Shown: piece after piece, positions 1-64,000 of the stretch | Layout of the letters: the number at the start of each line of letters is the position of its first letter | How positions within the stretch are numbered: the first letter of the stretch is position 1 | Assembly (NCBI GenBank): GCA_030653545.1 | Contig: JAURZE010000028.1 | Location: 212,607-276,606 of the forward strand | Length of the DNA stretch: 64,000 bases | Reading direction: 5' to 3' | Source: Nitrospira sp. | GTDB taxonomy: Bacteria; Nitrospirota; Nitrospiria; Nitrospirales; Nitrospiraceae | Notes under the pieces: model-generated | The model's input: the letters and a program-made list of their open reading frames with translations, nothing else | Told to the model about the DNA's origin: nothing | Database searches by the model: none | Translations under genes and position numbers: made by a program

Positions 1-3000
1 CGAGATCGGGCGGCCAAATGGCGTCGTCATCTTTTCCGACCACCTCCTGAGGAGACAGCCCGACCACCCGGGCTCCGGCGGGGTTCATATGCAGATAGTG
101 TCCATCGAGATCCTTCACGAAAATGATATCCATCGTGGTATTCATGATGGCCGAGAGCAGCGAGTGCTGTTCGCGCAGGGCTTCTTCGGCTCGTATTCGT
201 TCGGTGATGTCGTTTCCGACCGTGATGAGGCACTTCATGCCGTTCATCTCCACGAGGTCAGACGATACCAAGACATGACGACGGTTTCCGGATTTTGTGT
301 TGAAGGTCATTTCCTCATTATGCATTGCCCCGGATGATTGCAATCGCGAGATCAACATGTCCCGGTCTTTTGGGTTTGGCCAGATGCCAAGCATGAGGGT
401 GGTTTGTCCGACGACTTCTTCGCGGGAGAACCCAAGGAGATCCAAGCAGGCCTGGTTAGTGTCGATGCATCGACCGGTGGCCACTTCCGTGATACCGATG
501 GGATTCGGGCTAGCCCGAAACGCCTTGGCAAAGAGTTGTTCGCTGGCACGCAGGGCCTCTTCGGCTTGCTTCCGCTCGGTAATGTCGCGGGCCACTCCGA
601 TGACTCCGATGATCTGCCCTTCCGCGTTACGATAGGGCGCTTTGGTCGTGAGATAGATTGTCGTCACGCCGTCGCACACCGAGGTTTCTTCCACCGTGAC
701 CGGCTCCCCGGTTTCGAGCACGCGGCGATCGGCGAGCTGGCAGGAGGCGGCGAGGTCGGATGGCCAGATGGCATAGTCGTTCCATCCGATCACCTCCTCG
801 ACGGGCATCCCAAGGGCGCGAGCGCCGGCCCGGTTGATATGGATGTATCGACCCTCCAGATCCTTGACGAAAATAATGTCGGTTGCAGCATCCATGACGG
901 CCATCAGGAGGGCATGTTCCTGGTGCAGCGCTTTTTCAGCACGGATCCGGTCGGTAATATCCTCGTTGAGTACGATCGCCCCGAGCATTTCCCCTGCATC
1001 GCCTTTCACCGGGACGGCGGAATTCCGAATCGTTCTGCATTCTCCCGCGCGCGTTTCGATGGCGAGGGTTTCGTTCTGCACGTCGTGCCCGCGCGCGAGT
1101 ACCGTGCCGACCGCCCAACGGTGAGGCGCTTCCGGTTGTGCAATCGTTTCCCACCAAAGCCCGTCGCCCCCTGGCTGGGGAAGCCCAACCCGGGCGGCCT
1201 CTGCCCAGATGCGATGGCCCACCGGGTTGCCGTACAAGACGTGTCCCTTCTCATCGGTGAACCACACGCCGATGGGTAAGGTGTCCAGCACCGTCCTCAG
1301 CTGCTGTTCGCTTCGGCGGAGCGCTTCTTCGGCCTGTTTACGTTCGGTGATATCGCGGACGATAGCACAATCGATTTCCTGGCCGTTATGGAGCAGGTAG
1401 TTGGCGGTGACTTCCACCGGATAGATCTCGCCCGATTTGCTGCAATGCTTGGTCTCAAGATGGACGAGTTTCGTCCGCTTGAACTCCTCCCAAAAGCTAT
1501 CCCACACTGCAGGAAGAAAATCCGGGTCGATATCCATCACGGACATCGTGAGCAATTCTTCCTTCGTGTAGCCCAGGCGCCGGCAGGCCGATTCATTCAC
1601 GTCCAGGAAATACCCGTTGTCGCCGATGAAAAAGATGCTGTCCGCGGCATGATCAACCGCATATTGAGTGGTACGCAGCCGGTCTTCCATCTGCTTGCGT
1701 TCCGTAATGTCGGAGAAGAACCCCTGAATGGCCGGTGTGCCGTTCCACGTGATCCGCACGGCTTCGACTTGGACGTGAAGGGGGGTGCCGTCCATCTTGA
1801 GATACACGCGCTCCGCCCGATGCACGGTGGCCTCGCCGGCCAAGACGCGGCGGAGGTTCTGTGTGACGTCCTCATGGTAGTCGGGATGAATGAACTCGAA
1901 GGGGGAACGCGCAAGAATATCGTTCGGCTCCGTGGCGCCGAGCAGGGTCATGGCCATGGAGTTGACGTAGACGGTTCGCCCTTCACTGAACACAAAGACG
2001 CCGGAGGGGGAGAGTTCGACCAAGGTCCGGTAACGTTCTTCGCTTTCCCGCAGCGCCTCTTCTGCCCGCTTGCGCTCGGAGATGTCACGGATGAAGGCAG
2101 TGAACATCCGCTGTCCGTCGACTTGCGATGCAGCGATGGCGAATTCGACGGGAAACTCTTGCCCGCTTTGATGGAGGGCAAAGAATTCAAAGCGGCGTTT
2201 TATGGCTGATCCGTCGTCGCTCTGCAGCATGCGATTCATGCCGTGAGCATGGGCTTGGCGGTATCGAGCCGGGATAATTGTTTCGTCCAAAAGACGTCCC
2301 AGTACTTCGTGCGGAGCATAACCGAACAGGACCTCCGCTTGGGGGTTCCAGCCCATGATCAGACCGCTCTCGTTGATGGAAACGACGGCATCCAATGCCG
2401 TTTCAAGAATCGAACGGGTCCGCGCTTCGCTTTCTCTGAGAGCCAGCTCGACCCATTTGCGTTTGGTGATGTCGGTATGTGATCCGAGCAGGCGTACTCG
2501 GCGACCATCGGTCTCCGTCACAAACGCGGCGCGCGCCTCGATCCAGCGGTAGCTTCCATCCTTATGCCGCAGCCGGAATTCTTGTTGGTAGTCACCCTCG
2601 GGACTGGCGAGATAAGCCTGCACATAGGCAATGACCCGGTCATGGTCTTCAGGATGCAGGAGCGATTCCCACGATTCGAACGTATCTGTCAGTTCCGTTT
2701 CTTCGTATCCGAGTTGATATTTCCATTCTCTGGAAAACGAAGCCTCGTTCGTATCCGTATTCCAGTCCCACAGGCCGGTATGGGATGCGCGGAGCGCCTG
2801 CTGGAGCTTTTCCTGCGAGGTTCGCAGTGCCCCCTCTGCCTGCTTGCGCTCAGTCACGTCGCGAGTAACCGCCAGGTGCTCTACACGGTGCTCGATGGGA
2901 TTACTTAATGGCACGGCATGCGTTTCCAACCAACGCCGCCTGCCCTTCAGCCCGACGACCTGAAACTCAAGGGTTTGCGGATTCCCCCGGATTACGGCGT

Positions 3001-5350
3001 CGTGCATGCGGCGGAATTGTTCTAGGGATTCCGGTGCGATGAGCCCGTACACAGACCGGCCAGCCACTTGCTCAAGGGCATCGCTTTCGATGAAACCGAG
3101 CCCGGCCTTGTTCATATGCAGAAGTGTTCCGTCCGCTGCCACGCGCTTGACGCATTCGGGCTCCGCATCGAGGATCGAGCGGAGGAGCGTGTCCTGTTCC
3201 TCCAGCTGTAATAGGGTCTGCCTGTGCTCGGTAATATCGGTTTCCGATCCGGCCATGCGGACCGGGCTACCGTCCTCCGCCCAAAGAGCCGTGCCGCGAT
3301 CCAGGATCCACATATAGGATCCGTCTTTGCGCTGGACCCGGTACTCTTCGCAAAAGCCGGGGGTCTGTCTGGCCAAATAGTGGTCGATGCTCTGGAGCAC
3401 GCGGTCCAGATCGTCGGGATGGATGCGGCTGCGCCATTCATCAATGTGGTTCCTGACTTCATGGTCTGCGAAGCCGCGCATGGCTTTCCATCGCGCGGAG
3501 AAGAAGATTTCCCCGGCTTGGATATTCCAATCCCAGATGCCGTCGTTGCTTCCTTGTACCGCCAGGTGCCAGCGTTCTTCACTCGCCCGGAGGGCTTCTT
3601 CCACTTGCTTGCGCTCGGTGATGTCGAGGGCGGTGCCAGCCATCGCGGTCGGATGCGCCGTGATGTCACGCTGGACGTCTGCGCGCATGTGAATGACGCG
3701 AATGTCCCCGTTCGGCCGGACGATTCGGCATTCCAGATCGAGCGGGCATTTCCCGAGCAAGGCGTCGTTGACTGCCGCCAGCACGCGATCGTGATCGTCA
3801 GGAAGCAGCGCGGCCAAGAACGTGTCATACGTGACGGCGATGGCCCCCGGCTCGTGGCCGAAGATGCGGAATTGCTCTTCCGACCACACGGTGTCTCCCG
3901 ACTCGATGTCCCATTCCCAGCTTCCCAAATGGGCCAGCGCCTGGGCCTCCATGAGATGATGTTGTTGACGTTGTAAGGCCTCGGCCGTCTCTTTCTGTGC
4001 TGAGACATCTCGGCCGATTCCGGTGATGCCGATGATTCGGCCATGAAGCTCCTTGAGCACGGCTCCGGTCCAATGATAGGGGATGGTCCGCTGGTCTTTG
4101 GTTATGAGATGCCCTTCGAGTTCAGCCTTTCCGTCCGTGAACGCGCGCTGAATCGCGCGCGCCGTCTGTTCTTGCTCGTGAGGGGGGACAAAGGCGAGCG
4201 CGGATTTGCCGTGTAATTCTTCAGGGGTGTACCCCGTGACCTCTTCGACGCGGTGATTCCATTTCACCATGTTCCCCTGGGTGTCGAGGGTGAACATAAA
4301 GTCAGGAACGGTTTCTGTGATATTACGGAGATCCGTGAGCGCCTGGAGTCGCTCCTGCTCGACGCGTTGTCTTTCTGTGATGTCGCGAATAAAGCCGCAG
4401 GTATAGCCTGTCCCCTCGTACTCGAGATAGGTCACCGAGATTTCAATGGGAAATTCCGAGCCGTCTTTGCGGCGGTGCACGGATTCGTAGGTGGCTGCCC
4501 CGCCTTGCTTGATCTCATCAAGCCGCTGTTGAAAACGTTCGGGATCATGGCAAGGCGCAATGTCGGCGATGGTCAGACCAAGGAACTCTTCCCGCGAATA
4601 CCCGAGCGACCGGCAGACGGCGTCATTGGCGTAGATGAATCGTGTGGAGTCGTCGGCCCACAGCACTCCATCGAATGATTGATCCACGGCAACCTGTGTG
4701 AAGCGCAACCGGCTCTCCGCCGCCCGCTGTGCTGCTTCAGCCCGCTGTCGCTGCAGTTCGGCTCCTGCTCTCGCAGCGAACAGGGTGAGGACCGACTGGA
4801 TCCATTCGCTCTTGCGGAGCGGTTTGGTATCCATGATGGCGAGGATGCCGATCACGGCGCCACTCTTGATGCGTATCTGGACGCCGCAGTAGCTGTCGAT
4901 TCTCACCCCACCCGGCAGTTCAAATTTGGGGAAAGTATCTTGCACCTGGCTGTCAAATCGGGCGAAAGACTCTTTCAGCGCAGCCTCGCAGGGTGTCTGG
5001 GATAGGGCATATTCAAAGTTTCTGACAAGGGTCCCTCCCGAGGAGACGGCGATTGTGTGGATCGTGTGAGGGGCGGCCTCGGTGACGATGCCAATGACCG
5101 CGTACTGCACCTGCAAGGTTGAGGTGAGCTGATTCACCAAGGACGCGAAAAACCGCTCGCCGATGTCTGCGGCGGTCCCCTCAACTATCGTGCGGAGCCA
5201 GACGGACTGTTCTTGTAGGTCCTGTAGCTGGCGGTCACGGTTAGTGGTCTGCTCATACAGTGTTCGATCCCGCTCGGCGAGCTCTCGTGCCACGTCGGCG
5301 AGTTGCGTCCGCAGCGATTCCAGTTCAGGCAGTTGTCCGGTCCCACTCAT
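1..5350 (-). CDS. GAF plus multi-PAS sensor protein, C-terminus beyond window
   Basis: One open frame runs from an ATG at 5350, preceded by an AGGAG ribosome site, to the window edge without a stop: over 1,780 codons. Residues about 8-55 look like a coiled coil and about 55-200 like a GAF domain. From about residue 215 I count 13 PAS/PAC units of roughly 125-130 residues, the last cut by the edge. Most end in a DITERK-type PAC signature followed by a short linker helix (for example QAEEALR). There is no signal peptide, so the seen part should be cytoplasmic. PAS chains of this kind sense small ligands, redox or light and drive a histidine kinase or GGDEF/EAL output. That output lies outside the window, so kinase versus cyclic-di-GMP enzyme cannot be decided. 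Several long open frames on the plus strand here are shadows of this gene. Confidence 0.9.
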   Translation of the reverse strand, partial: MSGTGQLPELESLRTQLADVARELAERDRTLYEQTTNRDRQLQDLQEQSVWLRTIVEGTAADIGERFFASLVNQLTSTLQVQYAVIGIVTEAAPHTIHTIAVSSGGTLVRNFEYALSQTPCEAALKESFARFDSQVQDTFPKFELPGGVRIDSYCGVQIRIKSGAVIGILAIMDTKPLRKSEWIQSVLTLFAARAGAELQRQRAEAAQRAAESRLRFTQVAVDQSFDGVLWADDSTRFIYANDAVCRSLGYSREEFLGLTIADIAPCHDPERFQQRLDEIKQGGAATYESVHRRKDGSEFPIEISVTYLEYEGTGYTCGFIRDITERQRVEQERLQALTDLRNITETVPDFMFTLDTQGNMVKWNHRVEEVTGYTPEELHGKSALAFVPPHEQEQTARAIQRAFTDGKAELEGHLITKDQRTIPYHWTGAVLKELHGRIIGITGIGRDVSAQKETAEALQRQQHHLMEAQALAHLGSWEWDIESGDTVWSEEQFRIFGHEPGAIAVTYDTFLAALLPDDHDRVLAAVNDALLGKCPLDLECRIVRPNGDIRVIHMRADVQRDITAHPTAMAGTALDITERKQVEEALRASEERWHLAVQGSNDGIWDWNIQAGEIFFSARWKAMRGFADHEVRNHIDEWRSRIHPDDLDRVLQSIDHYLARQTPGFCEEYRVQRKDGSYMWILDRGTALWAEDGSPVRMAGSETDITEHRQTLLQLEEQDTLLRSILDAEPECVKRVAADGTLLHMNKAGLGFIESDALEQVAGRSVYGLIAPESLEQFRRMHDAVIRGNPQTLEFQVVGLKGRRRWLETHAVPLSNPIEHRVEHLAVTRDVTERKQAEGALRTSQEKLQQALRASHTGLWDWNTDTNEASFSREWKYQLGYEETELTDTFESWESLLHPEDHDRVIAYVQAYLASPEGDYQQEFRLRHKDGSYRWIEARAAFVTETDGRRVRLLGSHTDITKRKWVELALRESEARTRSILETALDAVVSINESGLIMGWNPQAEVLFGYAPHEVLGRLLDETIIPARYRQAHAHGMNRMLQSDDGSAIKRRFEFFALHQSGQEFPVEFAIAASQVDGQRMFTAFIRDISERKRAEEALRESEERYRTLVELSPSGVFVFSEGRTVYVNSMAMTLLGATEPNDILARSPFEFIHPDYHEDVTQNLRRVLAGEATVHRAERVYLKMDGTPLHVQVEAVRITWNGTPAIQGFFSDITERKQMEDRLRTTQYAVDHAADSIFFIGDNGYFLDVNESACRRLGYTKEELLTMSVMDIDPDFLPAVWDSFWEEFKRTKLVHLETKHCSKSGEIYPVEVTANYLLHNGQEIDCAIVRDITERKQAEEALRRSEQQLRTVLDTLPIGVWFTDEKGHVLYGNPVGHRIWAEAARVGLPQPGGDGLWWETIAQPEAPHRWAVGTVLARGHDVQNETLAIETRAGECRTIRNSAVPVKGDAGEMLGAIVLNEDITDRIRAEKALHQEHALLMAVMDAATDIIFVKDLEGRYIHINRAGARALGMPVEEVIGWNDYAIWPSDLAASCQLADRRVLETGEPVTVEETSVCDGVTTIYLTTKAPYRNAEGQIIGVIGVARDITERKQAEEALRASEQLFAKAFRASPNPIGITEVATGRCIDTNQACLDLLGFSREEVVGQTTLMLGIWPNPKDRDMLISRLQSSGAMHNEEMTFNTKSGNRRHVLVSSDLVEMNGMKCLITVGNDITERIRAEEALREQHSLLSAIMNTTMDIIFVKDLDGHYLHMNPAGARVVGLSPQEVVGKDDDAIWPPDL

Positions 5351-5812
5351 AGCGCGGCTCCTTGCCAGATGATGCGTAGGGAACTCGTGTGATTGGCGTC
5401 GGCTGTACTCAAGGGGTGATGCAATAGGTCCGGACGTGTAATCTCATGTACCCCATTGCGAGGCCATGGGGTTGACCTCCGGTCCATCAGGGACGCGTAG
5501 CCATTGGAAGGGAAGCCATGAGATGTCCGGGATTGTGGGTGCAGATCGGGTTGCAGGAACCGCATCGCACACTCCCACATCAGTGATCCAGAATCAGGAG
5601 GCCGAGGTCCGCAGTGTCCTACGGACCGCCTCCAAATGTCTAGATCCAAATAGGCCGGGCACGGCGTGTACGGATGCGGGTCAGACCGCGCTGAGCGATT
5701 CAGGGTTTGCTGTCCGATTCAGGGGGAAACTTGGTGCGCGCTGATCCGCGCATCCACCGGCTAGGTGGTAGGAGCGGGTCTCTCGCGTGCGTACAGGGGG
5801 AGAAACATAAAT
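5351..5812. other. Intergenic region, no gene seen
   Basis: About 460 bases separate the start of the multi-PAS gene from the tRNA-Leu. The short open frames in both directions show no family features and no good ribosome sites apart from the AGGAG belonging to the sensor gene. I see no convincing promoter, repeat or terminator. It presumably holds the upstream control region of the sensor. Confidence 0.5.
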
Positions 5813-5896
5813 TGGTGCCGAAGGCGGGACTTGAACCCGCACGGCTTGCGCCACACGCCCCTCAAACGTGCGTGTCTGCCATTTCACCACTTCGGC
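5813..5896 (-). tRNA. tRNA-Leu (anticodon GAG)
   Basis: Read on the minus strand the sequence begins GCCGAAG and ends CTTCGGC plus discriminator A and an encoded CCA. The T arm contains GGTTCAAGTCC. The anticodon stem CACGT/GCGTG (one T-G pair) encloses loop TTGAGGG, giving anticodon GAG, which reads CUC/CUU leucine codons. The length of 84 bases and the long variable arm fit a class II tRNA-Leu. A consensus promoter lies about 215 bases upstream, with a palindromic repeat between promoter and tRNA. Confidence 0.96.
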
Positions 5897-5902
5897 TACC
5901 GG

Positions 5903-6024
5903 CAGGAGCTTGAAAAACTCCCGCAACTGCGTTCTCGCATCGCTCAAACCCTCACCGTACTCAGTCGTACGCCTCGGGCTTTCGCTCGCTGCGGCCTTGT
6001 TGCAGGAATTTTTGAAGCTCCTGC
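5903..6024. repeat. Palindromic intergenic repeat (REP/MITE-like)
   Basis: The ends are imperfect inverted copies: the left end begins CAGGAGCTTGAAAAACTCC and the right end is GGAATTTTTGAAGCTCCTG. The arms continue inwards through GCAAC/GTTGC to a central palindrome around CGTACTCAGTCGTACG. The 122-base element has no coding capacity. It lies 6 bases from the 5' end of tRNA-Leu, between it and its likely promoter, so it would be transcribed as a large hairpin leader. Similar dispersed palindromes are my recollection from Nitrospira-type genomes. Only one copy is in this window, so dispersal is inferred. Confidence 0.7.
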
Positions 6025-6112
6025 ACCTCGGTCACGAAATAGACCGTCACTCTAGTTTCGTATCTGCGTAGGACGCTTCACGAACGACGTGCGACGGTCC
6101 TGAGGGAGGCGC

Positions 6113-6142
6113 ATTATAGAAGTAGGGCAAAATTCTTGTCAA
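6113..6142 (-). promoter_or_regulatory. Sigma-70 type promoter for tRNA-Leu(GAG)
   Basis: On the minus strand TTGACA (6142-6137) and TATAAT (6118-6113) are separated by 18 bases. Both hexamers are perfect matches to the housekeeping consensus. It points toward the palindromic repeat and the tRNA-Leu, with a predicted start near 6106. Confidence 0.8.
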
Positions 6143-6223
6143 TAAAGGAGACGTCCGGTAGAATCGCCCCACTTTCACGCTGCTGTTCCTCTGTTTCCCT
6201 CTATCGAGGAGATCGTCTGCACC

Positions 6224-6913
6224 ATGTCGGTCGCTCCCTCAGTCCCTCAACGGCGGGTGGCCGCGGCGATCGCCGCGTTTTTCGACGTCGACAATACGCT
6301 GTTGCCTGGCGAAGCCAGTGAGGTGGGATTTTTTCGCTGGCTCCGGCAGCGTGGTGTGGTCGGTTGGCCGGAGGCGCGTGCCAGCGTGGCCTGGTGGCTC
6401 CGGCATCTCCCGTCACTCTCTCTGCAGCCGCTGCGTGAACGCAAATTGTATCTGGCGGGAAAGCCCGCACAAGTCATTGAGTCGCTGGGTGAAGAGTTTT
6501 GTCGCGAAGCCCTCTGCCCGCGTGTGTCTCCCGCTGCCATGACGGCGATCGAGCGACACCAGAGTGAGGGGCATCTGGTCATTTTGCTGACGGGGTCGCT
6601 GGATTTTCTGATGGAGCCCATCGCGGATTCGCTCCAAGTTGATCGTTGTGTTGCGAGTCAGCTTGAACAGCTAGAGGGCGTCTATACCGGTCAGGTGGTC
6701 CCTCCGCTGCCGTACGGCGATGGGAAGCTCACGCATGTGCACCGGCTTGCGCAAGAGCTGGAGTTAGATCTTGAGGCCTGTTTTGCGTACGGCGACAGTC
6801 CGGGGGATCAGGCTGTCTTGGGTGCCGTGGGGCATCCGACGGTGGTGAATCCGATTCGCGGTATGGGCCGTGTGGCTCGCCGTCATGGCTGGCCGGTGGT
6901 GTCCTGGCGATGA
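6224..6913 (+). CDS. HAD-superfamily hydrolase, subfamily IB
   Basis: This 229-residue protein carries the HAD motifs: DVDNTLL (nucleophile D21 and acid/base D23) near the N-terminus, ILLTGS (motif II) near residue 125, and GDSPGD (motif IV) near residue 190. The layout fits the IB group (SerB-like phosphatases and their relatives with a helical cap). The natural substrate cannot be read from the sequence; small phosphorylated metabolites are typical for the family. It starts 12 bases after a GAGGAG ribosome site, and its stop overlaps the queE start by four bases (ATGA), which suggests translational coupling. Confidence 0.88.
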   Translation: MSVAPSVPQRRVAAAIAAFFDVDNTLLPGEASEVGFFRWLRQRGVVGWPEARASVAWWLRHLPSLSLQPLRERKLYLAGKPAQVIESLGEEFCREALCPRVSPAAMTAIERHQSEGHLVILLTGSLDFLMEPIADSLQVDRCVASQLEQLEGVYTGQVVPPLPYGDGKLTHVHRLAQELELDLEACFAYGDSPGDQAVLGAVGHPTVVNPIRGMGRVARRHGWPVVSWR

Positions 6914-7578
6914 AGGCTCCCCCCCAACCCCAAGAACGGACGCTCCGGGTGACAGAAATCTTTCATAGTATCCAAGGAGAGTCGACGTATGTGGGGCAGC
7001 CCTGCGTCTTCGTCCGGCTTACGGGTTGTCCGCTCCGTTGCACCTGGTGCGATACCGACTATAGTTTTTACGGCGGGACGTCTCTCGCCATCGACGAGAT
7101 TCTGACGAAGGTGCGGGAGTTTGGCTGTCAGTTGGTCGAAGTGACTGGCGGCGAGCCGCTCGCGCAGCCGGAGGCGCTTCCACTGATTGCTCGTCTGTGC
7201 GATGCCGGCTATACGGTCTTGATTGAGACCAGCGGTGCGATCGATGTGCGGCCGGTCGACCAACGGGCGAAGCTCATCCTGGACGTGAAATGCCCGGGGA
7301 GCGGAATGACAGACCGCATGCATTGGCCGAATCTCGACTGCCTGACCGCGAAGGATGAAGCGAAGTTTGTACTGGCCTCGCGAGCGGATTATGAGTGGGC
7401 GCGCGGGATTGTGGCGCAACATCGTCTCGCGGATCGCTGTCCCGTGCTGTTCAGTCCGGTCTTCGGGTCATTGGATCTTCGCCCTCTTGCCGAGTGGATT
7501 CTGGCGGATCGGCTATCAGTCAGGTTTCAATTGCAGATGCACAAATATATCTGGGCCCCGGATATGCGGGGCGTGTGA
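6910..7578 (+). CDS. queE: 7-carboxy-7-deazaguanine synthase (QueE)
   Basis: QueE is a radical-SAM enzyme that contracts 6-carboxytetrahydropterin to 7-carboxy-7-deazaguanine in queuosine synthesis. The N-terminal region has the usual FHSIQGEST segment. The cluster motif is C40-x3-C44-x2-C47 followed by DTDYSF, and a GGEPL segment follows, as in other radical-SAM proteins. The length of 222 residues is normal for the family. It overlaps the HAD gene by four bases. No other queuosine gene is adjacent, so the rest of the pathway must lie elsewhere. Confidence 0.95.
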   Translation: MKAPPQPQERTLRVTEIFHSIQGESTYVGQPCVFVRLTGCPLRCTWCDTDYSFYGGTSLAIDEILTKVREFGCQLVEVTGGEPLAQPEALPLIARLCDAGYTVLIETSGAIDVRPVDQRAKLILDVKCPGSGMTDRMHWPNLDCLTAKDEAKFVLASRADYEWARGIVAQHRLADRCPVLFSPVFGSLDLRPLAEWILADRLSVRFQLQMHKYIWAPDMRGV

Positions 7579-7629
7579 CGAGGGTTTCGTTCATTCTGTC
7601 GCGGACGACGATCATAGAAGGAGATGTGA

Positions 7630-9138
7630 ATGAAGATCATGCGAGTAGATGCACGGGCCGGGCGTGTGGAGACGGAATCAACTGATGTGTTGGTCCTGAC
7701 CCATTGCGAGGGCGATGTCTTTTCGAAACAGGCGACGATGATCGATAAATCGATGAACGGGGCCTTACACGAGTTGCTGCAGTCGAAAGAATTTGAAGGT
7801 AAGGCCAATGAGCTTGTGCTGGTGCATACCCAGGGCAAGGTGCCTGCCAAGCGGATTCTCCTGGTGGGGTTGGGGAAAGAGAAGGATGTGACGGTGGATC
7901 AGCTGCGGCAGGCCATGGGGCATGCGGTGAAGCGCGTCCGGCAGGCCAAGGCCGGTTTCTTCACGGTCGGGGTTCCCTCCGTCACCCCACAGGGTTCGAC
8001 CGCCGTTGAGGTGGCCCAGGCGATGGCCGAGGGGGCCATTCTGGGCAGCTATCAGTTCACGGCCTACCGAAGCGAGGGCGCGTCGGGAAAAGAGGTGAAA
8101 GGGATGTCGCTCCTGGCGGCTCAGACGAGCGAGCTCAAGGCGATGACCGAAGGGATCCGGCGCGGTGTGGCGACGGCCGAAGCCGCGGTCCTGGTGCGAG
8201 ATTTGTGCAACCATCCGTCGAATGTCATGACTCCCTCGCGGATTGCCACTGAGGCGAAGGCTATCGCGAAGGAAGAGGCGCTCACGCTCAAGATCCTGGA
8301 GCGGAAAGATATTGAAAAGCTCGGGATGGGGGCATTGCTGGGTGTGGCGCAAGGCAGCCATGAGCCGCCGAAGTTCATCATTCTCGAATACAAGGGATCG
8401 AAGAAGAAGGATGAACGTCCGGTTGTGTTGGTCGGGAAGACGATCACGTTCGATACCGGCGGAATTTCTCTCAAGCCGGCGGAGAACATGGAACATATGA
8501 AGGCGGACATGACCGGCGGCGCCGAGGTGTTGGCCTCAATCCGCGCGGCCGCGCGGTTGAAGCTGCCGCTTCATCTGATCAGCATTCTCCCGGTGGCCGA
8601 GAATATGCCGGGCGGTCGGGCGATGAAGCCGGGTGACGTCGTCACGACACTCTCCGGAAAAACAGTTGAAGTGCAGAACACTGATGCGGAAGGCCGCCTG
8701 ATTCTGGCCGATGCGCTGGCCTACGCCACCCGCTACAAACCGGCGGCATTGATCGACATTGCGACGCTCACGGGCGCCTGCGTGGTGGCGCTCGGCCAAT
8801 TTGCCATCGGGATGTTCGGAACCGATGTCGGCGTGAAGGAGTCGGTGCGGAAAGCCGGCCTCCGCGCGGGCGAGCGCGTGTGGGAAATGCCGCTGTGGGA
8901 CGAATACTTCGAGCAGCTGCGCAGCGACGTGGCGGACATGCGCAACATCGGGGGCCGCGGGGGCGGGATGATCACGGCCGCGTTGTTCCTGAGCAAGTTC
9001 GTGGGCGACTGTCCGTGGGTCCATCTCGATATCGCCAGCACGGACTGGAGCGAACGGGAGCGGGCCTATGTTCCCAAGGGCCCCTCAGGAATTGGGACTA
9101 GATTGCTCATTCAGTATTTGATCGATCGAACGCTGTGA
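7630..9138 (+). CDS. pepA: Leucyl aminopeptidase, M17 family
   Basis: This 502-residue protein is a cytosolic dinuclear-metal aminopeptidase that removes N-terminal residues from peptides. The C-terminal catalytic half shows the family blocks GKTITFDTGGISLKP, MKADMTGGA and NTDAEGRLILADAL, which carry the metal-binding Lys, Asp and Glu residues and the catalytic Lys/Arg. An AGAAGGAG ribosome site lies just upstream. The last 19 codons plus stop are repeated, with only synonymous changes, about 90 bases downstream (9171-9230). This suggests the locus has undergone allele replacement. Confidence 0.96.
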   Translation: MKIMRVDARAGRVETESTDVLVLTHCEGDVFSKQATMIDKSMNGALHELLQSKEFEGKANELVLVHTQGKVPAKRILLVGLGKEKDVTVDQLRQAMGHAVKRVRQAKAGFFTVGVPSVTPQGSTAVEVAQAMAEGAILGSYQFTAYRSEGASGKEVKGMSLLAAQTSELKAMTEGIRRGVATAEAAVLVRDLCNHPSNVMTPSRIATEAKAIAKEEALTLKILERKDIEKLGMGALLGVAQGSHEPPKFIILEYKGSKKKDERPVVLVGKTITFDTGGISLKPAENMEHMKADMTGGAEVLASIRAAARLKLPLHLISILPVAENMPGGRAMKPGDVVTTLSGKTVEVQNTDAEGRLILADALAYATRYKPAALIDIATLTGACVVALGQFAIGMFGTDVGVKESVRKAGLRAGERVWEMPLWDEYFEQLRSDVADMRNIGGRGGGMITAALFLSKFVGDCPWVHLDIASTDWSERERAYVPKGPSGIGTRLLIQYLIDRTL

Positions 9139-9167
9139 TGTGGTTGGGAAACGGGATTCCTACTCCT

Positions 9168-9230
9168 ATGGGCCCCTCAGGGATCGGCACCAGATTGCTG
9201 ATTCAGTATCTCATCGACCGGACACTCTGA
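9168..9230 (+). pseudogene. Relic of a second pepA 3' end
   Basis: Bases 9171-9230 encode GPSGIGTRLLIQYLIDRTL plus stop, the same 19 residues that end the intact pepA at 9079-9138. The two 60-base stretches differ at 11 positions, all synonymous. A gene fragment drifting freely would also collect amino acid changes. This tail therefore looks like the end of a different functional pepA left behind after replacement. It has an in-frame ATG at 9168 but no ribosome site and is unlikely to be expressed. Confidence 0.8.
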
Positions 9231-9251
9231 CCTCAGTAGGGGATTTCGTCC

Positions 9252-10355
9252 ATGCTCATGTCGCGCGAGAAGATCGGCCAGTTGTTCATGGTGGGGTTCG
9301 AGGGGACCTCGGTCACGCCCGACCTGGCGGCGTTCATCAAGGAATACAAGCCGGGCGGCGTGATTCTCTTCTCGCGCAACCTTGAATCGATTGAGCAGAT
9401 TGTCGAGTTGACGAATGCCTTGCAGGCCTGCAGCCCCCATTCGCCCTTGTTGATTTCAATCGATCAGGAAGGCGGCCGGGTCTCACGATTGCCGAAGACC
9501 TTCACCATCTTCCCCCCTTGCGAGGTGTTGGGGCGCTGTAATTCGTCGGAGCTCGCTTACGCGGCGGCGGCGACGATTGCGAAGGAACTCCGGGCTGTCG
9601 GGATCAACATGAACATGTCCCCGGTGTTGGATGTGAACTGCAATCCCTCCAATCCGGTGATCGGTGACCGAGCCTTTGGATCGACGCCCGGCCCGGTCTG
9701 TGAATTGGGCCTGGCGACGGTGGGCGGATTACAGGACAACCGGGTGGTGGCCTGCGGAAAGCATTTCCCCGGTCATGGCGATACCAGTGTGGATTCGCAC
9801 AAAGAATTGCCTGTGGTGACCGCATCGAAGGAACGACTGGAACAGATCGAATTTCCACCGTTCCGTCATGCGACGGCCCATGGGGTGGCGACGCTGATGA
9901 CGGCGCATGTGCTGTATCGCGCGCTGGACGATCAAAAGCCGGCTACGCTCTCTCCGGCCATCATCACGGAGTTTTTGCGCGGTGAGCTGAAGTACGATGG
10001 CGTGGTATTGACGGATGATTTGGAGATGCACGCGATCATCGATCACTATGGCATTGAAGAGGCCACGGTGCGGGCCATTCAAGCAGGGTGTGACATGCCG
10101 TTGATCTGCAAGGACCGCAATCGGGAGATTGCGGCGATCACGGCACTGGATAGCGCCGTGGCTGATGGTTCGATCAGCGCCGAGCGGTTGGAGCAATCCC
10201 TGGCCAGGATCGCCCGATTGAAACAGCGGTTTCTGGTTCCGTACAAACCGGTCGTGATTTCGGATGCCAAGCTGATCGTCGGGTGCCGAAGTCATCACGT
10301 CTTGCTTCGTTCCATCCATCAGGCCCGCGAACGATTGGCGAAAGCCACGGTGTGA
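9252..10355 (+). CDS. nagZ: Beta-N-acetylhexosaminidase (NagZ-like, GH3)
   Basis: This 367-residue glycoside hydrolase family 3 protein has the NagZ landmarks: ISIDQEGGRVSRL near the N-terminal third, KHFPGHGDTSVDSH (catalytic His and substrate-binding Lys/His) in the middle, and LTDDLEM with the nucleophile Asp. NagZ removes N-acetylglucosamine from cell-wall muropeptides in the cytoplasm during recycling. There is no signal peptide, as expected. An alternative start lies two codons inside (9258). The stop overlaps the GTG start of the next gene by four bases. Confidence 0.93.
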   Translation: MLMSREKIGQLFMVGFEGTSVTPDLAAFIKEYKPGGVILFSRNLESIEQIVELTNALQACSPHSPLLISIDQEGGRVSRLPKTFTIFPPCEVLGRCNSSELAYAAAATIAKELRAVGINMNMSPVLDVNCNPSNPVIGDRAFGSTPGPVCELGLATVGGLQDNRVVACGKHFPGHGDTSVDSHKELPVVTASKERLEQIEFPPFRHATAHGVATLMTAHVLYRALDDQKPATLSPAIITEFLRGELKYDGVVLTDDLEMHAIIDHYGIEEATVRAIQAGCDMPLICKDRNREIAAITALDSAVADGSISAERLEQSLARIARLKQRFLVPYKPVVISDAKLIVGCRSHHVLLRSIHQARERLAKATV

Positions 10356-11635
10356 TCTCCCAGCCCTCCTTTCCAGCCGGTCGCCGAGAACTTTGGGCCT
10401 GGTGCTTCTACGATTTTGCGAACTCTTCCTTTTCCACCCTGATCGTGACGGTCGCCTACAGCGTCTACTTCATCCAGGTGGTGGCAGCCGATGTGTCGCC
10501 GTCGGGCATGGCCGAGCGACTCTGGTTTTGGGGCTATGCGCTGTCGATGCTGGTGGTGGCGCTGGTATCTCCCGTGCTTGGGGCGTTGGCGGATATCCGT
10601 GCAAACAAGCGGAGGGTGCTGATCGCTTCCACGCTTCTCTGTGTGGTCTGCACCGCGCTTTTGTGGTTCGTACACCGCGGTGATGTGGCGCTGGGACTGT
10701 TTATTTTTGGGATCGCCAATATCGGCTTTGATGTGGGGTTTGTGTTCTGTAGTGCGTTTCTGGTGGAGCTGGTGCCGCCGCAGCAGATGGGCCGCTTGTC
10801 GGGCTATGGCTGGGGATTCGGCTATGTCGGTGGCTTGCTCTCACTGGCGCTGGCCTACCCGTTTATCGTCGGCGGCTTTGCCGACACGAATCTCGGGTCG
10901 TATCGGATGAGCTTTGTTGTGACGGCGCTGTTCTTTCTGAGTGCCACATTGCCGACGTTTCTGTACTTGCAAGAACGGGCTCAGCCGCGTTCAGTCCCTG
11001 ACGGCCTGACGGTATGGCGTGCGGTGAGCAGGCAACTGCGTGACACGGCCCGCCGTCTGTCGACCTATCGTGATCTCCGGCGCTATTTCATTGCCTATCT
11101 ACTCTATTCGGACGCCATCAATACGGTGATCGTCGCGTCGGGCATCTTTGCAAACAAAGTCCTGGACTTCACGCCGGGCGATCTGATTATCTATTTCCTC
11201 GTGACCCAGATTACGGCGGGTCTCGGCTCAGTCGGTTTCGGGTTTGTGGCGGATCGGATCGGGGCGACCCGGTCGATCGTGGTGACCTTACTGCTCTGGA
11301 TCGGCGTGGTGATTGGCGCGGCGGCCGTGCAGACGCAGATGCAGTTTTATCTGCTTGGCCTGGTGGCAGGCGCGGCGCTCGGTGCCAATCAGTCGGTGAG
11401 TCGCACGTTGCTTGGCCGGTTTACCCCGTTGGGGCATCAGGGTGAATTCTTCGGTTTCTTTTCCGTCGCCGGGAAATTTGCCGCGATTCTTGGCCCGATC
11501 GTCTACGGAGAGGTGACGGTGTGGACCGGGAGTCAGCGCTGGGCCGTGCTCTCAATGGCGCTGTTTTTTCTCGTCGGGTTGGCCGTCTTTCTTGGGGTAG
11601 ATGAACGGCGCGGTATGGCGGCTGCGCAGGAGTGA
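10352..11635 (+). CDS. MFS transporter, UMF1/Atg22-like family
   Basis: I take the GTG at 10352, which overlaps the nagZ stop (GTGA), giving about 427 residues. The N-terminal sequence RRELWAWCFYDFANSSFSTL, with YDFANS before the first helix, is typical of the UMF1/Atg22 branch of the major facilitator superfamily. About 12 hydrophobic segments follow, with a central polar loop around QERAQPRSVPDG. Coupling to NagZ makes export or import of a cell-wall recycling product attractive, but the substrate is not shown by the sequence. Confidence 0.85.
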   Translation: MISQPSFPAGRRELWAWCFYDFANSSFSTLIVTVAYSVYFIQVVAADVSPSGMAERLWFWGYALSMLVVALVSPVLGALADIRANKRRVLIASTLLCVVCTALLWFVHRGDVALGLFIFGIANIGFDVGFVFCSAFLVELVPPQQMGRLSGYGWGFGYVGGLLSLALAYPFIVGGFADTNLGSYRMSFVVTALFFLSATLPTFLYLQERAQPRSVPDGLTVWRAVSRQLRDTARRLSTYRDLRRYFIAYLLYSDAINTVIVASGIFANKVLDFTPGDLIIYFLVTQITAGLGSVGFGFVADRIGATRSIVVTLLLWIGVVIGAAAVQTQMQFYLLGLVAGAALGANQSVSRTLLGRFTPLGHQGEFFGFFSVAGKFAAILGPIVYGEVTVWTGSQRWAVLSMALFFLVGLAVFLGVDERRGMAAAQE

Positions 11636-11644
11636 GGTCACGCG

Positions 11645-12031
11645 ATGGCTCTTAAAAAAGGCGATTTCATCGATGAGCATACACGCCATCCGCATGCCTG
11701 CGGGTTGGTCGTCAAAGTTATGGGCGGAGGTGAGGGGTTTGAAAAGATTGTCTGTTGCGACCATGACCTGACCGAGCAGGATGTCGTGGCGGAGATGGGC
11801 TCACCCGCCGGCCGGAAACGAGGCGCCTTGCCGTCGGCGGTGGTCTTGGACGAGAAGAAGTTGTATCCGGATTCCTGCGGGTTGCGAGTCATGATTATGG
11901 ATGGCGGCGCGGGCTTCAAAGAAATTCGGTGCTGTGGTCACTCCTTGACGATCAGTTCGATGCGTGAATTAAAGTTCGGTCAGATGCGTGCCCCTGAGCC
12001 GGAGCAGACCGGGCAGGCTGGCACGGCCTAG
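11645..12031 (+). CDS. Doubled desulforedoxin-like small protein
   Basis: This 128-residue protein is two copies of a roughly 45-residue unit. Unit 1 has ACGLVVKVMGGGEGFEKIVC followed by CDHDLT; unit 2 has SCGLRVMIMDGGAGFKEIRC followed by CGHSLT. The pattern CG-x-V-x-VM-GG-x-GF-x-I-x-CC-x-H resembles desulforedoxin and the N-terminal domain of desulfoferrodoxin (CxxCG then CC). The first Cys of the CxxC pair is absent in both units. A conserved His two residues after the CC pair could take its place as a ligand. A zinc or iron site of Cys3His type is my inference. It follows the MFS gene by nine bases. Function unknown. Confidence 0.6.
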   Translation: MALKKGDFIDEHTRHPHACGLVVKVMGGGEGFEKIVCCDHDLTEQDVVAEMGSPAGRKRGALPSAVVLDEKKLYPDSCGLRVMIMDGGAGFKEIRCCGHSLTISSMRELKFGQMRAPEPEQTGQAGTA

Positions 12032-12050
12032 CTTGGACTGGAGGTGATGT

Positions 12051-12578
12051 ATGGGGACTGAAGAACCACGAGCTCATCGGAATGAGTTGATGCGGCGATG
12101 GTGCCACTACATGGAATGGTTGGACCGTTTGGGGTATGCAACCGCCGGGTTCAGTTTGTTGATCCTTGGCATGTTGGTGTTCATCCATGCCTGGTATGTG
12201 TTTCTCGCCGGTCAGTTCGATCCGAAGGGGCATGTGTTGATTCTTCCGGCCGGTCTCAGATTGTTAAACGATATCCTTTTGGTCATTATTCTCCTGGAGC
12301 TGTTCCGGACCGTGGTGCGATTTTTACAGACGGAAGTGTTGGAGTTGGAGCCCTATCTGTCTGTTGGCGTGATCGCTTGTACCAGGAAGATTCTGACGGC
12401 AAGCGCAGAACTGTCGCATCAGCAAAACATGACGGAAACGCAGTTCTATCAATACCTCATGGATGTGGGGCTGAACGTCACCGTGATCATTGCCCTGATT
12501 GGTGCCGTATTCATGATTCGGAAGCGGCCCGAACAGATACCGCTCCCGCCCGCAGCACCGGCGCGTGTGGGTCAGTAA
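12051..12578 (+). CDS. PsiE-like inner-membrane protein
   Basis: The 175-residue product has about four hydrophobic helices (starting near LGYATAGFSLLILGMLVFIH, then ILLVIILLELFRTVVRFL, a middle segment, and VIIALIGAVFMI). This is the layout of the phosphate-starvation-inducible PsiE family, whose biochemical role is unknown. A GAGGTGATGT site precedes the ATG. It sits between two small uncharacterised genes in the same direction and may be co-transcribed with them. No PhoB-type box was recognised upstream. Confidence 0.7.
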   Translation: MGTEEPRAHRNELMRRWCHYMEWLDRLGYATAGFSLLILGMLVFIHAWYVFLAGQFDPKGHVLILPAGLRLLNDILLVIILLELFRTVVRFLQTEVLELEPYLSVGVIACTRKILTASAELSHQQNMTETQFYQYLMDVGLNVTVIIALIGAVFMIRKRPEQIPLPPAAPARVGQ

Positions 12579-12640
12579 GGCGTTCTTGACTTGCCTGTTT
12601 CCAGGGAGTTATGGCATCATGCGCCCTCTTGGAGACCGGC

Positions 12641-13096
12641 ATGGCGAAGCTGCTTGAATACGTCGGCTGTGTGCATATCTATCTCGGTCCCTATCGAGGC
12701 AATCCGATTGCCTTGTATTTGAATCGGACGGAATCCTCCTGCCAGATCAGCCCGAAAGCCTATCCATGGAATGATGTGATGGGTGTGGGCGAGACTCCCA
12801 ACAAAGCCGCCGCCGACTTCGAAGATAAGTGGAAGTCCAAGGGGCTTGCGGCGGAGATGTATTCCGGTCCTTCCTGGGAAGGCGGGATCAAGCCGGAAAA
12901 GCCTGCACCGCCCAAACCAGCCGCGCCTCCCAAGCCGGCCGCCACGCCGGCTGCTGCAGCGGGTGCCGCTCCTGCGCCTCAACCAACAGCGTCCGCTGCT
13001 GTTGGTGCTCCAGCATTAGCCCCGACCGCCTCCTCCCCGACTGCCGCTTCCTCGGCTCCGGCGCCTGCTTCCGAGCCATCCGCCGAAACGAAGTAG
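12641..13096 (+). CDS. Hypothetical protein with Pro/Ala-rich tail
   Basis: I prefer the ATG at 12641, six bases after GGAG, over the upstream ATG at 12611. The first 85 or so residues (from MAKLLEYVGCVHIYLGPYRG) form a compact mixed region. The remaining 65 residues are almost only Pro, Ala, Ser and Lys, a flexible linker-like tail. There is no signal peptide or membrane segment. The family is not one I recognise. The gene ends 21 bases from the convergent permease gene. Confidence 0.65.
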   Translation: MAKLLEYVGCVHIYLGPYRGNPIALYLNRTESSCQISPKAYPWNDVMGVGETPNKAAADFEDKWKSKGLAAEMYSGPSWEGGIKPEKPAPPKPAAPPKPAATPAAAAGAAPAPQPTASAAVGAPALAPTASSPTAASSAPAPASEPSAETK

Positions 13097-13117
13097 TATT
13101 TCCTGATAGCAATCTGG

Positions 13118-14623
13118 CTAGTGATTGGTCGGCGAAGGCAGGCGGGCGTCTGTCGACTGATCGGCTAATTTACTGTGTCGCATGCCGTATAACCCATAAA
13201 TAATCACTCCGGCGAGCGTCCACCAAACGAAGCGATGCCAGGTGAGGGCGGGGAGTTGCCACATCAGGCCGAGGCATGAGAGCGCTCCCAACAGCGGGAT
13301 CCAGGGCATCAGCGGAGTTCTAAACGGACGTGCCAGGTGAGGACGGGTGTAGCGCAGGACGATGAGTCCAATGCACACGAGGGTGAACGCGAAGAAGGTT
13401 CCAATGTTGGTCATGTCGGCCGCGGTGCCGATGGGCACAAAGGCGGCCATGACTGCGACGCCGACGCCGGTCAGGATCGTTGCATGGTGCGGAGTCCCGA
13501 AGCGTGGATGCACTACGGACAACCATGGGCCGAGTAAGCCGTCACGTGAGATGGCGAAGAACACCCGGATCTGTCCCAGCATCATGACGACCAGCACGCT
13601 GGTAATGCCGGCGACGGCTCCCATGGCCACGACGGCTGCTCCCCACTTGTAGCCTACCAGTCGCAACGCTTCCGCCACCGGAGCGTGAATGTCGATCTGG
13701 CTATAGGGAACGAGCCCGGTCAGGACAGCAGCGACGGCCACATAGAGAATCGTACAGATACCGAGAGAGGTCATGATGCCGATCGGCAGGTCGCGTTGCG
13801 GGTTGCGCGCCTCTTCTGCCGTCGTGGTGACGGCATCAAATCCGATATAAGCGAAAAAGACGGTCGCGGCGGCAGCAGTGACTCCGGTGAATCCGTTGGG
13901 CATGAACGGAGACCAATTGTCCGGGCTGACCGCAGGGGCTCCCACGGCGATAAAAAACAAGATCACCGCCAGCTTCAGGCAGACGATGATGCCGGTCGCC
14001 CGCGCGCTTTCTTTGATGCCGATGACGAGAATGATCGTCACGAGCAGCACGATAATGGCGGCCGGGAAATTCGCAATGCCTCCCTCTGGCCCTCCGGGTG
14101 CGTGTGTGGCCCAGTCGGGCAGATCGAGGCCAGCCAGCTTCAGCAGATTGTTGAAGTAGCCGGACCAGCCGATAGCGACGGCCACGCAGGCGACGCCGTA
14201 TTCCAAGATCAGATTCCAGCCGGTGATCCAGGCAAGGAATTCTCCCAACGTGGCATAGGAATAGGTGTATGCCGACCCGGCGACGGGAATCATCGCGGCG
14301 AATTCCGCGTAGCACAAGGCGGCGAGCACGCAGGTCAGTCCCGAGAGGATGAAGGAGAGGACGATCCCGGGACCGGCTCCCGGCCGTCCTGCGTCTCCGA
14401 CAATCGCCGTTCCGATCAGCACGAAGATGCCGGTTCCGATGATGGCCCCGATGCCCAGCGCGGTCAGGTCCCAGGCACTCAATGTCCGTTTGAGGCGATA
14501 TTGCGGATGGTCGGCATCGGCTAGAATGCGTTCGATGGATTTGGTGCGAAAGAGCCGGCTCGTGACCGAGGGAGTCGTTGTCTGAGCGGCCGAGTGTTTG
14601 TCGGGATCAGGAGTAAGAGCCAT
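13118..14623 (-). CDS. Amino acid permease, APC superfamily
   Basis: The 501-residue protein has 12 or more hydrophobic segments. The first helix carries GIGAIIGTGIFVLIG, the consensus of the amino acid-polyamine-cation superfamily, preceded by a cytoplasmic N-tail ending in RTLSAWDLTAL. The overall look (EYGVACVAVAIGWSGYF, VTTTAEEARNPQRDLPIGI) is that of the cationic amino acid transporter-like branch (YfnA/CAT). Proton-coupled uptake of amino acids is expected; the substrate is not determinable here. Confidence 0.9.
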   Translation of the reverse strand: MALTPDPDKHSAAQTTTPSVTSRLFRTKSIERILADADHPQYRLKRTLSAWDLTALGIGAIIGTGIFVLIGTAIVGDAGRPGAGPGIVLSFILSGLTCVLAALCYAEFAAMIPVAGSAYTYSYATLGEFLAWITGWNLILEYGVACVAVAIGWSGYFNNLLKLAGLDLPDWATHAPGGPEGGIANFPAAIIVLLVTIILVIGIKESARATGIIVCLKLAVILFFIAVGAPAVSPDNWSPFMPNGFTGVTAAAATVFFAYIGFDAVTTTAEEARNPQRDLPIGIMTSLGICTILYVAVAAVLTGLVPYSQIDIHAPVAEALRLVGYKWGAAVVAMGAVAGITSVLVVMMLGQIRVFFAISRDGLLGPWLSVVHPRFGTPHHATILTGVGVAVMAAFVPIGTAADMTNIGTFFAFTLVCIGLIVLRYTRPHLARPFRTPLMPWIPLLGALSCLGLMWQLPALTWHRFVWWTLAGVIIYGLYGMRHSKLADQSTDARLPSPTNH

Positions 14624-14692
14624 ACGGAGCGTAGTATAGCAGCCGGGGTGAAAAAAGCCGTGTGAATTGCAAAAGCCGTTGCTCCATCGGCG

Positions 14693-15433
14693 TCACGCGC
14701 GAGCGCGACCGGCGGCACGGAGCAGGGCTTGAAACAACCGGCGGTGGGCGATATGCCGTTCGAAAAGAAATTCGGGATGCCACTGGATGCCCAGAAAGAA
14801 TCGGTGGCGGGGGGATTCGACGGCTTCGATGACGCCATCCGGAGCGATCGCGCTCGCGATCAGCGAAGGCGCGACGGTTTTGACCGATTGGTGGTGTGAG
14901 CTGTTGACCTGCATCGTCGCTTTCGCGACGATCTTTCGCAGGAGACTTCCGGGTGTAATGGTCACTGCGTGCGACGGATGGATGGCTTTAGTGGCTTGTC
15001 GATGGGCCAGCGCTTGAGGCATTTGCGATGACAGGTCCTGAAAGAGGCTGCCCCCGCAGGCGACGTTGACGGTCTGCATCCCACCGCAGATCCCGAGCAG
15101 CGGGATATCCCGGGTTCGCGCCTGGTGCACCAGCTCAAGTTCGAAGTTCGCGCGGCGTTCGCTGACCAGGGGAAACTTGTAACGTTGGCGTTCCCCGTAG
15201 AGGCGCGGAGGAAGGTCCGGTCCGCTGCCGGTGAGCAGGAGTCCGTCCACGCGCTCGAGGAGGCGTCGTCGCCCGGCCGCATCGGCTACTAAGGGAAGAA
15301 TGAGGGGAATGCCTCCGAGTTCTTCGATAGCGCGGACGTAGCGGGCGCGGAGGAAATAGGTGGGCTCACGCCCACCCCATTCCTTGCGGTCACCGGCATT
15401 GAAGTCGGGGGTCACGCCGATGACGGGCTTCAT
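14693..15433 (-). CDS. Class I glutamine amidotransferase-like hydrolase (C26, PuuD-like)
   Basis: Starting at the ATG at 15433 (MKPVIGVTPDF) the product is 246 residues. It has the triad of class I amidotransferases: nucleophile Cys in LGICGGMQ, then His and Glu in IQWHPEF. This arrangement fits gamma-glutamyl-gamma-aminobutyrate hydrolases and related gamma-Glu amide hydrolases. The start overlaps the stop region of the upstream membrane-protein gene (stop ends at 15435), so the two are probably translated together. The substrate is uncertain. Confidence 0.85.
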   Translation of the reverse strand: MKPVIGVTPDFNAGDRKEWGGREPTYFLRARYVRAIEELGGIPLILPLVADAAGRRRLLERVDGLLLTGSGPDLPPRLYGERQRYKFPLVSERRANFELELVHQARTRDIPLLGICGGMQTVNVACGGSLFQDLSSQMPQALAHRQATKAIHPSHAVTITPGSLLRKIVAKATMQVNSSHHQSVKTVAPSLIASAIAPDGVIEAVESPRHRFFLGIQWHPEFLFERHIAHRRLFQALLRAAGRARA

Positions 15434-15434
15434 A

Positions 15435-15851
15435 TTACCGAACTGGTTCTGTGGCTGGTGTGTTGGAGCTGCCCCCAGTGGAATCGCTTTCAGCTGCGAC
15501 ACCAAGGAATCGGACCGATCGGTCACCGGTCAGGTGTTCTGGCGTGATCACATAGGTGCCGTACATGCTGGGGACCCAAATGCTCTTCGCCGTTTGCTCG
15601 TTCAAGCCGGAGAACAAATAGGCCAGCCCGCCGACGATCCCTCCGCCGATGGCGAAGGCGGCTTTGAAGGGGAAATACAATATGGTTGAGAGGGCGGCGC
15701 CTGCTTGCATGCCCGCGCCAGACGGCGTGCCCTGCTGGGTGTCTGCGGATGACGTTTGGCTCCAGGCCGGCGTGGCGACCAGCGAGGTGAATGTCATGAG
15801 AACCACAAGTGCGATCAGTGGGAGCGTACGAATAAATCCAACGTGTGTCAC
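15435..15851 (-). CDS. Hypothetical exported or membrane protein
   Basis: The best start is a GTG at 15851, exactly six bases after AGGAGG. The 138-residue product begins with a signal peptide (THVGFIRTLPLIALVVLMTF, probable cleavage after PAWS). A Gly/Ala-rich hydrophobic hairpin follows (FKAAFAIGGGIVGGLAYLF), then a short polar region (SIWVPSMYGTYVITPEHL). Such small exported proteins with a glycine-rich segment and a YGTYVITPEHL-like end may anchor in a membrane. I do not recognise a named family. It abuts the hydrolase gene downstream. Confidence 0.7.
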   Translation of the reverse strand: MTHVGFIRTLPLIALVVLMTFTSLVATPAWSQTSSADTQQGTPSGAGMQAGAALSTILYFPFKAAFAIGGGIVGGLAYLFSGLNEQTAKSIWVPSMYGTYVITPEHLTGDRSVRFLGVAAESDSTGGSSNTPATEPVR

Positions 15852-16001
15852 GGAGACCCTCCTTCCTCTCAAAGACAGGATTCTAGGATCATGTCTACGG
15901 TCGATAAAGAAACGACAAGACTGTCATGGCGTTATAACAAATTCATGGAGGCTTGCAAACCCCCTGCCTCGTTGAAACTGAGTGAATGGCGTGAAATCCT
16001 C

Positions 16002-16448
16002 TCATGGGATCAGGTCAAGCTCGGTGAGAATGTAGGTGACGACATACTCCTGCCGAGTTGTGACGGCTTGATTCAATTCAGCGACGAGCTCCTCGGCAGG
16101 AATTCGCTGATTCTCCTGCGGGAGTCCAATGGCCAGACGCAGGTCGAGCTTGCACCAGGCAATCGCTTGCGCAGCGAGGTCCGGGATGCGGGCGGCCGCG
16201 TCGGTACGATCCTGTTCAGATAACCGTTCAAGGGCTCTGGCGACTGGAGCCGTCCGTCGCATGGCTTCTTGAAGCCCGGCAAGTTGGTCGGCGGCGATGT
16301 CGACGGAGACTTGGATGCCGGCCTTCCAACTGCGTTTCTTCACATTGAAGACGCAGGTCTGTGTGGTGGAATCGCCGTCGACCGGTTCCGGACCAAAAAA
16401 GAGCGTGACGCGATAGGGTGTAGCGTCTGGTGGAGTCTCAAGAGCCAT
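16002..16448 (-). CDS. Hypothetical protein, 148 residues
   Basis: The likely start is the ATG at 16448 (MALETPPDATPYRVTLFFGP). The sequence has an N-terminal beta-rich region (YRVTLFFGPEPV, CVFNVKKRSWKAGIQV) and a helical C-terminal half with many Ala, Leu and Glu residues. There is no signal peptide or membrane helix. Codon use is like its neighbours, which supports it over the overlapping plus-strand frame. I do not recognise the family. The M24 peptidase starts divergently 31 bases away. Confidence 0.65.
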   Translation of the reverse strand: MALETPPDATPYRVTLFFGPEPVDGDSTTQTCVFNVKKRSWKAGIQVSVDIAADQLAGLQEAMRRTAPVARALERLSEQDRTDAAARIPDLAAQAIAWCKLDLRLAIGLPQENQRIPAEELVAELNQAVTTRQEYVVTYILTELDLIP

Positions 16449-16478
16449 GAGTGCGTATTGTAACACGGAGCCTGTTCT

Positions 16479-17735
16479 ATGCTGCGTCTTGATTTGACGG
16501 CCTCCCACCTCGGCGAATATGATGCCCGCACGATGATGATTCAACGATGGGCAGAACGGGTGGCATCTATTCAAGCCGCCATCCTAGAGAGCGGGTCGGC
16601 CGACGGCTGGCTCTTTTATGATTTTCGCGGAAGCGATCCGCTGGCCTATCGCGTGTTGTTGCTCGACACGTCGCGCCATGTCACGCGCCGGTGGTACTAC
16701 TGGATTCCCGCAGAGGGCACGCCCGTCAAATTGCTCCATCGCATTGAGCCGCATGTGCTGGAAGAATTGCCCGGCCAGGACCGGCAGTATGTATCATGGG
16801 AGCAGCAGCGGACGCTTCTGGCCTCGATTTTAAAGGGCTCGCGCCGCATCGCAATGCAATATTCTCCGCTCAACGCGGTCCCCTATGTTTCTCGTGTGGA
16901 TGCCGGTACCATCGAGTTGATTCGTAGTTTTGGAGTGGATGTCGTCAGTGCTGCGGATTTGGTGCAACGATTTGAGGCAGTCTGGACTGATGCGCAACTC
17001 GAATCGCATCAATATGCGGTGACGGCGTTACGCCGGATCGTCGATGAGGCGTTTGCCCATGTCGGCTCATCGCTGCAGGCCGGCCGATCGCTTAACGAAT
17101 ATGATCTTCAGCAGTTTATTCTCGGACGGATTCATGATGCGGGGATGATCACCTCCAGCCCGCCGATTGCCGCCGTGAATGCGCATAGCGCCGATCCCCA
17201 TTACGGTCCGACAGCGGCTGGGTCGTCACCTGTATTGCGTGACAGCCTAGTGCTGATCGACCTATGGGCGAAACGCACGGAACCAGGGGCGGTATATGGA
17301 GACATCACCTGGACAGGATTTACGGCCCGTGACATTCCTTCGCGCCATCGAGAGATCTTTGATTGTGTACGACGGGGTCGTGATGCGGCGCTGTCGTTTG
17401 TGCAACAGCGGGTGGCAGCCGGGCAATTGCCCTATGGTTGGGAGGTCGACGAGGCTTGTCGTGAGGTGATTACCAAGGCCGGGTATGGAGACCGGTTTGT
17501 GCATCGGACGGGGCATTCGATCGGTGAAGAAGTGCATGGGAACGGAGCCAATATCGATAATCTTGAAACGCAAGAGAGTCGACGGCTCATGTCCAGGACC
17601 TGTTTCTCCATCGAGCCGGGTATCTATCTTCCTGACGAGTTCGGGATTCGTAGCGAACTTGATGTGTATGTTTCTGAGGAAGCCGCAGTCGCGTATGGCC
17701 AGCCGCTACAGACGGAGATTGTCGCGATTGGGTAG
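16479..17735 (+). CDS. M24 metallopeptidase, Xaa-Pro aminopeptidase-like
   Basis: This protein of about 418 residues has a creatinase-like N-terminal domain and a C-terminal pita-bread domain. The five metal ligands are visible in order: Asp in LIDLWAK, Asp in YGDITWTG, His in HRTGHSIG, Glu in SIEPGIY and Glu in IRSELDVYV. This fits enzymes that remove an N-terminal residue before proline. The ATG at 16479 has GGAG eight bases upstream; internal ATGs at 16533 and 16536 are alternatives. It is cytosolic and not in an obvious operon. Confidence 0.9.
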   Translation: MLRLDLTASHLGEYDARTMMIQRWAERVASIQAAILESGSADGWLFYDFRGSDPLAYRVLLLDTSRHVTRRWYYWIPAEGTPVKLLHRIEPHVLEELPGQDRQYVSWEQQRTLLASILKGSRRIAMQYSPLNAVPYVSRVDAGTIELIRSFGVDVVSAADLVQRFEAVWTDAQLESHQYAVTALRRIVDEAFAHVGSSLQAGRSLNEYDLQQFILGRIHDAGMITSSPPIAAVNAHSADPHYGPTAAGSSPVLRDSLVLIDLWAKRTEPGAVYGDITWTGFTARDIPSRHREIFDCVRRGRDAALSFVQQRVAAGQLPYGWEVDEACREVITKAGYGDRFVHRTGHSIGEEVHGNGANIDNLETQESRRLMSRTCFSIEPGIYLPDEFGIRSELDVYVSEEAAVAYGQPLQTEIVAIG

Positions 17736-17771
17736 TTCGGCCCGAAGGACTCTGTCAGCCCTACCCGTTTC

Positions 17772-17801
17772 TTGACAGGTTCTTATTGTGGCAGCTAGAT
17801 T
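17772..17801 (+). promoter_or_regulatory. Probable promoter for tatA
   Basis: TTGACA at 17772-17777 and TAGATT at 17796-17801 are separated by 18 bases. The -35 box is perfect and the -10 box has four of six consensus bases. The site lies about 65 bases before the tatA start and after the M24 peptidase stop, so tatA probably starts its own transcript. Confidence 0.55.
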
Positions 17802-17866
17802 CTTTTTGTTGGATGCGGGTTGAGCGATAGCGGTTTTGACCGCCTGCGAGCAGGAAGGGTGCGACC

Positions 17867-18670
17867 ATGTTCGGGACAATGGGGATTTCAGAGCTGATCA
17901 TCATCCTGGTGATCGTGTTGATTATTTTCGGAGCGGGCCGCTTGCCGCAAATCGGCGAGGGTGTTGGTAAAGCTCTGAAAGGGTTCAAAAAGGAGGTGAA
18001 TGAGATCCCACCTCCTCAAGAAGTTGCCCAGGTTCAGCCTGACTTGACGGCGACGGTTGAGGCAGCCCACGTTGATAGAGCATCGGATTTTCAGCCAGCC
18101 GCACCGGTTCAGGCCGCGCCGAAGGCGACGAATGTCCCCTATGTACCTGGTCCTGAACTGACGCCAGGAACCACGGCTTCGATGATGTACAACATGGGCC
18201 CACAATCTCCACAAGCTCCTCGTCCGACCGGCGCCCCACCGATTCAGGCGGGTGGCGGGCAACAGGCCCTGTCGATGGAGGAGCGAGCCGCCGCACCGGC
18301 TCCCATGTCCCGCGCGCAATATCCTCCCCTTCCACCGGGAGCGCAAGCGAAGCCAGCAGCGAAGCGTCCTTCAGCCATTGTAAACAAGGATGCGGTTGCG
18401 CGTGTACAGGCGCAGCAAGCCGCGTTGAAGGCGAAAGCGGCTCAAGCCCCAGCGGGGCTGTCTCCAAACGATATGCAGGGCCTTGGCGAAGGGTTGGGCG
18501 ACGCCTTGCGAACATTCCGTCAGACGGTCGCCGATGTTCGGAATACCGTGGACCCTCAAGTGAAGACCATCCAATTTGAGATGGATTCCGCGCAGAAAGA
18601 GTTTCAGCAGTCTTTGGAAGCTGCCAGAGAACTGCCTCCGGTGGAGGAAGAGCCTCCCAAACAGGTTTGA
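17867..18670 (+). CDS. tatA: TatA/E-type translocase subunit with long Pro/Ala-rich tail
   Basis: Residues 1-24 ([20 protein letters not shown], then FGAG) form the TatA transmembrane helix and hinge. Residues 25-44 ([20 protein letters not shown]) form the amphipathic helix. TatA oligomers form the pore for folded Tat substrates in the inner membrane. The total of 267 residues is far longer than the usual 60-90. The middle is Pro/Ala/Gln-rich. Near residue 205 a second segment, [17 protein letters not shown], closely copies the amphipathic helix and is followed by a charged tail. tatC is not nearby. A TatB-like role cannot be excluded. Confidence 0.85.
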
Positions 18671-18706
18671 AGCGCCACCCTGCTATCTGAACCCAGTATT
18701 GGTACG

Positions 18707-19531
18707 ATGCCCTCGTCTCGTGTGCTTGTCCTACTCAGTCTCTGTTTTGCTTCGCTGCTTGGATGCTATCAGCCGGCCGCGACTCCCTCTCTGCAACGTA
18801 CCGTAGAATCACTGTTGAGGCTCTTGCATGACAGCGATCCCGTCTCTCGGCGAACCGCTGCCGAAGCGTTGGGCAAGATCGGGAGTCCGCAGGCGGTCGA
18901 TTCGCTTGTCGTGGCGTTAGGGGACCAGTCGCCCATTGTTCGCGAGGCAGCCGTACGGAGTTTAGGCGGCGTAGGTCCTCTTGATCTAGGCACAAGAGTG
19001 CATCTGGCAGGGTCACTCATTGACCCTGCCGAATCTGTGCGCTCAGCAGCATCACAGACCTTGGCGTCTCTTGATGCGGTACAAGAGCTCTGGCCGCTGG
19101 CAATGTCGCAGTTGGCTCATGCAGATCCAGAGGTCCGTCGTGCCGTGATTCAGGCCTTCGAGAGCGTTGAGTCTCCCGAGGTAGTGAGGGCGCTGGCGGA
19201 CCGTCTGCAAGATCCTGATCCATATGTCCGGCGAGCCGCAGTCGCAGTGTTAGGTGAGTCAGGGGACCCCAAGGTTGTCGAATTGTTGCGCGAACAGTTG
19301 AGGGTGGACTCTTCGTCAAACGTGCGGGCTGAGATTGCCTATCGACTGCAATTCTTGTCAGAGGGAGAGTTTGAAGAAGTGCTGCGATTCGTCGCGAGCC
19401 ATGATGAGAGCGCTCAAGTGCGGCGCTGGGCTGACCACACGCTTAGGGGGCTGCGGGAAGCACGCGATTCCGGTTCAAGGCCTCGACCAATTCCACCAGC
19501 TGTGCCTGAGCTTTCTCATCAATATCCGTAA
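18707..19531 (+). CDS. HEAT-repeat lipoprotein
   Basis: The N-terminus is a lipoprotein signal with lipobox LLGC (Cys20). About six HEAT/PBS-lyase-type repeats of roughly 31 residues follow, for example DPVSRRTAAEALGKIGSPQA and SPIVREAAVRSLGGVG. They should form a protein-binding solenoid on the periplasmic side. It lies 36 bases after tatA. The last roughly 30 codons, after the final repeat, overlap the 3' end of the convergent PilZ gene by 89 bases. Confidence 0.85.
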   Translation: MPSSRVLVLLSLCFASLLGCYQPAATPSLQRTVESLLRLLHDSDPVSRRTAAEALGKIGSPQAVDSLVVALGDQSPIVREAAVRSLGGVGPLDLGTRVHLAGSLIDPAESVRSAASQTLASLDAVQELWPLAMSQLAHADPEVRRAVIQAFESVESPEVVRALADRLQDPDPYVRRAAVAVLGESGDPKVVELLREQLRVDSSSNVRAEIAYRLQFLSEGEFEEVLRFVASHDESAQVRRWADHTLRGLREARDSGSRPRPIPPAVPELSHQYP

Positions 19532-19970
19532 ACTGTACGCCCATTCCTGGAAACAAGAGGTGGCGCTCGGGGCGATTTCTCGTCCAGGCCACCTTGCCTT
19601 TGGCTTTGACCTTCTCCCATGGTCGATCTGGTAAGGCAAATTCCACGGACACTTCCGTTCCGGGGGCAAGCGGTGTTCCGCTTTCGATGAAGAGCCCGCC
19701 CCCGCCAATCCCACCGGTGAGACTGTCAAATTGCTTTCCTTCGGGCGTGGAATAGCGGACTTTGAGGGCGAGCGGTGCTCGGGGGTGTGTGCGGCAATGG
19801 GCAAAGCGCGTATCGTCATCACTCGCCAGGAGTCGATCAATGATGTGTCCCCAAGGGATTCCTCCCAGGAGAGTGCCCGAGGGATCGTGGATAAGAATCA
19901 TTTCTTGGTCTGCGTCGACCACGAGATACTTTCCTTGATGATCGGCGGTGGTGACGACGGGGTATTTCAT
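19443..19970 (-). CDS. PilZ-domain protein (first of two paralogues)
   Basis: The 175-residue protein has an N-terminal strand-rich region of about 60 residues and then a PilZ domain. The RAPLALKVRY segment carries a first Arg, GGGGLFIES stands in the position of the D/NxSxxG loop, and GKVAW and GMGVQFTDID close the barrel. PilZ proteins usually bind cyclic-di-GMP, but the RxxxR and D/NxSxxG motifs are incomplete, so binding is uncertain. The neighbour at 20023-20541 is a clear paralogue. Its 3' end overlaps the HEAT lipoprotein gene on the other strand. Confidence 0.85.
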   Translation of the reverse strand: MKYPVVTTADHQGKYLVVDADQEMILIHDPSGTLLGGIPWGHIIDRLLASDDDTRFAHCRTHPRAPLALKVRYSTPEGKQFDSLTGGIGGGGLFIESGTPLAPGTEVSVEFALPDRPWEKVKAKGKVAWTRNRPERHLLFPGMGVQFTDIDEKAQAQLVELVEALNRNRVLPAAP

Positions 19971-20022
19971 TTATGAAGAACCTCAGTCGCTTTGGCGCAA
20001 AGGAGGGCAGTCAATCGATACT

Positions 20023-20541
20023 TCAAGCGGCCCGTTCGGCGCCATCGAGGGTTTTCACGATGGCCAAGATACGATCCCGTGCTTCTGGCTGAATGTCTGT
20101 AAATCGAACGCCCATGCCGGGACTAAATGTGTATTGATCCGCCTTGGGACAGACCCAGGCAACGACTCCTTTGGCCTGGATCCACTCGGAGGGCTGTTCC
20201 GGAAGGGAGAAGTCCATGGCGAGTTTGGTGCCGACCGGGAGGGGCGTTGTGCTTTCGATAAAGAGCCCGCCTCCGCCGATCCCCCCCGCCCGGCTATCGT
20301 AGCGGTCTCCTTCCGGAGTCTTGTAGCGCACTCGAAACGCCAGATTAATGCGGGGTTCAGAGCGCGTTTCTTTGGGAAGGTTGGGCTTGCGGTAGGCGAG
20401 GATTTGATCAATGACGAAATCCCAGGAGAGGCTTCCGATCGCCTCACCGTTGTTCCCGAGGAGATTCACGATTTCTCGTGAGGCGTCCAGTTCGAGGGTT
20501 TTCCCTTTGTGGCGAAGGCTGAGGGATACAGGGAGTTTCAC
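20023..20541 (-). CDS. PilZ-domain protein (second paralogue)
   Basis: The start is a GTG at 20541, four bases after AGGAGG. The 172-residue product matches its downstream neighbour across its length: N-terminal LxLDASREIV-like region, RINLAFRVRY, GGIGGGGLFIES, GVVAW, GMGVRFTDI. Like the neighbour it keeps the barrel but has GGxGGGGLF where typical PilZ domains have D/NxSxxG. The two genes are 52 bases apart and likely form one transcript, with this one first. Confidence 0.85.
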   Translation of the reverse strand: MKLPVSLSLRHKGKTLELDASREIVNLLGNNGEAIGSLSWDFVIDQILAYRKPNLPKETRSEPRINLAFRVRYKTPEGDRYDSRAGGIGGGGLFIESTTPLPVGTKLAMDFSLPEQPSEWIQAKGVVAWVCPKADQYTFSPGMGVRFTDIQPEARDRILAIVKTLDGAERAA

Positions 20542-20687
20542 GAGGCCTCCTAGCGCGATTCAGATACTCCCCAAATATAGCGGGTTATTTTATGTTGTCG
20601 AGTAATACGTGAGAATCATCCGAAAAGCCGCAAGGCAGGCCGAGGTAACCAGTATTGGGGGAATACGCAGGAAGGGAAAAGTGGTGC

Positions 20688-20711
20688 GCCGGGCCACGCG
20701 GGCGGCCCGGC
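20688..20711 (-). terminator. Strong hairpin after clpX
   Basis: GCCGGGCC and GGCCCGGC form a perfect 8-bp stem with an 8-base loop, 13 bases after the clpX stop. A short T-run (TTTT) follows only after eight further bases, so it is not a textbook intrinsic terminator. It may end the clpP-clpX transcript or protect its 3' end. Confidence 0.5.
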
Positions 20712-20724
20712 TGCAAGGTCGCGT

Positions 20725-21981
20725 TTATGCGCTTTTCGCGTCTTTGTCCTGCTCGAAAATGCGAATCGGGGGGTTCTTTCCGGAGATCGCATCTTCCGTG
20801 ATGAGGACTTCTTTGATTTGCTTTTGCGACGGGGCGTCGTACATCACGTCCAGCATCACTTCTTCAAGGATCGCACGGAGTCCTCGGGCCCCGGTTTTCT
20901 GCAGATAGGCTTTGCGCGCGACGGCGCCGAGCGCTCCGTCGGTAAATTTGAGTTTCACTTTTTCGAAGGAGAGCAATTTCTCATATTGTTTCGTCAGGGC
21001 GTTGCGTGGTTCGGTCAAGATCCGAACCAGCGCCCGCTCATCCAACTCTTCCAGCGTCGCGACAACGGGGACGCGACCCACAAACTCCGGGATGAGTCCG
21101 TACTTGAGGAAATCCTCCGGCTGCACGTGGGCGAGCATTTCTCCCAGTCGAGCCTCGCTGCGTCCGCGAATTTCAGCCCCAAAGCCCATCGATTTGCGAT
21201 TCAAGCGCTGTTCGACGAGCGATTCCAGTCCGACGAACGCCCCTCCGCAGATGAAGAGGATATTGCTCGTGTTCACCTGGATGAACTCTTGGTGGGGATG
21301 CTTCCGTCCGCCTTGCGGCGGGACATTGGCTACGGTGCCTTCGATCAGCTTGAGCAGGGCTTGTTGCACACCTTCTCCGGAGACGTCGCGCGTGATCGAG
21401 GGACTGTCGCTCTTGCGGCTGATCTTATCGATTTCATCAATGTAGACGATGCCTCGTTCAGCCCGTTCGACATCGTAATCAGCTGCCTGGAGGAGCTTGA
21501 GGATGATGTTTTCCACATCTTCCCCCACGTACCCGGCTTCCGTCAGGGTTGTGGCGTCAGCCATGGTAAAGGGGACATCGAGATACTTGGCCAGGGTCTG
21601 GGCCAGCAGGGTCTTTCCCGTCCCGGTCGGGCCGACGACGAGGATGTTTCCTTTTTGGAGTTCGACATCGTCGACGTCTTTTTCCTTGGAGGAAATACGT
21701 TTGTAGTGATTGTGGACGGCGACGGAGAGAATGCGCTTCGCGCGGTCTTGTCCCACAACGTATTGATCGAGGTGGTGCTTGATATCGGCTGGTTTTTTGA
21801 GCTTGGAGGAGATTTCTTCCTTGGCTTCTTCCCAGTCTTCCGCGATGATGTCGTTGCAGAGATTGACGCATTCGTCACAGATATAGACGGTCGGCCCCGC
21901 GATCAGCTTGCGTACTTCATCGCGGCTTTTTCCGCAAAAGGAACACCGCAAATGTCGATCCACCTTCTCCTGCTTGGCCAT
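20725..21981 (-). CDS. clpX: ATP-dependent Clp protease ATP-binding subunit ClpX
   Basis: ClpX is the AAA+ unfoldase that feeds substrates to ClpP. The start at 21981 ([13 protein letters not shown]) has AGGAGG upstream, giving 418 residues. The N-terminal zinc-binding domain has C13, C16, C35 and C38. The AAA+ core shows Walker A GPTGTGKT, Walker [11 protein letters not shown], and sensor and pore regions including GAFVGLE. It follows clpP by 13 bases in the expected tig-clpP-clpX order. Confidence 0.98.
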
Positions 21982-21994
21982 GCGTCCTCCTGTG

Positions 21995-22633
21995 TTACTT
22001 ACCCTTGGCGCCGTCTTTGGCTGCGTCCCCAGACTCCACGGACTTGAGTCCTTTGGTCTGTCGGGAAATGACTTCGTCAATCAGGCCGTAGGTTTTGGCC
22101 TCTTCGGCGGACATGAAATAATCGCGTTCGGTATCGTGAGAGATCTTTTCGATCGGCTGGCCGGTGTGCTTCGCCATAATCTCGTTCAACCGTTCGCGGA
22201 TTTTGAGAATCTCTCGGGCATGAATGTCGATTTCAGTGGCCTGTCCTTGGAATCCACCGAGCGGTTGATGAATCATGACGCGCGCATTAGGCAGAGCATA
22301 GCGCTTGCCTTTCGCGCCGGCGGTGAGGAGTAAGGCGCCCATGCTGGCAGCCTGGCCGAGGCAGATGGTGTTGATCGGTGGTTTCACATATTGCATCGTG
22401 TCATAGATGCCAAGGCCTGCGGTGACGCTGCCGCCGGGAGAATTCACGTAGAGATTGATGTCCTTTTCTGGGTCTTCGGCCTCAAGGAATAAGAGCTGGG
22501 CAATGACAAGATTCGCGAACATGTCATCGATCGGCGCGCCCAAGAAAATGATGCGGTCTTTCAGGAGCCGGGAGTAGATATCGTAGGAGCGTTCGCCTCG
22601 ATTGGTTTGTTCGACTACGATCGGGACCAACAT
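21995..22633 (-). CDS. clpP: ATP-dependent Clp protease proteolytic subunit ClpP
   Basis: I use the ATG at 22633 ([20 protein letters not shown]) with AAGGA nine bases upstream; an ATG seven codons earlier is an alternative. The serine protease shows the catalytic Ser in GQAASMGA, the His in MIHQP and a later Asp. It forms the tetradecameric chamber that degrades proteins unfolded by ClpX. The length of about 212 residues is normal, with a Lys/Ala-rich C-terminal extension. Confidence 0.97.
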
Positions 22634-22699
22634 AGATTGAATTCCTTTCCGCAATGTTTGGAGCGCGCTACTCGTTCGAGGCGCTTGCAGGCACCGTGT

Positions 22700-24022
22700 C
22701 TAACCTTGGATCACAGAGTTGCGGTATACAAAGTCCAACGCTTTATCCGCCAGGATGCGCGAGCGCAATTCTTCGATGGAATCCTGGCCGCCGGCTTGAA
22801 TCATCTTCACGAGCTCAGCCATCGGGACGCGGAGTTCGGTAGCCAGTCTGGTGACTTCGTTGTTCATATCTTCCTGGCTGACCGAGATCGCTTCCTTCGT
22901 GGCAATGGCTTCGAGGATCAGGCCGACTTTGACGCGCCGGTTGGCTTCGTCGCGGTTTTCTTCGCGGATGGCCTTGAGTTCTTCGGCCGTGGCAGCGGGT
23001 GATGGGTCGGTGGCCTTTCCGCGTTGCCGCTCTTGGAGTCTCTGCCGGACGATGGCGTCCAATTCACGAGTGACAAGGGTTTCAGGCAGGTCAAAGTGGT
23101 GCGTTTCCGCCAGCCGTTTGAGAATCGTATCTTTGTAGGATTCATCAATGTCGCGCTTGAGAGCTTTTTCCATCTCACTGCGCAGCTTGTCCTTGATTTC
23201 CTGAAGCGACGAAAAGGGCCCGCAATCCTTGGCAAATTCGTCGTCGAGTGCCGGGAGCGTTTTCTGTTTCACGCCTTTGATGGCCAGGCTGAACTTCACG
23301 GTCTTGCCGGCGACCCGGGTATCGGGATGACTATTGGGATAGTTCTGAGGAATTTCGACGGTGTCTCCGTCTTTCTTGCCGACTAAAAAACTGTCGATTT
23401 CAATGCCGAGGAGTGCGGCTTTGGAACCGACTTTGTGAAGCTGGCCTTCTTTCTTGGTTCCCTCGAGCGGCGTGCCATCGAGAAAGCCTTCGAGGTCAAC
23501 GACGGCAAAATCTCCATCGCTTAATGCGGTGCCGGGCGCGGCCGCTTCAAGCCTTGCCTGTTGTTCACGCAGGACATCAAGCGCCCGATCGAGCTGTTCG
23601 TCGGTGACGGTCCGTTTGTCCGGCTTCAGTGAAATCGGGTTCGGGGCTTTGTAGTCACGCAGTTCAATGGTCGGCTTGATTTCGACGGTGGCCGTGAAGG
23701 TGAAGGGTTCGTCCTTCTTGATTTTGACGCGTTCCAGCGGCGGGATCTCGACCAGAACCGGGCTGATGCCGGCCTCGCGGACGGCGCGGTCGTAGAAATC
23801 CGGTACGATACTGCGAATGACGTCTTCCTCAACTTCTTTAGCGTACCGTTTTTCGAGGAGCCCTAGCGGGGCTTTCCCGGGGCGGAAGCCGGGGATGCGT
23901 ACTTGGCGGTTCAGTTCCGTATAGGCGCGCGAGAAGCGCTGTGTGACTTCATGCGCAGGGACTTCGATTTTCAAGGCCCGCTTCATGGGGCCCAGCTCGG
24001 TCATTTCCATCTTCATCGTCAT
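22700..24022 (-). CDS. tig: Trigger factor
   Basis: Trigger factor is the ribosome-bound chaperone and peptidyl-prolyl isomerase. With the ATG at 24022 (MTMKMEMTELGP; AAGGA nine bases upstream) the product has 440 residues. The N-terminal ribosome-binding motif is GFRPGKAP. The middle FKBP-like domain runs from SDGDFAVVDLEGF to VAGKTVKF, and the C-terminal arm is helical. The reading frame is open further upstream through the tRNA, which is not a real extension. It probably shares a transcript with the tRNA-Leu in front and with clpP-clpX behind. Confidence 0.96.
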   Translation of the reverse strand: MTMKMEMTELGPMKRALKIEVPAHEVTQRFSRAYTELNRQVRIPGFRPGKAPLGLLEKRYAKEVEEDVIRSIVPDFYDRAVREAGISPVLVEIPPLERVKIKKDEPFTFTATVEIKPTIELRDYKAPNPISLKPDKRTVTDEQLDRALDVLREQQARLEAAAPGTALSDGDFAVVDLEGFLDGTPLEGTKKEGQLHKVGSKAALLGIEIDSFLVGKKDGDTVEIPQNYPNSHPDTRVAGKTVKFSLAIKGVKQKTLPALDDEFAKDCGPFSSLQEIKDKLRSEMEKALKRDIDESYKDTILKRLAETHHFDLPETLVTRELDAIVRQRLQERQRGKATDPSPAATAEELKAIREENRDEANRRVKVGLILEAIATKEAISVSQEDMNNEVTRLATELRVPMAELVKMIQAGGQDSIEELRSRILADKALDFVYRNSVIQG

Positions 24023-24081
24023 GCGTCCATATCCTTCCACGTTCCATAAGGGGCGGGCCCAAACGGAGTTGCCGTCAAATT

Positions 24082-24164
24082 TGGTGCGAGCGGAGGGACT
24101 TGAACCCCCACGGTTACCCACGAGATCCTAAGTCTCGCGCGTCTGCCAGTTTCGCCACGCTCGC
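24082..24164 (-). tRNA. tRNA-Leu (anticodon UAG)
   Basis: On the minus strand the acceptor stem GCGAGCG pairs with CGCTCGC, followed by A and an encoded CCA. The T arm contains GGTTCAAGTCC. Anticodon stem CGAGA/TCTCG encloses loop CTTAGGA, giving anticodon TAG (reads CUA and other CUN codons). The length of 83 and the long variable arm fit tRNA-Leu. It lies 59 bases upstream of the tig start in the same direction. Confidence 0.96.
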
Positions 24165-24233
24165 ACGGTGGGGAGCATCGCGGGGCTGTCGCCGTGGATG
24201 CTGAGACAGCAAAACACGCGATTGTGTAAGCCT

Positions 24234-24263
24234 TTTGTACCGTCGAAGGCGACCTACTGTCAA
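24234..24263 (-). promoter_or_regulatory. Probable promoter for tRNA-Leu(UAG)-tig
   Basis: On the minus strand TTGACA (24263-24258) and TACAAA (24239-24234) are 18 bases apart. The -35 box is perfect and the -10 box has four of six consensus bases. It points at the tRNA-Leu about 70 bases downstream and may serve the tRNA, tig, clpP and clpX together. Confidence 0.6.
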
Positions 24264-24520
24264 CCCATACTCCCGTGGGGTTTATGCAGTTCTGAGTGCC
24301 TGGACCGCGACCAATAGAGAGCAGTGAAGACCATGAGCAGGGGGCTGTAGGGATTGGCCTGCCTGAAGGGGGAGGTGGGAGTGGAAACGGATGGGTCCTG
24401 GCTCGTCCTGGATGGGGAGAGTATACTGACCATATCGGTGTCCGGCGGTGAGGTCTGTATGGCCGGAGACTGCAAGATCTGGTTTATCTCGAGCTTCCGC
24501 ATGGGTAAGGAGGTGGTGAG
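24264..24520. other. Intergenic remainder, no gene seen
   Basis: The whole gap between the tRNA-Leu and the HEAT-protein gene is about 356 bases. The tRNA promoter takes up the left part. The rest has short open frames on both strands with no recognisable family. An AAGGAGG site at its right end belongs to the gene at 24521. No repeat or terminator is evident. Confidence 0.45.
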
Positions 24521-25603
24521 ATGTATCGCTACTCTGTCTTTATTTCCATCATCGTCAGTTGGACCCTGATCCTATGGAGTGCTCCGGCTGGGGCGTATCG
24601 GGAGTATTTTACCGCTGAACAGAAAGCGCAGCTCGATAAGATTCAAGTAGTGCTCGTCGAGACGCTCGCTCTGACCGATAAGGGAGCGGGTGATCCCGGT
24701 CCATTGTCTTCGGTCGTGTCGCGCCGTCTCGGCGAGGTCGGCTACAGCGTGGTGCAGGATGCCTCGAAGACGCATGATGCGGTATTCCGAGTGAAATGCG
24801 AACAGCGCAAGACCTGGGAGGGCACGGCCTCTTCGGGGGGAGACAATGATCTGCCTGACGCCCCTTCTCGCCTCTGGAAAGGCCCGGCCTGCCAGCTGAC
24901 GTATGCCTTAGGCGGGATGAAGATCAAATGGCAGAAGGAAGTCCGCACAGATTTTGAGGATGCCTCTGCCGCCGCTCAGGCTGTTCAGGCCGGAGATCCC
25001 GGCAGTTTTGCCATGGCGCGTCTAAAGGATCAGCTTGAGAAGTATGAGTTCCCGTTGGTTCTCGCAGCCGAATGGGGCCATGCCGACCGATTGCTGAAGC
25101 TGATGGATTCTTCAGAGACGAGTCTTCCCAGGAAGGTAAAGATTATTTCGCTGTTGGGGGAAATGCAGGCGGATGAGGCTTTGCCGAAGCTGAAGCAGGT
25201 ACTCCAGGATCGTGATCTGGCCAAGCAGGCCCTGGTGGCGATGGGTAACCTGGGGAAGGAAGGGATTCCGCTGCTCGTGGATGTCATGAATACGTCCACA
25301 ATGGTGGATATGCAGGCCTCTGCCGCGAAGGGTTTGGGACAATTGGGCGGCGTGCACGGCGACGCGTCAGTTGTTCTTCCTTTGCTGGCCAAGCTGCAAG
25401 ATCCGAAAACCGATTGGACGGTGCTGACCGAAGTGGCTTGGGCGTTGGGTAAGATTCCCGACAAGCGGTCGATCCAACCACTCTATGATTTGGATAAGAA
25501 GCTGCAGAAACTGCGGGATCCGGACAATCAGGCGCTAAAGAAATTGAAGGAAGCCGTTTTTTGGGCGATCAAGCAATGCGATACCTGGGATCAATACAGC
25601 TAG
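24521..25603 (+). CDS. Exported HEAT-repeat protein
   Basis: The start has AAGGAGG upstream. Residues 1-25 are a signal peptide (cleavage likely after SAPAGA), with no lipobox Cys. The N-terminal 180 residues are unassigned and include two Cys (VKCEQRK and GPACQL). The C-terminal half has HEAT-type repeats, for example KVKIISLLGEMQADEALPKL and LAKQALVAMGNLGKEGIPLL. It ends with AIKQCDTWDQYS. A periplasmic protein-protein scaffold is likely; its partner is unknown. The HEAT lipoprotein at 18707 is similar in style but not a close copy. Confidence 0.85.
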   Translation: MYRYSVFISIIVSWTLILWSAPAGAYREYFTAEQKAQLDKIQVVLVETLALTDKGAGDPGPLSSVVSRRLGEVGYSVVQDASKTHDAVFRVKCEQRKTWEGTASSGGDNDLPDAPSRLWKGPACQLTYALGGMKIKWQKEVRTDFEDASAAAQAVQAGDPGSFAMARLKDQLEKYEFPLVLAAEWGHADRLLKLMDSSETSLPRKVKIISLLGEMQADEALPKLKQVLQDRDLAKQALVAMGNLGKEGIPLLVDVMNTSTMVDMQASAAKGLGQLGGVHGDASVVLPLLAKLQDPKTDWTVLTEVAWALGKIPDKRSIQPLYDLDKKLQKLRDPDNQALKKLKEAVFWAIKQCDTWDQYS

Positions 25604-25648
25604 AACAACGAGGGCGCCTTAGGCTGTGGGAGAGTCTCGCAGGATCGC

Positions 25649-26257
25649 TCAAATCTTCGGATGGCGGCGCTGTCTCTCGAAAAAGGAGGCAACCTTCATC
25701 CGATTGCCGCAGAGTTGCATGCTACACCATGTGCGCGAGTGGTTTTTCGAGTTGTCATAAAAGTAAAGGATGCAGGCGTCGTTCGCGCATTTCTTGATTA
25801 AGGTCGGGGTTGTGTCACAGAGAAGGTTGCTCGCCGCCTCTGCAATTGGCGCCATCAGGCCTTTATGCGTGTCGACAATCGAGTGAAAGCGCTGCTCAAA
25901 CCCTTCCTTGGTTTTCACGAGCTGTAGATACCCAGGTCGCTGTGACAAGCTGCCATTGACGGAATTTATCGCTGATTCAGGAATAGGCTTGTGTGTGGCG
26001 AGTCGCTCTGCAAGCGTTCTCAAGTCGGTCCGTAGGTGTTTTCCGCGCTGGAGCCACATGGTGCCCTCTTCGTGAGTCAGGGTCGTCCTTATTGAGTCTG
26101 ATTGAGGTGGCGTAAGGACGTCGGCCTCAACCAGCCAAGAGAGTAACGTGCTGAAGTCTCCAAGCAGATCAGTTCGCTCGCCCTTCACAATTATCTCGGT
26201 GTTGATGAAATCAAGCGCCAGATGATTGCCAATAAATAGAAACGTCGATTTCCCCAT
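25649..26257 (-). CDS. CGNR zinc-finger / ABATE-domain transcription regulator
   Basis: The product from the ATG at 26257 is about 202 residues (an ATG at 26263 is also possible). The N-terminal ABATE-like domain begins FLFIGNHLALDFINTE, typical of the family. The C-terminal zinc finger has KKCANDACILYFYDNS and then CSMQLCGNR, giving two C-x4-C pairs ahead of the CGNR signature that names the group. Family members are putative stress-related regulators. It is divergent from the DsrE-like gene with an AT-rich gap between them, so it may control that operon and itself. Base composition is lower in GC than most neighbours. Confidence 0.85.
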   Translation of the reverse strand: MGKSTFLFIGNHLALDFINTEIIVKGERTDLLGDFSTLLSWLVEADVLTPPQSDSIRTTLTHEEGTMWLQRGKHLRTDLRTLAERLATHKPIPESAINSVNGSLSQRPGYLQLVKTKEGFEQRFHSIVDTHKGLMAPIAEAASNLLCDTTPTLIKKCANDACILYFYDNSKNHSRTWCSMQLCGNRMKVASFFERQRRHPKI

Positions 26258-26389
26258 AGTCATCTTCCCCTTCACGCACTTGCTTGTAACCGACAATAGC
26301 CTATTTGACAAGTTAGTTTCCATTCTGTATAACCATCAAAATATAATAACAGCGGTTAATTATAGCCGACGTAGTCAAGGGAGGAAGCT

Positions 26390-26764
26390 ATGAAGACTGC
26401 CATCATCATTCTGTCCGATCCGAAGAGTGGTTCCGAAGAAGCGCTTGGGCGAGTCTTTAATGCGCTGGCCCTGGCGTCCGAATGTAAACAGAAGGGCGAC
26501 GAAGTCGCCGTGGTGTTTAACGGCGCCGGCACGCGCTGGCCGGCTGAGCTGACCAAGCTCTCGCATCCGACCAATGGTCTCTACAATGCCGTTCGCGATG
26601 TCGTGCAAGGCGCCTCATGCGGTTGTGCGGAGGTCTTTGGAGCGATGGAAGGTGTTAAAGCTTGCGGAGTCCCGATTGTGAAAGACCATGCATTGGCCGG
26701 GACAGCAGGCCTCTTAAGTTTGCGGCGCTACCTGGCGGAAGGCTGGCAGACGATCGTATTTTGA
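26390..26764 (+). CDS. DsrE/DsrF-like small protein
   Basis: The 124-residue protein follows GGGAGGAAGCT. It has the alternating beta/alpha pattern of the DsrE family: MKTAIIILSDP, then LALASECKQKGDEVAVVFNG. Cysteines at residues 77 and 79 (GASCGCAEVF) and 92 (VKACGVP) could act in sulfur transfer or redox, as known for some DsrE-type proteins. The exact function is not shown. It is the first gene of a plus-strand set with the FMN-barrel and Tat-exported protein genes and is divergent from the CGNR regulator. Confidence 0.75.
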   Translation: MKTAIIILSDPKSGSEEALGRVFNALALASECKQKGDEVAVVFNGAGTRWPAELTKLSHPTNGLYNAVRDVVQGASCGCAEVFGAMEGVKACGVPIVKDHALAGTAGLLSLRRYLAEGWQTIVF

Positions 26765-26835
26765 GTCGATTCCCAGGAGACGGCCCTGCGCCGTCTCCTG
26801 AATTGGCTGGAACCGAAGACGAGCGGGGAGAGACG

Positions 26836-27435
26836 ATGGCAACGAAGTATCTCGATCTGATGTTCACGGATGCCGTGTGCCGCGCGCAGACCCAGTATTA
26901 CGGACAGGCTGGCAAGATTGCGGGCGCTCCTGATCGTGATCTATTGGGGCCAGCAGAAGCTGAATTCATCGCGATGCGAGACAGCTTCTATATCGGTTCG
27001 ATCAGCGAAAGCGGATGGCCCTATATCCAGCATCGCGGCGGGCCTGTAGGATTTCTGCGATTGATCGACGGGAGGACCTTGGTCTTTGCCGACTACAAGG
27101 GCAATCGGCAGCTGCTGAGCACAGGCAATGTGTCGGTGAACGATCGGGTGGCGCTCTTTCTTATGGACTACAAGAACCGAGCGCGCTTGAAAATTCTGGG
27201 CCATGCCCGTTTCGAAGATGCCTTGGTGCATCCGGAACTGATCGAACAGGTGACGGACCTCAAGATGAGGTCGAGCGTGGAGCGGCTGGTCTTCATCGAT
27301 GTGGTTTCATTCGACTGGAACTGCCCGAAGTATATTTCGCCGCGTTATTCGGCGGAAGAAGTTGAGGAGCTTGCCGGTCCGTTGAGAAAGCGTATTGCCG
27401 AACTGGAGGCAGAACTTCATACTAAGAAATCGTGA
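26836..27435 (+). CDS. Pyridoxamine 5'-phosphate oxidase-like FMN-barrel protein
   Basis: The ATG at 26836, after GGGGAGAGACG, gives 199 residues. The core DSFYIGSISESGWPYIQHRG, then VGFLRLIDGRTLVFADYKG and RARLKILGHARF, matches the FMN-binding split barrel of the PNPOx-like superfamily. These proteins bind flavin and reduce varied substrates. The C-terminal region (FDWNCPKYISPRY) resembles members often annotated only as pyridoxamine oxidase family. It lies 71 bases after the DsrE-like gene and upstream of the Tat-exported binding protein. Confidence 0.85.
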   Translation: MATKYLDLMFTDAVCRAQTQYYGQAGKIAGAPDRDLLGPAEAEFIAMRDSFYIGSISESGWPYIQHRGGPVGFLRLIDGRTLVFADYKGNRQLLSTGNVSVNDRVALFLMDYKNRARLKILGHARFEDALVHPELIEQVTDLKMRSSVERLVFIDVVSFDWNCPKYISPRYSAEEVEELAGPLRKRIAELEAELHTKKS

Positions 27436-27494
27436 TGGCTTTCTACCGCGAATGCACGCAGCACGAGCAGGTTGTCCGATAAAAGGAGGGACCA

Positions 27495-28739
27495 ATGAAC
27501 GAGTTCTCACGGAGACGGTTTTTGCAACTGTCCGCTGCGACCGGCGGGGCCTTGATATTCAGCGATCTCATTGGGCAAGTGCTGGGGGTCACGGGTAGGG
27601 CGAGTCTTGCCGCCACGGGTGAGCCGATCAAGATCGGCATTCTCGATCCATTGTCCAGTCCCTATAAGACGTCGTCGATTCATGATGTCCATGGCGCCAA
27701 CGTGGCAGTGGATCTTTTCAATAAACGTGGTGGTGTGCTGGGCCGGCCGGTCGTCATCCTCGAAGCGGATGATGCGTCGAATCCGGAGACGGCCGTGAAG
27801 GTGGCGACGAAGTTCATCAAAGAAGACCGGGTCGACGTGCTGATGGGGACCTTCAACGCCGACTGTGCGCTGGTGGTATCGGAATTGGCGAAGAAGGAAA
27901 ACAAGCTGTTCATGGTGACCGGGTCTCATCTTCCCGAGTTGAGTGGGGCCGCCTGCAATTCCCACACGTTTGTCTTCATGCCTCACGCAAGAATGTTGGC
28001 GCAAGCGGTGGTGCCGCATCTGGTGAAGGCCTACGGGACTCGGTGGTACATGATTACGACGAGTACGCTCGACGGCAAAGCCGCCGCGCAGGCCATGGCT
28101 GAAGCCGCGGAGGCGTATAAGGTGGAGTTGGTCGGCGAAGCCTTGATGCCTTTTGGATCCACGGACTTTGTGTCAGCCTTCAGCGCGGCCAAAGCCAAGG
28201 AGCCTACGGCGATCATTCTCAATCTCTATGGATGGGATCTTGTTCATGCCTTGAAGGGGTACGGCAAGCTGGAATTGGCGAAGGAGAAGATTGGGATCGG
28301 CGGGATGATCAGCGGAGAACAGATTGGGCGTCCGCTCGGCTATGCCAGCAATGCAGGAATCTGGGCTCTTATCTGGGACCCCAAGATCAATACCGAGAGC
28401 TCAAAGAGATTCATCCAAGGCGTGATCGACAAGTACAACCATACTCCAACCTCCCGGTGCTATTTGGGGTATGCGGCGATGACGCAGATCCTCGAAGCGA
28501 TCCAGCGGGCTGGTTCAACCGATACGGTAACGCTGATCAAGGCATTGGAAGGACACGAGTTCGATGGGCTGAAGGAAGGACGGTCTATCTTTCGCGCATC
28601 GGATCATCAGCACGTGCAAGATGTCCTAGTCGGGGAAGCCTTTGGAAAAGAACTGGGGCTAGGCCATTACAAGATTCTCGCCACGGTGCCGGGTCTCGCC
28701 AATATTGGGGCGGCGGACCAGCATCATTGCCAAATATAA
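27495..28739 (+). CDS. Tat-exported branched-chain amino acid/amide-type binding protein
   Basis: The 414-residue protein starts with SRRRFLQLSAATGGALIF, a clear twin-arginine signal. The mature part (EPIKIGILDPLSSPYKTSSI, GANVAVDLFNKRGGVLGRPV, KFIKEDRVDVLMGTF) is a type I periplasmic binding protein of the Leu/Ile/Val-amide-urea group. No permease or ATPase gene is adjacent, so it may deliver its ligand to a transporter elsewhere or act as a sensor input. The ligand is unknown. Preceded by AAGGAGGG. Confidence 0.88.
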   Translation: MNEFSRRRFLQLSAATGGALIFSDLIGQVLGVTGRASLAATGEPIKIGILDPLSSPYKTSSIHDVHGANVAVDLFNKRGGVLGRPVVILEADDASNPETAVKVATKFIKEDRVDVLMGTFNADCALVVSELAKKENKLFMVTGSHLPELSGAACNSHTFVFMPHARMLAQAVVPHLVKAYGTRWYMITTSTLDGKAAAQAMAEAAEAYKVELVGEALMPFGSTDFVSAFSAAKAKEPTAIILNLYGWDLVHALKGYGKLELAKEKIGIGGMISGEQIGRPLGYASNAGIWALIWDPKINTESSKRFIQGVIDKYNHTPTSRCYLGYAAMTQILEAIQRAGSTDTVTLIKALEGHEFDGLKEGRSIFRASDHQHVQDVLVGEAFGKELGLGHYKILATVPGLANIGAADQHHCQI

Positions 28740-28788
28740 TGGCTCAGAAATAAGGAGGGCACGCGTGGGCGGCCCCCCTGATAGGCTG

Positions 28789-29508
28789 CTATTTGGGCAA
28801 GACTACAATCTCGACGCGACGATTCTTCCGCCGCCCGTCTTCCGTGGCGTTGCTGGCCAAGGGTCGGCTTTCCCCATAGCCTTCTGCCGTGATGTGGTCG
28901 GCGGGGGCTCCCCCCTGCTCTAACGCCTGCCGAGCATGGCCTGCCCGGGTGCGTGAGAGCACCGTGTTCGTGGGAAAACGCTCGATCAGTTTTCCACCGA
29001 TCGGGACATTGTCCGTATGTCCGGTGACGCGAAGATGGCGGTCCGGGACGCTGTGGAGAAGGCGGCCGACTTTTCGGAGCACGTCAGCCCCTGCCGGCTT
29101 CAGCTGGTCGGCTCCTGATTCAAACAACAAGCGGTCTGCCAGATGGATGGTGATCTGATCCCCGGATTGCTGGACGGTAATCGTCCCGCGTTCGATCTCG
29201 GGGCGCAGTAGCGTTAGCAGGTCATCATAGGTTTTGGTCAACGGCGGTTCCTGGCGTGTGGCTAATTGTCGCTGGAGCTCGGCGACTTGATCGTGAAGTT
29301 CCGCAGTGGCCGCCAGTTGGCGTTGGCGATCCCGCTCGAGGGCCGCGAGGCGTTCGTCACGGTCGTCGGCTGTTGCCTCTGCCACTGGGACAGCGTTCCG
29401 GTGACGATATTCATACCCGCCGTCGCAGCACACAGGGTTGCCTGAACAGCCGCTGGCGATGACACCGACAAGACAAAGGGATCCTGTGAGGAAGCGTTTC
29501 CCGTTCAT
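28789..29508 (-). CDS. OmpA-family lipoprotein
   Basis: The signal peptide ends in the lipobox IASGC (Cys21). Shortly after comes CCDGGYEYRHRN, shared with the protein encoded at 29624-30793. A short coiled coil (about residues 50-90) follows. The C-terminal OmpA peptidoglycan-binding domain shows FESGADQLKPAG, TGHTDNVPI, EGYGESRPL and RRKNRRVEIVV. It should tether the outer membrane to peptidoglycan. It lies downstream of its longer paralogue in the same direction. Confidence 0.92.
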   Translation of the reverse strand: MNGKRFLTGSLCLVGVIASGCSGNPVCCDGGYEYRHRNAVPVAEATADDRDERLAALERDRQRQLAATAELHDQVAELQRQLATRQEPPLTKTYDDLLTLLRPEIERGTITVQQSGDQITIHLADRLLFESGADQLKPAGADVLRKVGRLLHSVPDRHLRVTGHTDNVPIGGKLIERFPTNTVLSRTRAGHARQALEQGGAPADHITAEGYGESRPLASNATEDGRRKNRRVEIVVLPK

Positions 29509-29570
29509 GGGCCAGCTCCTTGGTAAGACGCGACGGGGTCTGCGTCAATAATTGTGTGGTGGGGATGTGT

Positions 29571-29600
29571 GGCCGCGTGCGCCTAGCGCGACACGCGGCC
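29571..29600. other. Strong GC hairpin between the two OmpA genes
   Basis: GGCCGCGTG and CACGCGGCC form a perfect 9-bp stem around a 12-base loop. It lies 24 bases after the stop of the upstream OmpA gene (minus strand). No T-run follows, so it is not a standard intrinsic terminator. It could attenuate or stabilise the transcript between the two genes. Confidence 0.45.
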
Positions 29601-29623
29601 CCCGCTCAGTGGAGATGAGCGAC

Positions 29624-30793
29624 TTACTTGGTGACGCGGATTTCGACCCGGCGGTTCTTTGCCCGGCCTGCGTCGGTCGTATTCGGACCCACGGGCTTGG
29701 TGTCGGCATAGCCGTGTGTCGTAGCCGCGCCCAAGCCACCTTCTGTCAGGGCTTTAGCCGCGTTGGCCGCCCGTGCTTCAGAGAGTTCCTTGTTCGTCGG
29801 GAACGTCTTTTTCAGCGAGCTCTTGATCGGCCGGTTGTCCGTATGTCCGTCCACCGCCACTTTATATTCAGGGAAATCTTTGAGGATGGCACCAACCTGC
29901 TTCAGCGCATCGGCGCCCGCCGGTTTCAGTTGATCTTCTCCCGAGCCGAACAGGTAGCCTGACGCCAGGTTGATGAGCAATCGCTCGTTATTCAGATCGA
30001 CGGCGATCGTCTGCTTGTCGATCTGCGGCTTCAAGGCTCGGATCAAGCCGCGCTGCGCTTCTTTCAATTTCGCCATCTCAGAGGACAGATCACCACGGAG
30101 GCCCGCGAGCTCTTTGTCCCGATCCGCCAACATCTTCTCGAGTTCCGCGACGCGTTGTCTGCAGGCGGCGAGATCGGCTGCCATCTTGTCTTTATCACCG
30201 GCGGCCCCGCCCATGGCGGCGAGCTGAGAGGTGAGGTCCGCGTTGCGCTGTTTGGCTGCGGCGAGTTCTGTGACCAGTTTCTCTTTGTCCCCGGCTCCGG
30301 CTTGAAGCGCGGTGAGTTGTGACTGGGCTGCTGCGAGATCGGCTGCCAGTTTATCTTTGTCGCCGCCTGCAGATGCCTGGGCGGCGGCCAACTGCCGTTC
30401 CAATTCTGCCGTTCGGGCTTTCGATTGATTGAGGTCGCTTTGTGTGGAAGAGAGTTGGCTCGCGAGCTTCGAAGAGTCACCGGCGCTTGAGCGGAGAGCG
30501 GCCAATTCCCGGTCACGATCAGCCAGTTGGCTTTCGAGCGCCCTTACACGGTCGCTGAGCGCTCCGTTTTCTTTCTTGGCCGCAGCGAGCTCGTCGGCGA
30601 GCCGCTGCCGTTCCTTTTCCAGCGCGGCGAGCCGAGCGGCCATGTCTTTGGAGGCGTTGTCGGCATCCCACTGATTACGATGACGGTATTCATAGCCGCC
30701 GTCACAACAGATGGCGTTCCAATCAATCGCGGCGGCATTGCCTGCGATCGAGAGAAGGCCGAGGCCCAGAATGGATATGCGAATCGATTTCAT
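29624..30793 (-). CDS. OmpA-family protein with long coiled coil
   Basis: The ATG at 30793 has AAGGAG five bases upstream; the product is about 389 residues. A signal peptide (cleaved near NAAA) leads to ICCDGGYEYRHRNQWDADN, the motif shared with its lipoprotein paralogue. Residues about 40-245 are a long coiled coil with four imperfect repeats of the type GDKDKLAADLAAAQ. The C-terminal OmpA domain shows FGSGEDQLKPAG, DGHTDNRPI and RAKNRRVEIRV. The coiled coil would let it span the periplasm while bound to peptidoglycan. Confidence 0.92.
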   Translation of the reverse strand: MKSIRISILGLGLLSIAGNAAAIDWNAICCDGGYEYRHRNQWDADNASKDMAARLAALEKERQRLADELAAAKKENGALSDRVRALESQLADRDRELAALRSSAGDSSKLASQLSSTQSDLNQSKARTAELERQLAAAQASAGGDKDKLAADLAAAQSQLTALQAGAGDKEKLVTELAAAKQRNADLTSQLAAMGGAAGDKDKMAADLAACRQRVAELEKMLADRDKELAGLRGDLSSEMAKLKEAQRGLIRALKPQIDKQTIAVDLNNERLLINLASGYLFGSGEDQLKPAGADALKQVGAILKDFPEYKVAVDGHTDNRPIKSSLKKTFPTNKELSEARAANAAKALTEGGLGAATTHGYADTKPVGPNTTDAGRAKNRRVEIRVTK

Positions 30794-30849
30794 GCGTACT
30801 CCTTTTGTGTTGACGCGCTGCATGCGGACTTGTGGTTTGGGTCTGAGTG

Positions 30850-31263
30850 TTAGTGCTTCCCCTTGAGGGCGTCGCGAATCTCCATGAGCAGCTTTTCTTC
30901 ATTCGTCGGGCCGGCCGGCGGCGCCGGAGGGGCTTCTTTCTTGAAGCGGTTCATCTGCTTCACCAGCAGAAAGATCACGAAGGCGAGGATGATAAAGTCG
31001 AAAGTGGCCTGCAGAAAGACCCCGTAGTTGATGGTGGGTGCTCCAGCGGCTTTGGCGGCGATCAGCGAGGGCTGCGGTGTGCCGGAGAGATTGATGAACA
31101 GGCTGGAGAAGTCCACCTTTCCCATCAGCAGTCCCAGGGGAGGCATCATCACATCGCTCACGAGCGATGACACGATTTTCCCGAACGCGCCGCCGATGAT
31201 GACACCGATAGCCATATCGACGACGTTTCCCTTCATGGCGAACTCTTTAAATTCTTTTAACAT
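30850..31263 (-). CDS. mscL: Large-conductance mechanosensitive channel MscL
   Basis: The 137-residue protein matches MscL throughout. It has the N-terminal amphipathic [20 protein letters not shown], a glycine-rich first helix ([20 protein letters not shown]), a periplasmic loop, a second helix [17 protein letters not shown], and the C-terminal [14 protein letters not shown] helix. It releases solutes under hypo-osmotic shock. Upstream is an AGGAGG ribosome site. It sits among envelope genes of the same direction. Confidence 0.97.
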
Positions 31264-31315
31264 CGTTTGTCCTCCTTAGAGGATGAGAGGGTGAGTTGCG
31301 TGCTGAGAGTGTACA

Positions 31316-32401
31316 CTATCGCTTCCTGGTCGTATCGAAGCTGTATCCGAGGGTGAAGAGATACAGATTATCGGTGTCGCCGGTGCCTGGCGCGGGCCGA
31401 CTGTTGTATCGCGTCGTCACTTGAAGGCCGCTCACGAACCCTTCCCAGATTTTGAATCGGACCCCGTTATCCATGGTTAAAAAGTAGTTCGAGGCGTTTT
31501 GCATCGAGGGGTAAAACTCGTTGTAGTGGTAAAAGGTGATGCGATCGTCAAGCAGCGGCCAATTCCATTTCATCGAGACGCGGGCACGGAGACTTGACTG
31601 ATCGTCCGCGACCCGGAAGTCTTCATTGAAGAAGGACACGCCGGCTTCCGTATAGAAGGTCATGTCTTTGAAGATGCCGTTGAAATCTCCCCGTTCGATA
31701 AATTGATAGCCGGGACCGGACGACAGAGCGGTTCGCATCTTGAGGTCCTGGAAACGATCGTTCTCGAAGTAGGCCGAGGCAAACCAGTAAAATCGTTTGG
31801 TGATGAAGAAGTCGAGCTTGATAGTCCCGCGGGCGTTCCGCGCAATGAGTGTGTTGGCATTGTCGCCGTAGACATAGCGTCCATTGATCGAAAGCCGGAG
31901 TTGTTCGCTTCGGGCGACGAAGTCTCCCAGCAAGCTGGCGTTCTTGAGATGGCTGTTGCCGGTGGTCTGGGAGTACCCTCCCGTGAGACTCCCCGTATAA
32001 ATGACGGGCGGCTGAACCAGGGGGTTCACGGATCCGATGGCATCGAGCGGAACGGTGAGCGAGCCTTTGAGCGGTTCAGATTGGATATTCAGGTTGCCGT
32101 CAGCTCCGGCCGTTGCGGTCCCCACCAGCACACTACCTTCTTTGAGATGAAACGGGATTGGATGGTTGACGGCGAGTTTGGCGACGTCGCTCCATTTCAC
32201 CTTGATGACATTGTCAGGGCTGGATGGGGTTTTCATGACGAGCACGCCGCCTGCCATCTCGATGACTTCTCCATAGATGTTGCTGCCGTCCTTGAGGGTC
32301 ACGACGTCGAGTGGGGGCGCGGGAGCATCAGCTGCCATTGCAGTGGCGACCCCACAGAGTACGGCTGTAAAGATTGCCAATGCGGCGAACAGGTTCTTCA
32401 T
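31316..32401 (-). CDS. DUF481 outer-membrane beta-barrel protein
   Basis: The ATG at 32401 follows AGGAGGAAAG; the product is 361 residues. A signal peptide ends near AMAA. Residues about 30-120 form a beta-rich region (VVTLKDGSNIYGEVIEMAGG, then VKWSDVAKL). Residues about 125-361 fit the DUF481 family of salt-induced outer-membrane proteins: alternating strands such as GSLTGGYSQTTGNSHLKNAS and the terminal LYLFTLGYSFD. The final strand is typical of a barrel insertion signal, though the last residues are TTRKR. Function unknown. Confidence 0.85.
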   Translation of the reverse strand: MKNLFAALAIFTAVLCGVATAMAADAPAPPLDVVTLKDGSNIYGEVIEMAGGVLVMKTPSSPDNVIKVKWSDVAKLAVNHPIPFHLKEGSVLVGTATAGADGNLNIQSEPLKGSLTVPLDAIGSVNPLVQPPVIYTGSLTGGYSQTTGNSHLKNASLLGDFVARSEQLRLSINGRYVYGDNANTLIARNARGTIKLDFFITKRFYWFASAYFENDRFQDLKMRTALSSGPGYQFIERGDFNGIFKDMTFYTEAGVSFFNEDFRVADDQSSLRARVSMKWNWPLLDDRITFYHYNEFYPSMQNASNYFLTMDNGVRFKIWEGFVSGLQVTTRYNSRPAPGTGDTDNLYLFTLGYSFDTTRKR

Positions 32402-32627
32402 CTTTCCTCCTCTTGGTGTATGAAACGCGAAAATAGCGTAGTGACTCGGCGTCCTAAATAGCACTAGGGCCAATCGGCCCAGAATGCAACGGGGTTGTAT
32501 ACCCGACCAACCATGGTTGTGCAACCCGGACTCGTTAGCAGGGGCCGTTGTGCAAGGGGCGCAACATGGTGTTCGGGGATCCGAGTAATCGCGATGTCTG
32601 TCTGTGTTCGTGAAATGTCCAGTTGTT

Positions 32628-33017
32628 TCATAGGTTGGACTCATGATGGCTCAAGGCGCTCGATTGTTTTGAGGCTGGCTTACCCGACGGTTGGCCAAGT
32701 GGCCCCATCGGAGCTTTGGGGATGCCAGGGTGCGGGCTGAGCGTGAGGCGAGAGCTCTTCGGAGTCACTCTCTTGATCCGAGCTGCACGATCACTACTGT
32801 GATTGAGAATGCGACAGAGATTCCCAAAGAATTCGAGTAAAGCCCCGAGCAAGCTCTCGCGAAGCTTCCGTGACGATGCAGGCCGTAGGCGGACCCATTG
32901 ATCTTCATCGCGCTGTAGTACCGATAGTGTGTAGCCGCCTGCCTCTACTCCGTCCTCTGGGACCAGTAGAAACTCCTGACCATGTGGATCGACAACGAGA
33001 AGGCCCTTGGGGCGCAT
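32628..33017 (-). CDS. Hypothetical protein downstream of response regulator
   Basis: From the ATG at 33017 (MRPKGLLVVDPHGQEFLLVP), with AAGGA seven bases upstream, the product is 129 residues. The first 60 form a compact region ending in EDQWVRLRP. A helical part follows (RKLRESLLGALLEFFGNLCR), then a basic, Pro/Ser-rich tail. It starts only four bases after the response-regulator stop, so the two are co-transcribed. No family recognised. Confidence 0.6.
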   Translation of the reverse strand: MRPKGLLVVDPHGQEFLLVPEDGVEAGGYTLSVLQRDEDQWVRLRPASSRKLRESLLGALLEFFGNLCRILNHSSDRAARIKRVTPKSSRLTLSPHPGIPKAPMGPLGQPSGKPASKQSSALSHHESNL

Positions 33018-33021
33018 TGGC

Positions 33022-33813
33022 CTATCCTTTCCTGCGTGTGGTGTTGCTGCCCACATCGCGGGTGTCTTGATGCGGGCGGAGCTGGGTGACGAAATAGTGA
33101 ACCGCTTGGGTCCGTCGACTGACGCGTAGCTTTTTATAGAGCGTCGACAGGAGTTTAGTGATGGCGTTGGGGTGTTGCTTGAAAGAGGCGGCGATGTCTT
33201 TGTTCGTGGCTCCCTCAGCCAGCATCGAAAGAAGCCTCTGGTCGAACGGCGAAATGCTCGGCGGGAGGACGGCTGGAGCATTCATTACAGTGTCCTTCAT
33301 CCAGGCGAGGATGTGGGCCGTCTCTTTGGGCCCAAGAAGAGATCGCCCTGCGGCGATCGTCTTTATCGCGCGGAGGAGGTCTTTGGCTCCGACATCTTTG
33401 GTCAGGTACCCGTGCCCGCCGGCCATGACCGCGTTATAGAGGTCGCGGTCGTCGCTGTAGGCGGAGAAGAACAGGACTCGCATACGGGGGAACGCCGAAA
33501 GAATGTCTCGGCAGGCATCGGATCCCGTGCCATCGGGCAAGCGCATATCCATAATCACGACATCGGGCTTGGTACGATGGATTTCTTCAATGGCGCGGGC
33601 TCTGCTGCCGGCTTCGCCAACCACCTGAATCCCTCGATCCAATTTGAGGATGGCCCTGAGTCCCTCACGCGCGAAGGCCGAATCATCGACCGGAACGACT
33701 CGAATAGGAGGAGGTGTGCTGGGTCTTGGCATGAGCAATGGGGATTCTATTGCGCGTGGACGTCTTGTGCGAAAATTGTCTGCTTCTACCGGGTAACTGT
33801 GATCAAGGTTCAT
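33022..33813 (-). CDS. NarL/FixJ-type response regulator
   Basis: The receiver domain shows VVPVDDSAFAREGL, the phospho-acceptor Asp in VVIMDMRLPDG, then FFSAYSDD and the conserved Lys in GYLTKDV. The C-terminal LuxR-type helix-turn-helix is FDQRLLSMLAEGATNKDIAA to KLLSTLYKKLRVSRRTQAV. It binds DNA after phosphorylation. No partner kinase is adjacent on this strand. The start may be 33813 or an inner ATG at 33732 (MPRPSTPPP); neither has a strong ribosome site. Confidence 0.9.
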   Translation of the reverse strand: MNLDHSYPVEADNFRTRRPRAIESPLLMPRPSTPPPIRVVPVDDSAFAREGLRAILKLDRGIQVVGEAGSRARAIEEIHRTKPDVVIMDMRLPDGTGSDACRDILSAFPRMRVLFFSAYSDDRDLYNAVMAGGHGYLTKDVGAKDLLRAIKTIAAGRSLLGPKETAHILAWMKDTVMNAPAVLPPSISPFDQRLLSMLAEGATNKDIAASFKQHPNAITKLLSTLYKKLRVSRRTQAVHYFVTQLRPHQDTRDVGSNTTRRKG

Positions 33814-33963
33814 GCCATGGCCGATGGATTTATTCTTATCGAATGGCGGGGGCGTTTCGGAGCATGTCGTTCATCGTGTCTCAGACGAGCTGTCGCAGGA
33901 GACAGAGTTGTCTCATGTTGGGTGTCTCACAATGTGTGCGGGTGTGGGTGGATCGGAGCGATG

Positions 33964-35766
33964 CTACTCGGCCACGTCGATGTGGTGCGCGAGGAGTCGG
34001 CGATAGAGTGTGGCGCGGCTGATCCCGAGAATCTTAGCGGCCTCTGTCCGGTTCCCCTGAGCCTGTTGGAGTGCTTGGAGCAATTGCGCTTTTGGTTCTG
34101 TGTGGTGCGACTCCTGGGAGGATGACGGCAGATGGGCACGCTGGGTATGGTGGAGTTCATCAGGAAAATCAGATGGCATCAGGCTGGCGGTGCGGGCGCT
34201 GATCACGGCAAATTCGACGGCGCTTTTCAGCTCTCGAACATTGCCGGGCCAGGAGTAGGTCATGAGCAGATGGAGACTGTCTGGATGCAGGTCGGTGATG
34301 GCTTTGCCTGTGGTGGCACAGACTTGGCCGAGCAAGGCCTGTATGAGCAATGGAATGTCATCTCGTCGACCTCGCAGCGGAGGCAGATGGATGCGCGCCA
34401 CGCGGATGCGATAGAGCAAATCAGCGCGAAAGGTGCCGCGAATGACATCTTCGTTGAGATTGTGATGCGTCGCGGCGAGGATGCGGACATTCACCTTTCG
34501 CGGCCTGGTTTCTCCCAGGCGCGTAATTTCTTTTTCTTGAAGGACCCGGAGCAGACTGGTTTGGACGGAAGTCGGGATATCTCCAATTTCATCCAGGAAC
34601 AGGGTGCCGCCGTCAGCCGATTCAAAGAGTCCATGGTGATCGTCAATCGCGCCGGTGAAGGCGCCTCGCTTGTGGCCAAACAGCTGGCTGCCCAGCAGTG
34701 AATCCGTCAAGCCTGCGCAGTTGGCGGCAATAAAGGGCCGGTCTTTCCGCGGGCTGGAGTAATGGATGGCTCTGGCGACGAGTTCCTTCCCGGTTCCTGT
34801 CTCGCCTTCGATGAGGACGGTGGAATCGACGCGCGCCACATCGCGGACGAGTTGATAGACCTGCAACATGGCAGGACTGCGTCCGACAAGATCGTGGAAT
34901 TGCGTTTGGTGATCGAGCTGCTGCCGCAGATTGTGGACCTCTGTGCGATCATGCAGGAGGATGATGCGCCGCTCAGCGGATTGTGGATCCGCATGGATTT
35001 CATATTCGATCCATCGCGGAGTCGTACTCGTCAAGCGAAGGGGGCGTCGGCCGCGTTGCGGCGTGAACGCGTCCCATGTTTGGCGGAGGTGCTTTCGGTC
35101 TGCGGACTCCAGCGGGAGACTCTGTTCCCACGGCTGACCGATGACCGTCGTCGAAGGACACTCGATCCAGGCAAGGCAGCGCGGGCTGATGAAGGTGACA
35201 TGGCCTTCTTGATTCGTGACGATGGCGGCCAGATCCAGATGCTGGAGAAGCGCCAGGACATCGTCGCGCTCCTGGGTGGCGATGGCAAGTGACCCAGTCA
35301 GGGATGTCCGGGTCCGTTCGTGGGTTTTGACTTGGTCGAGATGGAGCAAGCGCTGATCACGGGCTTGCTGTAAGAGCCGCTGTATCTGGTCGAATCGTTC
35401 ATCGATACGCTCGATGAGGAGCAGTGGTCGATGAGAAGCGGTCAGCGCGGTGGCTTCGAAATGGTGCAGGTTGGATGTCAGGTCACGATGACTCCATGGG
35501 CCCGAGCGAACCACTCGGTCATGATCGTCTCTCCACGCGGATTCGCTTTCATCCAAGAAATGCTGCAGAAAAGGAGCGAGGCTTCCGACGTCAATGGGAG
35601 ACTCCGGTGACGTCTTGAATGTGGTGGCCCACCAGAGCGGCGGATCTCCAAGCAGGCGAAACCTATTTTCCGTTGCGACTCGTTCGAGAACTGCGGTGCC
35701 AAGCCTCTGAAGGAGGGTCTCCAGCATGTTCTGGGGCAGAGAGTTGGGTGAGCTGGATGGCGCCAT
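33964..35766 (-). CDS. Sigma-54-dependent transcription activator with PAS domain
   Basis: The 600-residue protein has an unassigned N-terminal sensory region (residues about 1-135), a PAS-like domain (about 165-275) and an AAA+ domain. The AAA+ part has Walker A GETGTGKE (321-328) and GAFTGA (368-373), the loop that touches sigma-54. A Fis-type helix-turn-helix ends the protein (GNRTEAAKILGISRATLYRR). It drives promoters that need RpoN. It lies 18 bases downstream of the Ras-like GTPase gene and is the last member of the minus-strand cassette, so it may report the cassette's state to transcription. No receiver domain is present. Confidence 0.93.
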   Translation of the reverse strand: MAPSSSPNSLPQNMLETLLQRLGTAVLERVATENRFRLLGDPPLWWATTFKTSPESPIDVGSLAPFLQHFLDESESAWRDDHDRVVRSGPWSHRDLTSNLHHFEATALTASHRPLLLIERIDERFDQIQRLLQQARDQRLLHLDQVKTHERTRTSLTGSLAIATQERDDVLALLQHLDLAAIVTNQEGHVTFISPRCLAWIECPSTTVIGQPWEQSLPLESADRKHLRQTWDAFTPQRGRRPLRLTSTTPRWIEYEIHADPQSAERRIILLHDRTEVHNLRQQLDHQTQFHDLVGRSPAMLQVYQLVRDVARVDSTVLIEGETGTGKELVARAIHYSSPRKDRPFIAANCAGLTDSLLGSQLFGHKRGAFTGAIDDHHGLFESADGGTLFLDEIGDIPTSVQTSLLRVLQEKEITRLGETRPRKVNVRILAATHHNLNEDVIRGTFRADLLYRIRVARIHLPPLRGRRDDIPLLIQALLGQVCATTGKAITDLHPDSLHLLMTYSWPGNVRELKSAVEFAVISARTASLMPSDFPDELHHTQRAHLPSSSQESHHTEPKAQLLQALQQAQGNRTEAAKILGISRATLYRRLLAHHIDVAE

Positions 35767-35784
35767 GGCAGTCCAGTGGTATCG

Positions 35785-36285
35785 CTAGGCGGCTTCTAGA
35801 ATTGTGTGCGTGAGCCGCATAAAGAGTTCCGGCACCCCGTCGCCGGTCTTGGCGCTTCCCGTGAACACGAGCCATCCCTTGTGTCGCAGTTGTGCGAGTG
35901 TCGCCTCGTCGATTTCCCATTCCTGGAGTTGATCGGCCTTGTTCACGATGAGGACGAAAGGCACGGGACCGAGTGTGGATTGGGCCAATTGGTGCAGGGA
36001 TTCCGCCGTATCCAGGGTAGACCGCCTCATGCCGTCGGCGACGAGGATATAGCCGGATGAGCCTCGCAAATAGGACTCCCGCATTTTCTGAAAATCGTCT
36101 TCTCCATAGAGATCCCAAATCATCAGGGTCACGTCCCGGTCGTCGACGAGGAGCGTTTTCTTTTCGATCGTCACGCCGATGGTCGTGTGGTACTGCTCCG
36201 AAAACATGCCCGTCACGAAACGGCGGATGAGGCTGGTCTTTCCGACGGCGAATCCACCCAGGAGACAGATCTTCTTTTGAATCAT
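35785..36285 (-). CDS. Ras/Rab-like small GTPase
   Basis: The 166-residue protein carries all five G motifs. They are P-loop GGFAVGKT (10-17), switch I Thr35 in TTIGVTIEKK, WDLYGED (G3/switch II, about 57-63), NKAD (115-118) and GSAK (143-146). The position of Ras Gln61 is Glu, so GTP hydrolysis may need a partner. Prokaryotic Rab-like and MglA-type GTPases act in polarity and envelope processes. The ATG overlaps the stop of the OmpA-like gene (ATGA), showing tight coupling. Confidence 0.93.
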   Translation of the reverse strand: MIQKKICLLGGFAVGKTSLIRRFVTGMFSEQYHTTIGVTIEKKTLLVDDRDVTLMIWDLYGEDDFQKMRESYLRGSSGYILVADGMRRSTLDTAESLHQLAQSTLGPVPFVLIVNKADQLQEWEIDEATLAQLRHKGWLVFTGSAKTGDGVPELFMRLTHTILEAA

Positions 36286-38066
36286 GGTGCGGAGTCCGCG
36301 CGGCCGACGAGAGGCTTGGCTGTGACGAGGAGCGTGACCCGCCGCTGCGCATTCTGACGGCCTTTAGTTGCCCCATGTTTCTGCCCGGCGAACGAGGTGG
36401 GCTCCACGCTCGCGCTGAGGGTGAGCGGCGGGTAGGAGGCTGCTCCTCCAAGGGCGGCGATGACGGCATGAGCTCTGGCGGTGGCCAGTAGGAAATTCAT
36501 AGTTTCCGTTCCTGTCGGATCGGCATCGCCGATCGCTTCAATGACAATCGTTTCGCCCGAAGCAGAGAGAGCGGACTGGCGCAAGTCTTCAATTAGGCGT
36601 TTGACCGACGTGACCTTGCTCAATTCTGAATCGGAGAGGGTGGAGGAGCCGCTCTCAAAGAAGAAACTGATTTGGTTCAATTGGGCGATGAGGTCAGCGC
36701 GTGAGACGGTGCGGAGGTCCTCATCGTGATATTCACGAACGCCCGGAAGTAAGAGGGCCATCTGTCTGGTTTGGATGGCCCAGCTTTCCGGCGCAGTGCC
36801 GCTGGCGGTGAGGCGGCCATCGTCGTAGCGGAGCATTGCGGTCCCCGGGGGACGGAGGAGCGAGGCTGCGCGTTTGCCGACGAATTGAGGATCAAGGGAG
36901 TGGAACGGGGTCCAGTGAGAGATGATGTGCTCGCGAGGGATTCCTTCCTGAGACAAGAGATCGTCTGGCTCCGCTGCCATTGGATCGCGGAGCCCCTCGA
37001 GGGTGACGATACGGCCGTCGCGTTCCAGTGTCGTCACGACGACTCCGGGCATAGTTCGGATTCTCTGCGTCAGCTGTTGCCATCGCTGGTTGTTTTGATA
37101 GGTGGTCCAGCCCCAGAAGGCTGTGGAGAGGGCGATGACAGTGAGGGCCACCCAGGTCATTGGGGAGGTTCTCGTGCGGGGAGTTTCGTATTGAGTCTGC
37201 ACACATTCCATGAGGCGGTCGTGCGTGGCCTCGAAGCTCGAAGGGTTTCCGTCGAATGCGGCGAACGCGTCGGCATAGTCGAGCTGGATCGATTCGAGGG
37301 TTTGCTGCACCTGAGCCCGAAGATAGCCCGGTGCGGTTCCCCTGACGACGCAGGCCAGAATGGCCTGGGAACTTTGTTCGATCAAGACCCGGCATTCTCC
37401 AACCTCCAGGGTATTCAGGGTCTGTCCTCGCGGGGTATTGAAGGTGTCCTGCACAAAGGTTTGAATGGCCGTCAGCATGCCGGATACCAGCTGTTGATCA
37501 TGAATGATAGCGGTATCCGATCCGACGTGATGGAGCAGGAGGCCGGTGTCGCGATGAATGAGAAAGAGTTGCTCCACTCGAAAGCGCAGCGTGTGCAGGA
37601 GGACGATTTCGGCGAATGGTCGTCCTGTTCGCCAGGCCTCTATTCTCCAGGCGAGCCCTTTGGGGGACAGGCTGTGATCGATGGTCTGATTGAACGACTG
37701 CATCATCCCTTGCAGCGTGCGGACGATCGCTTGGCGGATGGCCGGGCCCATGATGGGGGCGATGGCCTCAGCGATCACATGGGGATTGCGGCGTACAGAA
37801 CTCGTCAGTGCGGTCTGAACATGCGGTGTGAGTGCGGCGGTCAGTCGCTCGTCCTGTTTGCCGCGCAAGGTGATGGCCTCGGCGAGGACTTTGCTGACGG
37901 AAGGCGCATTGGTCTCCGTATGTTCCAGACGATTGCGGAGCTCGGTAAGCTGGGTTTGTTCCGGGGCAAGGAGCAGCGTGCGAAGTTCCGCCCACTCTTG
38001 TTTCAACTCGGGGCTCGCGGCGGTATCAGCCGAGGAGGGCTGGGGGCTGGGCCGGGGTTGATTCAT
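36282..38066 (-). CDS. Membrane-anchored OmpA-like protein partnered with the GTPase
   Basis: I use the ATG at 38066, nine bases after AAGGAG (a TTG one codon earlier is possible). The protein has about 594 residues. The N-terminal 300 residues are cytoplasmic; a middle part (QLFLIHRDTGLLLHHVG and QQLVSGMLTAIQTFVQDTF) looks like a roadblock/longin-type fold that could hold a small GTPase. One helix spans about residues 303-322. Periplasmic BON-like segments (about 330-450) follow, then an OmpA domain (FFFESGSSTLSD, IEAIGDADPTGTE, NAQRRVTLLV). It would link cytoplasmic GTPase state to the cell wall. The fold assignment of the N-terminal part is inference. Confidence 0.8.
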   Translation of the reverse strand: MNQPRPSPQPSSADTAASPELKQEWAELRTLLLAPEQTQLTELRNRLEHTETNAPSVSKVLAEAITLRGKQDERLTAALTPHVQTALTSSVRRNPHVIAEAIAPIMGPAIRQAIVRTLQGMMQSFNQTIDHSLSPKGLAWRIEAWRTGRPFAEIVLLHTLRFRVEQLFLIHRDTGLLLHHVGSDTAIIHDQQLVSGMLTAIQTFVQDTFNTPRGQTLNTLEVGECRVLIEQSSQAILACVVRGTAPGYLRAQVQQTLESIQLDYADAFAAFDGNPSSFEATHDRLMECVQTQYETPRTRTSPMTWVALTVIALSTAFWGWTTYQNNQRWQQLTQRIRTMPGVVVTTLERDGRIVTLEGLRDPMAAEPDDLLSQEGIPREHIISHWTPFHSLDPQFVGKRAASLLRPPGTAMLRYDDGRLTASGTAPESWAIQTRQMALLLPGVREYHDEDLRTVSRADLIAQLNQISFFFESGSSTLSDSELSKVTSVKRLIEDLRQSALSASGETIVIEAIGDADPTGTETMNFLLATARAHAVIAALGGAASYPPLTLSASVEPTSFAGQKHGATKGRQNAQRRVTLLVTAKPLVGRADSAP

Positions 38067-38093
38067 CAAAATGGGCTCCTTGCATGCGGGCGA

Positions 38094-38690
38094 CTAGGAT
38101 GTGGGCGAGCCCTGCTGGAGTTTCTGAGATAGCTCAGCTAACAGCTCTGCGAGTGCCGTACGGTCTGTTTTGGCGTGCCGCAGATCTGCGACGGAACGAT
38201 TGAGAGAGTCTGAGAGTTGGTCTTGTGTGGATCGGATCGTTTCCTTGAGCGCGGTGACATGATCTAGGACTTCGTGGCGGAGCGTGCGTTCGGACTGATC
38301 GGTTTGTTGGGCCAGGTCGGTGGCTTTGCGTTCGACCACGGCTCCGAGGCTGGTGAGATCCCTGACGAGGTGCTGCAAGGCTTCGCTGCGGACTTCCTGT
38401 TCATGCTGCAAACGACCGGACAGGACGGCTACTTCCTGCTGCATGAAGGCTTCGAGCGCATCGAATCGTTTCGTGAGCTCGGCTCTGAGCGCGGCAGCTT
38501 CCTTGACGAGATTTTGTTCAAGGGCGGAGAAGCGCCGGTCGTGATCACGGACTTGTGCTCCGAAGAGGATGTCGCGAATCTTTTCGAGATTGCCGTTCTG
38601 TGCATTGTCGTCACCTGATAGGAAATGCGTCGACGTGGAAGACTCGACGACGAGCGAAGGGGCTTGGGTGTCAGCGGCTTCTGTTGACAT
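38094..38690 (-). CDS. Coiled-coil protein, first gene of the GTPase cassette
   Basis: The ATG at 38690 follows AAGGAG with a six-base spacer; the product is 198 residues. After a disordered start (STEAADTQAPSLVVESSTST) comes NLEKIRDILFGAQVRDHDRR, then a long coiled coil through ERTLRHEVLDHVTALKETIR to the C-terminus. No signal peptide or membrane segment is seen. It lies 27 bases upstream of the OmpA-like gene in one direction. A scaffold or adaptor for the cassette is a reasonable guess. Confidence 0.8.
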   Translation of the reverse strand: MSTEAADTQAPSLVVESSTSTHFLSGDDNAQNGNLEKIRDILFGAQVRDHDRRFSALEQNLVKEAAALRAELTKRFDALEAFMQQEVAVLSGRLQHEQEVRSEALQHLVRDLTSLGAVVERKATDLAQQTDQSERTLRHEVLDHVTALKETIRSTQDQLSDSLNRSVADLRHAKTDRTALAELLAELSQKLQQGSPTS

Positions 38691-38879
38691 AAGCGACTCC
38701 TTGGTCACGTGCTCTGGAGCATGATGGCGCCATGGTCCAGGATAAGAGAGTGATGTATTGCGCCGTCCGCGGAGGATGGCAAACGTGCGGGTCATCCCCT
38801 ACGGGCACAGGGCCTCTGCGCCGCTATGTTAACACCGGCGATTTGCTGTCAACAAGGTGCTGGGTAGGGAATCTGTAGC

Positions 38880-40007
38880 CTAGGCTGATGAAGAGGGAGG
38901 CAGCGCTGTCTGGCTGGATTTGGGCTCAATGGTCTCAATGATCCCGCCCCCTAGGACTCGGTCCTCGTCATAAAACACAGCGGATTGCCCGGGACTGAGT
39001 GCCCGCTGTGGCGTGCTAAATTGAACGATCATCCTTCCGGCAGACAGAGGAATAGTCGTAGCTGACGATGGGGGTGTGGCGTAACGCACTTTACAGTCGA
39101 CTCGGGACGGCGCGGCTAGAAGTCTGGGATCAAGGATATTGAGGTCTTTTACTGTACAGGAGGAGCTGAGCAGGTGTTCTTCCGGTCCAAGAACGATTGT
39201 GTTAGTAGCAGGTTGAACCCGCTGGACGTAGAGGCGTTGTCCGGTGGCGATGCCGAGCCCTCTTCTTTGTCCCGGTGTATAAAATGGAATCCCCTCGTGG
39301 GTTCCTAGCGTGGTTCCGGTTTCGTCGACGAAGTGTCCGGGCGTGCTTTGGAGATCGGGTTGTTCCTGGAGGAAGGTCCGGTAATCGCCATGACTGACAA
39401 AGCAGATTTCCTGACTCTCTTTCATCTCCTCTTCCGGAAGCCCGAGCGAGGCGGCTTCTCGCCAGACATCGGCTTTCTGCATTTGTCCTACAGGAAATAG
39501 CAATCGGTTCAGCCAGGATGCCTGGAGGCGGTAGAGGAAATAGCTTTGATCCTTCCTGGCATCAGCTCCTTTCCTGAGGGAGAGGGGCTCGCCGCCTCGG
39601 TCGACATGCGCATAGTGGCCGGTCGCCACGAAAGAGATGCCTTTTGAGTCCGCGAGTTCGATGAGTTGGCGAAGCTTCACGCGTTCGTTGCAGCGCACGC
39701 AGGGGTTTGGTGTGGTGCCACTCGCATAGGCGGAAACAAAGTCATCAATGACCGCTGTGCGGAACTCGGCGCGGGAGTCGACGAGTTCGTGCGGGATATT
39801 GAGTTGTTTGGCCACGTATCGCGCGATGCCAACTTTGCAACAGCCGCGCTCCTCCCAGCGCTTCGAGGCCGCGACTTCCTCGTTCTCATGCTCCCAGACC
39901 TGGAGGGTGACGCCATGGACTTCAAATCCCTGCCGAGTCAGAAGGAGGGCGGCTACGGAGCTATCGACTCCCCCGCTCATACCGAGGAGGACGGTTGGAC
40001 GTGACAT
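38880..40007 (-). CDS. mnmA: tRNA-specific 2-thiouridylase MnmA
   Basis: MnmA adds the 2-thio group to U34 of certain tRNAs. The ATG at 40007 gives 375 residues. The PP-loop is GMSGGVDSS. The catalytic cysteines lie in NPCVRCNERVK and SQEICFVSHGDY. FTPGQRRGLGI-like sequence (FYTPGQRRGLGI) follows in the middle domain. It sits downstream of the ParB/bactofilin genes, in the same region as mnmE and mnmG, which modify the same tRNA position. Confidence 0.96.
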   Translation of the reverse strand: MSRPTVLLGMSGGVDSSVAALLLTRQGFEVHGVTLQVWEHENEEVAASKRWEERGCCKVGIARYVAKQLNIPHELVDSRAEFRTAVIDDFVSAYASGTTPNPCVRCNERVKLRQLIELADSKGISFVATGHYAHVDRGGEPLSLRKGADARKDQSYFLYRLQASWLNRLLFPVGQMQKADVWREAASLGLPEEEMKESQEICFVSHGDYRTFLQEQPDLQSTPGHFVDETGTTLGTHEGIPFYTPGQRRGLGIATGQRLYVQRVQPATNTIVLGPEEHLLSSSCTVKDLNILDPRLLAAPSRVDCKVRYATPPSSATTIPLSAGRMIVQFSTPQRALSPGQSAVFYDEDRVLGGGIIETIEPKSSQTALPPSSSA

Positions 40008-40042
40008 AGTGCGGCTATTGTACTGTCTGACCGGCGAAAGGG

Positions 40043-40486
40043 CTAGAGGTCTGGCGTGCGTATTTTGCTTCGATGGAGAGTCAGGTCGTGGACATTCTTG
40101 GCCGATTGGGGATGCTCCTCGACCCAGCGATGGGCGCCCATATCGCACATACCATGAAAATGCGCTCCGTCCTCGATGGCAATGGCTGGAGTTCGGATGT
40201 CCCCAATAAGGACGCCCTGTTTGAGGATTTGGATTCTTTCTGTGGCTGTAACGGTCCCGTTAATCTTTCCGCTGGTGAGCAGCGTCCCTGCGGAGATAAT
40301 TCCCTTGACCACGGCAAACTCCCCCACGATCAGTGTGCCGGTGGTGTGGATTTCACCTTCCAGTTTCCCGTCGATGCGGACGGTGCCGTCGAAATTCACG
40401 ACGCCTTTGAATTCCACCCCTTTCCCAAGAAAAGTGAAATTGTCGTCGTCCGATGGGGAAGATTTCTTATCGCCAATTGCCCACAT
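40043..40486 (-). CDS. Bactofilin (second)
   Basis: This 147-residue bactofilin has the right-handed beta-helix core: FLGKGVEFKGVVNFDGTVRI, GKLEGEIHTTGTLIVGE, VKGIISAGTLLTSGKINGTV. The N-terminal arm is short and polar, and the C-terminus carries a basic, His-rich tail. Bactofilins polymerise without nucleotide into cytoskeletal scaffolds. It is a paralogue of the gene just upstream (40577-41077). The two may build a mixed filament. Confidence 0.92.
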   Translation of the reverse strand: MWAIGDKKSSPSDDDNFTFLGKGVEFKGVVNFDGTVRIDGKLEGEIHTTGTLIVGEFAVVKGIISAGTLLTSGKINGTVTATERIQILKQGVLIGDIRTPAIAIEDGAHFHGMCDMGAHRWVEEHPQSAKNVHDLTLHRSKIRTPDL

Positions 40487-40576
40487 GCGATCAAAGGTCC
40501 TTCTAGGTACAGCAGGCTCACCGGGTGTCTCGGGTTCAGGACCCCGATGAGCGTATTAATTGTGTCACCGGAAATG

Positions 40577-41077
40577 CTAGCCGTTGATCCTTTTTATGCC
40601 GCCTTGGCCTGAGATGCCAACCGGGTGAAGGGGCGTTTCGCGAGTGACTTCTCGAATTCCTTGTGACATTTCTAGGGTGCCGTTAAATAGCACCCCTTCT
40701 TCAATAGAAAGCATTGGGGTCTTTATTCCGCCATTGACGATGGCTGGGGCGCGAAGCTTAATCTTTTCTTTGGCAACGACATCGCCTGTGATTTTTCCTT
40801 TGCAGACGATGGTTCCGGCCGTCACTTTGGCCGTGATTACTGCCTCTTCGCCCACGAGGAGTACGCCTTCCGTATGAATTTCTCCGTCGAGAGATCCATC
40901 AATTCTGACGGTTCCGTTGTATGAGATGGTGCCTTTAAACTCGACGCCTTTGCCGACAAACGCACTAACATCTTCTGAGGCTTCCTGGCGACCCAGGTTT
41001 GAAGCGAGCGAGATATCCTCAGCTTCCACTTCCTCTGCCATCGTACGCTTCCCGTCCTGCTTGTCTGATTTCCACAT
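40577..41077 (-). CDS. Bactofilin (first)
   Basis: This 166-residue bactofilin shows FVGKGVEFKGTISYNGTVRI, GSLDGEIHTEGVLLVGEEAV and VTAGTIVCKGKITGDVVAKE, the repeating strands of the beta-helix. The N-terminal region is acidic (EEVEAEDISLASNLGR) and the C-terminus Gly/Arg-rich. It lies between parB and the second bactofilin. In myxobacteria bactofilins position ParABS, so the placement may reflect a related role. That link is inference from position only. Confidence 0.92.
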   Translation of the reverse strand: MWKSDKQDGKRTMAEEVEAEDISLASNLGRQEASEDVSAFVGKGVEFKGTISYNGTVRIDGSLDGEIHTEGVLLVGEEAVITAKVTAGTIVCKGKITGDVVAKEKIKLRAPAIVNGGIKTPMLSIEEGVLFNGTLEMSQGIREVTRETPLHPVGISGQGGIKRING

Positions 41078-41242
41078 AATCGATGCTCCTCCTCTTGGGT
41101 TCGGGACAAAAGATGATTGGGTTGACCCCTGTTAGGTGCTGTATCGGACTGTCTAGGGAAGATATTTAGCGTTAGTTGAGAGAAAAGCAACAAATATGCC
41201 TTTTCTCAGCATGCGTCTGAGGTGTGGCGAGAGCGAGGCGGT

Positions 41243-42091
41243 CTATGCGAGGAGATTGTCGATGATTCCCTCCAGCTCTGGTGCGGAATAATAGTGGATG
41301 ATGACTTTCCCGCTTTTTCGTCCCGCTTCGATCGTGACGCGCGTTCCAAAACGTTTTTGGAGCCGTGATTCTATGTCGGTCCAATGCGACGTGGGCATTG
41401 ATGGTTTTGTCCGTTTTCTTGTGGGGCTTGAGGTGGTGACGAGGCGTTCGGTCTCGCGAACGGAGAGGGCGCGGGCCGCAACCGTCTTCGCAATTTTGCA
41501 TTGGGTCTCAGGAGTATCCAGCCCCAGAAGGACTTTGGCATGTCCTGCCGAAAGGGTTCCGGACTCTACGAGAGCCTGTACGTCGTGGTGGAGGTTGAGT
41601 AGGCGTACGGAATTGGCCACAGAGGAGCGGTCGCAGCCGACCTTTTGTGCGATGCTGTCGTGAGTCAATCCGAATTCATTCATCATTCTCGAGTACGCTC
41701 TGGCAGTTTCCATGGGATTGAGGTCTTCTCGTTGAAGATTTTCAACAAGGGCGAAAAGTATCGCTTCTTGGTCGCTGCAATTTCGTACGACGGCTTGGAT
41801 GGTGTCGAGGCCGGCCTCTTTGGTGGCGCGCCATCGCCGCTCTCCCGATATGAGTTCAAAAATGCCGTCACCTTTTCGACGGACTAAAATTGGCTGAAGC
41901 AAGCCGCTTTCTTTTATTGAGGCTGCGAGTTCTGCTAGCTCGGCGGGATGGAAAATTTGCCGAGGCTGGTAGCGATTCGGTACAATCGCATCAATTCTGA
42001 TCTGCTGAACATCTGCCGCATTGCTTGGGACGGTCGGTTGGCCCCCCGGCAGCAAAGCATCGAGACCTCTACCTAGTGCTTTTTTCTCCAT
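41243..42091 (-). CDS. parB: Chromosome-partitioning protein ParB
   Basis: The ATG at 42091 (MEKKALGRGLDALLPGG) gives 282 residues. The N-terminal ParB/Spo0J domain has RYQPRQIF and the CTPase/box II-like SGERRWRA. ENLQREDLNP leads to a helix-turn-helix (FGLTHDSIAQKVGCDRSSVA) that should bind parS. The C-terminal dimerisation helix ends PELEGIIDNLLA. It overlaps the parA 3' end by 23 bases. Two parS palindromes lie just upstream of the pair. Confidence 0.96.
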   Translation of the reverse strand: MEKKALGRGLDALLPGGQPTVPSNAADVQQIRIDAIVPNRYQPRQIFHPAELAELAASIKESGLLQPILVRRKGDGIFELISGERRWRATKEAGLDTIQAVVRNCSDQEAILFALVENLQREDLNPMETARAYSRMMNEFGLTHDSIAQKVGCDRSSVANSVRLLNLHHDVQALVESGTLSAGHAKVLLGLDTPETQCKIAKTVAARALSVRETERLVTTSSPTRKRTKPSMPTSHWTDIESRLQKRFGTRVTIEAGRKSGKVIIHYYSAPELEGIIDNLLA

Positions 42092-42845
42092 GATCGAGAA
42101 ACTCCTTTGCGAGTGAGAGATACGCCTGTGATCCCGATGAGGCCGCATTATAGAGAATGCCTGGCCGACCATAGCTCGGGGCTTCAGCCAACGTCACATT
42201 TCGAGGAATGACGGCTTGGTAGACCTTGCTTCCAAAATGGTTTCGGACTTGTTCGGACACCTGGCGAGCCAAAGTATTGCGTGCATCGAACATGGTCAGC
42301 ACGATCCCCTCGATGAAGAGTTCGAGATTGATGGACTGCTTTACCCGCTCGATACTGCCTATAAGCCGAGAGAGTCCTTCCATCGCATAGTACTCACATT
42401 GCACTGGAATGAGAACTGACTTTGCCGCAGCAAGGGCGTTAATTGTAAGAATGCCGAGAGCTGGTGGGCAATCAAGCACAATGACATCGTATGTATTGAG
42501 AATCCCTTTGATCGCGTCGCGGAGATGGTGCTCTCGCCCATCAACATTAGCTAGCTCGATTTCAGCCCCGGCGAGATCGGCGTTCGAAGGCAGTATGAAA
42601 AGCCCATTGACGCTTGTTTTCTGAATGACATTCTCGCAAATGTCTTGTTTTATTAAGCAGTTATATATTGTTTTCTGTAATGATCGCGGGTCGACCCCAA
42701 CTCCACTGGTTGCATTACCCTGTGGGTCGAGATCAACCAGTAAGACGGATTTCCCTTGTAGCGCAATTGCGGCTGCAAGATTGACTGAAGTCGTTGTTTT
42801 TCCGACTCCTCCCTTTTGATTGGCAACCGCAACTATCCTTGCCAT
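42069..42845 (-). CDS. parA: Chromosome-partitioning ATPase ParA
   Basis: ParA is a DNA-binding ATPase that moves ParB-parS complexes. The 258 residues include the deviant Walker A KGGVGKTT near residue 11, DLDPQGNAT, LDCPPALG, and the family ending NAASSGSQAYLSLAKEF. The gene lies between the intergenic parS site and parB, and codes in the same direction as mnmE, mnmG and rsmG upstream. Confidence 0.97.
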   Translation of the reverse strand: MARIVAVANQKGGVGKTTTSVNLAAAIALQGKSVLLVDLDPQGNATSGVGVDPRSLQKTIYNCLIKQDICENVIQKTSVNGLFILPSNADLAGAEIELANVDGREHHLRDAIKGILNTYDVIVLDCPPALGILTINALAAAKSVLIPVQCEYYAMEGLSRLIGSIERVKQSINLELFIEGIVLTMFDARNTLARQVSEQVRNHFGSKVYQAVIPRNVTLAEAPSYGRPGILYNAASSGSQAYLSLAKEFLDHGEKSTR

Positions 42846-42866
42846 TGATTGCCCTTCCTGTAGATG

Positions 42867-42892
42867 GAGGTTGTTCCACGTGGAACAACCTC
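42867..42892. promoter_or_regulatory. parS site upstream of parA
   Basis: TGTTCCACGTGGAACA (42872-42887) is a perfect 16-base palindrome. It lies inside a perfect 26-base palindrome (42867-42892). It matches the parS core known in several bacteria. It sits in the short gap between rsmG and parA. Confidence 0.9.
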
Positions 42893-42902
42893 TCTCAGCA
42901 AT

Positions 42903-43562
42903 TCACATTGAAAGAGAGAGGCTTGTAATAACTCTTGTTCCATATCCGTTTGGAAGGTCAAAGGAGTATTCATTCTCAATGATGGTTCTTGAGTCAATTC
43001 TTGATCGATCAATAGGGGTTGAAAGAAATAGGAGTATTCTTCCATGGTTAGTCAATAAGGCTCTTGATAGGTCAATGATGAATTCAAACTTTATCCCCCT
43101 TGCAACAATATAACTGGCCAGTTCGCGATTTATGAAATTATCTGCGAGCCGTTCCAAGGACCCTTCAAAAACATCAACGTCTGATAGCTTAAGTAACCCA
43201 ATGATATATCTTAAGAAAGATGATTTCTTCTTTGATGGTTCAACGAGAACAAGTCTGAGGTCTGGGCGCAGTATTTTTATCGGAATTCCTGGAAATCCTG
43301 CACCGGAACCAATGTCAAAGATGAGGCTCCCGTCTATAAAATTTTCCGCTTTAATAGCTGCGATTGAATCGATGAAATGCTTAATCACGACTTCTTCGTC
43401 TTTGACGATGCTTGTTAAATTCGTAGTTTTGTTCCATTCCTTAAGCTGTTTCAAATAGATCATGAACTTGCTGGATTGGTCAGCAGTCAAAACTATCCCA
43501 ATCGAAGAAGCTGACCTGGATAATAGCGATTGGAGATCTGCTCTCTGTTCCACGTGGAACAC
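42903..43562 (-). CDS. rsmG: 16S rRNA 7-methylguanosine methyltransferase RsmG
   Basis: RsmG methylates 16S rRNA at G527. The SAM-binding segment is LIFDIGSGAGFPGIPIKI, followed by LVEPSKKKSSFLR. The likely start is the GTG at 43562, which overlaps the second parS; it gives about 219 residues, near the family norm. A frame start at 43622 would overlap mnmG. The gene is AT-rich compared with most of the window, visible in its many Ile, Lys and Asn codons. Confidence 0.93.
   Translation of the reverse strand: MFHVEQRADLQSLLSRSASSIGIVLTADQSSKFMIYLKQLKEWNKTTNLTSIVKDEEVVIKHFIDSIAAIKAENFIDGSLIFDIGSGAGFPGIPIKILRPDLRLVLVEPSKKKSSFLRYIIGLLKLSDVDVFEGSLERLADNFINRELASYIVARGIKFEFIIDLSRALLTNHGRILLFLSTPIDRSRIDSRTIIENEYSFDLPNGYGTRVITSLSLSM
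43546..43561. promoter_or_regulatory. Second parS site, at the rsmG start
   Basis: TGTTCCACGTGGAACA occurs again, identical to the core 674 bases away. It overlaps the proposed GTG start of rsmG, so the site is read as VFHVEQ in the protein. ParB bound here would cover the rsmG translation start region in the DNA. Confidence 0.85.
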
Positions 43563-43618
43563 ATACGTGATTGAAACTGTGAGGTCAAGGGAAAGGTGGG
43601 GGGAACTCGATAGTCGCG

Positions 43619-45505
43619 TCAAACTTCTGCTGGTTGTTGGCCTTGCCGTTTAAATTTCTCTATTGCGACGATGAGAAGGGAAATCGCTGCAGGAGTTACC
43701 CCTGCAATTCTTGATGCTTGCCCAATTGTAGCCGGCCTCACGCGTGAGAACTTTTCAAGTACTTCACGTGAGAACCCTTGTATGGCTCCATAGTCAAACG
43801 CTGATGGTATGGCTTTTAGTTCGAGTCTTTTGAATTGTCCAATTTGCTGTAGTTGTCTTCTGATATAGCCTTCATATTTGATTTCCAATTCAACTTCATC
43901 AATGATTTCATCATCATCAATGGATACACCATCAAATTTCATCAAGAGGTCTCTATATGAATACTCCTGCCTCTTGAGCAACTGTGCAAATGTTTGGGAC
44001 GAGTGGCGATCATCAATGGTTATCCAGTTCAACCGTGTGCAAATTTCATCAGTAATCTTTGGCCTGGTTGTGCTCAGCCGGCCAATTTCGCTGGCGATAC
44101 CGTCCCGCTTCTTAAGGAGCCGATTGTAATTATGCTGTGAAACCAATCCGACCTGGTGGCCGATATCCATTAAACGCAGATCGGCATTCCCATGTCTGAG
44201 GAGGAGCCGGTATTCGGCGCGCGAAGTAAACATACGATATGGCTCGCGCGTGTCTTTCGTAATCAAATCGTCGATGAGCACTCCGATGTAGGCTTGCGAT
44301 CGATCAAGAATGAGTGGTTCCAATCCTCGAATCTTCAATACTGCGTTGATTCCAGCCATGACTCCTTGAGCAGCTGCCTCTTCATACCCAGATGTTCCGT
44401 TGATCTGTCCTGCGTGATAGAGCCCGGAAACGTACTTTGTTTCAAGGGTCGGGTGAAGTTGACGTGGGGGGAAATAGTCATATTCAATCGCATAGCCAGG
44501 CTTGAGCATTTTGGCATGCTCAAGGCCGGGGATGGTGCGAAGTATTTCGCTCTGTACATCAACCGGAAGGCTTGTCGAGATCCCGTTCGGATAAAACTCT
44601 TTTGTATCAATGCCTTCTGGCTCGATGAATATTTGATGCCGTTCTCGTTCAGCAAAACGTACGACTTTATCTTCGATTGAAGGACAGTATCTTGGACCAA
44701 CCGAGTCGATGACGCCACTATAAAGGGGTGAGCGATCGAGATTCTCACGGATGATTTCGTGGGTGTGCTTGTTTGTGTAAGTCAAATGGCAAGGAAGCTG
44801 AGGCGTGAAAATGCGCTCAGTACGATGGGAGAATGGCGTGGGAGGGTTGTCTCCAGGCTGCGGAACCATGACCGAGAAATCGATCGAGTCGCCATCGAGT
44901 CGCGGCGGAGTACCGGTCTTCAGTCGGCCCAGTTCAAAGCCCAGGTCGCGCATGCAATCGGAAAGGTGTTCTGCGGAGGCTTCTCCGGCGCGCCCGGCCG
45001 GAAAATGGTTCAGGCCTATGTGAATAAGTCCCTTAAGGAAAGTGCCTGATGTGAGGACGACCGCGAGTGCGTTGACCGTAACCCCGTCTCCTGTCACCAC
45101 GCCGTTTACGCACGGCCCTGAGGTGAGAAGTCGATCAACTGTACCTTCCTGAATCGTGAGGCAGGGCTCAGCAGCTAAGGTCTGTTGCATAGCTACGCGG
45201 TATAGCTTCTTATCGCATTGCGCGCGCAACGCTCTGACTGCCGGTCCTTTGCTTGTATTGATAAACCTAAATTGAATGCCGGCTTGATCTGTGTTCCGGC
45301 CCATCTCCCCGCCAAGGGCATCGATTTCCTTCACCAGGTGGCCTTTGGCGATTCCCCCGACCGCCGGATTGCAAGACATCTGGGCGATTCGATCTTTTTC
45401 CATAGTCAGTAACAGGGTCCGCGCACCCATACGAGCTGCCGCGAGAGCGGCTTCGCACCCCGCATGGCCTCCACCGACTACGATCACCTCAAACGTCTGA
45501 TCCAT
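43619..45505 (-). CDS. mnmG: tRNA uridine-34 modification enzyme MnmG (GidA)
   Basis: MnmG works with MnmE to add the carboxymethylaminomethyl group at U34 of tRNAs. The 628-residue FAD protein begins with [19 protein letters not shown] (Rossmann GxGxxG) and has [20 protein letters not shown]. The C-terminal domain ([20 protein letters not shown]) is typical. It follows mnmE by ten bases in the same direction; the rsmG start is 57 bases downstream of its stop. Confidence 0.97.
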
Positions 45506-45515
45506 AAATCACCCG

Positions 45516-46949
45516 TTACTTCCCGATACAAAACTGAGAAAAGATATGATGGAGAACCTCGTCTGAGGTAATGACCCCGGTAATTTCACCAAGTGTATCT
45601 GCCGCGCCTCGTAGATCCACCGCCACGCATTCCGGATGGGCGCCCGACTCGATTGATTCAAGGGCCTTCATCAGATAATCACGGCATCTGAGTAGAATCT
45701 CCTGGTGTCGAATATTTGCAATCATGACACTTTGAGATGGCTCGAGACCGCGAACTCCAACTCTTCTCTGGATGCTCTCTCGCAATGCCTCGATCCCTTC
45801 TCCTGTCACGGTCGATATCGGCAATGGTACTACACCATCTGGCAAAGAGAGGTGGTCAGGCAAGTTCGCTACCTGGCCCGGAGTGAGCAGGTCTATCTTA
45901 TTGAGCACGACGACACTTTCCTTGCCGTCTAGTGGAGGGATATCCAATATTTGGGCTGTCTGGAGGACGTCAGTTACATCAACCACAATAATAAGAAGGT
46001 CAGCGTCACGCATAGCCTCTTCTGTTCGGCGAATACCTTCTCGCTCAATTGCATCTGTGGTTTCCCGTAACCCGGCTGTGTCCACGAGGGATAGCGTGCA
46101 TCCGCCAAAGTGAACGGCCTCTTCGATTAGGTCGCGTGTGGTCCCGGGAGTATCGGTCACGATGGCTCGGCTATCTCCTAACAATCGATTCAGCAGACTT
46201 GACTTACCGACATTGGGTCGGCCAACGATGACGACCCGTGCCCCTTCTCTCAGTACACGGCCAGTCTGCGAAGAATTCAGAGCGGCCTCGACTACGTTCA
46301 TCGTCTCACGTAACACCTTTGTCAATTCATCCCGACCCACGAATTCGATGTCTTCTTCAACAAAATCAATCCCCGCTTCAAGATGCGCCAGCATGGCCAA
46401 GAGCCGGGATCGCAATTGATCGACTTCGTGCTTCAGATCTCCCCGAAGGTGGCGCTGTGCGATGGCCAAGCTTTGCTCGGAAGTGGCCTTGATTGTCGCG
46501 AGGACGCCTTCAGCTTGGGATAAATCCAGACGGCCATTCAAAAAAGCCCGTTTCGTAAATTCTCCAGGAGTTGCGAGGCGACAGCCTGCCTGTAGGCAAG
46601 CTTCAGAAATCATGGCCAACGAAGCCCGGCTCCCATGTGCATGAATTTCGAGAACATCCTCCGCCGTATACGAGCGCGGTGCTTTCATGTAGACCACCAG
46701 CGCCTCGTCAATGGGAATCTGACAATGCAAGGAGGATCCTGTTAAGGAACTGTCCGGTCGCAGGATGTCGGCGAGGTGGAGGCGATGCGACTCTATCGCG
46801 CGTAGGGCAATTCCTGAACGGATGCGGATAAACCGGCTGGCGATTGAGATGGTCTCAGGGCCGCTGATACGTATGATTCCAATCCCGCCTTCGCCCACCG
46901 GGGTAGCGATGGCACAGATCGTATCTCCTGACCCTCCAGCATTCAGCAT
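45516..46949 (-). CDS. mnmE: tRNA modification GTPase MnmE
   Basis: This 477-residue GTPase partners MnmG. The N-terminal domain has GEGGIGIIRISGP, a tetrahydrofolate-binding fold. The G domain has GRPNVGKSS, DTPGTTRD, DTAGLR and NKID. The C-terminal end is CIGK, with the catalytic Cys expected for the family. It sits between yidC and mnmG in the order often seen near the origin. Confidence 0.97.
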   Translation of the reverse strand: MLNAGGSGDTICAIATPVGEGGIGIIRISGPETISIASRFIRIRSGIALRAIESHRLHLADILRPDSSLTGSSLHCQIPIDEALVVYMKAPRSYTAEDVLEIHAHGSRASLAMISEACLQAGCRLATPGEFTKRAFLNGRLDLSQAEGVLATIKATSEQSLAIAQRHLRGDLKHEVDQLRSRLLAMLAHLEAGIDFVEEDIEFVGRDELTKVLRETMNVVEAALNSSQTGRVLREGARVVIVGRPNVGKSSLLNRLLGDSRAIVTDTPGTTRDLIEEAVHFGGCTLSLVDTAGLRETTDAIEREGIRRTEEAMRDADLLIIVVDVTDVLQTAQILDIPPLDGKESVVVLNKIDLLTPGQVANLPDHLSLPDGVVPLPISTVTGEGIEALRESIQRRVGVRGLEPSQSVMIANIRHQEILLRCRDYLMKALESIESGAHPECVAVDLRGAADTLGEITGVITSDEVLHHIFSQFCIGK

Positions 46950-47021
46950 GGTCGCGCTCTATCGTCGATGTCATCCCAGGCTTGTCGCAGGACGAATGGC
47001 CATTGGGAAAACGCCAATAAT

Positions 47022-48692
47022 TCAAATAACCGGCTTGTTAGCGAAAATCACGCGATCCGTAATCAGCTGCTGAGAAATGGTCAGCACATTATTAGTGAGC
47101 CAGTACAGCACTAGACCTGCTGGGAAATTGATAAACAGAAAGGTCATAAAGGCTGGAAGCATCAACATGATCTTCGCTTGGGTCGGGTCCATTGTGGTCG
47201 GAGTAATCTTCTGTTGAACCACCATTGTGATCCCCATAATAATCGGCAGCACGTAGTAGGGGTCCTGTACGGACAAGTCTGTAATCCAAGCCATGAAGGG
47301 CGCCTGGCGTAGGTCGATGGTCATATAGAGAATGTTAAAGAGCGCTACAAACACCGGCATCTGCAAAACCATCGGGAGGCAACCACCGACGGGATTCACC
47401 TTATGGTCCCGATAGAGCTTGATCAACTCCTTGTTCAGCCGATCCCGGTCCTCCTTAAACTTCTCTTGAATCGCCAAGACTTTCGGCTGGATGACCTGCA
47501 TTTGTTTCATCGATTTATAGCTCTTGTACTGGAGCGGCACAAAAAGAACCTTGAGCATCATCGTGAGTAGAATAATGGTCACGCCATAGTTATGGGTGTA
47601 GTCGTTGATGAAGCGGAGTACATAGAAAATAGGTTTGGCGACCGCTTTCACAACTCCCCAACTGCCGAAAACAAACCAACCGAAATCGATGGTGTCTTCG
47701 ATTCCAATTTGCATCGCCACGAGGGTGTCATACTCTTTAGGGCCGGCGTAGAGCTGGAGGTTCAACGGGGACCCAGATGACTGAGCAGGAAAACGCACAC
47801 TTCCAGAAAGCAGTTTGTCGCCTTCCTTCTTGACCACTGTGGACGAGGCCTGCTTCGGGATCAACACGGAAAGAAAATATTTGTCTTGCAGTGCGAGCCA
47901 GTGCACTGCGCCTTTGCGCTCGAGCTCAGAATCCGGCGCGTCCTTGTCAACTTTTTCGTCGACGAAGGAAGCGGAGCCGATTTGGCCGATTAAACCATCG
48001 CCCCATTCCACAATGCCAAAATTCGTTCCTAAGCCGATGCTCAGGTCCCCGTCCAGACCGGTCGATCGAATTGCGATATCAACCAGATAACTGTCGGCGT
48101 GGAAGGTCAAGATCTTCTCGAGTAACAGATTCTTCGACTCGTCACGAAGCTGGAATGTGATGTGGCCGATAGGATGGGAGGTATCGAGGGTGGAGAAGTC
48201 TCGTGAAACGGTGTAGAGACCGTTCCCCAACATTTTGGTCAATTCTGTATCAGCCGTGACGATGGCTAATGGCCCGGCAAACTTCGATCCCTGCTTGACC
48301 AATTGAACCGGCGCCGAATCGGTCGCGGTCTGTTGGTACCGCTTCAGTTCCCAGCTCGTCAGGACCGCACCGCGAGTCGAGACTTTTGCGCGATACAGAT
48401 CGGTCTCAATACTCACAATCTCTTCCGTTGGAGTGAGCGGAGCAGTTGGTCCTTCAAGCCCTGGCGAGGAGATTTGGCTTTGTCCAGGCGTCTGTGCCGT
48501 GCTCGGGCCAGACGATGCCGATATGGGGGTTGTTTCGGTCGACGGGGACATCGGTCCCGTCTCAGATGATACGGACGCTTCTTGTGTGGGCAAAGGCTGA
48601 GGGAGCCAGCCCATTTCTTTCAGCGCATAGTCGTATCCAAAAATAATCGCCAGCGATAGCACCAAGAAAGCGATGACCCGTTTCTCCATCAT
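47022..48692 (-). CDS. yidC: Membrane protein insertase YidC
   Basis: This 556-residue protein has an N-terminal membrane anchor (MMEKRVIAFLVLSLAIIFGY). A large periplasmic beta-sandwich domain (about residues 60-340) and a five-helix insertase core follow. The core includes YTHNYGVTIILLTMMLKVLF, MQVIQPKVLAIQEKF and GGCLPMVLQMPVFVALFNIL. It inserts inner-membrane proteins with or without Sec. Start 48692 or 48689 (two consecutive ATGs). It follows yidD by 31 bases. Confidence 0.97.
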   Translation of the reverse strand: MMEKRVIAFLVLSLAIIFGYDYALKEMGWLPQPLPTQEASVSSETGPMSPSTETTPISASSGPSTAQTPGQSQISSPGLEGPTAPLTPTEEIVSIETDLYRAKVSTRGAVLTSWELKRYQQTATDSAPVQLVKQGSKFAGPLAIVTADTELTKMLGNGLYTVSRDFSTLDTSHPIGHITFQLRDESKNLLLEKILTFHADSYLVDIAIRSTGLDGDLSIGLGTNFGIVEWGDGLIGQIGSASFVDEKVDKDAPDSELERKGAVHWLALQDKYFLSVLIPKQASSTVVKKEGDKLLSGSVRFPAQSSGSPLNLQLYAGPKEYDTLVAMQIGIEDTIDFGWFVFGSWGVVKAVAKPIFYVLRFINDYTHNYGVTIILLTMMLKVLFVPLQYKSYKSMKQMQVIQPKVLAIQEKFKEDRDRLNKELIKLYRDHKVNPVGGCLPMVLQMPVFVALFNILYMTIDLRQAPFMAWITDLSVQDPYYVLPIIMGITMVVQQKITPTTMDPTQAKIMLMLPAFMTFLFINFPAGLVLYWLTNNVLTISQQLITDRVIFANKPVI

Positions 48693-48723
48693 CTAGATAC
48701 GTACTTTCCTCAACAACGTTGAA

Positions 48724-48936
48724 CTATTTTTTAACCGGGTCAAATCCGCCGGCATGAAAGGGGTGGCATTTAAGTAAGCGGATCAAGGCCAGTCCGAGGC
48801 CCTTCAGGCAACCTCGCTGGTGTATGGCATCCATTGCGTATTGGGAGCAGGTCGGGTCGAATCGGCATGCCGGGCTTAACCATGGTGAGATCACATATCG
48901 GTAGCCTTGAATCAGCCCTACGAGGAGACGGCGCAT
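48724..48936 (-). CDS. yidD: Membrane insertion efficiency factor YidD
   Basis: The 70-residue protein matches YidD: LIQGYRYVISPWLSPACRFD, PTCSQYAMDAI and LLKCHPFHAGGFDPV. The Cys residues and the GGFDPV end are characteristic. It is a small inner-membrane-associated helper of YidC. It starts directly after rnpA (stop of rnpA at 48938) and lies upstream of yidC. Confidence 0.96.
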   Translation of the reverse strand: MRRLLVGLIQGYRYVISPWLSPACRFDPTCSQYAMDAIHQRGCLKGLGLALIRLLKCHPFHAGGFDPVKK

Positions 48937-48937
48937 G

Positions 48938-49300
48938 CTAGATCGACCTCATGTTCAGAAGGCGATGCTTGGACAGGGTAGCGGTCCACAATTCTTTCAG
49001 TTCGCCGAATGAAAGAGTCAGGGCGTCTCGCTTGGGGAATACCAGCAGGTGGTAGCCGGGAGTCAAGTCTGGATAAATGGCTCTGACCAGCTCGCGGAAT
49101 CGTCGCTTCGACCGGTTGCGCTTGACCGCATTACCAAATCGCCTACCGACGACGATTCCCACCTGACTGACAGAATTCTCCGTTCGGCTCGCGAGTAAAT
49201 TGAAACATTGCGTCGAGCTGCGACGCCCATGACGCTTCACTTGTTCAATATCTCGACTGACTCGCAAGAACATAACGCCAGTTCTGGCACGTGAACTCAT
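48938..49300 (-). CDS. rnpA: Ribonuclease P protein component RnpA
   Basis: RnpA is the protein subunit of RNase P. Key sequence is RVSRDIEQVKRHGRRSS, then GIVVGRRFGNAVKRNRSKRR, with the basic RNR-type motif, and a helical end. I prefer the ATG at 49300; 49273 (MFLRV) is also possible and gives 111 residues. The frame is open to 49453 but that part does not look like RnpA. It follows rpmH in the canonical order. Confidence 0.93.
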   Translation of the reverse strand: MSSRARTGVMFLRVSRDIEQVKRHGRRSSTQCFNLLASRTENSVSQVGIVVGRRFGNAVKRNRSKRRFRELVRAIYPDLTPGYHLLVFPKRDALTLSFGELKELWTATLSKHRLLNMRSI

Positions 49301-49495
49301 ACCGTGAGATTCGCCAGACATGAAAGTATGTACGTTGGCAACGGTCACCGGCAGGAGTCGAGCAGACAGCCAATCACGTAGGGCGCAAGGAGAAATACAT
49401 ACCCACTCCAGGCTGCACACACACCGGCACTCATGCGGACCAGCTACAGGCAAACCTTCGAATCCGGCCCGGCAACGGTAGCTGAAATGCAGGCC

Positions 49496-49633
49496 CTAGA
49501 CTGCCAGCCGAGCGCGGCCTTTTGCACGGCGGCGCGCAAGGACTTTCCGTCCGTTTTTTGTGCTCATGCGTTTACGAAAGCCATGCTCGCGCTTCTTCTT
49601 CAGGTTTGAAGGCTGCTGAGATGTAAAAGACAT
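49496..49633 (-). CDS. rpmH: Ribosomal protein bL34
   Basis: This 45-residue gene encodes a basic protein with the L34 core: [20 protein letters not shown] then [15 protein letters not shown]. It has a short N-terminal extension (SFTSQQPS). A GGGGGGA ribosome site lies five bases before the ATG at 49633. A consensus promoter is 49 bases or more upstream. It is the first gene of the rpmH-rnpA-yidD-yidC set. Confidence 0.96.
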
Positions 49634-49681
49634 AACAATCCCCCCAGGAAATCACGTATCGGTTAGGTAATCGAACCCGGC

Positions 49682-49710
49682 ATTATATTGGCCGTGCAGC
49701 CAGGAGTCAA
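49682..49710 (-). promoter_or_regulatory. Consensus promoter for rpmH
   Basis: On the minus strand TTGACT (49710-49705) and TATAAT (49687-49682) are 17 bases apart. The -10 box is perfect and the -35 box has one change. The predicted start is near 49675, giving a leader of about 40 bases before rpmH. Confidence 0.85.
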
Positions 49711-50049
49711 TTTACGCATGGCTTCAAAATGGAATAATTCGTGGTGCAAATATTTGACTATAAGAGGAGAGACCTAGCGCCTCAGCTCATAAACCATTCA
49801 TTTCTGAGGCGCTTTTGTATCTCATCTAGCCAGAGTGCCACAGGAACCCCTCGCCTGACCGCGCTATTCATTTTAAAAGCGCTGTTTCATCAGGCATATT
49901 TACAGGCAATCAAAGTACAGAGTATGGCATCAAGCTTGCCAATAGAAACAAGGGAATGATCGCGCTATCGCTTTGACCGCTTGATGGCAGGTCCGATGCT
50001 TCGGTGAGCATTCCCGTTCAATCACTTACATTACAGGAGGTTCTCTCAC
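49711..50049. other. Intergenic region with one hairpin, no gene seen
   Basis: The gap between the rpmH promoter and the Lys-rich peptide gene holds no convincing coding frame. It contains the hairpin/T-run at 49776-49813 described separately. I found no dnaA gene or DnaA box, although rpmH is often near the origin. An AGGAGG site at the right end belongs to the gene at 50050. Confidence 0.5.
49776..49813 (+). terminator. Hairpin with T-run (possible terminator)
   Basis: AGCGCCTCAG and CTGAGGCGCT form a perfect 10-bp stem around an 18-base loop. TTTTGTAT follows on the plus strand, overlapping the stem's final T. No plus-strand gene lies upstream, so it may end a short RNA that starts between rpmH's promoter and this point. 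Confidence 0.5.
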
Positions 50050-50295
50050 ATGGGTAGAATTTTAGCTAGCATGCTTGCGCTTACGATCACTGCCATGTTC
50101 TCAACCGGGACCTACCTGCATGCGCAGGAAACAGCTCCAGTCGCGGCACCAGCCGCCACAGCTCCTGCAGCCCCAGCGATGAGTGCTCCGGCTGAGACTG
50201 AAAAGAAGGTGGATGGAGAAAAGGAAAAGAAGGGTAAAAAGGGGAAGAAGGCCGGCAAGGGCAAGAAGAAGGGTAAGGAAAAGAAGAACGGCTAG
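50050..50295 (+). CDS. Small exported Lys-rich protein
   Basis: The ATG follows AGGAGG with an eight-base spacer. The 81-residue product has a signal peptide (cleavage likely after LHAQ), an Ala/Pro-rich part (TAPVAAPAATAPAAPAMS), then a C-terminal half that is mostly Lys, Gly and Glu. Such a basic periplasmic peptide could bind acidic polymers. No family recognised. Confidence 0.75.
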   Translation: MGRILASMLALTITAMFSTGTYLHAQETAPVAAPAATAPAAPAMSAPAETEKKVDGEKEKKGKKGKKAGKGKKKGKEKKNG

Positions 50296-50321
50296 GTTTT
50301 CTCCTCCCTTGTCTTCCAGGC

Positions 50322-50358
50322 TGAGAAGGTCGCTCATGTTTGGTGAGGGGCCTTCTCA
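50322..50358. other. Hairpin between small-protein genes
   Basis: TGAGAAGG and CCTTCTCA form a perfect 8-bp outer stem; CTCA and TGAG form a shorter inner stem. There is no T-run. It lies 27 bases after the Lys-rich protein stop and may weaken read-through to the lipoprotein gene. Confidence 0.4.
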
Positions 50359-50421
50359 CCCGAGGGAGCCCGAAGTGTGCACGGCCGTCCCCCCACCCTC
50401 TTAAACCATAAGGAGAATATG

Positions 50422-51042
50422 ATGAACGTCACGATCAATCGGCTCGCGCCACTGATGCTTGGAGCGATTTTGCTCGCTGGCTGCGCCAAGCCACCCGCCG
50501 AGCAAATCGATGCAGCGGAAAAGGCGCTCAAGGACGCTCAGATGAGCGGAGCGGCGACCTATACGGCGCAAGAATATGCCAAGCTCGAAGCGTCCTTGAC
50601 CGCCATGAAAAAAGAAGTAACGGATCAGGATGGAAAGTTTGCCCTCTTTCGTGACTACGGGAAAGCCGAGCAACTTGCGGCTTCTGCCAAGGCCGACGGT
50701 GAACGGGTGAAGGCCGACGCCGTGAAAAAGAAGGAAGAGGCGAAGGCCGGCGCGCTTCAGGCGCAACAAGTCGCTCAGGAAGCGGTAAAGTCAGCCGTCG
50801 AGCTGGTGGCCGGCGCTCCGGTGGGCAAAGACCGTGCGGCACTTGAGGCCATCAAGAATGATGTGGAAGCCTTAAAGGCGTCGTTGAATCAGATCCAATT
50901 GGCGATCGATAAAGAAGACTATCCGGCTGCCCAGACTCAAGCGAAGGCCATCCATGACAAGGGGCAAGCAGTCTCTGCGGAATTGCAGAATGCGTTGGCG
51001 AAAGTGGGGAGGGGAAAACCTTCTGCGCATAAGAAAAAGTAA
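50422..51042 (+). CDS. Coiled-coil lipoprotein
   Basis: Two ATGs (50419, 50422) follow AAGGAG; the second has the better six-base spacer. The 206-residue product has lipobox LLAGC. After that, residues are almost all helix-forming (DAAEKALKDAQMSG, ASAKADGERVKADAVKKKEE, ALEAIKNDVEALKASL) and predict a coiled coil; it ends in Lys residues. It lies directly upstream of the YkuD-family genes and may support their envelope role. Confidence 0.8.
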   Translation: MNVTINRLAPLMLGAILLAGCAKPPAEQIDAAEKALKDAQMSGAATYTAQEYAKLEASLTAMKKEVTDQDGKFALFRDYGKAEQLAASAKADGERVKADAVKKKEEAKAGALQAQQVAQEAVKSAVELVAGAPVGKDRAALEAIKNDVEALKASLNQIQLAIDKEDYPAAQTQAKAIHDKGQAVSAELQNALAKVGRGKPSAHKKK

Positions 51043-51056
51043 GGTAGTATTGATTC

Positions 51057-52202
51057 ATGGCTGCCTCTTTAGTGAGAAATGGTCTGATCGCTCTCGCCCA
51101 GGGATTCTTCCTGGCGGGGGCGCTCTCTGCCTGTGCCCAAGCAATTCCGCCTGAACTGGTCAGCGCGATTGATCGGATCGATCAGCAATTGGTCGCGCTC
51201 AAAGCACCCGAAATCGCTCCTGAAGAATATGCCCGTTTCGTACGGCAATGGGTGCCGCTCCGTGCCCGTGTACAGTCGGATGATGATCTGGTGCGATGGC
51301 CGTGGGAAACCAATGATCTTGAAACAGAGCTTCGTAGGCTCCACCAAGAGGGCGGGAGTACCCTCGCGAAGTTGCATGGTGAACGACAGGCACAACAGCA
51401 CCGTGCTCAACAGAACGTGCTGCGTGTGGAAGAACGGTTGCGCGCGCTCTCCTCGCAAATTGATGCCATTGATGGCCGCATTGTCTTAGGAGGCAAGCCC
51501 GTCCAAACCGATTTATTGGTGAAGCAGGCCAGATCATTTTTGGATCAGCATGACTATCAGCGCTCAATTGAAGCCGCTGATTTGGCCGGCAAGGCTTTGC
51601 ACGTGCAGTCCGCACTTCTTGCCCGCGAACTTGGGCGGTATGCGGATGAGCAGCACATCCGCCGGTGGCAGGCCATGGCGCAGCAGACGATCGAGTGGTC
51701 CCGCACTCACCGATCCACGGCCATTGTCGTCAGCAAGGCAGAGAGAACCCTGACGCTCTATAAAAACGGGAGCAGGGTGCTATCATATCCTGTCCGTTTA
51801 GGGTTCAATGGTATTCGTGAAAAACAATTCCAGGGTGACGGTGCGACTCCAGAGGGACGATATCGCGTCATAGATAAGCGCGGAGCGGGCCGGACACAGT
51901 TCTACCGGGCGCTGGTTTTAGATTACCCGAACCAGGATGATCGCCGTCGATTTGTGCAAGGCAAGAAGGTTGGTCGTATTGCTGCCTCGAAGCAGATCGG
52001 AGGCCAGATCGAAATCCATGGCGTCGAAAATGAGTTGATGGCGCAAACGCTTGGTTGTGTCATGCTCGACAATGTTCAAATGAGCGCGCTGTTCGAGCGG
52101 GTGGAGCCTGGGAGTGTGGTCAGTATCGTCGGCGCCGTGACCGGGCGCAACGCGGTCGCGACGGCCTTGGCTCAGCTGGGAGAGCACGGAGAAGAAACCT
52201 GA
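51057..52202 (+). CDS. L,D-transpeptidase (YkuD) lipoprotein-like
   Basis: The N-terminus is hydrophobic with a lipobox-like LSAC. Residues about 35-215 are helical. The YkuD domain starts near TAIVVSKAERTLTLYKNGSR and has the catalytic Cys in IEIHGVENELMAQTLGCVML. The usual S/T-H-G-C-x-R-x motif appears here as TLGCVML, so the His and Arg are changed while the Cys and the earlier HG remain. It should cross-link or anchor proteins to peptidoglycan. It is the first of three neighbouring YkuD-like genes. Confidence 0.85.
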   Translation: MAASLVRNGLIALAQGFFLAGALSACAQAIPPELVSAIDRIDQQLVALKAPEIAPEEYARFVRQWVPLRARVQSDDDLVRWPWETNDLETELRRLHQEGGSTLAKLHGERQAQQHRAQQNVLRVEERLRALSSQIDAIDGRIVLGGKPVQTDLLVKQARSFLDQHDYQRSIEAADLAGKALHVQSALLARELGRYADEQHIRRWQAMAQQTIEWSRTHRSTAIVVSKAERTLTLYKNGSRVLSYPVRLGFNGIREKQFQGDGATPEGRYRVIDKRGAGRTQFYRALVLDYPNQDDRRRFVQGKKVGRIAASKQIGGQIEIHGVENELMAQTLGCVMLDNVQMSALFERVEPGSVVSIVGAVTGRNAVATALAQLGEHGEET

Positions 52203-52212
52203 GACGACTTCC

Positions 52213-52851
52213 ATGAAGCGAGTCATTCTCCTTATAGGTTCGGTCCTCTCCTTCGGCCTGCTCGTGGCCCTGATTCCGTACAGCAGCAGTCAGCTTCAGT
52301 CCTCCATTGCCTCGGCCCCTCAGCCTCTCGCTGTAGATCCAATCGCGCTCCGAGGTTTGCAAAATCAATACAAGGGCCTCAAGAAACAGCTCGCGCAATT
52401 TTCGCCCCACCAACATTACATTCTTGTGGACACCGCGCGAAATCACCTCTATGTCAAACGCAGCCAAGAGATCGTGCTGGATGCCATTGCCTCTACCGGC
52501 AGCGGAGTGGTGCTCGATAAGCCGGGCGAAAGCAATGCCCAATGGGTCTTCGATACACCGCGTGGAGAATTTACGGTGCAGTCCAAATTGACGCATCCCG
52601 CCTGGGTAAAACCGGATTGGGCATTCATTGAAGAAGGACTCATGGTGCCCAAGAATCCCGCCGACCGAGTCGAACAAGGCGTGCTGGGCGACTATGCGCT
52701 AGGGTTTGGCAAAGGCTATTTTATTCATGGCACGCTCTATACTCGATTGCTCGGCAAGAACGTCACCCATGGGTGTATTCGGCTCAATGACGATGACCTA
52801 AAAAGTGTCTATCAGCTCGCCCGAGTTGGGACACCGATCATGATCTTTTAG
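52213..52851 (+). CDS. L,D-transpeptidase (YkuD)
   Basis: This 212-residue protein has a signal anchor (VILLIGSVLSFGLLVALI). Its YkuD domain starts at HYILVDTARNHLYVKRSQEI. The catalytic motif is intact: FIHGTLYTRLLGKNVTHGCI, then RLND. It is the only member of the trio with the textbook active site. It follows the first YkuD gene by ten bases. Confidence 0.92.
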   Translation: MKRVILLIGSVLSFGLLVALIPYSSSQLQSSIASAPQPLAVDPIALRGLQNQYKGLKKQLAQFSPHQHYILVDTARNHLYVKRSQEIVLDAIASTGSGVVLDKPGESNAQWVFDTPRGEFTVQSKLTHPAWVKPDWAFIEEGLMVPKNPADRVEQGVLGDYALGFGKGYFIHGTLYTRLLGKNVTHGCIRLNDDDLKSVYQLARVGTPIMIF

Positions 52852-52854
52852 TTC

Positions 52855-53517
52855 ATGCTCCTCGTGCAGATGCTGTTCATGCCTTTATCCATCCTTCTTT
52901 CCGTGGTTCTTCTTTTCTCGGCTCCCGGTTGGGCTGCCGAAGGTGAGGCGTTTTCCGATCTGGACATGAACGATCCTGTGGCGCTACAGGAGGGCTCGCG
53001 GGTTCTCGAAGAAGAACTCAAACTGGCCGCGCGTCCTCAAACCTATCTGCTCATGGATCTTGTGTCAGGGGTCATCCAAATCAAGGCTCGGGGGGTGGAG
53101 CTTCACCGGCTTCCCATTGCCGCATGGACGGCCACTGAGCTTCCACGATTGACGGGCATCTTTCGCTTGACGGCCCGTCCGCCGGTGGTTCGCCGCAAGA
53201 TCGATCCGTCTGCAACGACCGAGCAGGAGCCGATTTCCTTGTCCGATATGCCGACCGAATACCGGCTGTCATTTGCCCCGGCAATGACGATCGACGTCGA
53301 GTCTGCCGGGGAGCAAGGGGCGTTAGGATGGATTCACGCGACAAGCCGGAAGGCCTGGAAACAGTTCGGTCTCTGGAAGCAGCATCTTGGCGGAGTTCAG
53401 TCATCAAGTGCAGCCCCGACGCTCAGTATCACCCTCTCCAGCGAGCAGGCCCAGTCCCTAGCCTGGTCCACCGTGGACGGGATGCCTGTGGTCATCCGTC
53501 GCCCCTCCGAGCCATAG
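52855..53517 (+). CDS. Exported YkuD-like protein lacking the catalytic motif
   Basis: The 220-residue product has a signal peptide (cleavage likely near GWAA). TYLLMDLVSGVIQIKARGVE resembles the first strands of the YkuD domain in the upstream gene (HYILVDTARNHLYVKRSQEI). No HxxxHGC motif or suitable Cys is present. It may be a non-catalytic partner or a decayed copy. It starts three bases after the previous stop, so all three are one operon. Confidence 0.65.
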   Translation: MLLVQMLFMPLSILLSVVLLFSAPGWAAEGEAFSDLDMNDPVALQEGSRVLEEELKLAARPQTYLLMDLVSGVIQIKARGVELHRLPIAAWTATELPRLTGIFRLTARPPVVRRKIDPSATTEQEPISLSDMPTEYRLSFAPAMTIDVESAGEQGALGWIHATSRKAWKQFGLWKQHLGGVQSSSAAPTLSITLSSEQAQSLAWSTVDGMPVVIRRPSEP

Positions 53518-53622
53518 CAAGTCACCGCTGTCGGTCCGCATTGCGTTTTCCGACCTGGCTTTCTAAGATGCAGCAACGTGCCACTCATAAGCCTTCGGTG
53601 ACTCAACCAAGGAGAGCCCCAC

Positions 53623-55326
53623 ATGGCCATTCCTTCCAGAGAGCATCTTGCCGAGACGTACGACGCATTGATCCGCGATGCGAGGGAATCGGTCGTTCGC
53701 AATCAAGTTGTGGAGAGACTGTGGTCCAAAGATCATCGGCTGTGGAAGCCTGATCCCGCTGAAATTGCCAATCGGCTGGGGTGGCTGACCTTGCCCGACG
53801 GCATGCTTGCGCACGTGCAGGCGTTGAAAATAGTGGCTGTCACGGCGAGGAAAGAGAGCATCAGGGATATCGTCCTGCTCGGCATGGGCGGCAGCAGCCT
53901 CGGCCCCGAAGTCTTTCGTGCATCGTTCGGTTCAAAGAAGGGGGCCCCGCGCCTCTGGGTACTCGACTCGACCGTGCCGGGATGGGTTCGTCTGGTGACC
54001 AAATCGATTCATCCTGCCCGCACGCTCTTTCTCGTGGCCAGCAAGTCGGGTGGGACAATCGAGGTCATGTCGCTCTTCGCCCACTTCTGGAAGCTTGTAG
54101 CGGGAGCGAAGGGCAATCGCGGAGGACAGCAGTTCATTGCTATCACCGATCCAGGCACCGGTCTCGAGACCATGGCGCGTGAACACGGCTTTCGGCAAAT
54201 TTTCAGCAATCCGTCTGATATCGGGGGACGCTATTCCGTCCTCTCATTGTTTGGATTAGTCCCGGCGGCATTGATGGGCCTGGATATTTCTCGATTATTG
54301 GAGCGCGCTGGGAAGATGGCCGACCGCTGTCGCGAGAGTCGTGTGATAGAAGACAACCCGGGTGCCTACCTTGGATTGGCGATGGGGGCGCTCGCCAAAG
54401 CCGGGAGGGACAAGGTGACCATTCTCGCGTCCTCCCCCATCGATACCTTTGGCTTGTGGGCCGAGCAATTAATAGCTGAGAGTACCGGCAAAGAAACCAA
54501 GGGGATTGTCCCGGTCGCGCAGGAGCCGGTGCTTGCACCGGGGATGTATGGATCCGATCGATTGTTCATTTATCTCAGGCTGAAGGGCGCAACAAACGAG
54601 GCCTTGGATCGTCAGGTGGGGGCCCTCGCGCGCGCGGGCCATCCCGTTCTCACGTTTGCGCTTCGTGATCCGTATGATCTCGGTGCTGAATTTTTCCGTT
54701 GGGAATATGCGACCGCTGTTGCAGGCCATGTTCTCGGTATCCAGCCGTTCGATCAGCCGAATGTACAGGAGAGTAAAGACAATACCAGGCGAGTGCTCGA
54801 TGGCTATCAGGCCACCGGCCGGCTGCCTGAAACTACGGTGAGTAGTCCGCGTGAAGCGGCTGCCGGGCTGGCTAGCCACCTCCCCGCCGGTTCCTATGTC
54901 GCCATCTTGGCGTATACGACGCCCTCAAAGCCTCTCGAAGCCGCGATCCGTCGTCTGAGGAAGGCCTTGGTGCAGCAGCATCATGTCACGACAACGTTCG
55001 GGTACGGCCCCCGCTACTTGCATTCGACCGGACAGTTGCACAAAGGCGGACCGGCGAGCGGCGTCTTTCTGGAGCTCGTCGATCGTATGACGCCGGATCT
55101 CCCGATTCCGGCGCAAACTTTTTCATTCGGCACTTTGGCAAAGGCCCAGGCGACCGGCGATCTTGAATCGTTGCAGGCTCACGGCCGTCCCGCAATTCGG
55201 GTCATGCTTGGGGCCAACCCGGTAGCCACAGTCAACGCCATAGTCAGCCGGCTCTGCCCTGTTCCGCGACGGCCACGTCGGAAAGCCATCTCGGTGGAAC
55301 GGCATGCGAGCCGTCGTCATCGGTAA
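53623..55326 (+). CDS. pgi: Glucose-6-phosphate isomerase
   Basis: This 567-residue protein interconverts glucose-6-phosphate and fructose-6-phosphate. SIS-domain sequence includes LLGMGGSSLGPEVF, LFLVASKSGGTIEVMS and the later TTTFGYGPRYLHSTGQLHKG. The arrangement resembles the isomerase half of the transaldolase/isomerase fusions rather than E. coli Pgi. AAGGAGAGCCCC precedes the ATG. It opens the sugar-phosphate operon; its 3' end overlaps pgl by 23 bases. Confidence 0.9.
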   Translation: MAIPSREHLAETYDALIRDARESVVRNQVVERLWSKDHRLWKPDPAEIANRLGWLTLPDGMLAHVQALKIVAVTARKESIRDIVLLGMGGSSLGPEVFRASFGSKKGAPRLWVLDSTVPGWVRLVTKSIHPARTLFLVASKSGGTIEVMSLFAHFWKLVAGAKGNRGGQQFIAITDPGTGLETMAREHGFRQIFSNPSDIGGRYSVLSLFGLVPAALMGLDISRLLERAGKMADRCRESRVIEDNPGAYLGLAMGALAKAGRDKVTILASSPIDTFGLWAEQLIAESTGKETKGIVPVAQEPVLAPGMYGSDRLFIYLRLKGATNEALDRQVGALARAGHPVLTFALRDPYDLGAEFFRWEYATAVAGHVLGIQPFDQPNVQESKDNTRRVLDGYQATGRLPETTVSSPREAAAGLASHLPAGSYVAILAYTTPSKPLEAAIRRLRKALVQQHHVTTTFGYGPRYLHSTGQLHKGGPASGVFLELVDRMTPDLPIPAQTFSFGTLAKAQATGDLESLQAHGRPAIRVMLGANPVATVNAIVSRLCPVPRRPRRKAISVERHASRRHR

Positions 55327-56080
55327 CATGTCGTCTTCTCCCGATATTCTGGTGTGTCAGCCTGGTCAGGGTTGGCTCGACCAGGCGTGCGGCCTCTTCC
55401 GAGACATCACCGATCAGGCCGTTCAGTCACAGGGTTCTTGTGTCGTTGCTCTTTCCGGAGGATCGACTCCCCGAGCACTCTATGGAGCGCTGACGTCGCC
55501 TGAATGGAAAACTCAATGTCAGTGGGATCGAATGATCTTTCTGTTCGGCGATGAGCGCGGCGTCCCACCCGATCACCCCGACAGCAACTATGGACTCGCC
55601 CTGGAGGCATTGTTTCGCCCGTTGGGGATCGGATCGTCACAGGTCCATCGAATGAAAGGCGAATCCGCAGACCTCAGATTGGCCGCGGCGGATTATGAGC
55701 GGACGGTCAGGGCCCTCACGCATAGTCCCTCACCGGCGATACCCCGTTTGGACCTGGTTCTTCTCGGTTTGGGCGAGGATGGTCATACGGCATCGCTCTT
55801 TCCAGGGACGCCCGCCTTGTCAGAGGCGAATCATCTGGTCACGGTCGGGCTATCGCCGAAAGGGATTCCTTCTCGTTTGACCCTGACCCTAGGTGTGATC
55901 AACCGGGCGACTGTGGTACTGTTCCTCGTGACCGGCGCCGGGAAGGCGGAGACGGTTCGTGCGGTGCTCCAGTCGCAAACCCAGGCGGAGCGGGCACTGC
56001 CGGCGGCTCAGGTAAAGCCGGACAGCGGACGGCTTCTGTGGTTGCTCGATGAATCCGCGGCGGCCGCTCTCATGCGATAA
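55304..56080 (+). CDS. pgl: 6-phosphogluconolactonase
   Basis: Pgl hydrolyses 6-phosphogluconolactone in the pentose phosphate pathway. The 258 residues show VVALSGGSTPRALYGAL, FLFGDERGVPPDHPDSNYG and the LGLGEDGHTASLFPGTPAL block that marks the family. The start may be 55304 (GGTGGA upstream) or 55328 right after the pgi stop. The next gene is glk. Confidence 0.95.
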   Translation: MRAVVIGNMSSSPDILVCQPGQGWLDQACGLFRDITDQAVQSQGSCVVALSGGSTPRALYGALTSPEWKTQCQWDRMIFLFGDERGVPPDHPDSNYGLALEALFRPLGIGSSQVHRMKGESADLRLAAADYERTVRALTHSPSPAIPRLDLVLLGLGEDGHTASLFPGTPALSEANHLVTVGLSPKGIPSRLTLTLGVINRATVVLFLVTGAGKAETVRAVLQSQTQAERALPAAQVKPDSGRLLWLLDESAAAALMR

Positions 56081-56101
56081 GACAGACGAGAAGGACTGAC
56101 G

Positions 56102-57175
56102 ATGATTCTGGCAGGCGATATTGGTGGAACCAAGACGAATCTAGCCCTCTATGATTGGCCCGCCGAGCGGGTGGAACCGGTGAGGCTCGAGACCTTTCAT
56201 AGTGCCGACTACAAATCACTCGAGGAGATTCTGGAAGAATTTCTCACACCGCCGAAGCCGCCGATGCTGTTGGACGATATCGAAGTCGCGGCGTCCAGTG
56301 CGGAAGAGACGGAGGTGGAATCCCTTCCGGAAGAACCCATCAAGCTCACTGCGGCCTGCTTTGGGGTTGCCGGCCCGGTGATCGAAAATCATTCCCGGAC
56401 GACCAACTTGCCGTGGGTGGTGGATGGGGCGGCGATAGCCAAACGATTCGATATTCCCCGCGTGCAACTGCTCAACGATCTTGAGGCGACCGCCTACGGG
56501 ATCCTACTCTTACGGCCTGATGAACTGGAGGTGCTCAATCCCGGCAATCCTCCGAAAAAACGCCAGGCGCTGGCGCTCATTGCGGCCGGGACCGGGCTCG
56601 GCGAGGCGATTCTCTTCTGGGACGGCAAGTCCTATCGTCCGATGCCGTCGGAAGGCGGCCATGCCGACTTCGCTCCGAACAACGACTACGAGATCGAACT
56701 GCTGCGCTACCTGCGCAGCCAATTCCTCCACGTCAGTTATGAGCGAATTCTTTCAGGCCCCGGGCTGAATGCGATCTACGAATATGTTCGTGACACGAAA
56801 AAGAATGAACCGACGTGGCTTGCAGAAAAAATTAAAGCCGGTGATCCGGCTGCCGAAATTGCCGAGGCTGGCCTGAAGGGCCAGGCCGACATTGCCAAGC
56901 AGACGTTAGATTTGTTTGCTTCTATCTACGGCGCGGAAGCTGGCAATCTGGCGCTCAAAGCGTTATCGCTCGACGGTGTGTATGTGGCCGGTGGGATGGC
57001 CCCGAAGCTGATCAAAAAGCTCCAGGATGGCACATTCATGAAAGCCTTTATCAACAAAGGCCGGTACAAGCGCTTGCTGAGCAACATGCCGGTAAAAGTT
57101 GTGATGAACCAACAGACTGCCCTGCTTGGCGCCGCATCAGTCGCCGCCGCGCTATCTCAGGGGCCGACGCCATGA
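56102..57175 (+). CDS. glk: Glucokinase
   Basis: Glk phosphorylates glucose. The 357 residues begin LAGDIGGTKTNLALYDW (phosphate-binding loop). FGVAGPVIE, LLNDLEATAYGI, IAAGTGLGEAIL and EGGHADFAP follow. An extra acidic stretch of about 30 residues (near 50-80, with EETEVESLPEE) lies in the N-terminal part and is unusual compared with E. coli Glk. AAGGA precedes the start. Its stop overlaps the rpiA start by four bases. Confidence 0.94.
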   Translation: MILAGDIGGTKTNLALYDWPAERVEPVRLETFHSADYKSLEEILEEFLTPPKPPMLLDDIEVAASSAEETEVESLPEEPIKLTAACFGVAGPVIENHSRTTNLPWVVDGAAIAKRFDIPRVQLLNDLEATAYGILLLRPDELEVLNPGNPPKKRQALALIAAGTGLGEAILFWDGKSYRPMPSEGGHADFAPNNDYEIELLRYLRSQFLHVSYERILSGPGLNAIYEYVRDTKKNEPTWLAEKIKAGDPAAEIAEAGLKGQADIAKQTLDLFASIYGAEAGNLALKALSLDGVYVAGGMAPKLIKKLQDGTFMKAFINKGRYKRLLSNMPVKVVMNQQTALLGAASVAAALSQGPTP

Positions 57176-57873
57176 CTACGCACTTAGATCTCGATCGACT
57201 GAAGAAAGCCGCGGCATTGGAAGCCGTCGAGTTCGTTCGCGACGGGATGATCGTGGGGCTCGGGACCGGTTCAACAGCTAAGCATATGGTTATCGCGCTT
57301 GGTGAAAAGGTTCGAGCTGGAATGAGGCTGCGCGGGGTTCCCACATCGCATGAAACCGCGGCGCTGGCCAAAGAGGCGGGCATCATCTTGATCGATACCG
57401 ACAACCGTTGGGAGATCGATGTGGCGATCGATGGCGCCGATCAAGTTGATCCAGGTTTCAACCTGATCAAGGGCGGCGGAGGCGCTCTCCTGAAGGAAAA
57501 GATTGTGGCGGCTTCGGCCAAGCAGTTCATTGTGTTGGTGGATTACACGAAGCAAGTCCCCGTGCTGGGAGGATCATTCCCCCTCCCGATCGAAATCATT
57601 CCATTTGGTTGGGGGAGTACGGCACGTGAGATCGAGTCCTTGACCAAAAGTCGAGTGGTACTCAGGGAGAAAAACGGAGCCCCGTTCAGGACCGAAGCAG
57701 GGAATCTGATCGTGGATGTGCATATTGCGCGGATCCACCATCCGAAGGATCTAGAAATAGCATTGAACCAGATTCCTGGAGTTGTGGAAACCGGTCTGTT
57801 CATCGGTCGAACGAGTATATTGATCGTCGGTTCCCCTCACGGAGTCGACATTCACCATGCGCCGGAGCAATGA
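57172..57873 (+). CDS. rpiA: Ribose-5-phosphate isomerase A
   Basis: RpiA interconverts ribose-5-phosphate and ribulose-5-phosphate. The 233 residues contain VGLGTGSTAKHMV, the catalytic region DGADQVDPGFNLIKGGGGAL and LLKEKIVAASAKQFIVLVD. The length is normal. Its start overlaps the glk stop by four bases and its stop overlaps the next start in the same way, so the genes are coupled. Confidence 0.96.
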   Translation: MTTHLDLDRLKKAAALEAVEFVRDGMIVGLGTGSTAKHMVIALGEKVRAGMRLRGVPTSHETAALAKEAGIILIDTDNRWEIDVAIDGADQVDPGFNLIKGGGGALLKEKIVAASAKQFIVLVDYTKQVPVLGGSFPLPIEIIPFGWGSTAREIESLTKSRVVLREKNGAPFRTEAGNLIVDVHIARIHHPKDLEIALNQIPGVVETGLFIGRTSILIVGSPHGVDIHHAPEQ

Positions 57874-60614
57874 GTGAATCCGTCGGCAGGCGTCATCTGT
57901 TCACGACGTTGGCTGGACGAGCCCGTGCGCTGCTGGTCCTTCCACTAGCTCCTCTCCTTCTCTCGGCCATCCGTCCGGCCGTTGCAGCAACCACGACGAC
58001 ACGACCGAAAGGCGAAGACATGAACATCGATGATGCTTCCGGCAGTCTGGATCCCTATCGTTTACCCAGGCACGTTGTGCCGCATCGCTACGATTTACGG
58101 TTGGAGCCGGATCTTCACTCCGCGACCTTTTCAGGCGTCGCCGTCGTCACAGTCACGGTCGCACAATCGACCAGCACCGTCATTCTGAACGCGGTCGATC
58201 TCACGATATCATCGGCGACGCTCGAAGGGACGGCCGGCGGTCGGCTTGATGCAACGGTCGAGGTCGATTCGGCGATGCAGCGGTGCCGGCTGACGTTTCC
58301 TCGTCCCCTTGCCGTGGGAGAGTCGCAGCTGACGCTGGTGTTTCAAGGAACGTTGAACGACCACCTGCGCGGCTTCTATCGCAGTACGTATAAAGATCAG
58401 TCCGGCGCGACCCACACTATGGCGGCCACACAGTTTGAAGCGACCGATGCACGACGAGCCTTCCCTTGCTGGGATGAGCCTGACTTCAAAGCTGTTTTCG
58501 CCACAACTCTGGTCATCGATCCGAGTCTCACAGCGGTTTCGAACACCTCCGTCGCGTCCGACTCGGTTCAATCCGGCAAAAGAGTCATGCGGTTTGCCGA
58601 CAGTATGAAGATGTCCACCTATCTCGTCGCCTTCATTGTCGGGCAACTCGAAGCGACCAAGGCGATGTACATCGGCAACACTCCACTGCGCCTCTGGACC
58701 GTTCCTGGGAAACAGCCTCTCACGCGGTTCGGGCATGAAATCGCTGCGGCTTCGCTGACGTTCTTTGAAGACTACTACGGGATCCCCTATCCGGGAGATA
58801 AGCTCGATCTTCTCGCCATTCCAGACTTCGCTTCCGGGGCGATGGAAAACCTGGGCGCCATTACATTTCGGGAAACCGCTTTACTTGTGGATGAGCGGTC
58901 CGGCACGCATGCGGAGCGGGAGCGGGTGGCTGACGTCGTCGCCCATGAGAACGCCCATATGTGGTTCGGTGATCTCGTCACCATGTCCTGGTGGAACGGG
59001 CTCTGGCTGAACGAAGCCTTCGCCACGTTTATGGAAATGCTGGCGGTGGATGCCTGGAAGCCCGAGTGGAAACGCTGGGACGCGTTCGGTGTCTCGCGAG
59101 CCGCGGCCTTCTCCGTGGACGGCCTGCTGAGCACGCGTCCGATCGAGTATCCCGTTCGCGCTCCCAAAGATGCCGATGCCATGTTCGACGTGCTGACCTA
59201 CGAAAAAGGGGCCTCCGTCCTTCGCATGCTTGAGCAGCATATCGGGCCGGCTGTCTTTCGCGAGGGCGTGCGTCAGTATCTCCGCGCCCATGCATACGGC
59301 AATGCTGACACCAATGATCTGTGGGTGGCATTGGGACAGGCGGCGAAGCAGGCGGTTCCCGAACTCATGGACGGCTGGATTTTTCAGCCGGGCTATCCCC
59401 TCGTGACGGTGCGCCAGCGGAGCGAGACGGAACTCGTGCTCTCTCAGCAGCGATTTACCTACCTCGCATCTCCGGAATCGACCGAACAGCGATGGCAGAT
59501 TCCCGTGCCGCTCCGGATCACCTCCGGCGGCATCACCGAACATCGCCGGCTGCTCTTGACCGATCGCGAGATGCACGTGAGCCTTCCGAAAGGAGTCCAG
59601 CATCTGTTCGCGAACGAAGCCGGGCACGGATTCTATCGAGTGCGATACGAATCTCCATTGCTTCAGCGGATCCTGGAAGCCGGAGTCGATCGCCTCGCGC
59701 CGAGCGAGCGGTTCAATTTGGTCAGCGATGTTTGGGCGACGACGGTCTCAGGGCTCACTCCATTGTCCGATTATTTGTACCTGACCAGCCGCTTCACAGG
59801 TGAGCGGGATAAGAATGTGTGGGCCGTCATCCTCGACTCATTGTCATTCTTGAACCGCGTCATCGCGGCTGAAGACCGGCCAGTCCTGGAAGCCTTCGTT
59901 CGTGCGCGTCTTCTGCCTGCCGTGACAGAACTCACCTGGCAGCCGAAGCCTGGCGAGGACGAATTGGTCAAGCAGTTGCGAGGGGAGCTCATCGGCGCAT
60001 TGGGAAAACTCGGCAACGACCCGGCTACTCACGCGCAAGCAGCGGAGCAGTACCGGTTGTACAGCACAGATCCTTCGCGAGTTGACCCGAATATCGTCCC
60101 TGCGCTCGTCTCCATCCTGGCCCACACCGGTGACGAGGTGCGCTACACCGAGTTTTTCGATCGCTCACGAAGTGCCACGACGCCGCAAGAGGAGCGGCGG
60201 TATCTCTTTGCGCTCGCGGCCTTTCAAGTCCCGGCGTTGCTTGCGCGTACCCTCGCCCGTACGATCAACGGTGAGATTCGGATTCAGGATGCGCCGTTTG
60301 TGGTTAGTGCTGTGTTGGGGAATGTGTATGGTCGTGAACAAGCCTGGGAATTTGTGAAAACAAACTGGGATCAGATGGACCGGCTTTTCCCCAAGCAAGG
60401 CCTCCGGCGTATGTGCGGCGGTGTTGTCGCATTGGCCACTCCTGAACTTGAGCAGGACGTGCGCGAATTCTTTCATTCCCGCAAGATCGATCTGGGCGGA
60501 AAAACGCTGGACCAATATCTGGAGCAGCTGCGGATCGCCGTGACCTTCCGCGAACGAGAGTGCGACGGATTGCAGACCTATCTCCGATCACAACAACCCG
60601 GAGCGGATTCATGA
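57870..60614 (+). CDS. M1-family aminopeptidase (PepN/puromycin-sensitive type), exported
   Basis: The 914-residue protein begins GRRHLFTTLAGRARALLVLP, a likely twin-arginine signal. The N-terminal beta domain leads to SGAMENLGAITFRE (GAMEN motif). The zinc site is HENAHMWFGD and, exactly 18 residues after the second His, the Glu in NEAFATFME. HENAH replaces the common HELAH. A long C-terminal helical (ERAP1-like) domain follows. It should trim peptides outside the cytoplasm. It overlaps rpiA and the VOC gene by four bases each. Confidence 0.93.
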   Translation: MSESVGRRHLFTTLAGRARALLVLPLAPLLLSAIRPAVAATTTTRPKGEDMNIDDASGSLDPYRLPRHVVPHRYDLRLEPDLHSATFSGVAVVTVTVAQSTSTVILNAVDLTISSATLEGTAGGRLDATVEVDSAMQRCRLTFPRPLAVGESQLTLVFQGTLNDHLRGFYRSTYKDQSGATHTMAATQFEATDARRAFPCWDEPDFKAVFATTLVIDPSLTAVSNTSVASDSVQSGKRVMRFADSMKMSTYLVAFIVGQLEATKAMYIGNTPLRLWTVPGKQPLTRFGHEIAAASLTFFEDYYGIPYPGDKLDLLAIPDFASGAMENLGAITFRETALLVDERSGTHAERERVADVVAHENAHMWFGDLVTMSWWNGLWLNEAFATFMEMLAVDAWKPEWKRWDAFGVSRAAAFSVDGLLSTRPIEYPVRAPKDADAMFDVLTYEKGASVLRMLEQHIGPAVFREGVRQYLRAHAYGNADTNDLWVALGQAAKQAVPELMDGWIFQPGYPLVTVRQRSETELVLSQQRFTYLASPESTEQRWQIPVPLRITSGGITEHRRLLLTDREMHVSLPKGVQHLFANEAGHGFYRVRYESPLLQRILEAGVDRLAPSERFNLVSDVWATTVSGLTPLSDYLYLTSRFTGERDKNVWAVILDSLSFLNRVIAAEDRPVLEAFVRARLLPAVTELTWQPKPGEDELVKQLRGELIGALGKLGNDPATHAQAAEQYRLYSTDPSRVDPNIVPALVSILAHTGDEVRYTEFFDRSRSATTPQEERRYLFALAAFQVPALLARTLARTINGEIRIQDAPFVVSAVLGNVYGREQAWEFVKTNWDQMDRLFPKQGLRRMCGGVVALATPELEQDVREFFHSRKIDLGGKTLDQYLEQLRIAVTFRERECDGLQTYLRSQQPGADS

Positions 60615-60979
60615 TCAAGCACATCGCCTTCACGGTGTACCCTGTCACGGACATGCCTCGGGCACGACGGTTTTATGAGGAGGTCCTCGGTCTTCGCCTG
60701 GCTCGCCGCGAGTCGCACGCGTTCGAATGGGTCGAATATGATCTTGATGGGGGGACGTTCGCCCTCACCAACTTGAAAGAAGGAGGAGCCCCCAGTGCCG
60801 ATGCAGGCGGCAGCATCGCCTTCGAAGTGCAGAACGTCGATGACGTGATCGAACAGCTTCGAGCGAAGGGGGTGCGGGTGAAACTCGAACCGCTCTCCAC
60901 ACCTGTCTGCCGCCTCGCCGTGATTCTGGACTCCGAGGGCAACGCCCTTACCCTGCATCAGGTGACGCAACCCTGGTAG
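60611..60979 (+). CDS. VOC/glyoxalase-fold protein
   Basis: From the ATG at 60611, which overlaps the aminopeptidase stop (ATGA), the product is 122 residues. IKHIAFTVYPVTDMPRARRF, YEEVLGLRLARRES and the C-terminal ILDSEGNALTLHQ are typical of the vicinal-oxygen-chelate fold. The metal ligands H4 and the E in DSEGN are in place. Substrate unknown. It is the last gene of the operon. Confidence 0.88.
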   Translation: MIKHIAFTVYPVTDMPRARRFYEEVLGLRLARRESHAFEWVEYDLDGGTFALTNLKEGGAPSADAGGSIAFEVQNVDDVIEQLRAKGVRVKLEPLSTPVCRLAVILDSEGNALTLHQVTQPW

Positions 60980-61023
60980 GACTTGCGGCAAATGTCCTTC
61001 TGGGTCTACGAAGGTGCTACCGC

Positions 61024-61218
61024 GGGTTGCGTCGCAGGTGGAGCGGTATCGTCGCCCCCGCCACTGCTGCTTTTGAGCAGGATGTGCGGGAGTTCTTCCT
61101 CTCCCGCAAGATCGATCTGGGCGAAAAAACGCTGGACCAATATCTGGAGCAGCTGCGGATCGCCGTGACCTTCCGCGAACGAGAGCGTCGGAGCTTGCGC
61201 GAATTGTTGCACTCCTGA
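61024..61218 (+). pseudogene. Relic of the M1 aminopeptidase 3' end
   Basis: The frame from 61024 encodes GLRRRWSGIVAPATAAFEQD, then VREFF and onward, which aligns with GLRRMCGGVVALATPELEQD and onward in the intact gene (near 60400-60614). Within it, 61102-61185 is identical to 60477-60560 except for one base. Both flanks are clearly diverged, and the final residues differ (RRSLRELLHS here). No start or ribosome site supports expression. It looks like the end of a second copy of the aminopeptidase gene. Confidence 0.85.
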
Positions 61219-61363
61219 TGTCACGCCGTTGGCCGAGCCGGTTCTTTAGGTTTGCGGCATCGGTGTGGTCACGCCTGTCACCTTGTACTTTTAGGGGGTA
61301 GCCGAAGGAGCGCACGCAAGCGTACGATAGTGACCACTCGTCACGGGACAGAAGGGTGGTTCC

Positions 61364-61864
61364 ATGAGGCTGGTGGCGTGCCCGTTCTGCGGTACCACAA
61401 AAACTCGACTCGCCGCCCGCCGGTCGTTCACGGACAGGCTCTTTGGTTATGTCACGGTCTATCCGTTTCGCTGTCAGCTGTGTGCCCGGCGGTTTCGTTC
61501 TTTCCTCGGACGAGTTGCCTCCAATCCCCGTCGCAACTTCGATCGAGTGGCGGTCGATTTTCCCGTGTGGCTGAAGCCTCTCCATGCCTTGCCGCATCAG
61601 CTGGGGGAGGAAGGAATTATCCAGGACTTGTCGATTCGCGGCTGCCGGATTCGCTGTGAGCGTCCGGTGGTTCCGGGGACACGGGTGGTGCTAGAATTTC
61701 AGCACTCCAGCGTGTCTTTCCCCATCACGGTGGAGGAGGCGATTGTCCGGTTCTCGTCCCAAGGAGAACTCGGCCTGCGATTTACCCAATTGCATCGGCA
61801 GGACCAACGTCGTATCCGCAGCATTCTGGATCTCTGGTTGCCGGAGCCTGCCCTCCCCCGCTGA
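61364..61864 (+). CDS. Zinc-ribbon plus PilZ-domain protein
   Basis: The 166-residue protein has an N-terminal zinc ribbon (C6-x2-C9 in ACPFCG and C37-x2-C40 in FRCQLCARR) followed by a PilZ domain. The PilZ part has NFDRVAVDFPVWLKPL, then IQDLSIRGCRI, which matches the D/NxSxxG motif (DLSIRG), and ELGLRFTQL. The basic RRNFDR segment could supply the RxxxR residues for cyclic-di-GMP. The ribbon may bind nucleic acid or protein. Confidence 0.85.
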   Translation: MRLVACPFCGTTKTRLAARRSFTDRLFGYVTVYPFRCQLCARRFRSFLGRVASNPRRNFDRVAVDFPVWLKPLHALPHQLGEEGIIQDLSIRGCRIRCERPVVPGTRVVLEFQHSSVSFPITVEEAIVRFSSQGELGLRFTQLHRQDQRRIRSILDLWLPEPALPR

Positions 61865-61897
61865 GAGATCAGCCGACATCTTTAATACGTGCGCGAC

Positions 61898-64000
61898 TCA
61901 CTCGTATCTGAGGACGGACAGCGGTCGTTGCCCCAGCAGGCGATAGGTGCTGAGGAACCCCACGAGAAGCGTAAGGGCCATTGTGAGCCCCAGCCCGATG
62001 AGCAACACGTGTGGATGCAGCGTCCAGCCGAGTTCGAAGACCCATCGAAGGAGCGCCCAGGACAAGGCGCTGGCTAATCCGACGCCGATCGCGCCGCCCA
62101 CCATTCCCAGCACCAGATATTCCATAGCGAACGATCCGACGAGCAACCCCCGTGTGGCGCCCAAGGCTTTCAACACTGCCGATTCATAGAGGCGGCGATA
62201 CCGGGTTGCCGCGAGGGCCGCTCCCATGACGAGCCCTCCGGTGAGTAGGCAGAAGAGCGCGACGGCTCGAATGGCCAGAGACAGGCGATCGAGGACACGG
62301 GCGAAACTATCGAGGACATCGCCGATATTAATCGCCGTCACGTTAGGAAATCCGGCGACGATTGCCTGTTGCAACGATACTTCGTCGGAAGGCGGCACCC
62401 GGACCGTCGCGACATAGGTGAGAGGCGCCCCATCCAGCGCGCCGGGCGACAGGACCATGTAGAAGTTGGTGGAGAAGTTGCCCCACTCTACTTTGCGAAT
62501 GCTGCTGACCTCTGCGACCAGTGATGTGCCCTGAATATCCAGCTCGACCGTCTGTCCGACATCCAGCCCCATGGCCTTTGCTGCTTCCTCCTCAACCGAG
62601 ACCCGGGGTATGGGAAAGGTCTGTCCAGGTGTCCACCACCGCCCTTTTACGATGACGTTGTCCTTCGGGAGCTGATCCAAGAAGGTCAGTACATATTCTC
62701 TGGTCAGGTACCAGGTCTTCCGGCGCTGCTCCTTGTCGGCCGCTTGGACGGTCCGTTCCTCTTCCTCGGATACGGCTTCGGTCTTGATCGGTTGGCCGTT
62801 CACGGCCACGAGCCGTGAGCGAACCAGGGGAGTCAGACTTGGTAGGTGGGGTTCTACCCGGTCACGGAGCAGACGGGAGATGCCGTCCACCTGGTCCGGT
62901 TGAATATCAATGAAGAAAAACGTTGGGGCATCCGCTGGCCGGCTCTCTCCGATCTGTCGGAGCAAGGCTCGTTCAACCAGTGCGACGGTGACGATCACCA
63001 TCACCCCAATGCCGATGGCGATGGTCATGCTGACGGCCTGACTCCCCGGCCGAACAATGTTGCCGATCGCATGGCGAACGGCCAGACGCTTAGGACGGGC
63101 CACCACCGCCAGTGTCCTGATCACCAGCCAGGCGGCGCTTCCTAACAGTGCGAATGCGAGCGAGAAGGCTGCCATGAAGAGCAGCCCAATTTTCCACGTT
63201 CCGGCTTGCCACATGGACAGCAGGGCGAGTCCTGCGGCGATCACCCCGGCGGTGAGCAGTTTCGTTCGATCAAGTCGCGCGATGTGTTGGCGCCATGTCC
63301 GATCGGTCGAGACCGAGGATGGTTCCGCCGCAAGCGCGTCACGCCGCAACAGCGCGACCGGTTTGACGGCTCGAATGGCCAGCAACGGCCACAAAGTAAA
63401 GAGCAACGTGGTGAGCAGGCCGAGGGCCAGGCCTTTGCCAAGCGGGAGGAGTGAAGGCAGCGAGAGTCCCGATGTAAAACCGATTTGCCCCAGCATGTCT
63501 GAGGCGAACCACGAAGACAGCATCCACGGTACGGCCTGTTCTAAACTGATCCCGAGCGCCAGCCCTGCGATGCTTCCGGTCAGTCCCAAGAGGAGGGCCT
63601 GGGTCGCATAGGTTCGAATGATGGTCGGAGAATCGGCCCCGACGGTTTTCAGGATGGCGATGGTTGCCAGCTTTTCTCGAAGGAACGCGCGCACGGAGGT
63701 GGCGACGCCGATGCCGCCGACAAACAAGGCGGTCAGTCCGATGAGCCCGAGATACCGTGTCAATTGTTCCAGAAATTGTTTCAGTTGCGGTTGTGCATCC
63801 CGATACGTCGATACGCGTGCGGAATCCGCCGCCAGGCGGCTCCGCAATTCGTAGAGGAGCGGATCAATCTTAGTGGCGGCCGGGGTTTTTAACAGATAGC
63901 GTTCGCGTACACGACTGCCGAGCTTCACCAGCTCCGTGGCGCGGAGTCCGCCCTGGGCAATCAACACGCGAGGGCCCAAGCTGAAGGCATTCGCCATGCG
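61898..64000 (-). CDS. ABC transporter permease, YbbP/FtsX-type, N-terminus beyond window
   Basis: The frame is open through the right edge of the window, so the N-terminus is missing; about 700 residues are seen. There are two FtsX-like permease units: one with LIGLTALFVGGIGVATSVRA and nearby helices, the other near the C-terminus (ALFCLLTGGLVMGAALAATR). Between them is a large extracytoplasmic region. This double-unit layout matches YbbP-type permeases of predicted lipoprotein or lysophospholipase-linked transporters. The ATPase partner is likely just beyond the edge. Confidence 0.9.
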   Translation of the reverse strand, partial: RMANAFSLGPRVLIAQGGLRATELVKLGSRVRERYLLKTPAATKIDPLLYELRSRLAADSARVSTYRDAQPQLKQFLEQLTRYLGLIGLTALFVGGIGVATSVRAFLREKLATIAILKTVGADSPTIIRTYATQALLLGLTGSIAGLALGISLEQAVPWMLSSWFASDMLGQIGFTSGLSLPSLLPLGKGLALGLLTTLLFTLWPLLAIRAVKPVALLRRDALAAEPSSVSTDRTWRQHIARLDRTKLLTAGVIAAGLALLSMWQAGTWKIGLLFMAAFSLAFALLGSAAWLVIRTLAVVARPKRLAVRHAIGNIVRPGSQAVSMTIAIGIGVMVIVTVALVERALLRQIGESRPADAPTFFFIDIQPDQVDGISRLLRDRVEPHLPSLTPLVRSRLVAVNGQPIKTEAVSEEEERTVQAADKEQRRKTWYLTREYVLTFLDQLPKDNVIVKGRWWTPGQTFPIPRVSVEEEAAKAMGLDVGQTVELDIQGTSLVAEVSSIRKVEWGNFSTNFYMVLSPGALDGAPLTYVATVRVPPSDEVSLQQAIVAGFPNVTAINIGDVLDSFARVLDRLSLAIRAVALFCLLTGGLVMGAALAATRYRRLYESAVLKALGATRGLLVGSFAMEYLVLGMVGGAIGVGLASALSWALLRWVFELGWTLHPHVLLIGLGLTMALTLLVGFLSTYRLLGQRPLSVLRYE

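Follow-up and report, generated by a model that had tools for sequence, protein, structure and literature searches.

Results

The DRX2 gene and its surroundings

The window, that is, the whole 64,000-nucleotide stretch analyzed here, belongs to a 3.94-Mb genome of Nitrospira, whose order we take to be Nitrospirales. A small gene, designated DRX2, is located on its forward strand together with the following parts and neighbors, where Dx denotes desulforedoxin and the fractions are counts among homologues.

9252..10355, + strand: nagZ-like GH3 hydrolase gene, a conserved upstream neighbor (PF00933; neighborhood maps)
10283..11635, + strand: MFS/Atg22-like transporter gene between nagZ and DRX2 (PF11700, PF07690)
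11645..12031, + strand: DRX2, a 128-residue protein with two desulforedoxin-like repeats; open reading frame without internal stop, with homologues in the window's order
11669..11773, + strand: core of repeat 1, residues 9–43 (self-alignment; the model of residues 1–50 matches 1dxg)
11675..11677, + strand: Glu11 of repeat 1, possible fourth ligand or second-shell residue (84/84 distinct homologues)
11690..11692, + strand: Pro16 of repeat 1, where the first Cys is missing (Pro 79/84, Ser 3, Gln 2, Cys 0)
11699..11701, + strand: Cys19 of repeat 1, matching the second Dx cysteine (84/84, both Cys codons used)
11753..11758, + strand: Cys37-Cys38 of repeat 1, matching the third and fourth Dx cysteines (84/84 each)
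11762..11764, + strand: His40 of CC-x-H, repeat 1, candidate fourth ligand (82/84, Gln 1, Ser 1)
11810..11824, + strand: basic linker between the repeats, around G56-R57 to G60 (R57 84/84; G56 and G60 93/94 rows)
11846..11950, + strand: core of repeat 2, residues 68–102 (self-alignment; profile match to repeat 1)
11852..11854, + strand: Glu70, counterpart of Glu11 in repeat 2 (84/84)
11867..11869, + strand: Pro75 of repeat 2, where the first Cys is missing (Pro 76/84, Cys 0)
11876..11878, + strand: Cys78, repeat 2 (84/84)
11930..11935, + strand: Cys96-Cys97, repeat 2 (84/84 each)
11939..11941, + strand: His99 of CC-x-H, repeat 2, candidate fourth ligand (82/84, Arg 2)
11975..12028, + strand: disordered tail with a conserved Gly-x-Ala C-terminus (pLDDT <50 for residues 111–127; G126 84/84)
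12051..12578, + strand: psiE-family membrane protein gene, next downstream of DRX2 (PF06146, E 4.5e-10)
12611-13096: Pro/Ala-rich protein (no Pfam match at E 0.01)

The block is ordered as pepA, nagZ, (transporter), DRX2, psiE, and the Pro/Ala-rich protein, followed by an amino acid permease encoded on the opposite strand. The same arrangement is seen at homologous loci, with psiE missing from part of them and the transporter gene not found in many, being present in only a part of the relatives. A similar neighborhood was observed in three families of the window's order. DRX2 starts 9 bases past the transporter stop, and psiE begins 19 bases after DRX2; no promoter of its own stood out for DRX2 between 9000 and 13300, where 1 site was detected, on the other strand, against 1.5 expected. 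The called start of the transporter gene overlaps the nagZ end by 73 bases. The Pfam scan of ten neighboring genes gave peptidases, the GH3 hydrolase, transporters, an amidotransferase-like protein, PsiE, and three without match, among which neither an obvious redox partner gene nor a metal-resistance or regulator family was detected.

The two repeats read ACG...GGGEGF...CCDH and SCG...GGAGF...CCGH, in agreement with the initial annotation, which had described tandem desulforedoxin-like units with ACG/SCG, CC-x-H, and a GG-x-GF turn. Their ungapped self-alignment (residues 9–43 with 68–102, 35 residues) gave a BLOSUM62 score of 104. The shuffled controls exhibited a mean of 21.9 and a maximum of 69, and none of 5000 reached 104. 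When C, H, and G were masked, the observed score was reached by only 2 of 5000 shuffles, indicating that more than the motif letters supports the repeat. A profile–profile comparison between the repeats (20 rows each, one row of each misplaced) gave an E-value of 3e-25. Among the 84 distinct homologues described below, mean identity is 76% within the repeat 1 copies, 76% within the repeat 2 copies, and 56% from repeat 1 to repeat 2, and the duplication therefore predates the spread of the DRX2 family. The linker between the repeats also carries a strongly conserved basic motif around Gly-Arg (residues 56–60).

Likeness to desulforedoxin in sequence and predicted fold

DRX2 matched the Pfam family Desulfoferrod_N (PF06397) with an E-value of 6.7e-4, at 19.7 bits against the curated cut-off of 23, and this cut-off was exceeded by none of 20 relatives. 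The NCBIfam models TIGR00320 and TIGR00319 (dfx_rbo and desulf_FeS4) also matched below their cut-offs, the former only over residues 17–43 (18.1 bits vs. 146.9). A sequence search of the PDB found desulforedoxin at E 0.9. In hhalign comparisons against 24 Dx domains from within the phylum, repeat 1 gave an E-value of 1.4e-4 (probability 53%) and repeat 2 one of 1.3e-3 (probability 18%). The sequence likeness to desulforedoxin is weak, though consistent and in register. Several other identities were considered but not retained. The TALE-repeat matches that came up when PDB sequences were searched were sums of many weak repeat matches, of which each single stretch had an i-Evalue >100; an Rtf2 RING match was below the Pfam cut-off (E 0.028); and for a CDGSH-type [2Fe-2S] Cys3His site, no such family was found in the Pfam scan to E 10.

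The AlphaFold model of repeat 1 (50 residues, 37 sequences) had a mean pLDDT of 79.5 and a pTM of 0.55. The other four models of this repeat had mean pLDDT values of 53–63, and only the best model was used for the fold search. Its top match in the PDB by Foldseek was the desulforedoxin 1dxg (E 0.088, probability 0.99), and the first six ranks were all desulforedoxin or desulfoferrodoxin chains in a list of 14 chains at E up to 10. Nothing was found at E 0.001 or better among the 350,542 PDB chains searched; short chains score low in fold search. The repeat 1 model was superimposed by VIA-align on 1dxg with an rmsd of 1.3 Å over 36 of 36 Dx residues and a Z of 4.4, which is low by the program's own note, though the Dx chain has only 36 residues; among the 15 chains given, 1dxg alone had a Z of 2 or more. 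These results indicate that repeat 1 has, by prediction, the desulforedoxin fold.

The whole-chain model (53 sequences) had a mean pLDDT of 80.6 and a pTM of 0.71, and exhibited the same strand order in both halves, followed by a disordered tail at residues 111–127. Repeat 1 was predicted with more confidence within the whole chain, where it formed blocks of 89–94, than alone (79.5). The whole-chain model had no convincing match in the PDB, the best Foldseek E-value being 0.91; the best VIA-align match, a Klebsiella phage baseplate/tail chain, was dismissed at a Z of only 2.6, and it was the single-repeat model that resolved the fold. Desulforedoxin is a homodimer, and the tandem repeats together with the whole-chain pTM, reached despite 17 disordered tail residues, and the higher confidence of repeat 1 in the whole chain suggest that the halves may pack as an internal pseudo-dimer in DRX2.

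DRX2 shares with desulforedoxin (D. gigas, 1dxg; PF06397) the cysteines of CG and CC, placed in register, and a Gly-rich hairpin. It differs from desulforedoxin in that it has no first Cys, carries CC-x-H, has a hairpin longer by two residues and extra residues before the CG cysteine, holds two repeats per chain, and bears a tail with a conserved end. The N-terminal Dx domain of desulfoferrodoxin, or 2Fe superoxide reductase (2ji1, 1vzg, 1dfx; TIGR00320), matches repeat 1, but the second half of DRX2 is another Dx-like repeat, and no superoxide reductase domain (centre II, Fe(His)4(Cys)) was found in DRX2 among Pfam matches to E 10. The class III superoxide reductase of Treponema pallidum (1Y07) possesses a cysteine-poor Dx domain at its N-terminus. 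That enzyme carries the superoxide reductase site, whereas DRX2 keeps three invariant Cys per repeat. Its N-terminal domain is described as without iron, within the same wider family (PMC3116461).

Conservation of the putative metal site

The 94 DRX2 homologues collected from loci gave 84 distinct proteins after removal of 10 identical ones, and residues were counted in a separate alignment built on the proteins themselves. In the other alignments, locus L040 was cut out of place (A3, A4), and L037, L038, and L040 (A1) and L038 (A5) seem to have extra upstream residues. All six Cys are invariant in the 84 proteins, with both Cys codons in use, and His40 and His99 are each present in 82, no homologue being without both. 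The conservation of the remaining Cys and His among homologues, on which the initial annotation had made its claim depend, was hence observed. Its statement that the first Cys is gone in both halves was also borne out, as no Cys occurs at positions 16 or 75 in any of the 84.

Altogether, 25 positions are invariant among these proteins. Only six are identical in all 168 repeats: E11/E70, C19/C78, G29/G88, G31/G90, C37/C96, and C38/C97. The CC-x-H histidine is absent from 4 of the 168 (Q, S, R, R), and all Cys are retained there; losing the His while the Cys stay is unusual for an essential ligand. The initial annotation was therefore right that a His is conserved after the CC, but this His is not the strictest partner of the cysteines, since Glu11/Glu70 is kept in 168 of 168 repeats against 164 for the His. 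The models put the Glu on a short helical turn ahead of the CG cysteine, within a region that contains residues absent from Dx. Because the Glu is invariant while the His is missing in four repeats, either may serve as the fourth ligand, and the conserved sequences are consistent with a Cys3 set completed by His or by Glu. With only three conserved Cys, a repeat cannot by itself form a mononuclear Fe(Cys)4 centre.

The Dx domains of the phylum exhibit the reciprocal pattern. The residue at the place of the CC-x-H histidine in 24 Dx rows was Q in 18, K in 3, E in 2, and I in 1, and never H. Both CxxC and CC were present in all 30 Dx loci, which were the best 30 matches of the Pfam search; the pattern used to read these loci required both motifs, yet every one of the 30 matched it. 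Thus, the phylum Dx domains have the first Cys and Q, K, E, or I two residues after the CC, and DRX2 lacks that Cys and has a His there. The two DRX2 repeats share P-x-x-C-G-L, a D/E-E preceding it, and CC-x-H, all absent from the Dx rows. On account of these shared features, the first Cys was most simply, and probably, lost once before the duplication, so that two independent losses are unnecessary.

Selection and the conserved C-terminus

The dN/dS values (NG86) of homologues relative to the window copy of DRX2 had a median of 0.04 in the 16 of 83 pairs with a dS between 0 and 2; the other 67 were undefined or had a dS of 2 or more. With this median, DRX2 is not decaying. The initial annotation had taken the loss in both units to suggest a changed metal site and not decay; the conclusion agrees with this median, while the two losses it counted are probably one event preceding the duplication.

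The C-terminal Gly-x-Ala of DRX2 (residues 126–128, 12020-12028) follows a disordered linker of variable length. G126 is present in 84 of 84 homologues, and position 128 is Ala in 82, Ser in 1, and a gap in 1, the gap being that of row L054, which is truncated where its contig stops. Every synonymous codon of Gly and of Ala is in use at these positions, and such conservation points to a recognized C-terminal tail. A tag shared across the genome was also considered and was not seen: TG[PQ]xGxA-stop occurred 3 times in the forward and 0 times in the reverse direction, against 1 and 5 in the reversed control.

Distribution and the psiE neighbor

A single-sequence search with DRX2 gave matches in 60 of 295 genomes of the phylum, and a profile search gave matches in 90 of 395. 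With E <1e-55, the profile matched 88 of these 395 genomes, which belong to three families, all within the window's order. The other two of the 90, G233 and G032 (E 0.001 and 0.0045), have internal stops and were discarded as chance matches. Of 245 genomes of the phylum, 50 have Dx domains over the Pfam cut-off, and none of these 50 belongs to the window's class. A single-sequence contig scan, which reaches close relatives only, gave 33 loci labeled Nitrospira, Nitrospirae, or similar, and Nitrospinota once. No plasmid homologue was found by tblastn at E 1, and none of 59 pattern matches in viral contigs was confirmed as a DRX2 relative.

PsiE lies within 500 bp of DRX2 in 46 of the 60 DRX2-carrying genomes of the phylum sample. 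In the other 14, all outside the window's genus, no psiE was located within that distance, indicating that PsiE is not an obligatory neighbor. In the genus (79 genomes), DRX2 and a close psiE (73% identity or more) were found in the same 13 genomes, and neither was found in 66; in 16 other genomes of the genus, the psiE matches are all more distant, with identities of 52% at most. This joint absence is weak evidence of shared function because it may stem from one deletion in one clade. The nagZ locus was inspected in 20 genomes of the genus that lack DRX2: in 16, no DRX2 or psiE was detected on the way from nagZ to the Pro/Ala-rich gene, 2 lie on contigs that end early, and 2 have no DRX2, psiE, or Pro/Ala-rich gene in the stretch examined. 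Since DRX2 occupies the same place in other genera and families, loss is the preferred explanation for the genomes of the genus that lack it.

Nitrospira are mainly nitrite oxidizers, and AmoA marks the comammox members. PF02461 (AmoA) matches, some of which are fragments, were found in none of the 13 genomes of the genus with DRX2 and the close psiE and in 49 of the 66 without either (Fisher P 4.5e-7). This pattern is not read as a functional link to comammox, because 17 genomes of the genus have neither DRX2 nor PF02461, the genomes are non-independent, and a single clade may be involved.

Discussion

The conserved residues suggest that DRX2 probably holds its metal unlike ordinary desulforedoxins do, the metal binding itself being inferred from the predicted fold and the conservation. 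We consider it the probable explanation that DRX2 is a tandem Dx-fold metalloprotein with three Cys and one new ligand per repeat, more likely a zinc protein, that works as an adaptor with PsiE. The protein would be cytoplasmic, and its repeats, connected by the basic linker, would pack as the subunits do in the desulforedoxin homodimer. One mononuclear metal per repeat would be bound by the three Cys that correspond to the second, third, and fourth of Dx, and a new fourth ligand would have taken over from the first Cys in a single replacement that preceded the duplication. The His of CC-x-H is the most likely candidate for this ligand, and the invariant Glu before the CG cysteine is a less likely one. 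For the metal, zinc is slightly preferred to iron because no obvious redox partner is present among the scanned neighbors; zinc would in turn make DRX2 a small module with a structural or adaptor role, and not an electron carrier. With the conserved Gly-x-Ala C-terminus as its contact, the protein may then act alongside PsiE near the membrane. We know of no established biochemical function of PsiE. In other bacteria, psiE is located in stress-tolerance islands with chaperones, proteases, and thioredoxin (PMC7685784, PMC5347186), which is at most a hint of a role in envelope or protein stress.

The preference for zinc meets its main competitor in an iron-loaded redox protein, in which Fe is held by Cys3-His or Cys3-Glu and DRX2 acts as a rubredoxin-type carrier with a shifted potential. 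The closest fold is indeed that of desulforedoxin, whose site in desulfoferrodoxin is Fe(Cys)4 (PMC3116461), and none of the 50 genomes found with Dx domains over the Pfam cut-off, among 245, belongs to the window's class, in which DRX2 occurs. The lack of an obvious partner gene argues against such a carrier, which we hence regard as rather unlikely, though a serious candidate; its probability overlaps with that of the adaptor reading because the fold and the Cys3 site are common to both. The four repeats that lost the His and none of the Cys would also suit an open three-thiolate site, at which a soft metal (for example Cu(I), As(III), or Hg(II)) or else some exchangeable ligand is bound while His and Glu form the second shell; DRX2 would then serve as a metal sensor or buffer. 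The Glu is however invariant, and the ten scanned neighbors include no metal-resistance or regulator family, so that this site is considered improbable.

Alternatively, the fold could have given up its metal, with the Cys retained to form disulfides or to take part in thiol chemistry. Three Cys per repeat are odd for disulfides, and a CC pair in the Dx register within a Cys pattern fixed in 168 repeats speaks further against this idea, which has only a slight chance of being correct. A decaying desulforedoxin, or a chance pattern, might be suspected from the first Cys missing in both halves and from the Pfam match below the cut-off, but a dN/dS of about 0.04, the 25 invariant positions in 84 distinct proteins, and a similar gene neighborhood in three families of the order leave it next to no probability; it is already refuted by the conservation.

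For a metalloprotein family of the Nitrospirales founded by DRX2, we tentatively propose an account that is possible but, taken whole, somewhat doubtful: the site would have been rebuilt once, to Cys3-His or Cys3-Glu, and then duplicated to give a pseudo-dimer in a single chain, the conserved Gly-x-Ala tail would dock on a partner, for instance PsiE, and the protein would stand in for canonical desulforedoxin in that part of the phylum. The fold itself is known, and the altered site and the tandem arrangement make DRX2 a variant of desulforedoxin; no description of a DRX2-like protein was found in the open literature on Nitrospira with desulfoferrodoxin or desulforedoxin, which is a limited test. 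In DRX2, one of the smallest known metal-binding folds has undergone a natural ligand change, under strong selection and in both halves of one chain, which lends itself to testing how a mixed-ligand site can arise from a Cys4 site. DRX2 also divides the phylum into lineages with canonical Dx and an order with an altered one, and it provides a way into an unexplained protein, one widespread in this order but found in none of the 49 genomes of the genus that bear an ammonia monooxygenase gene.
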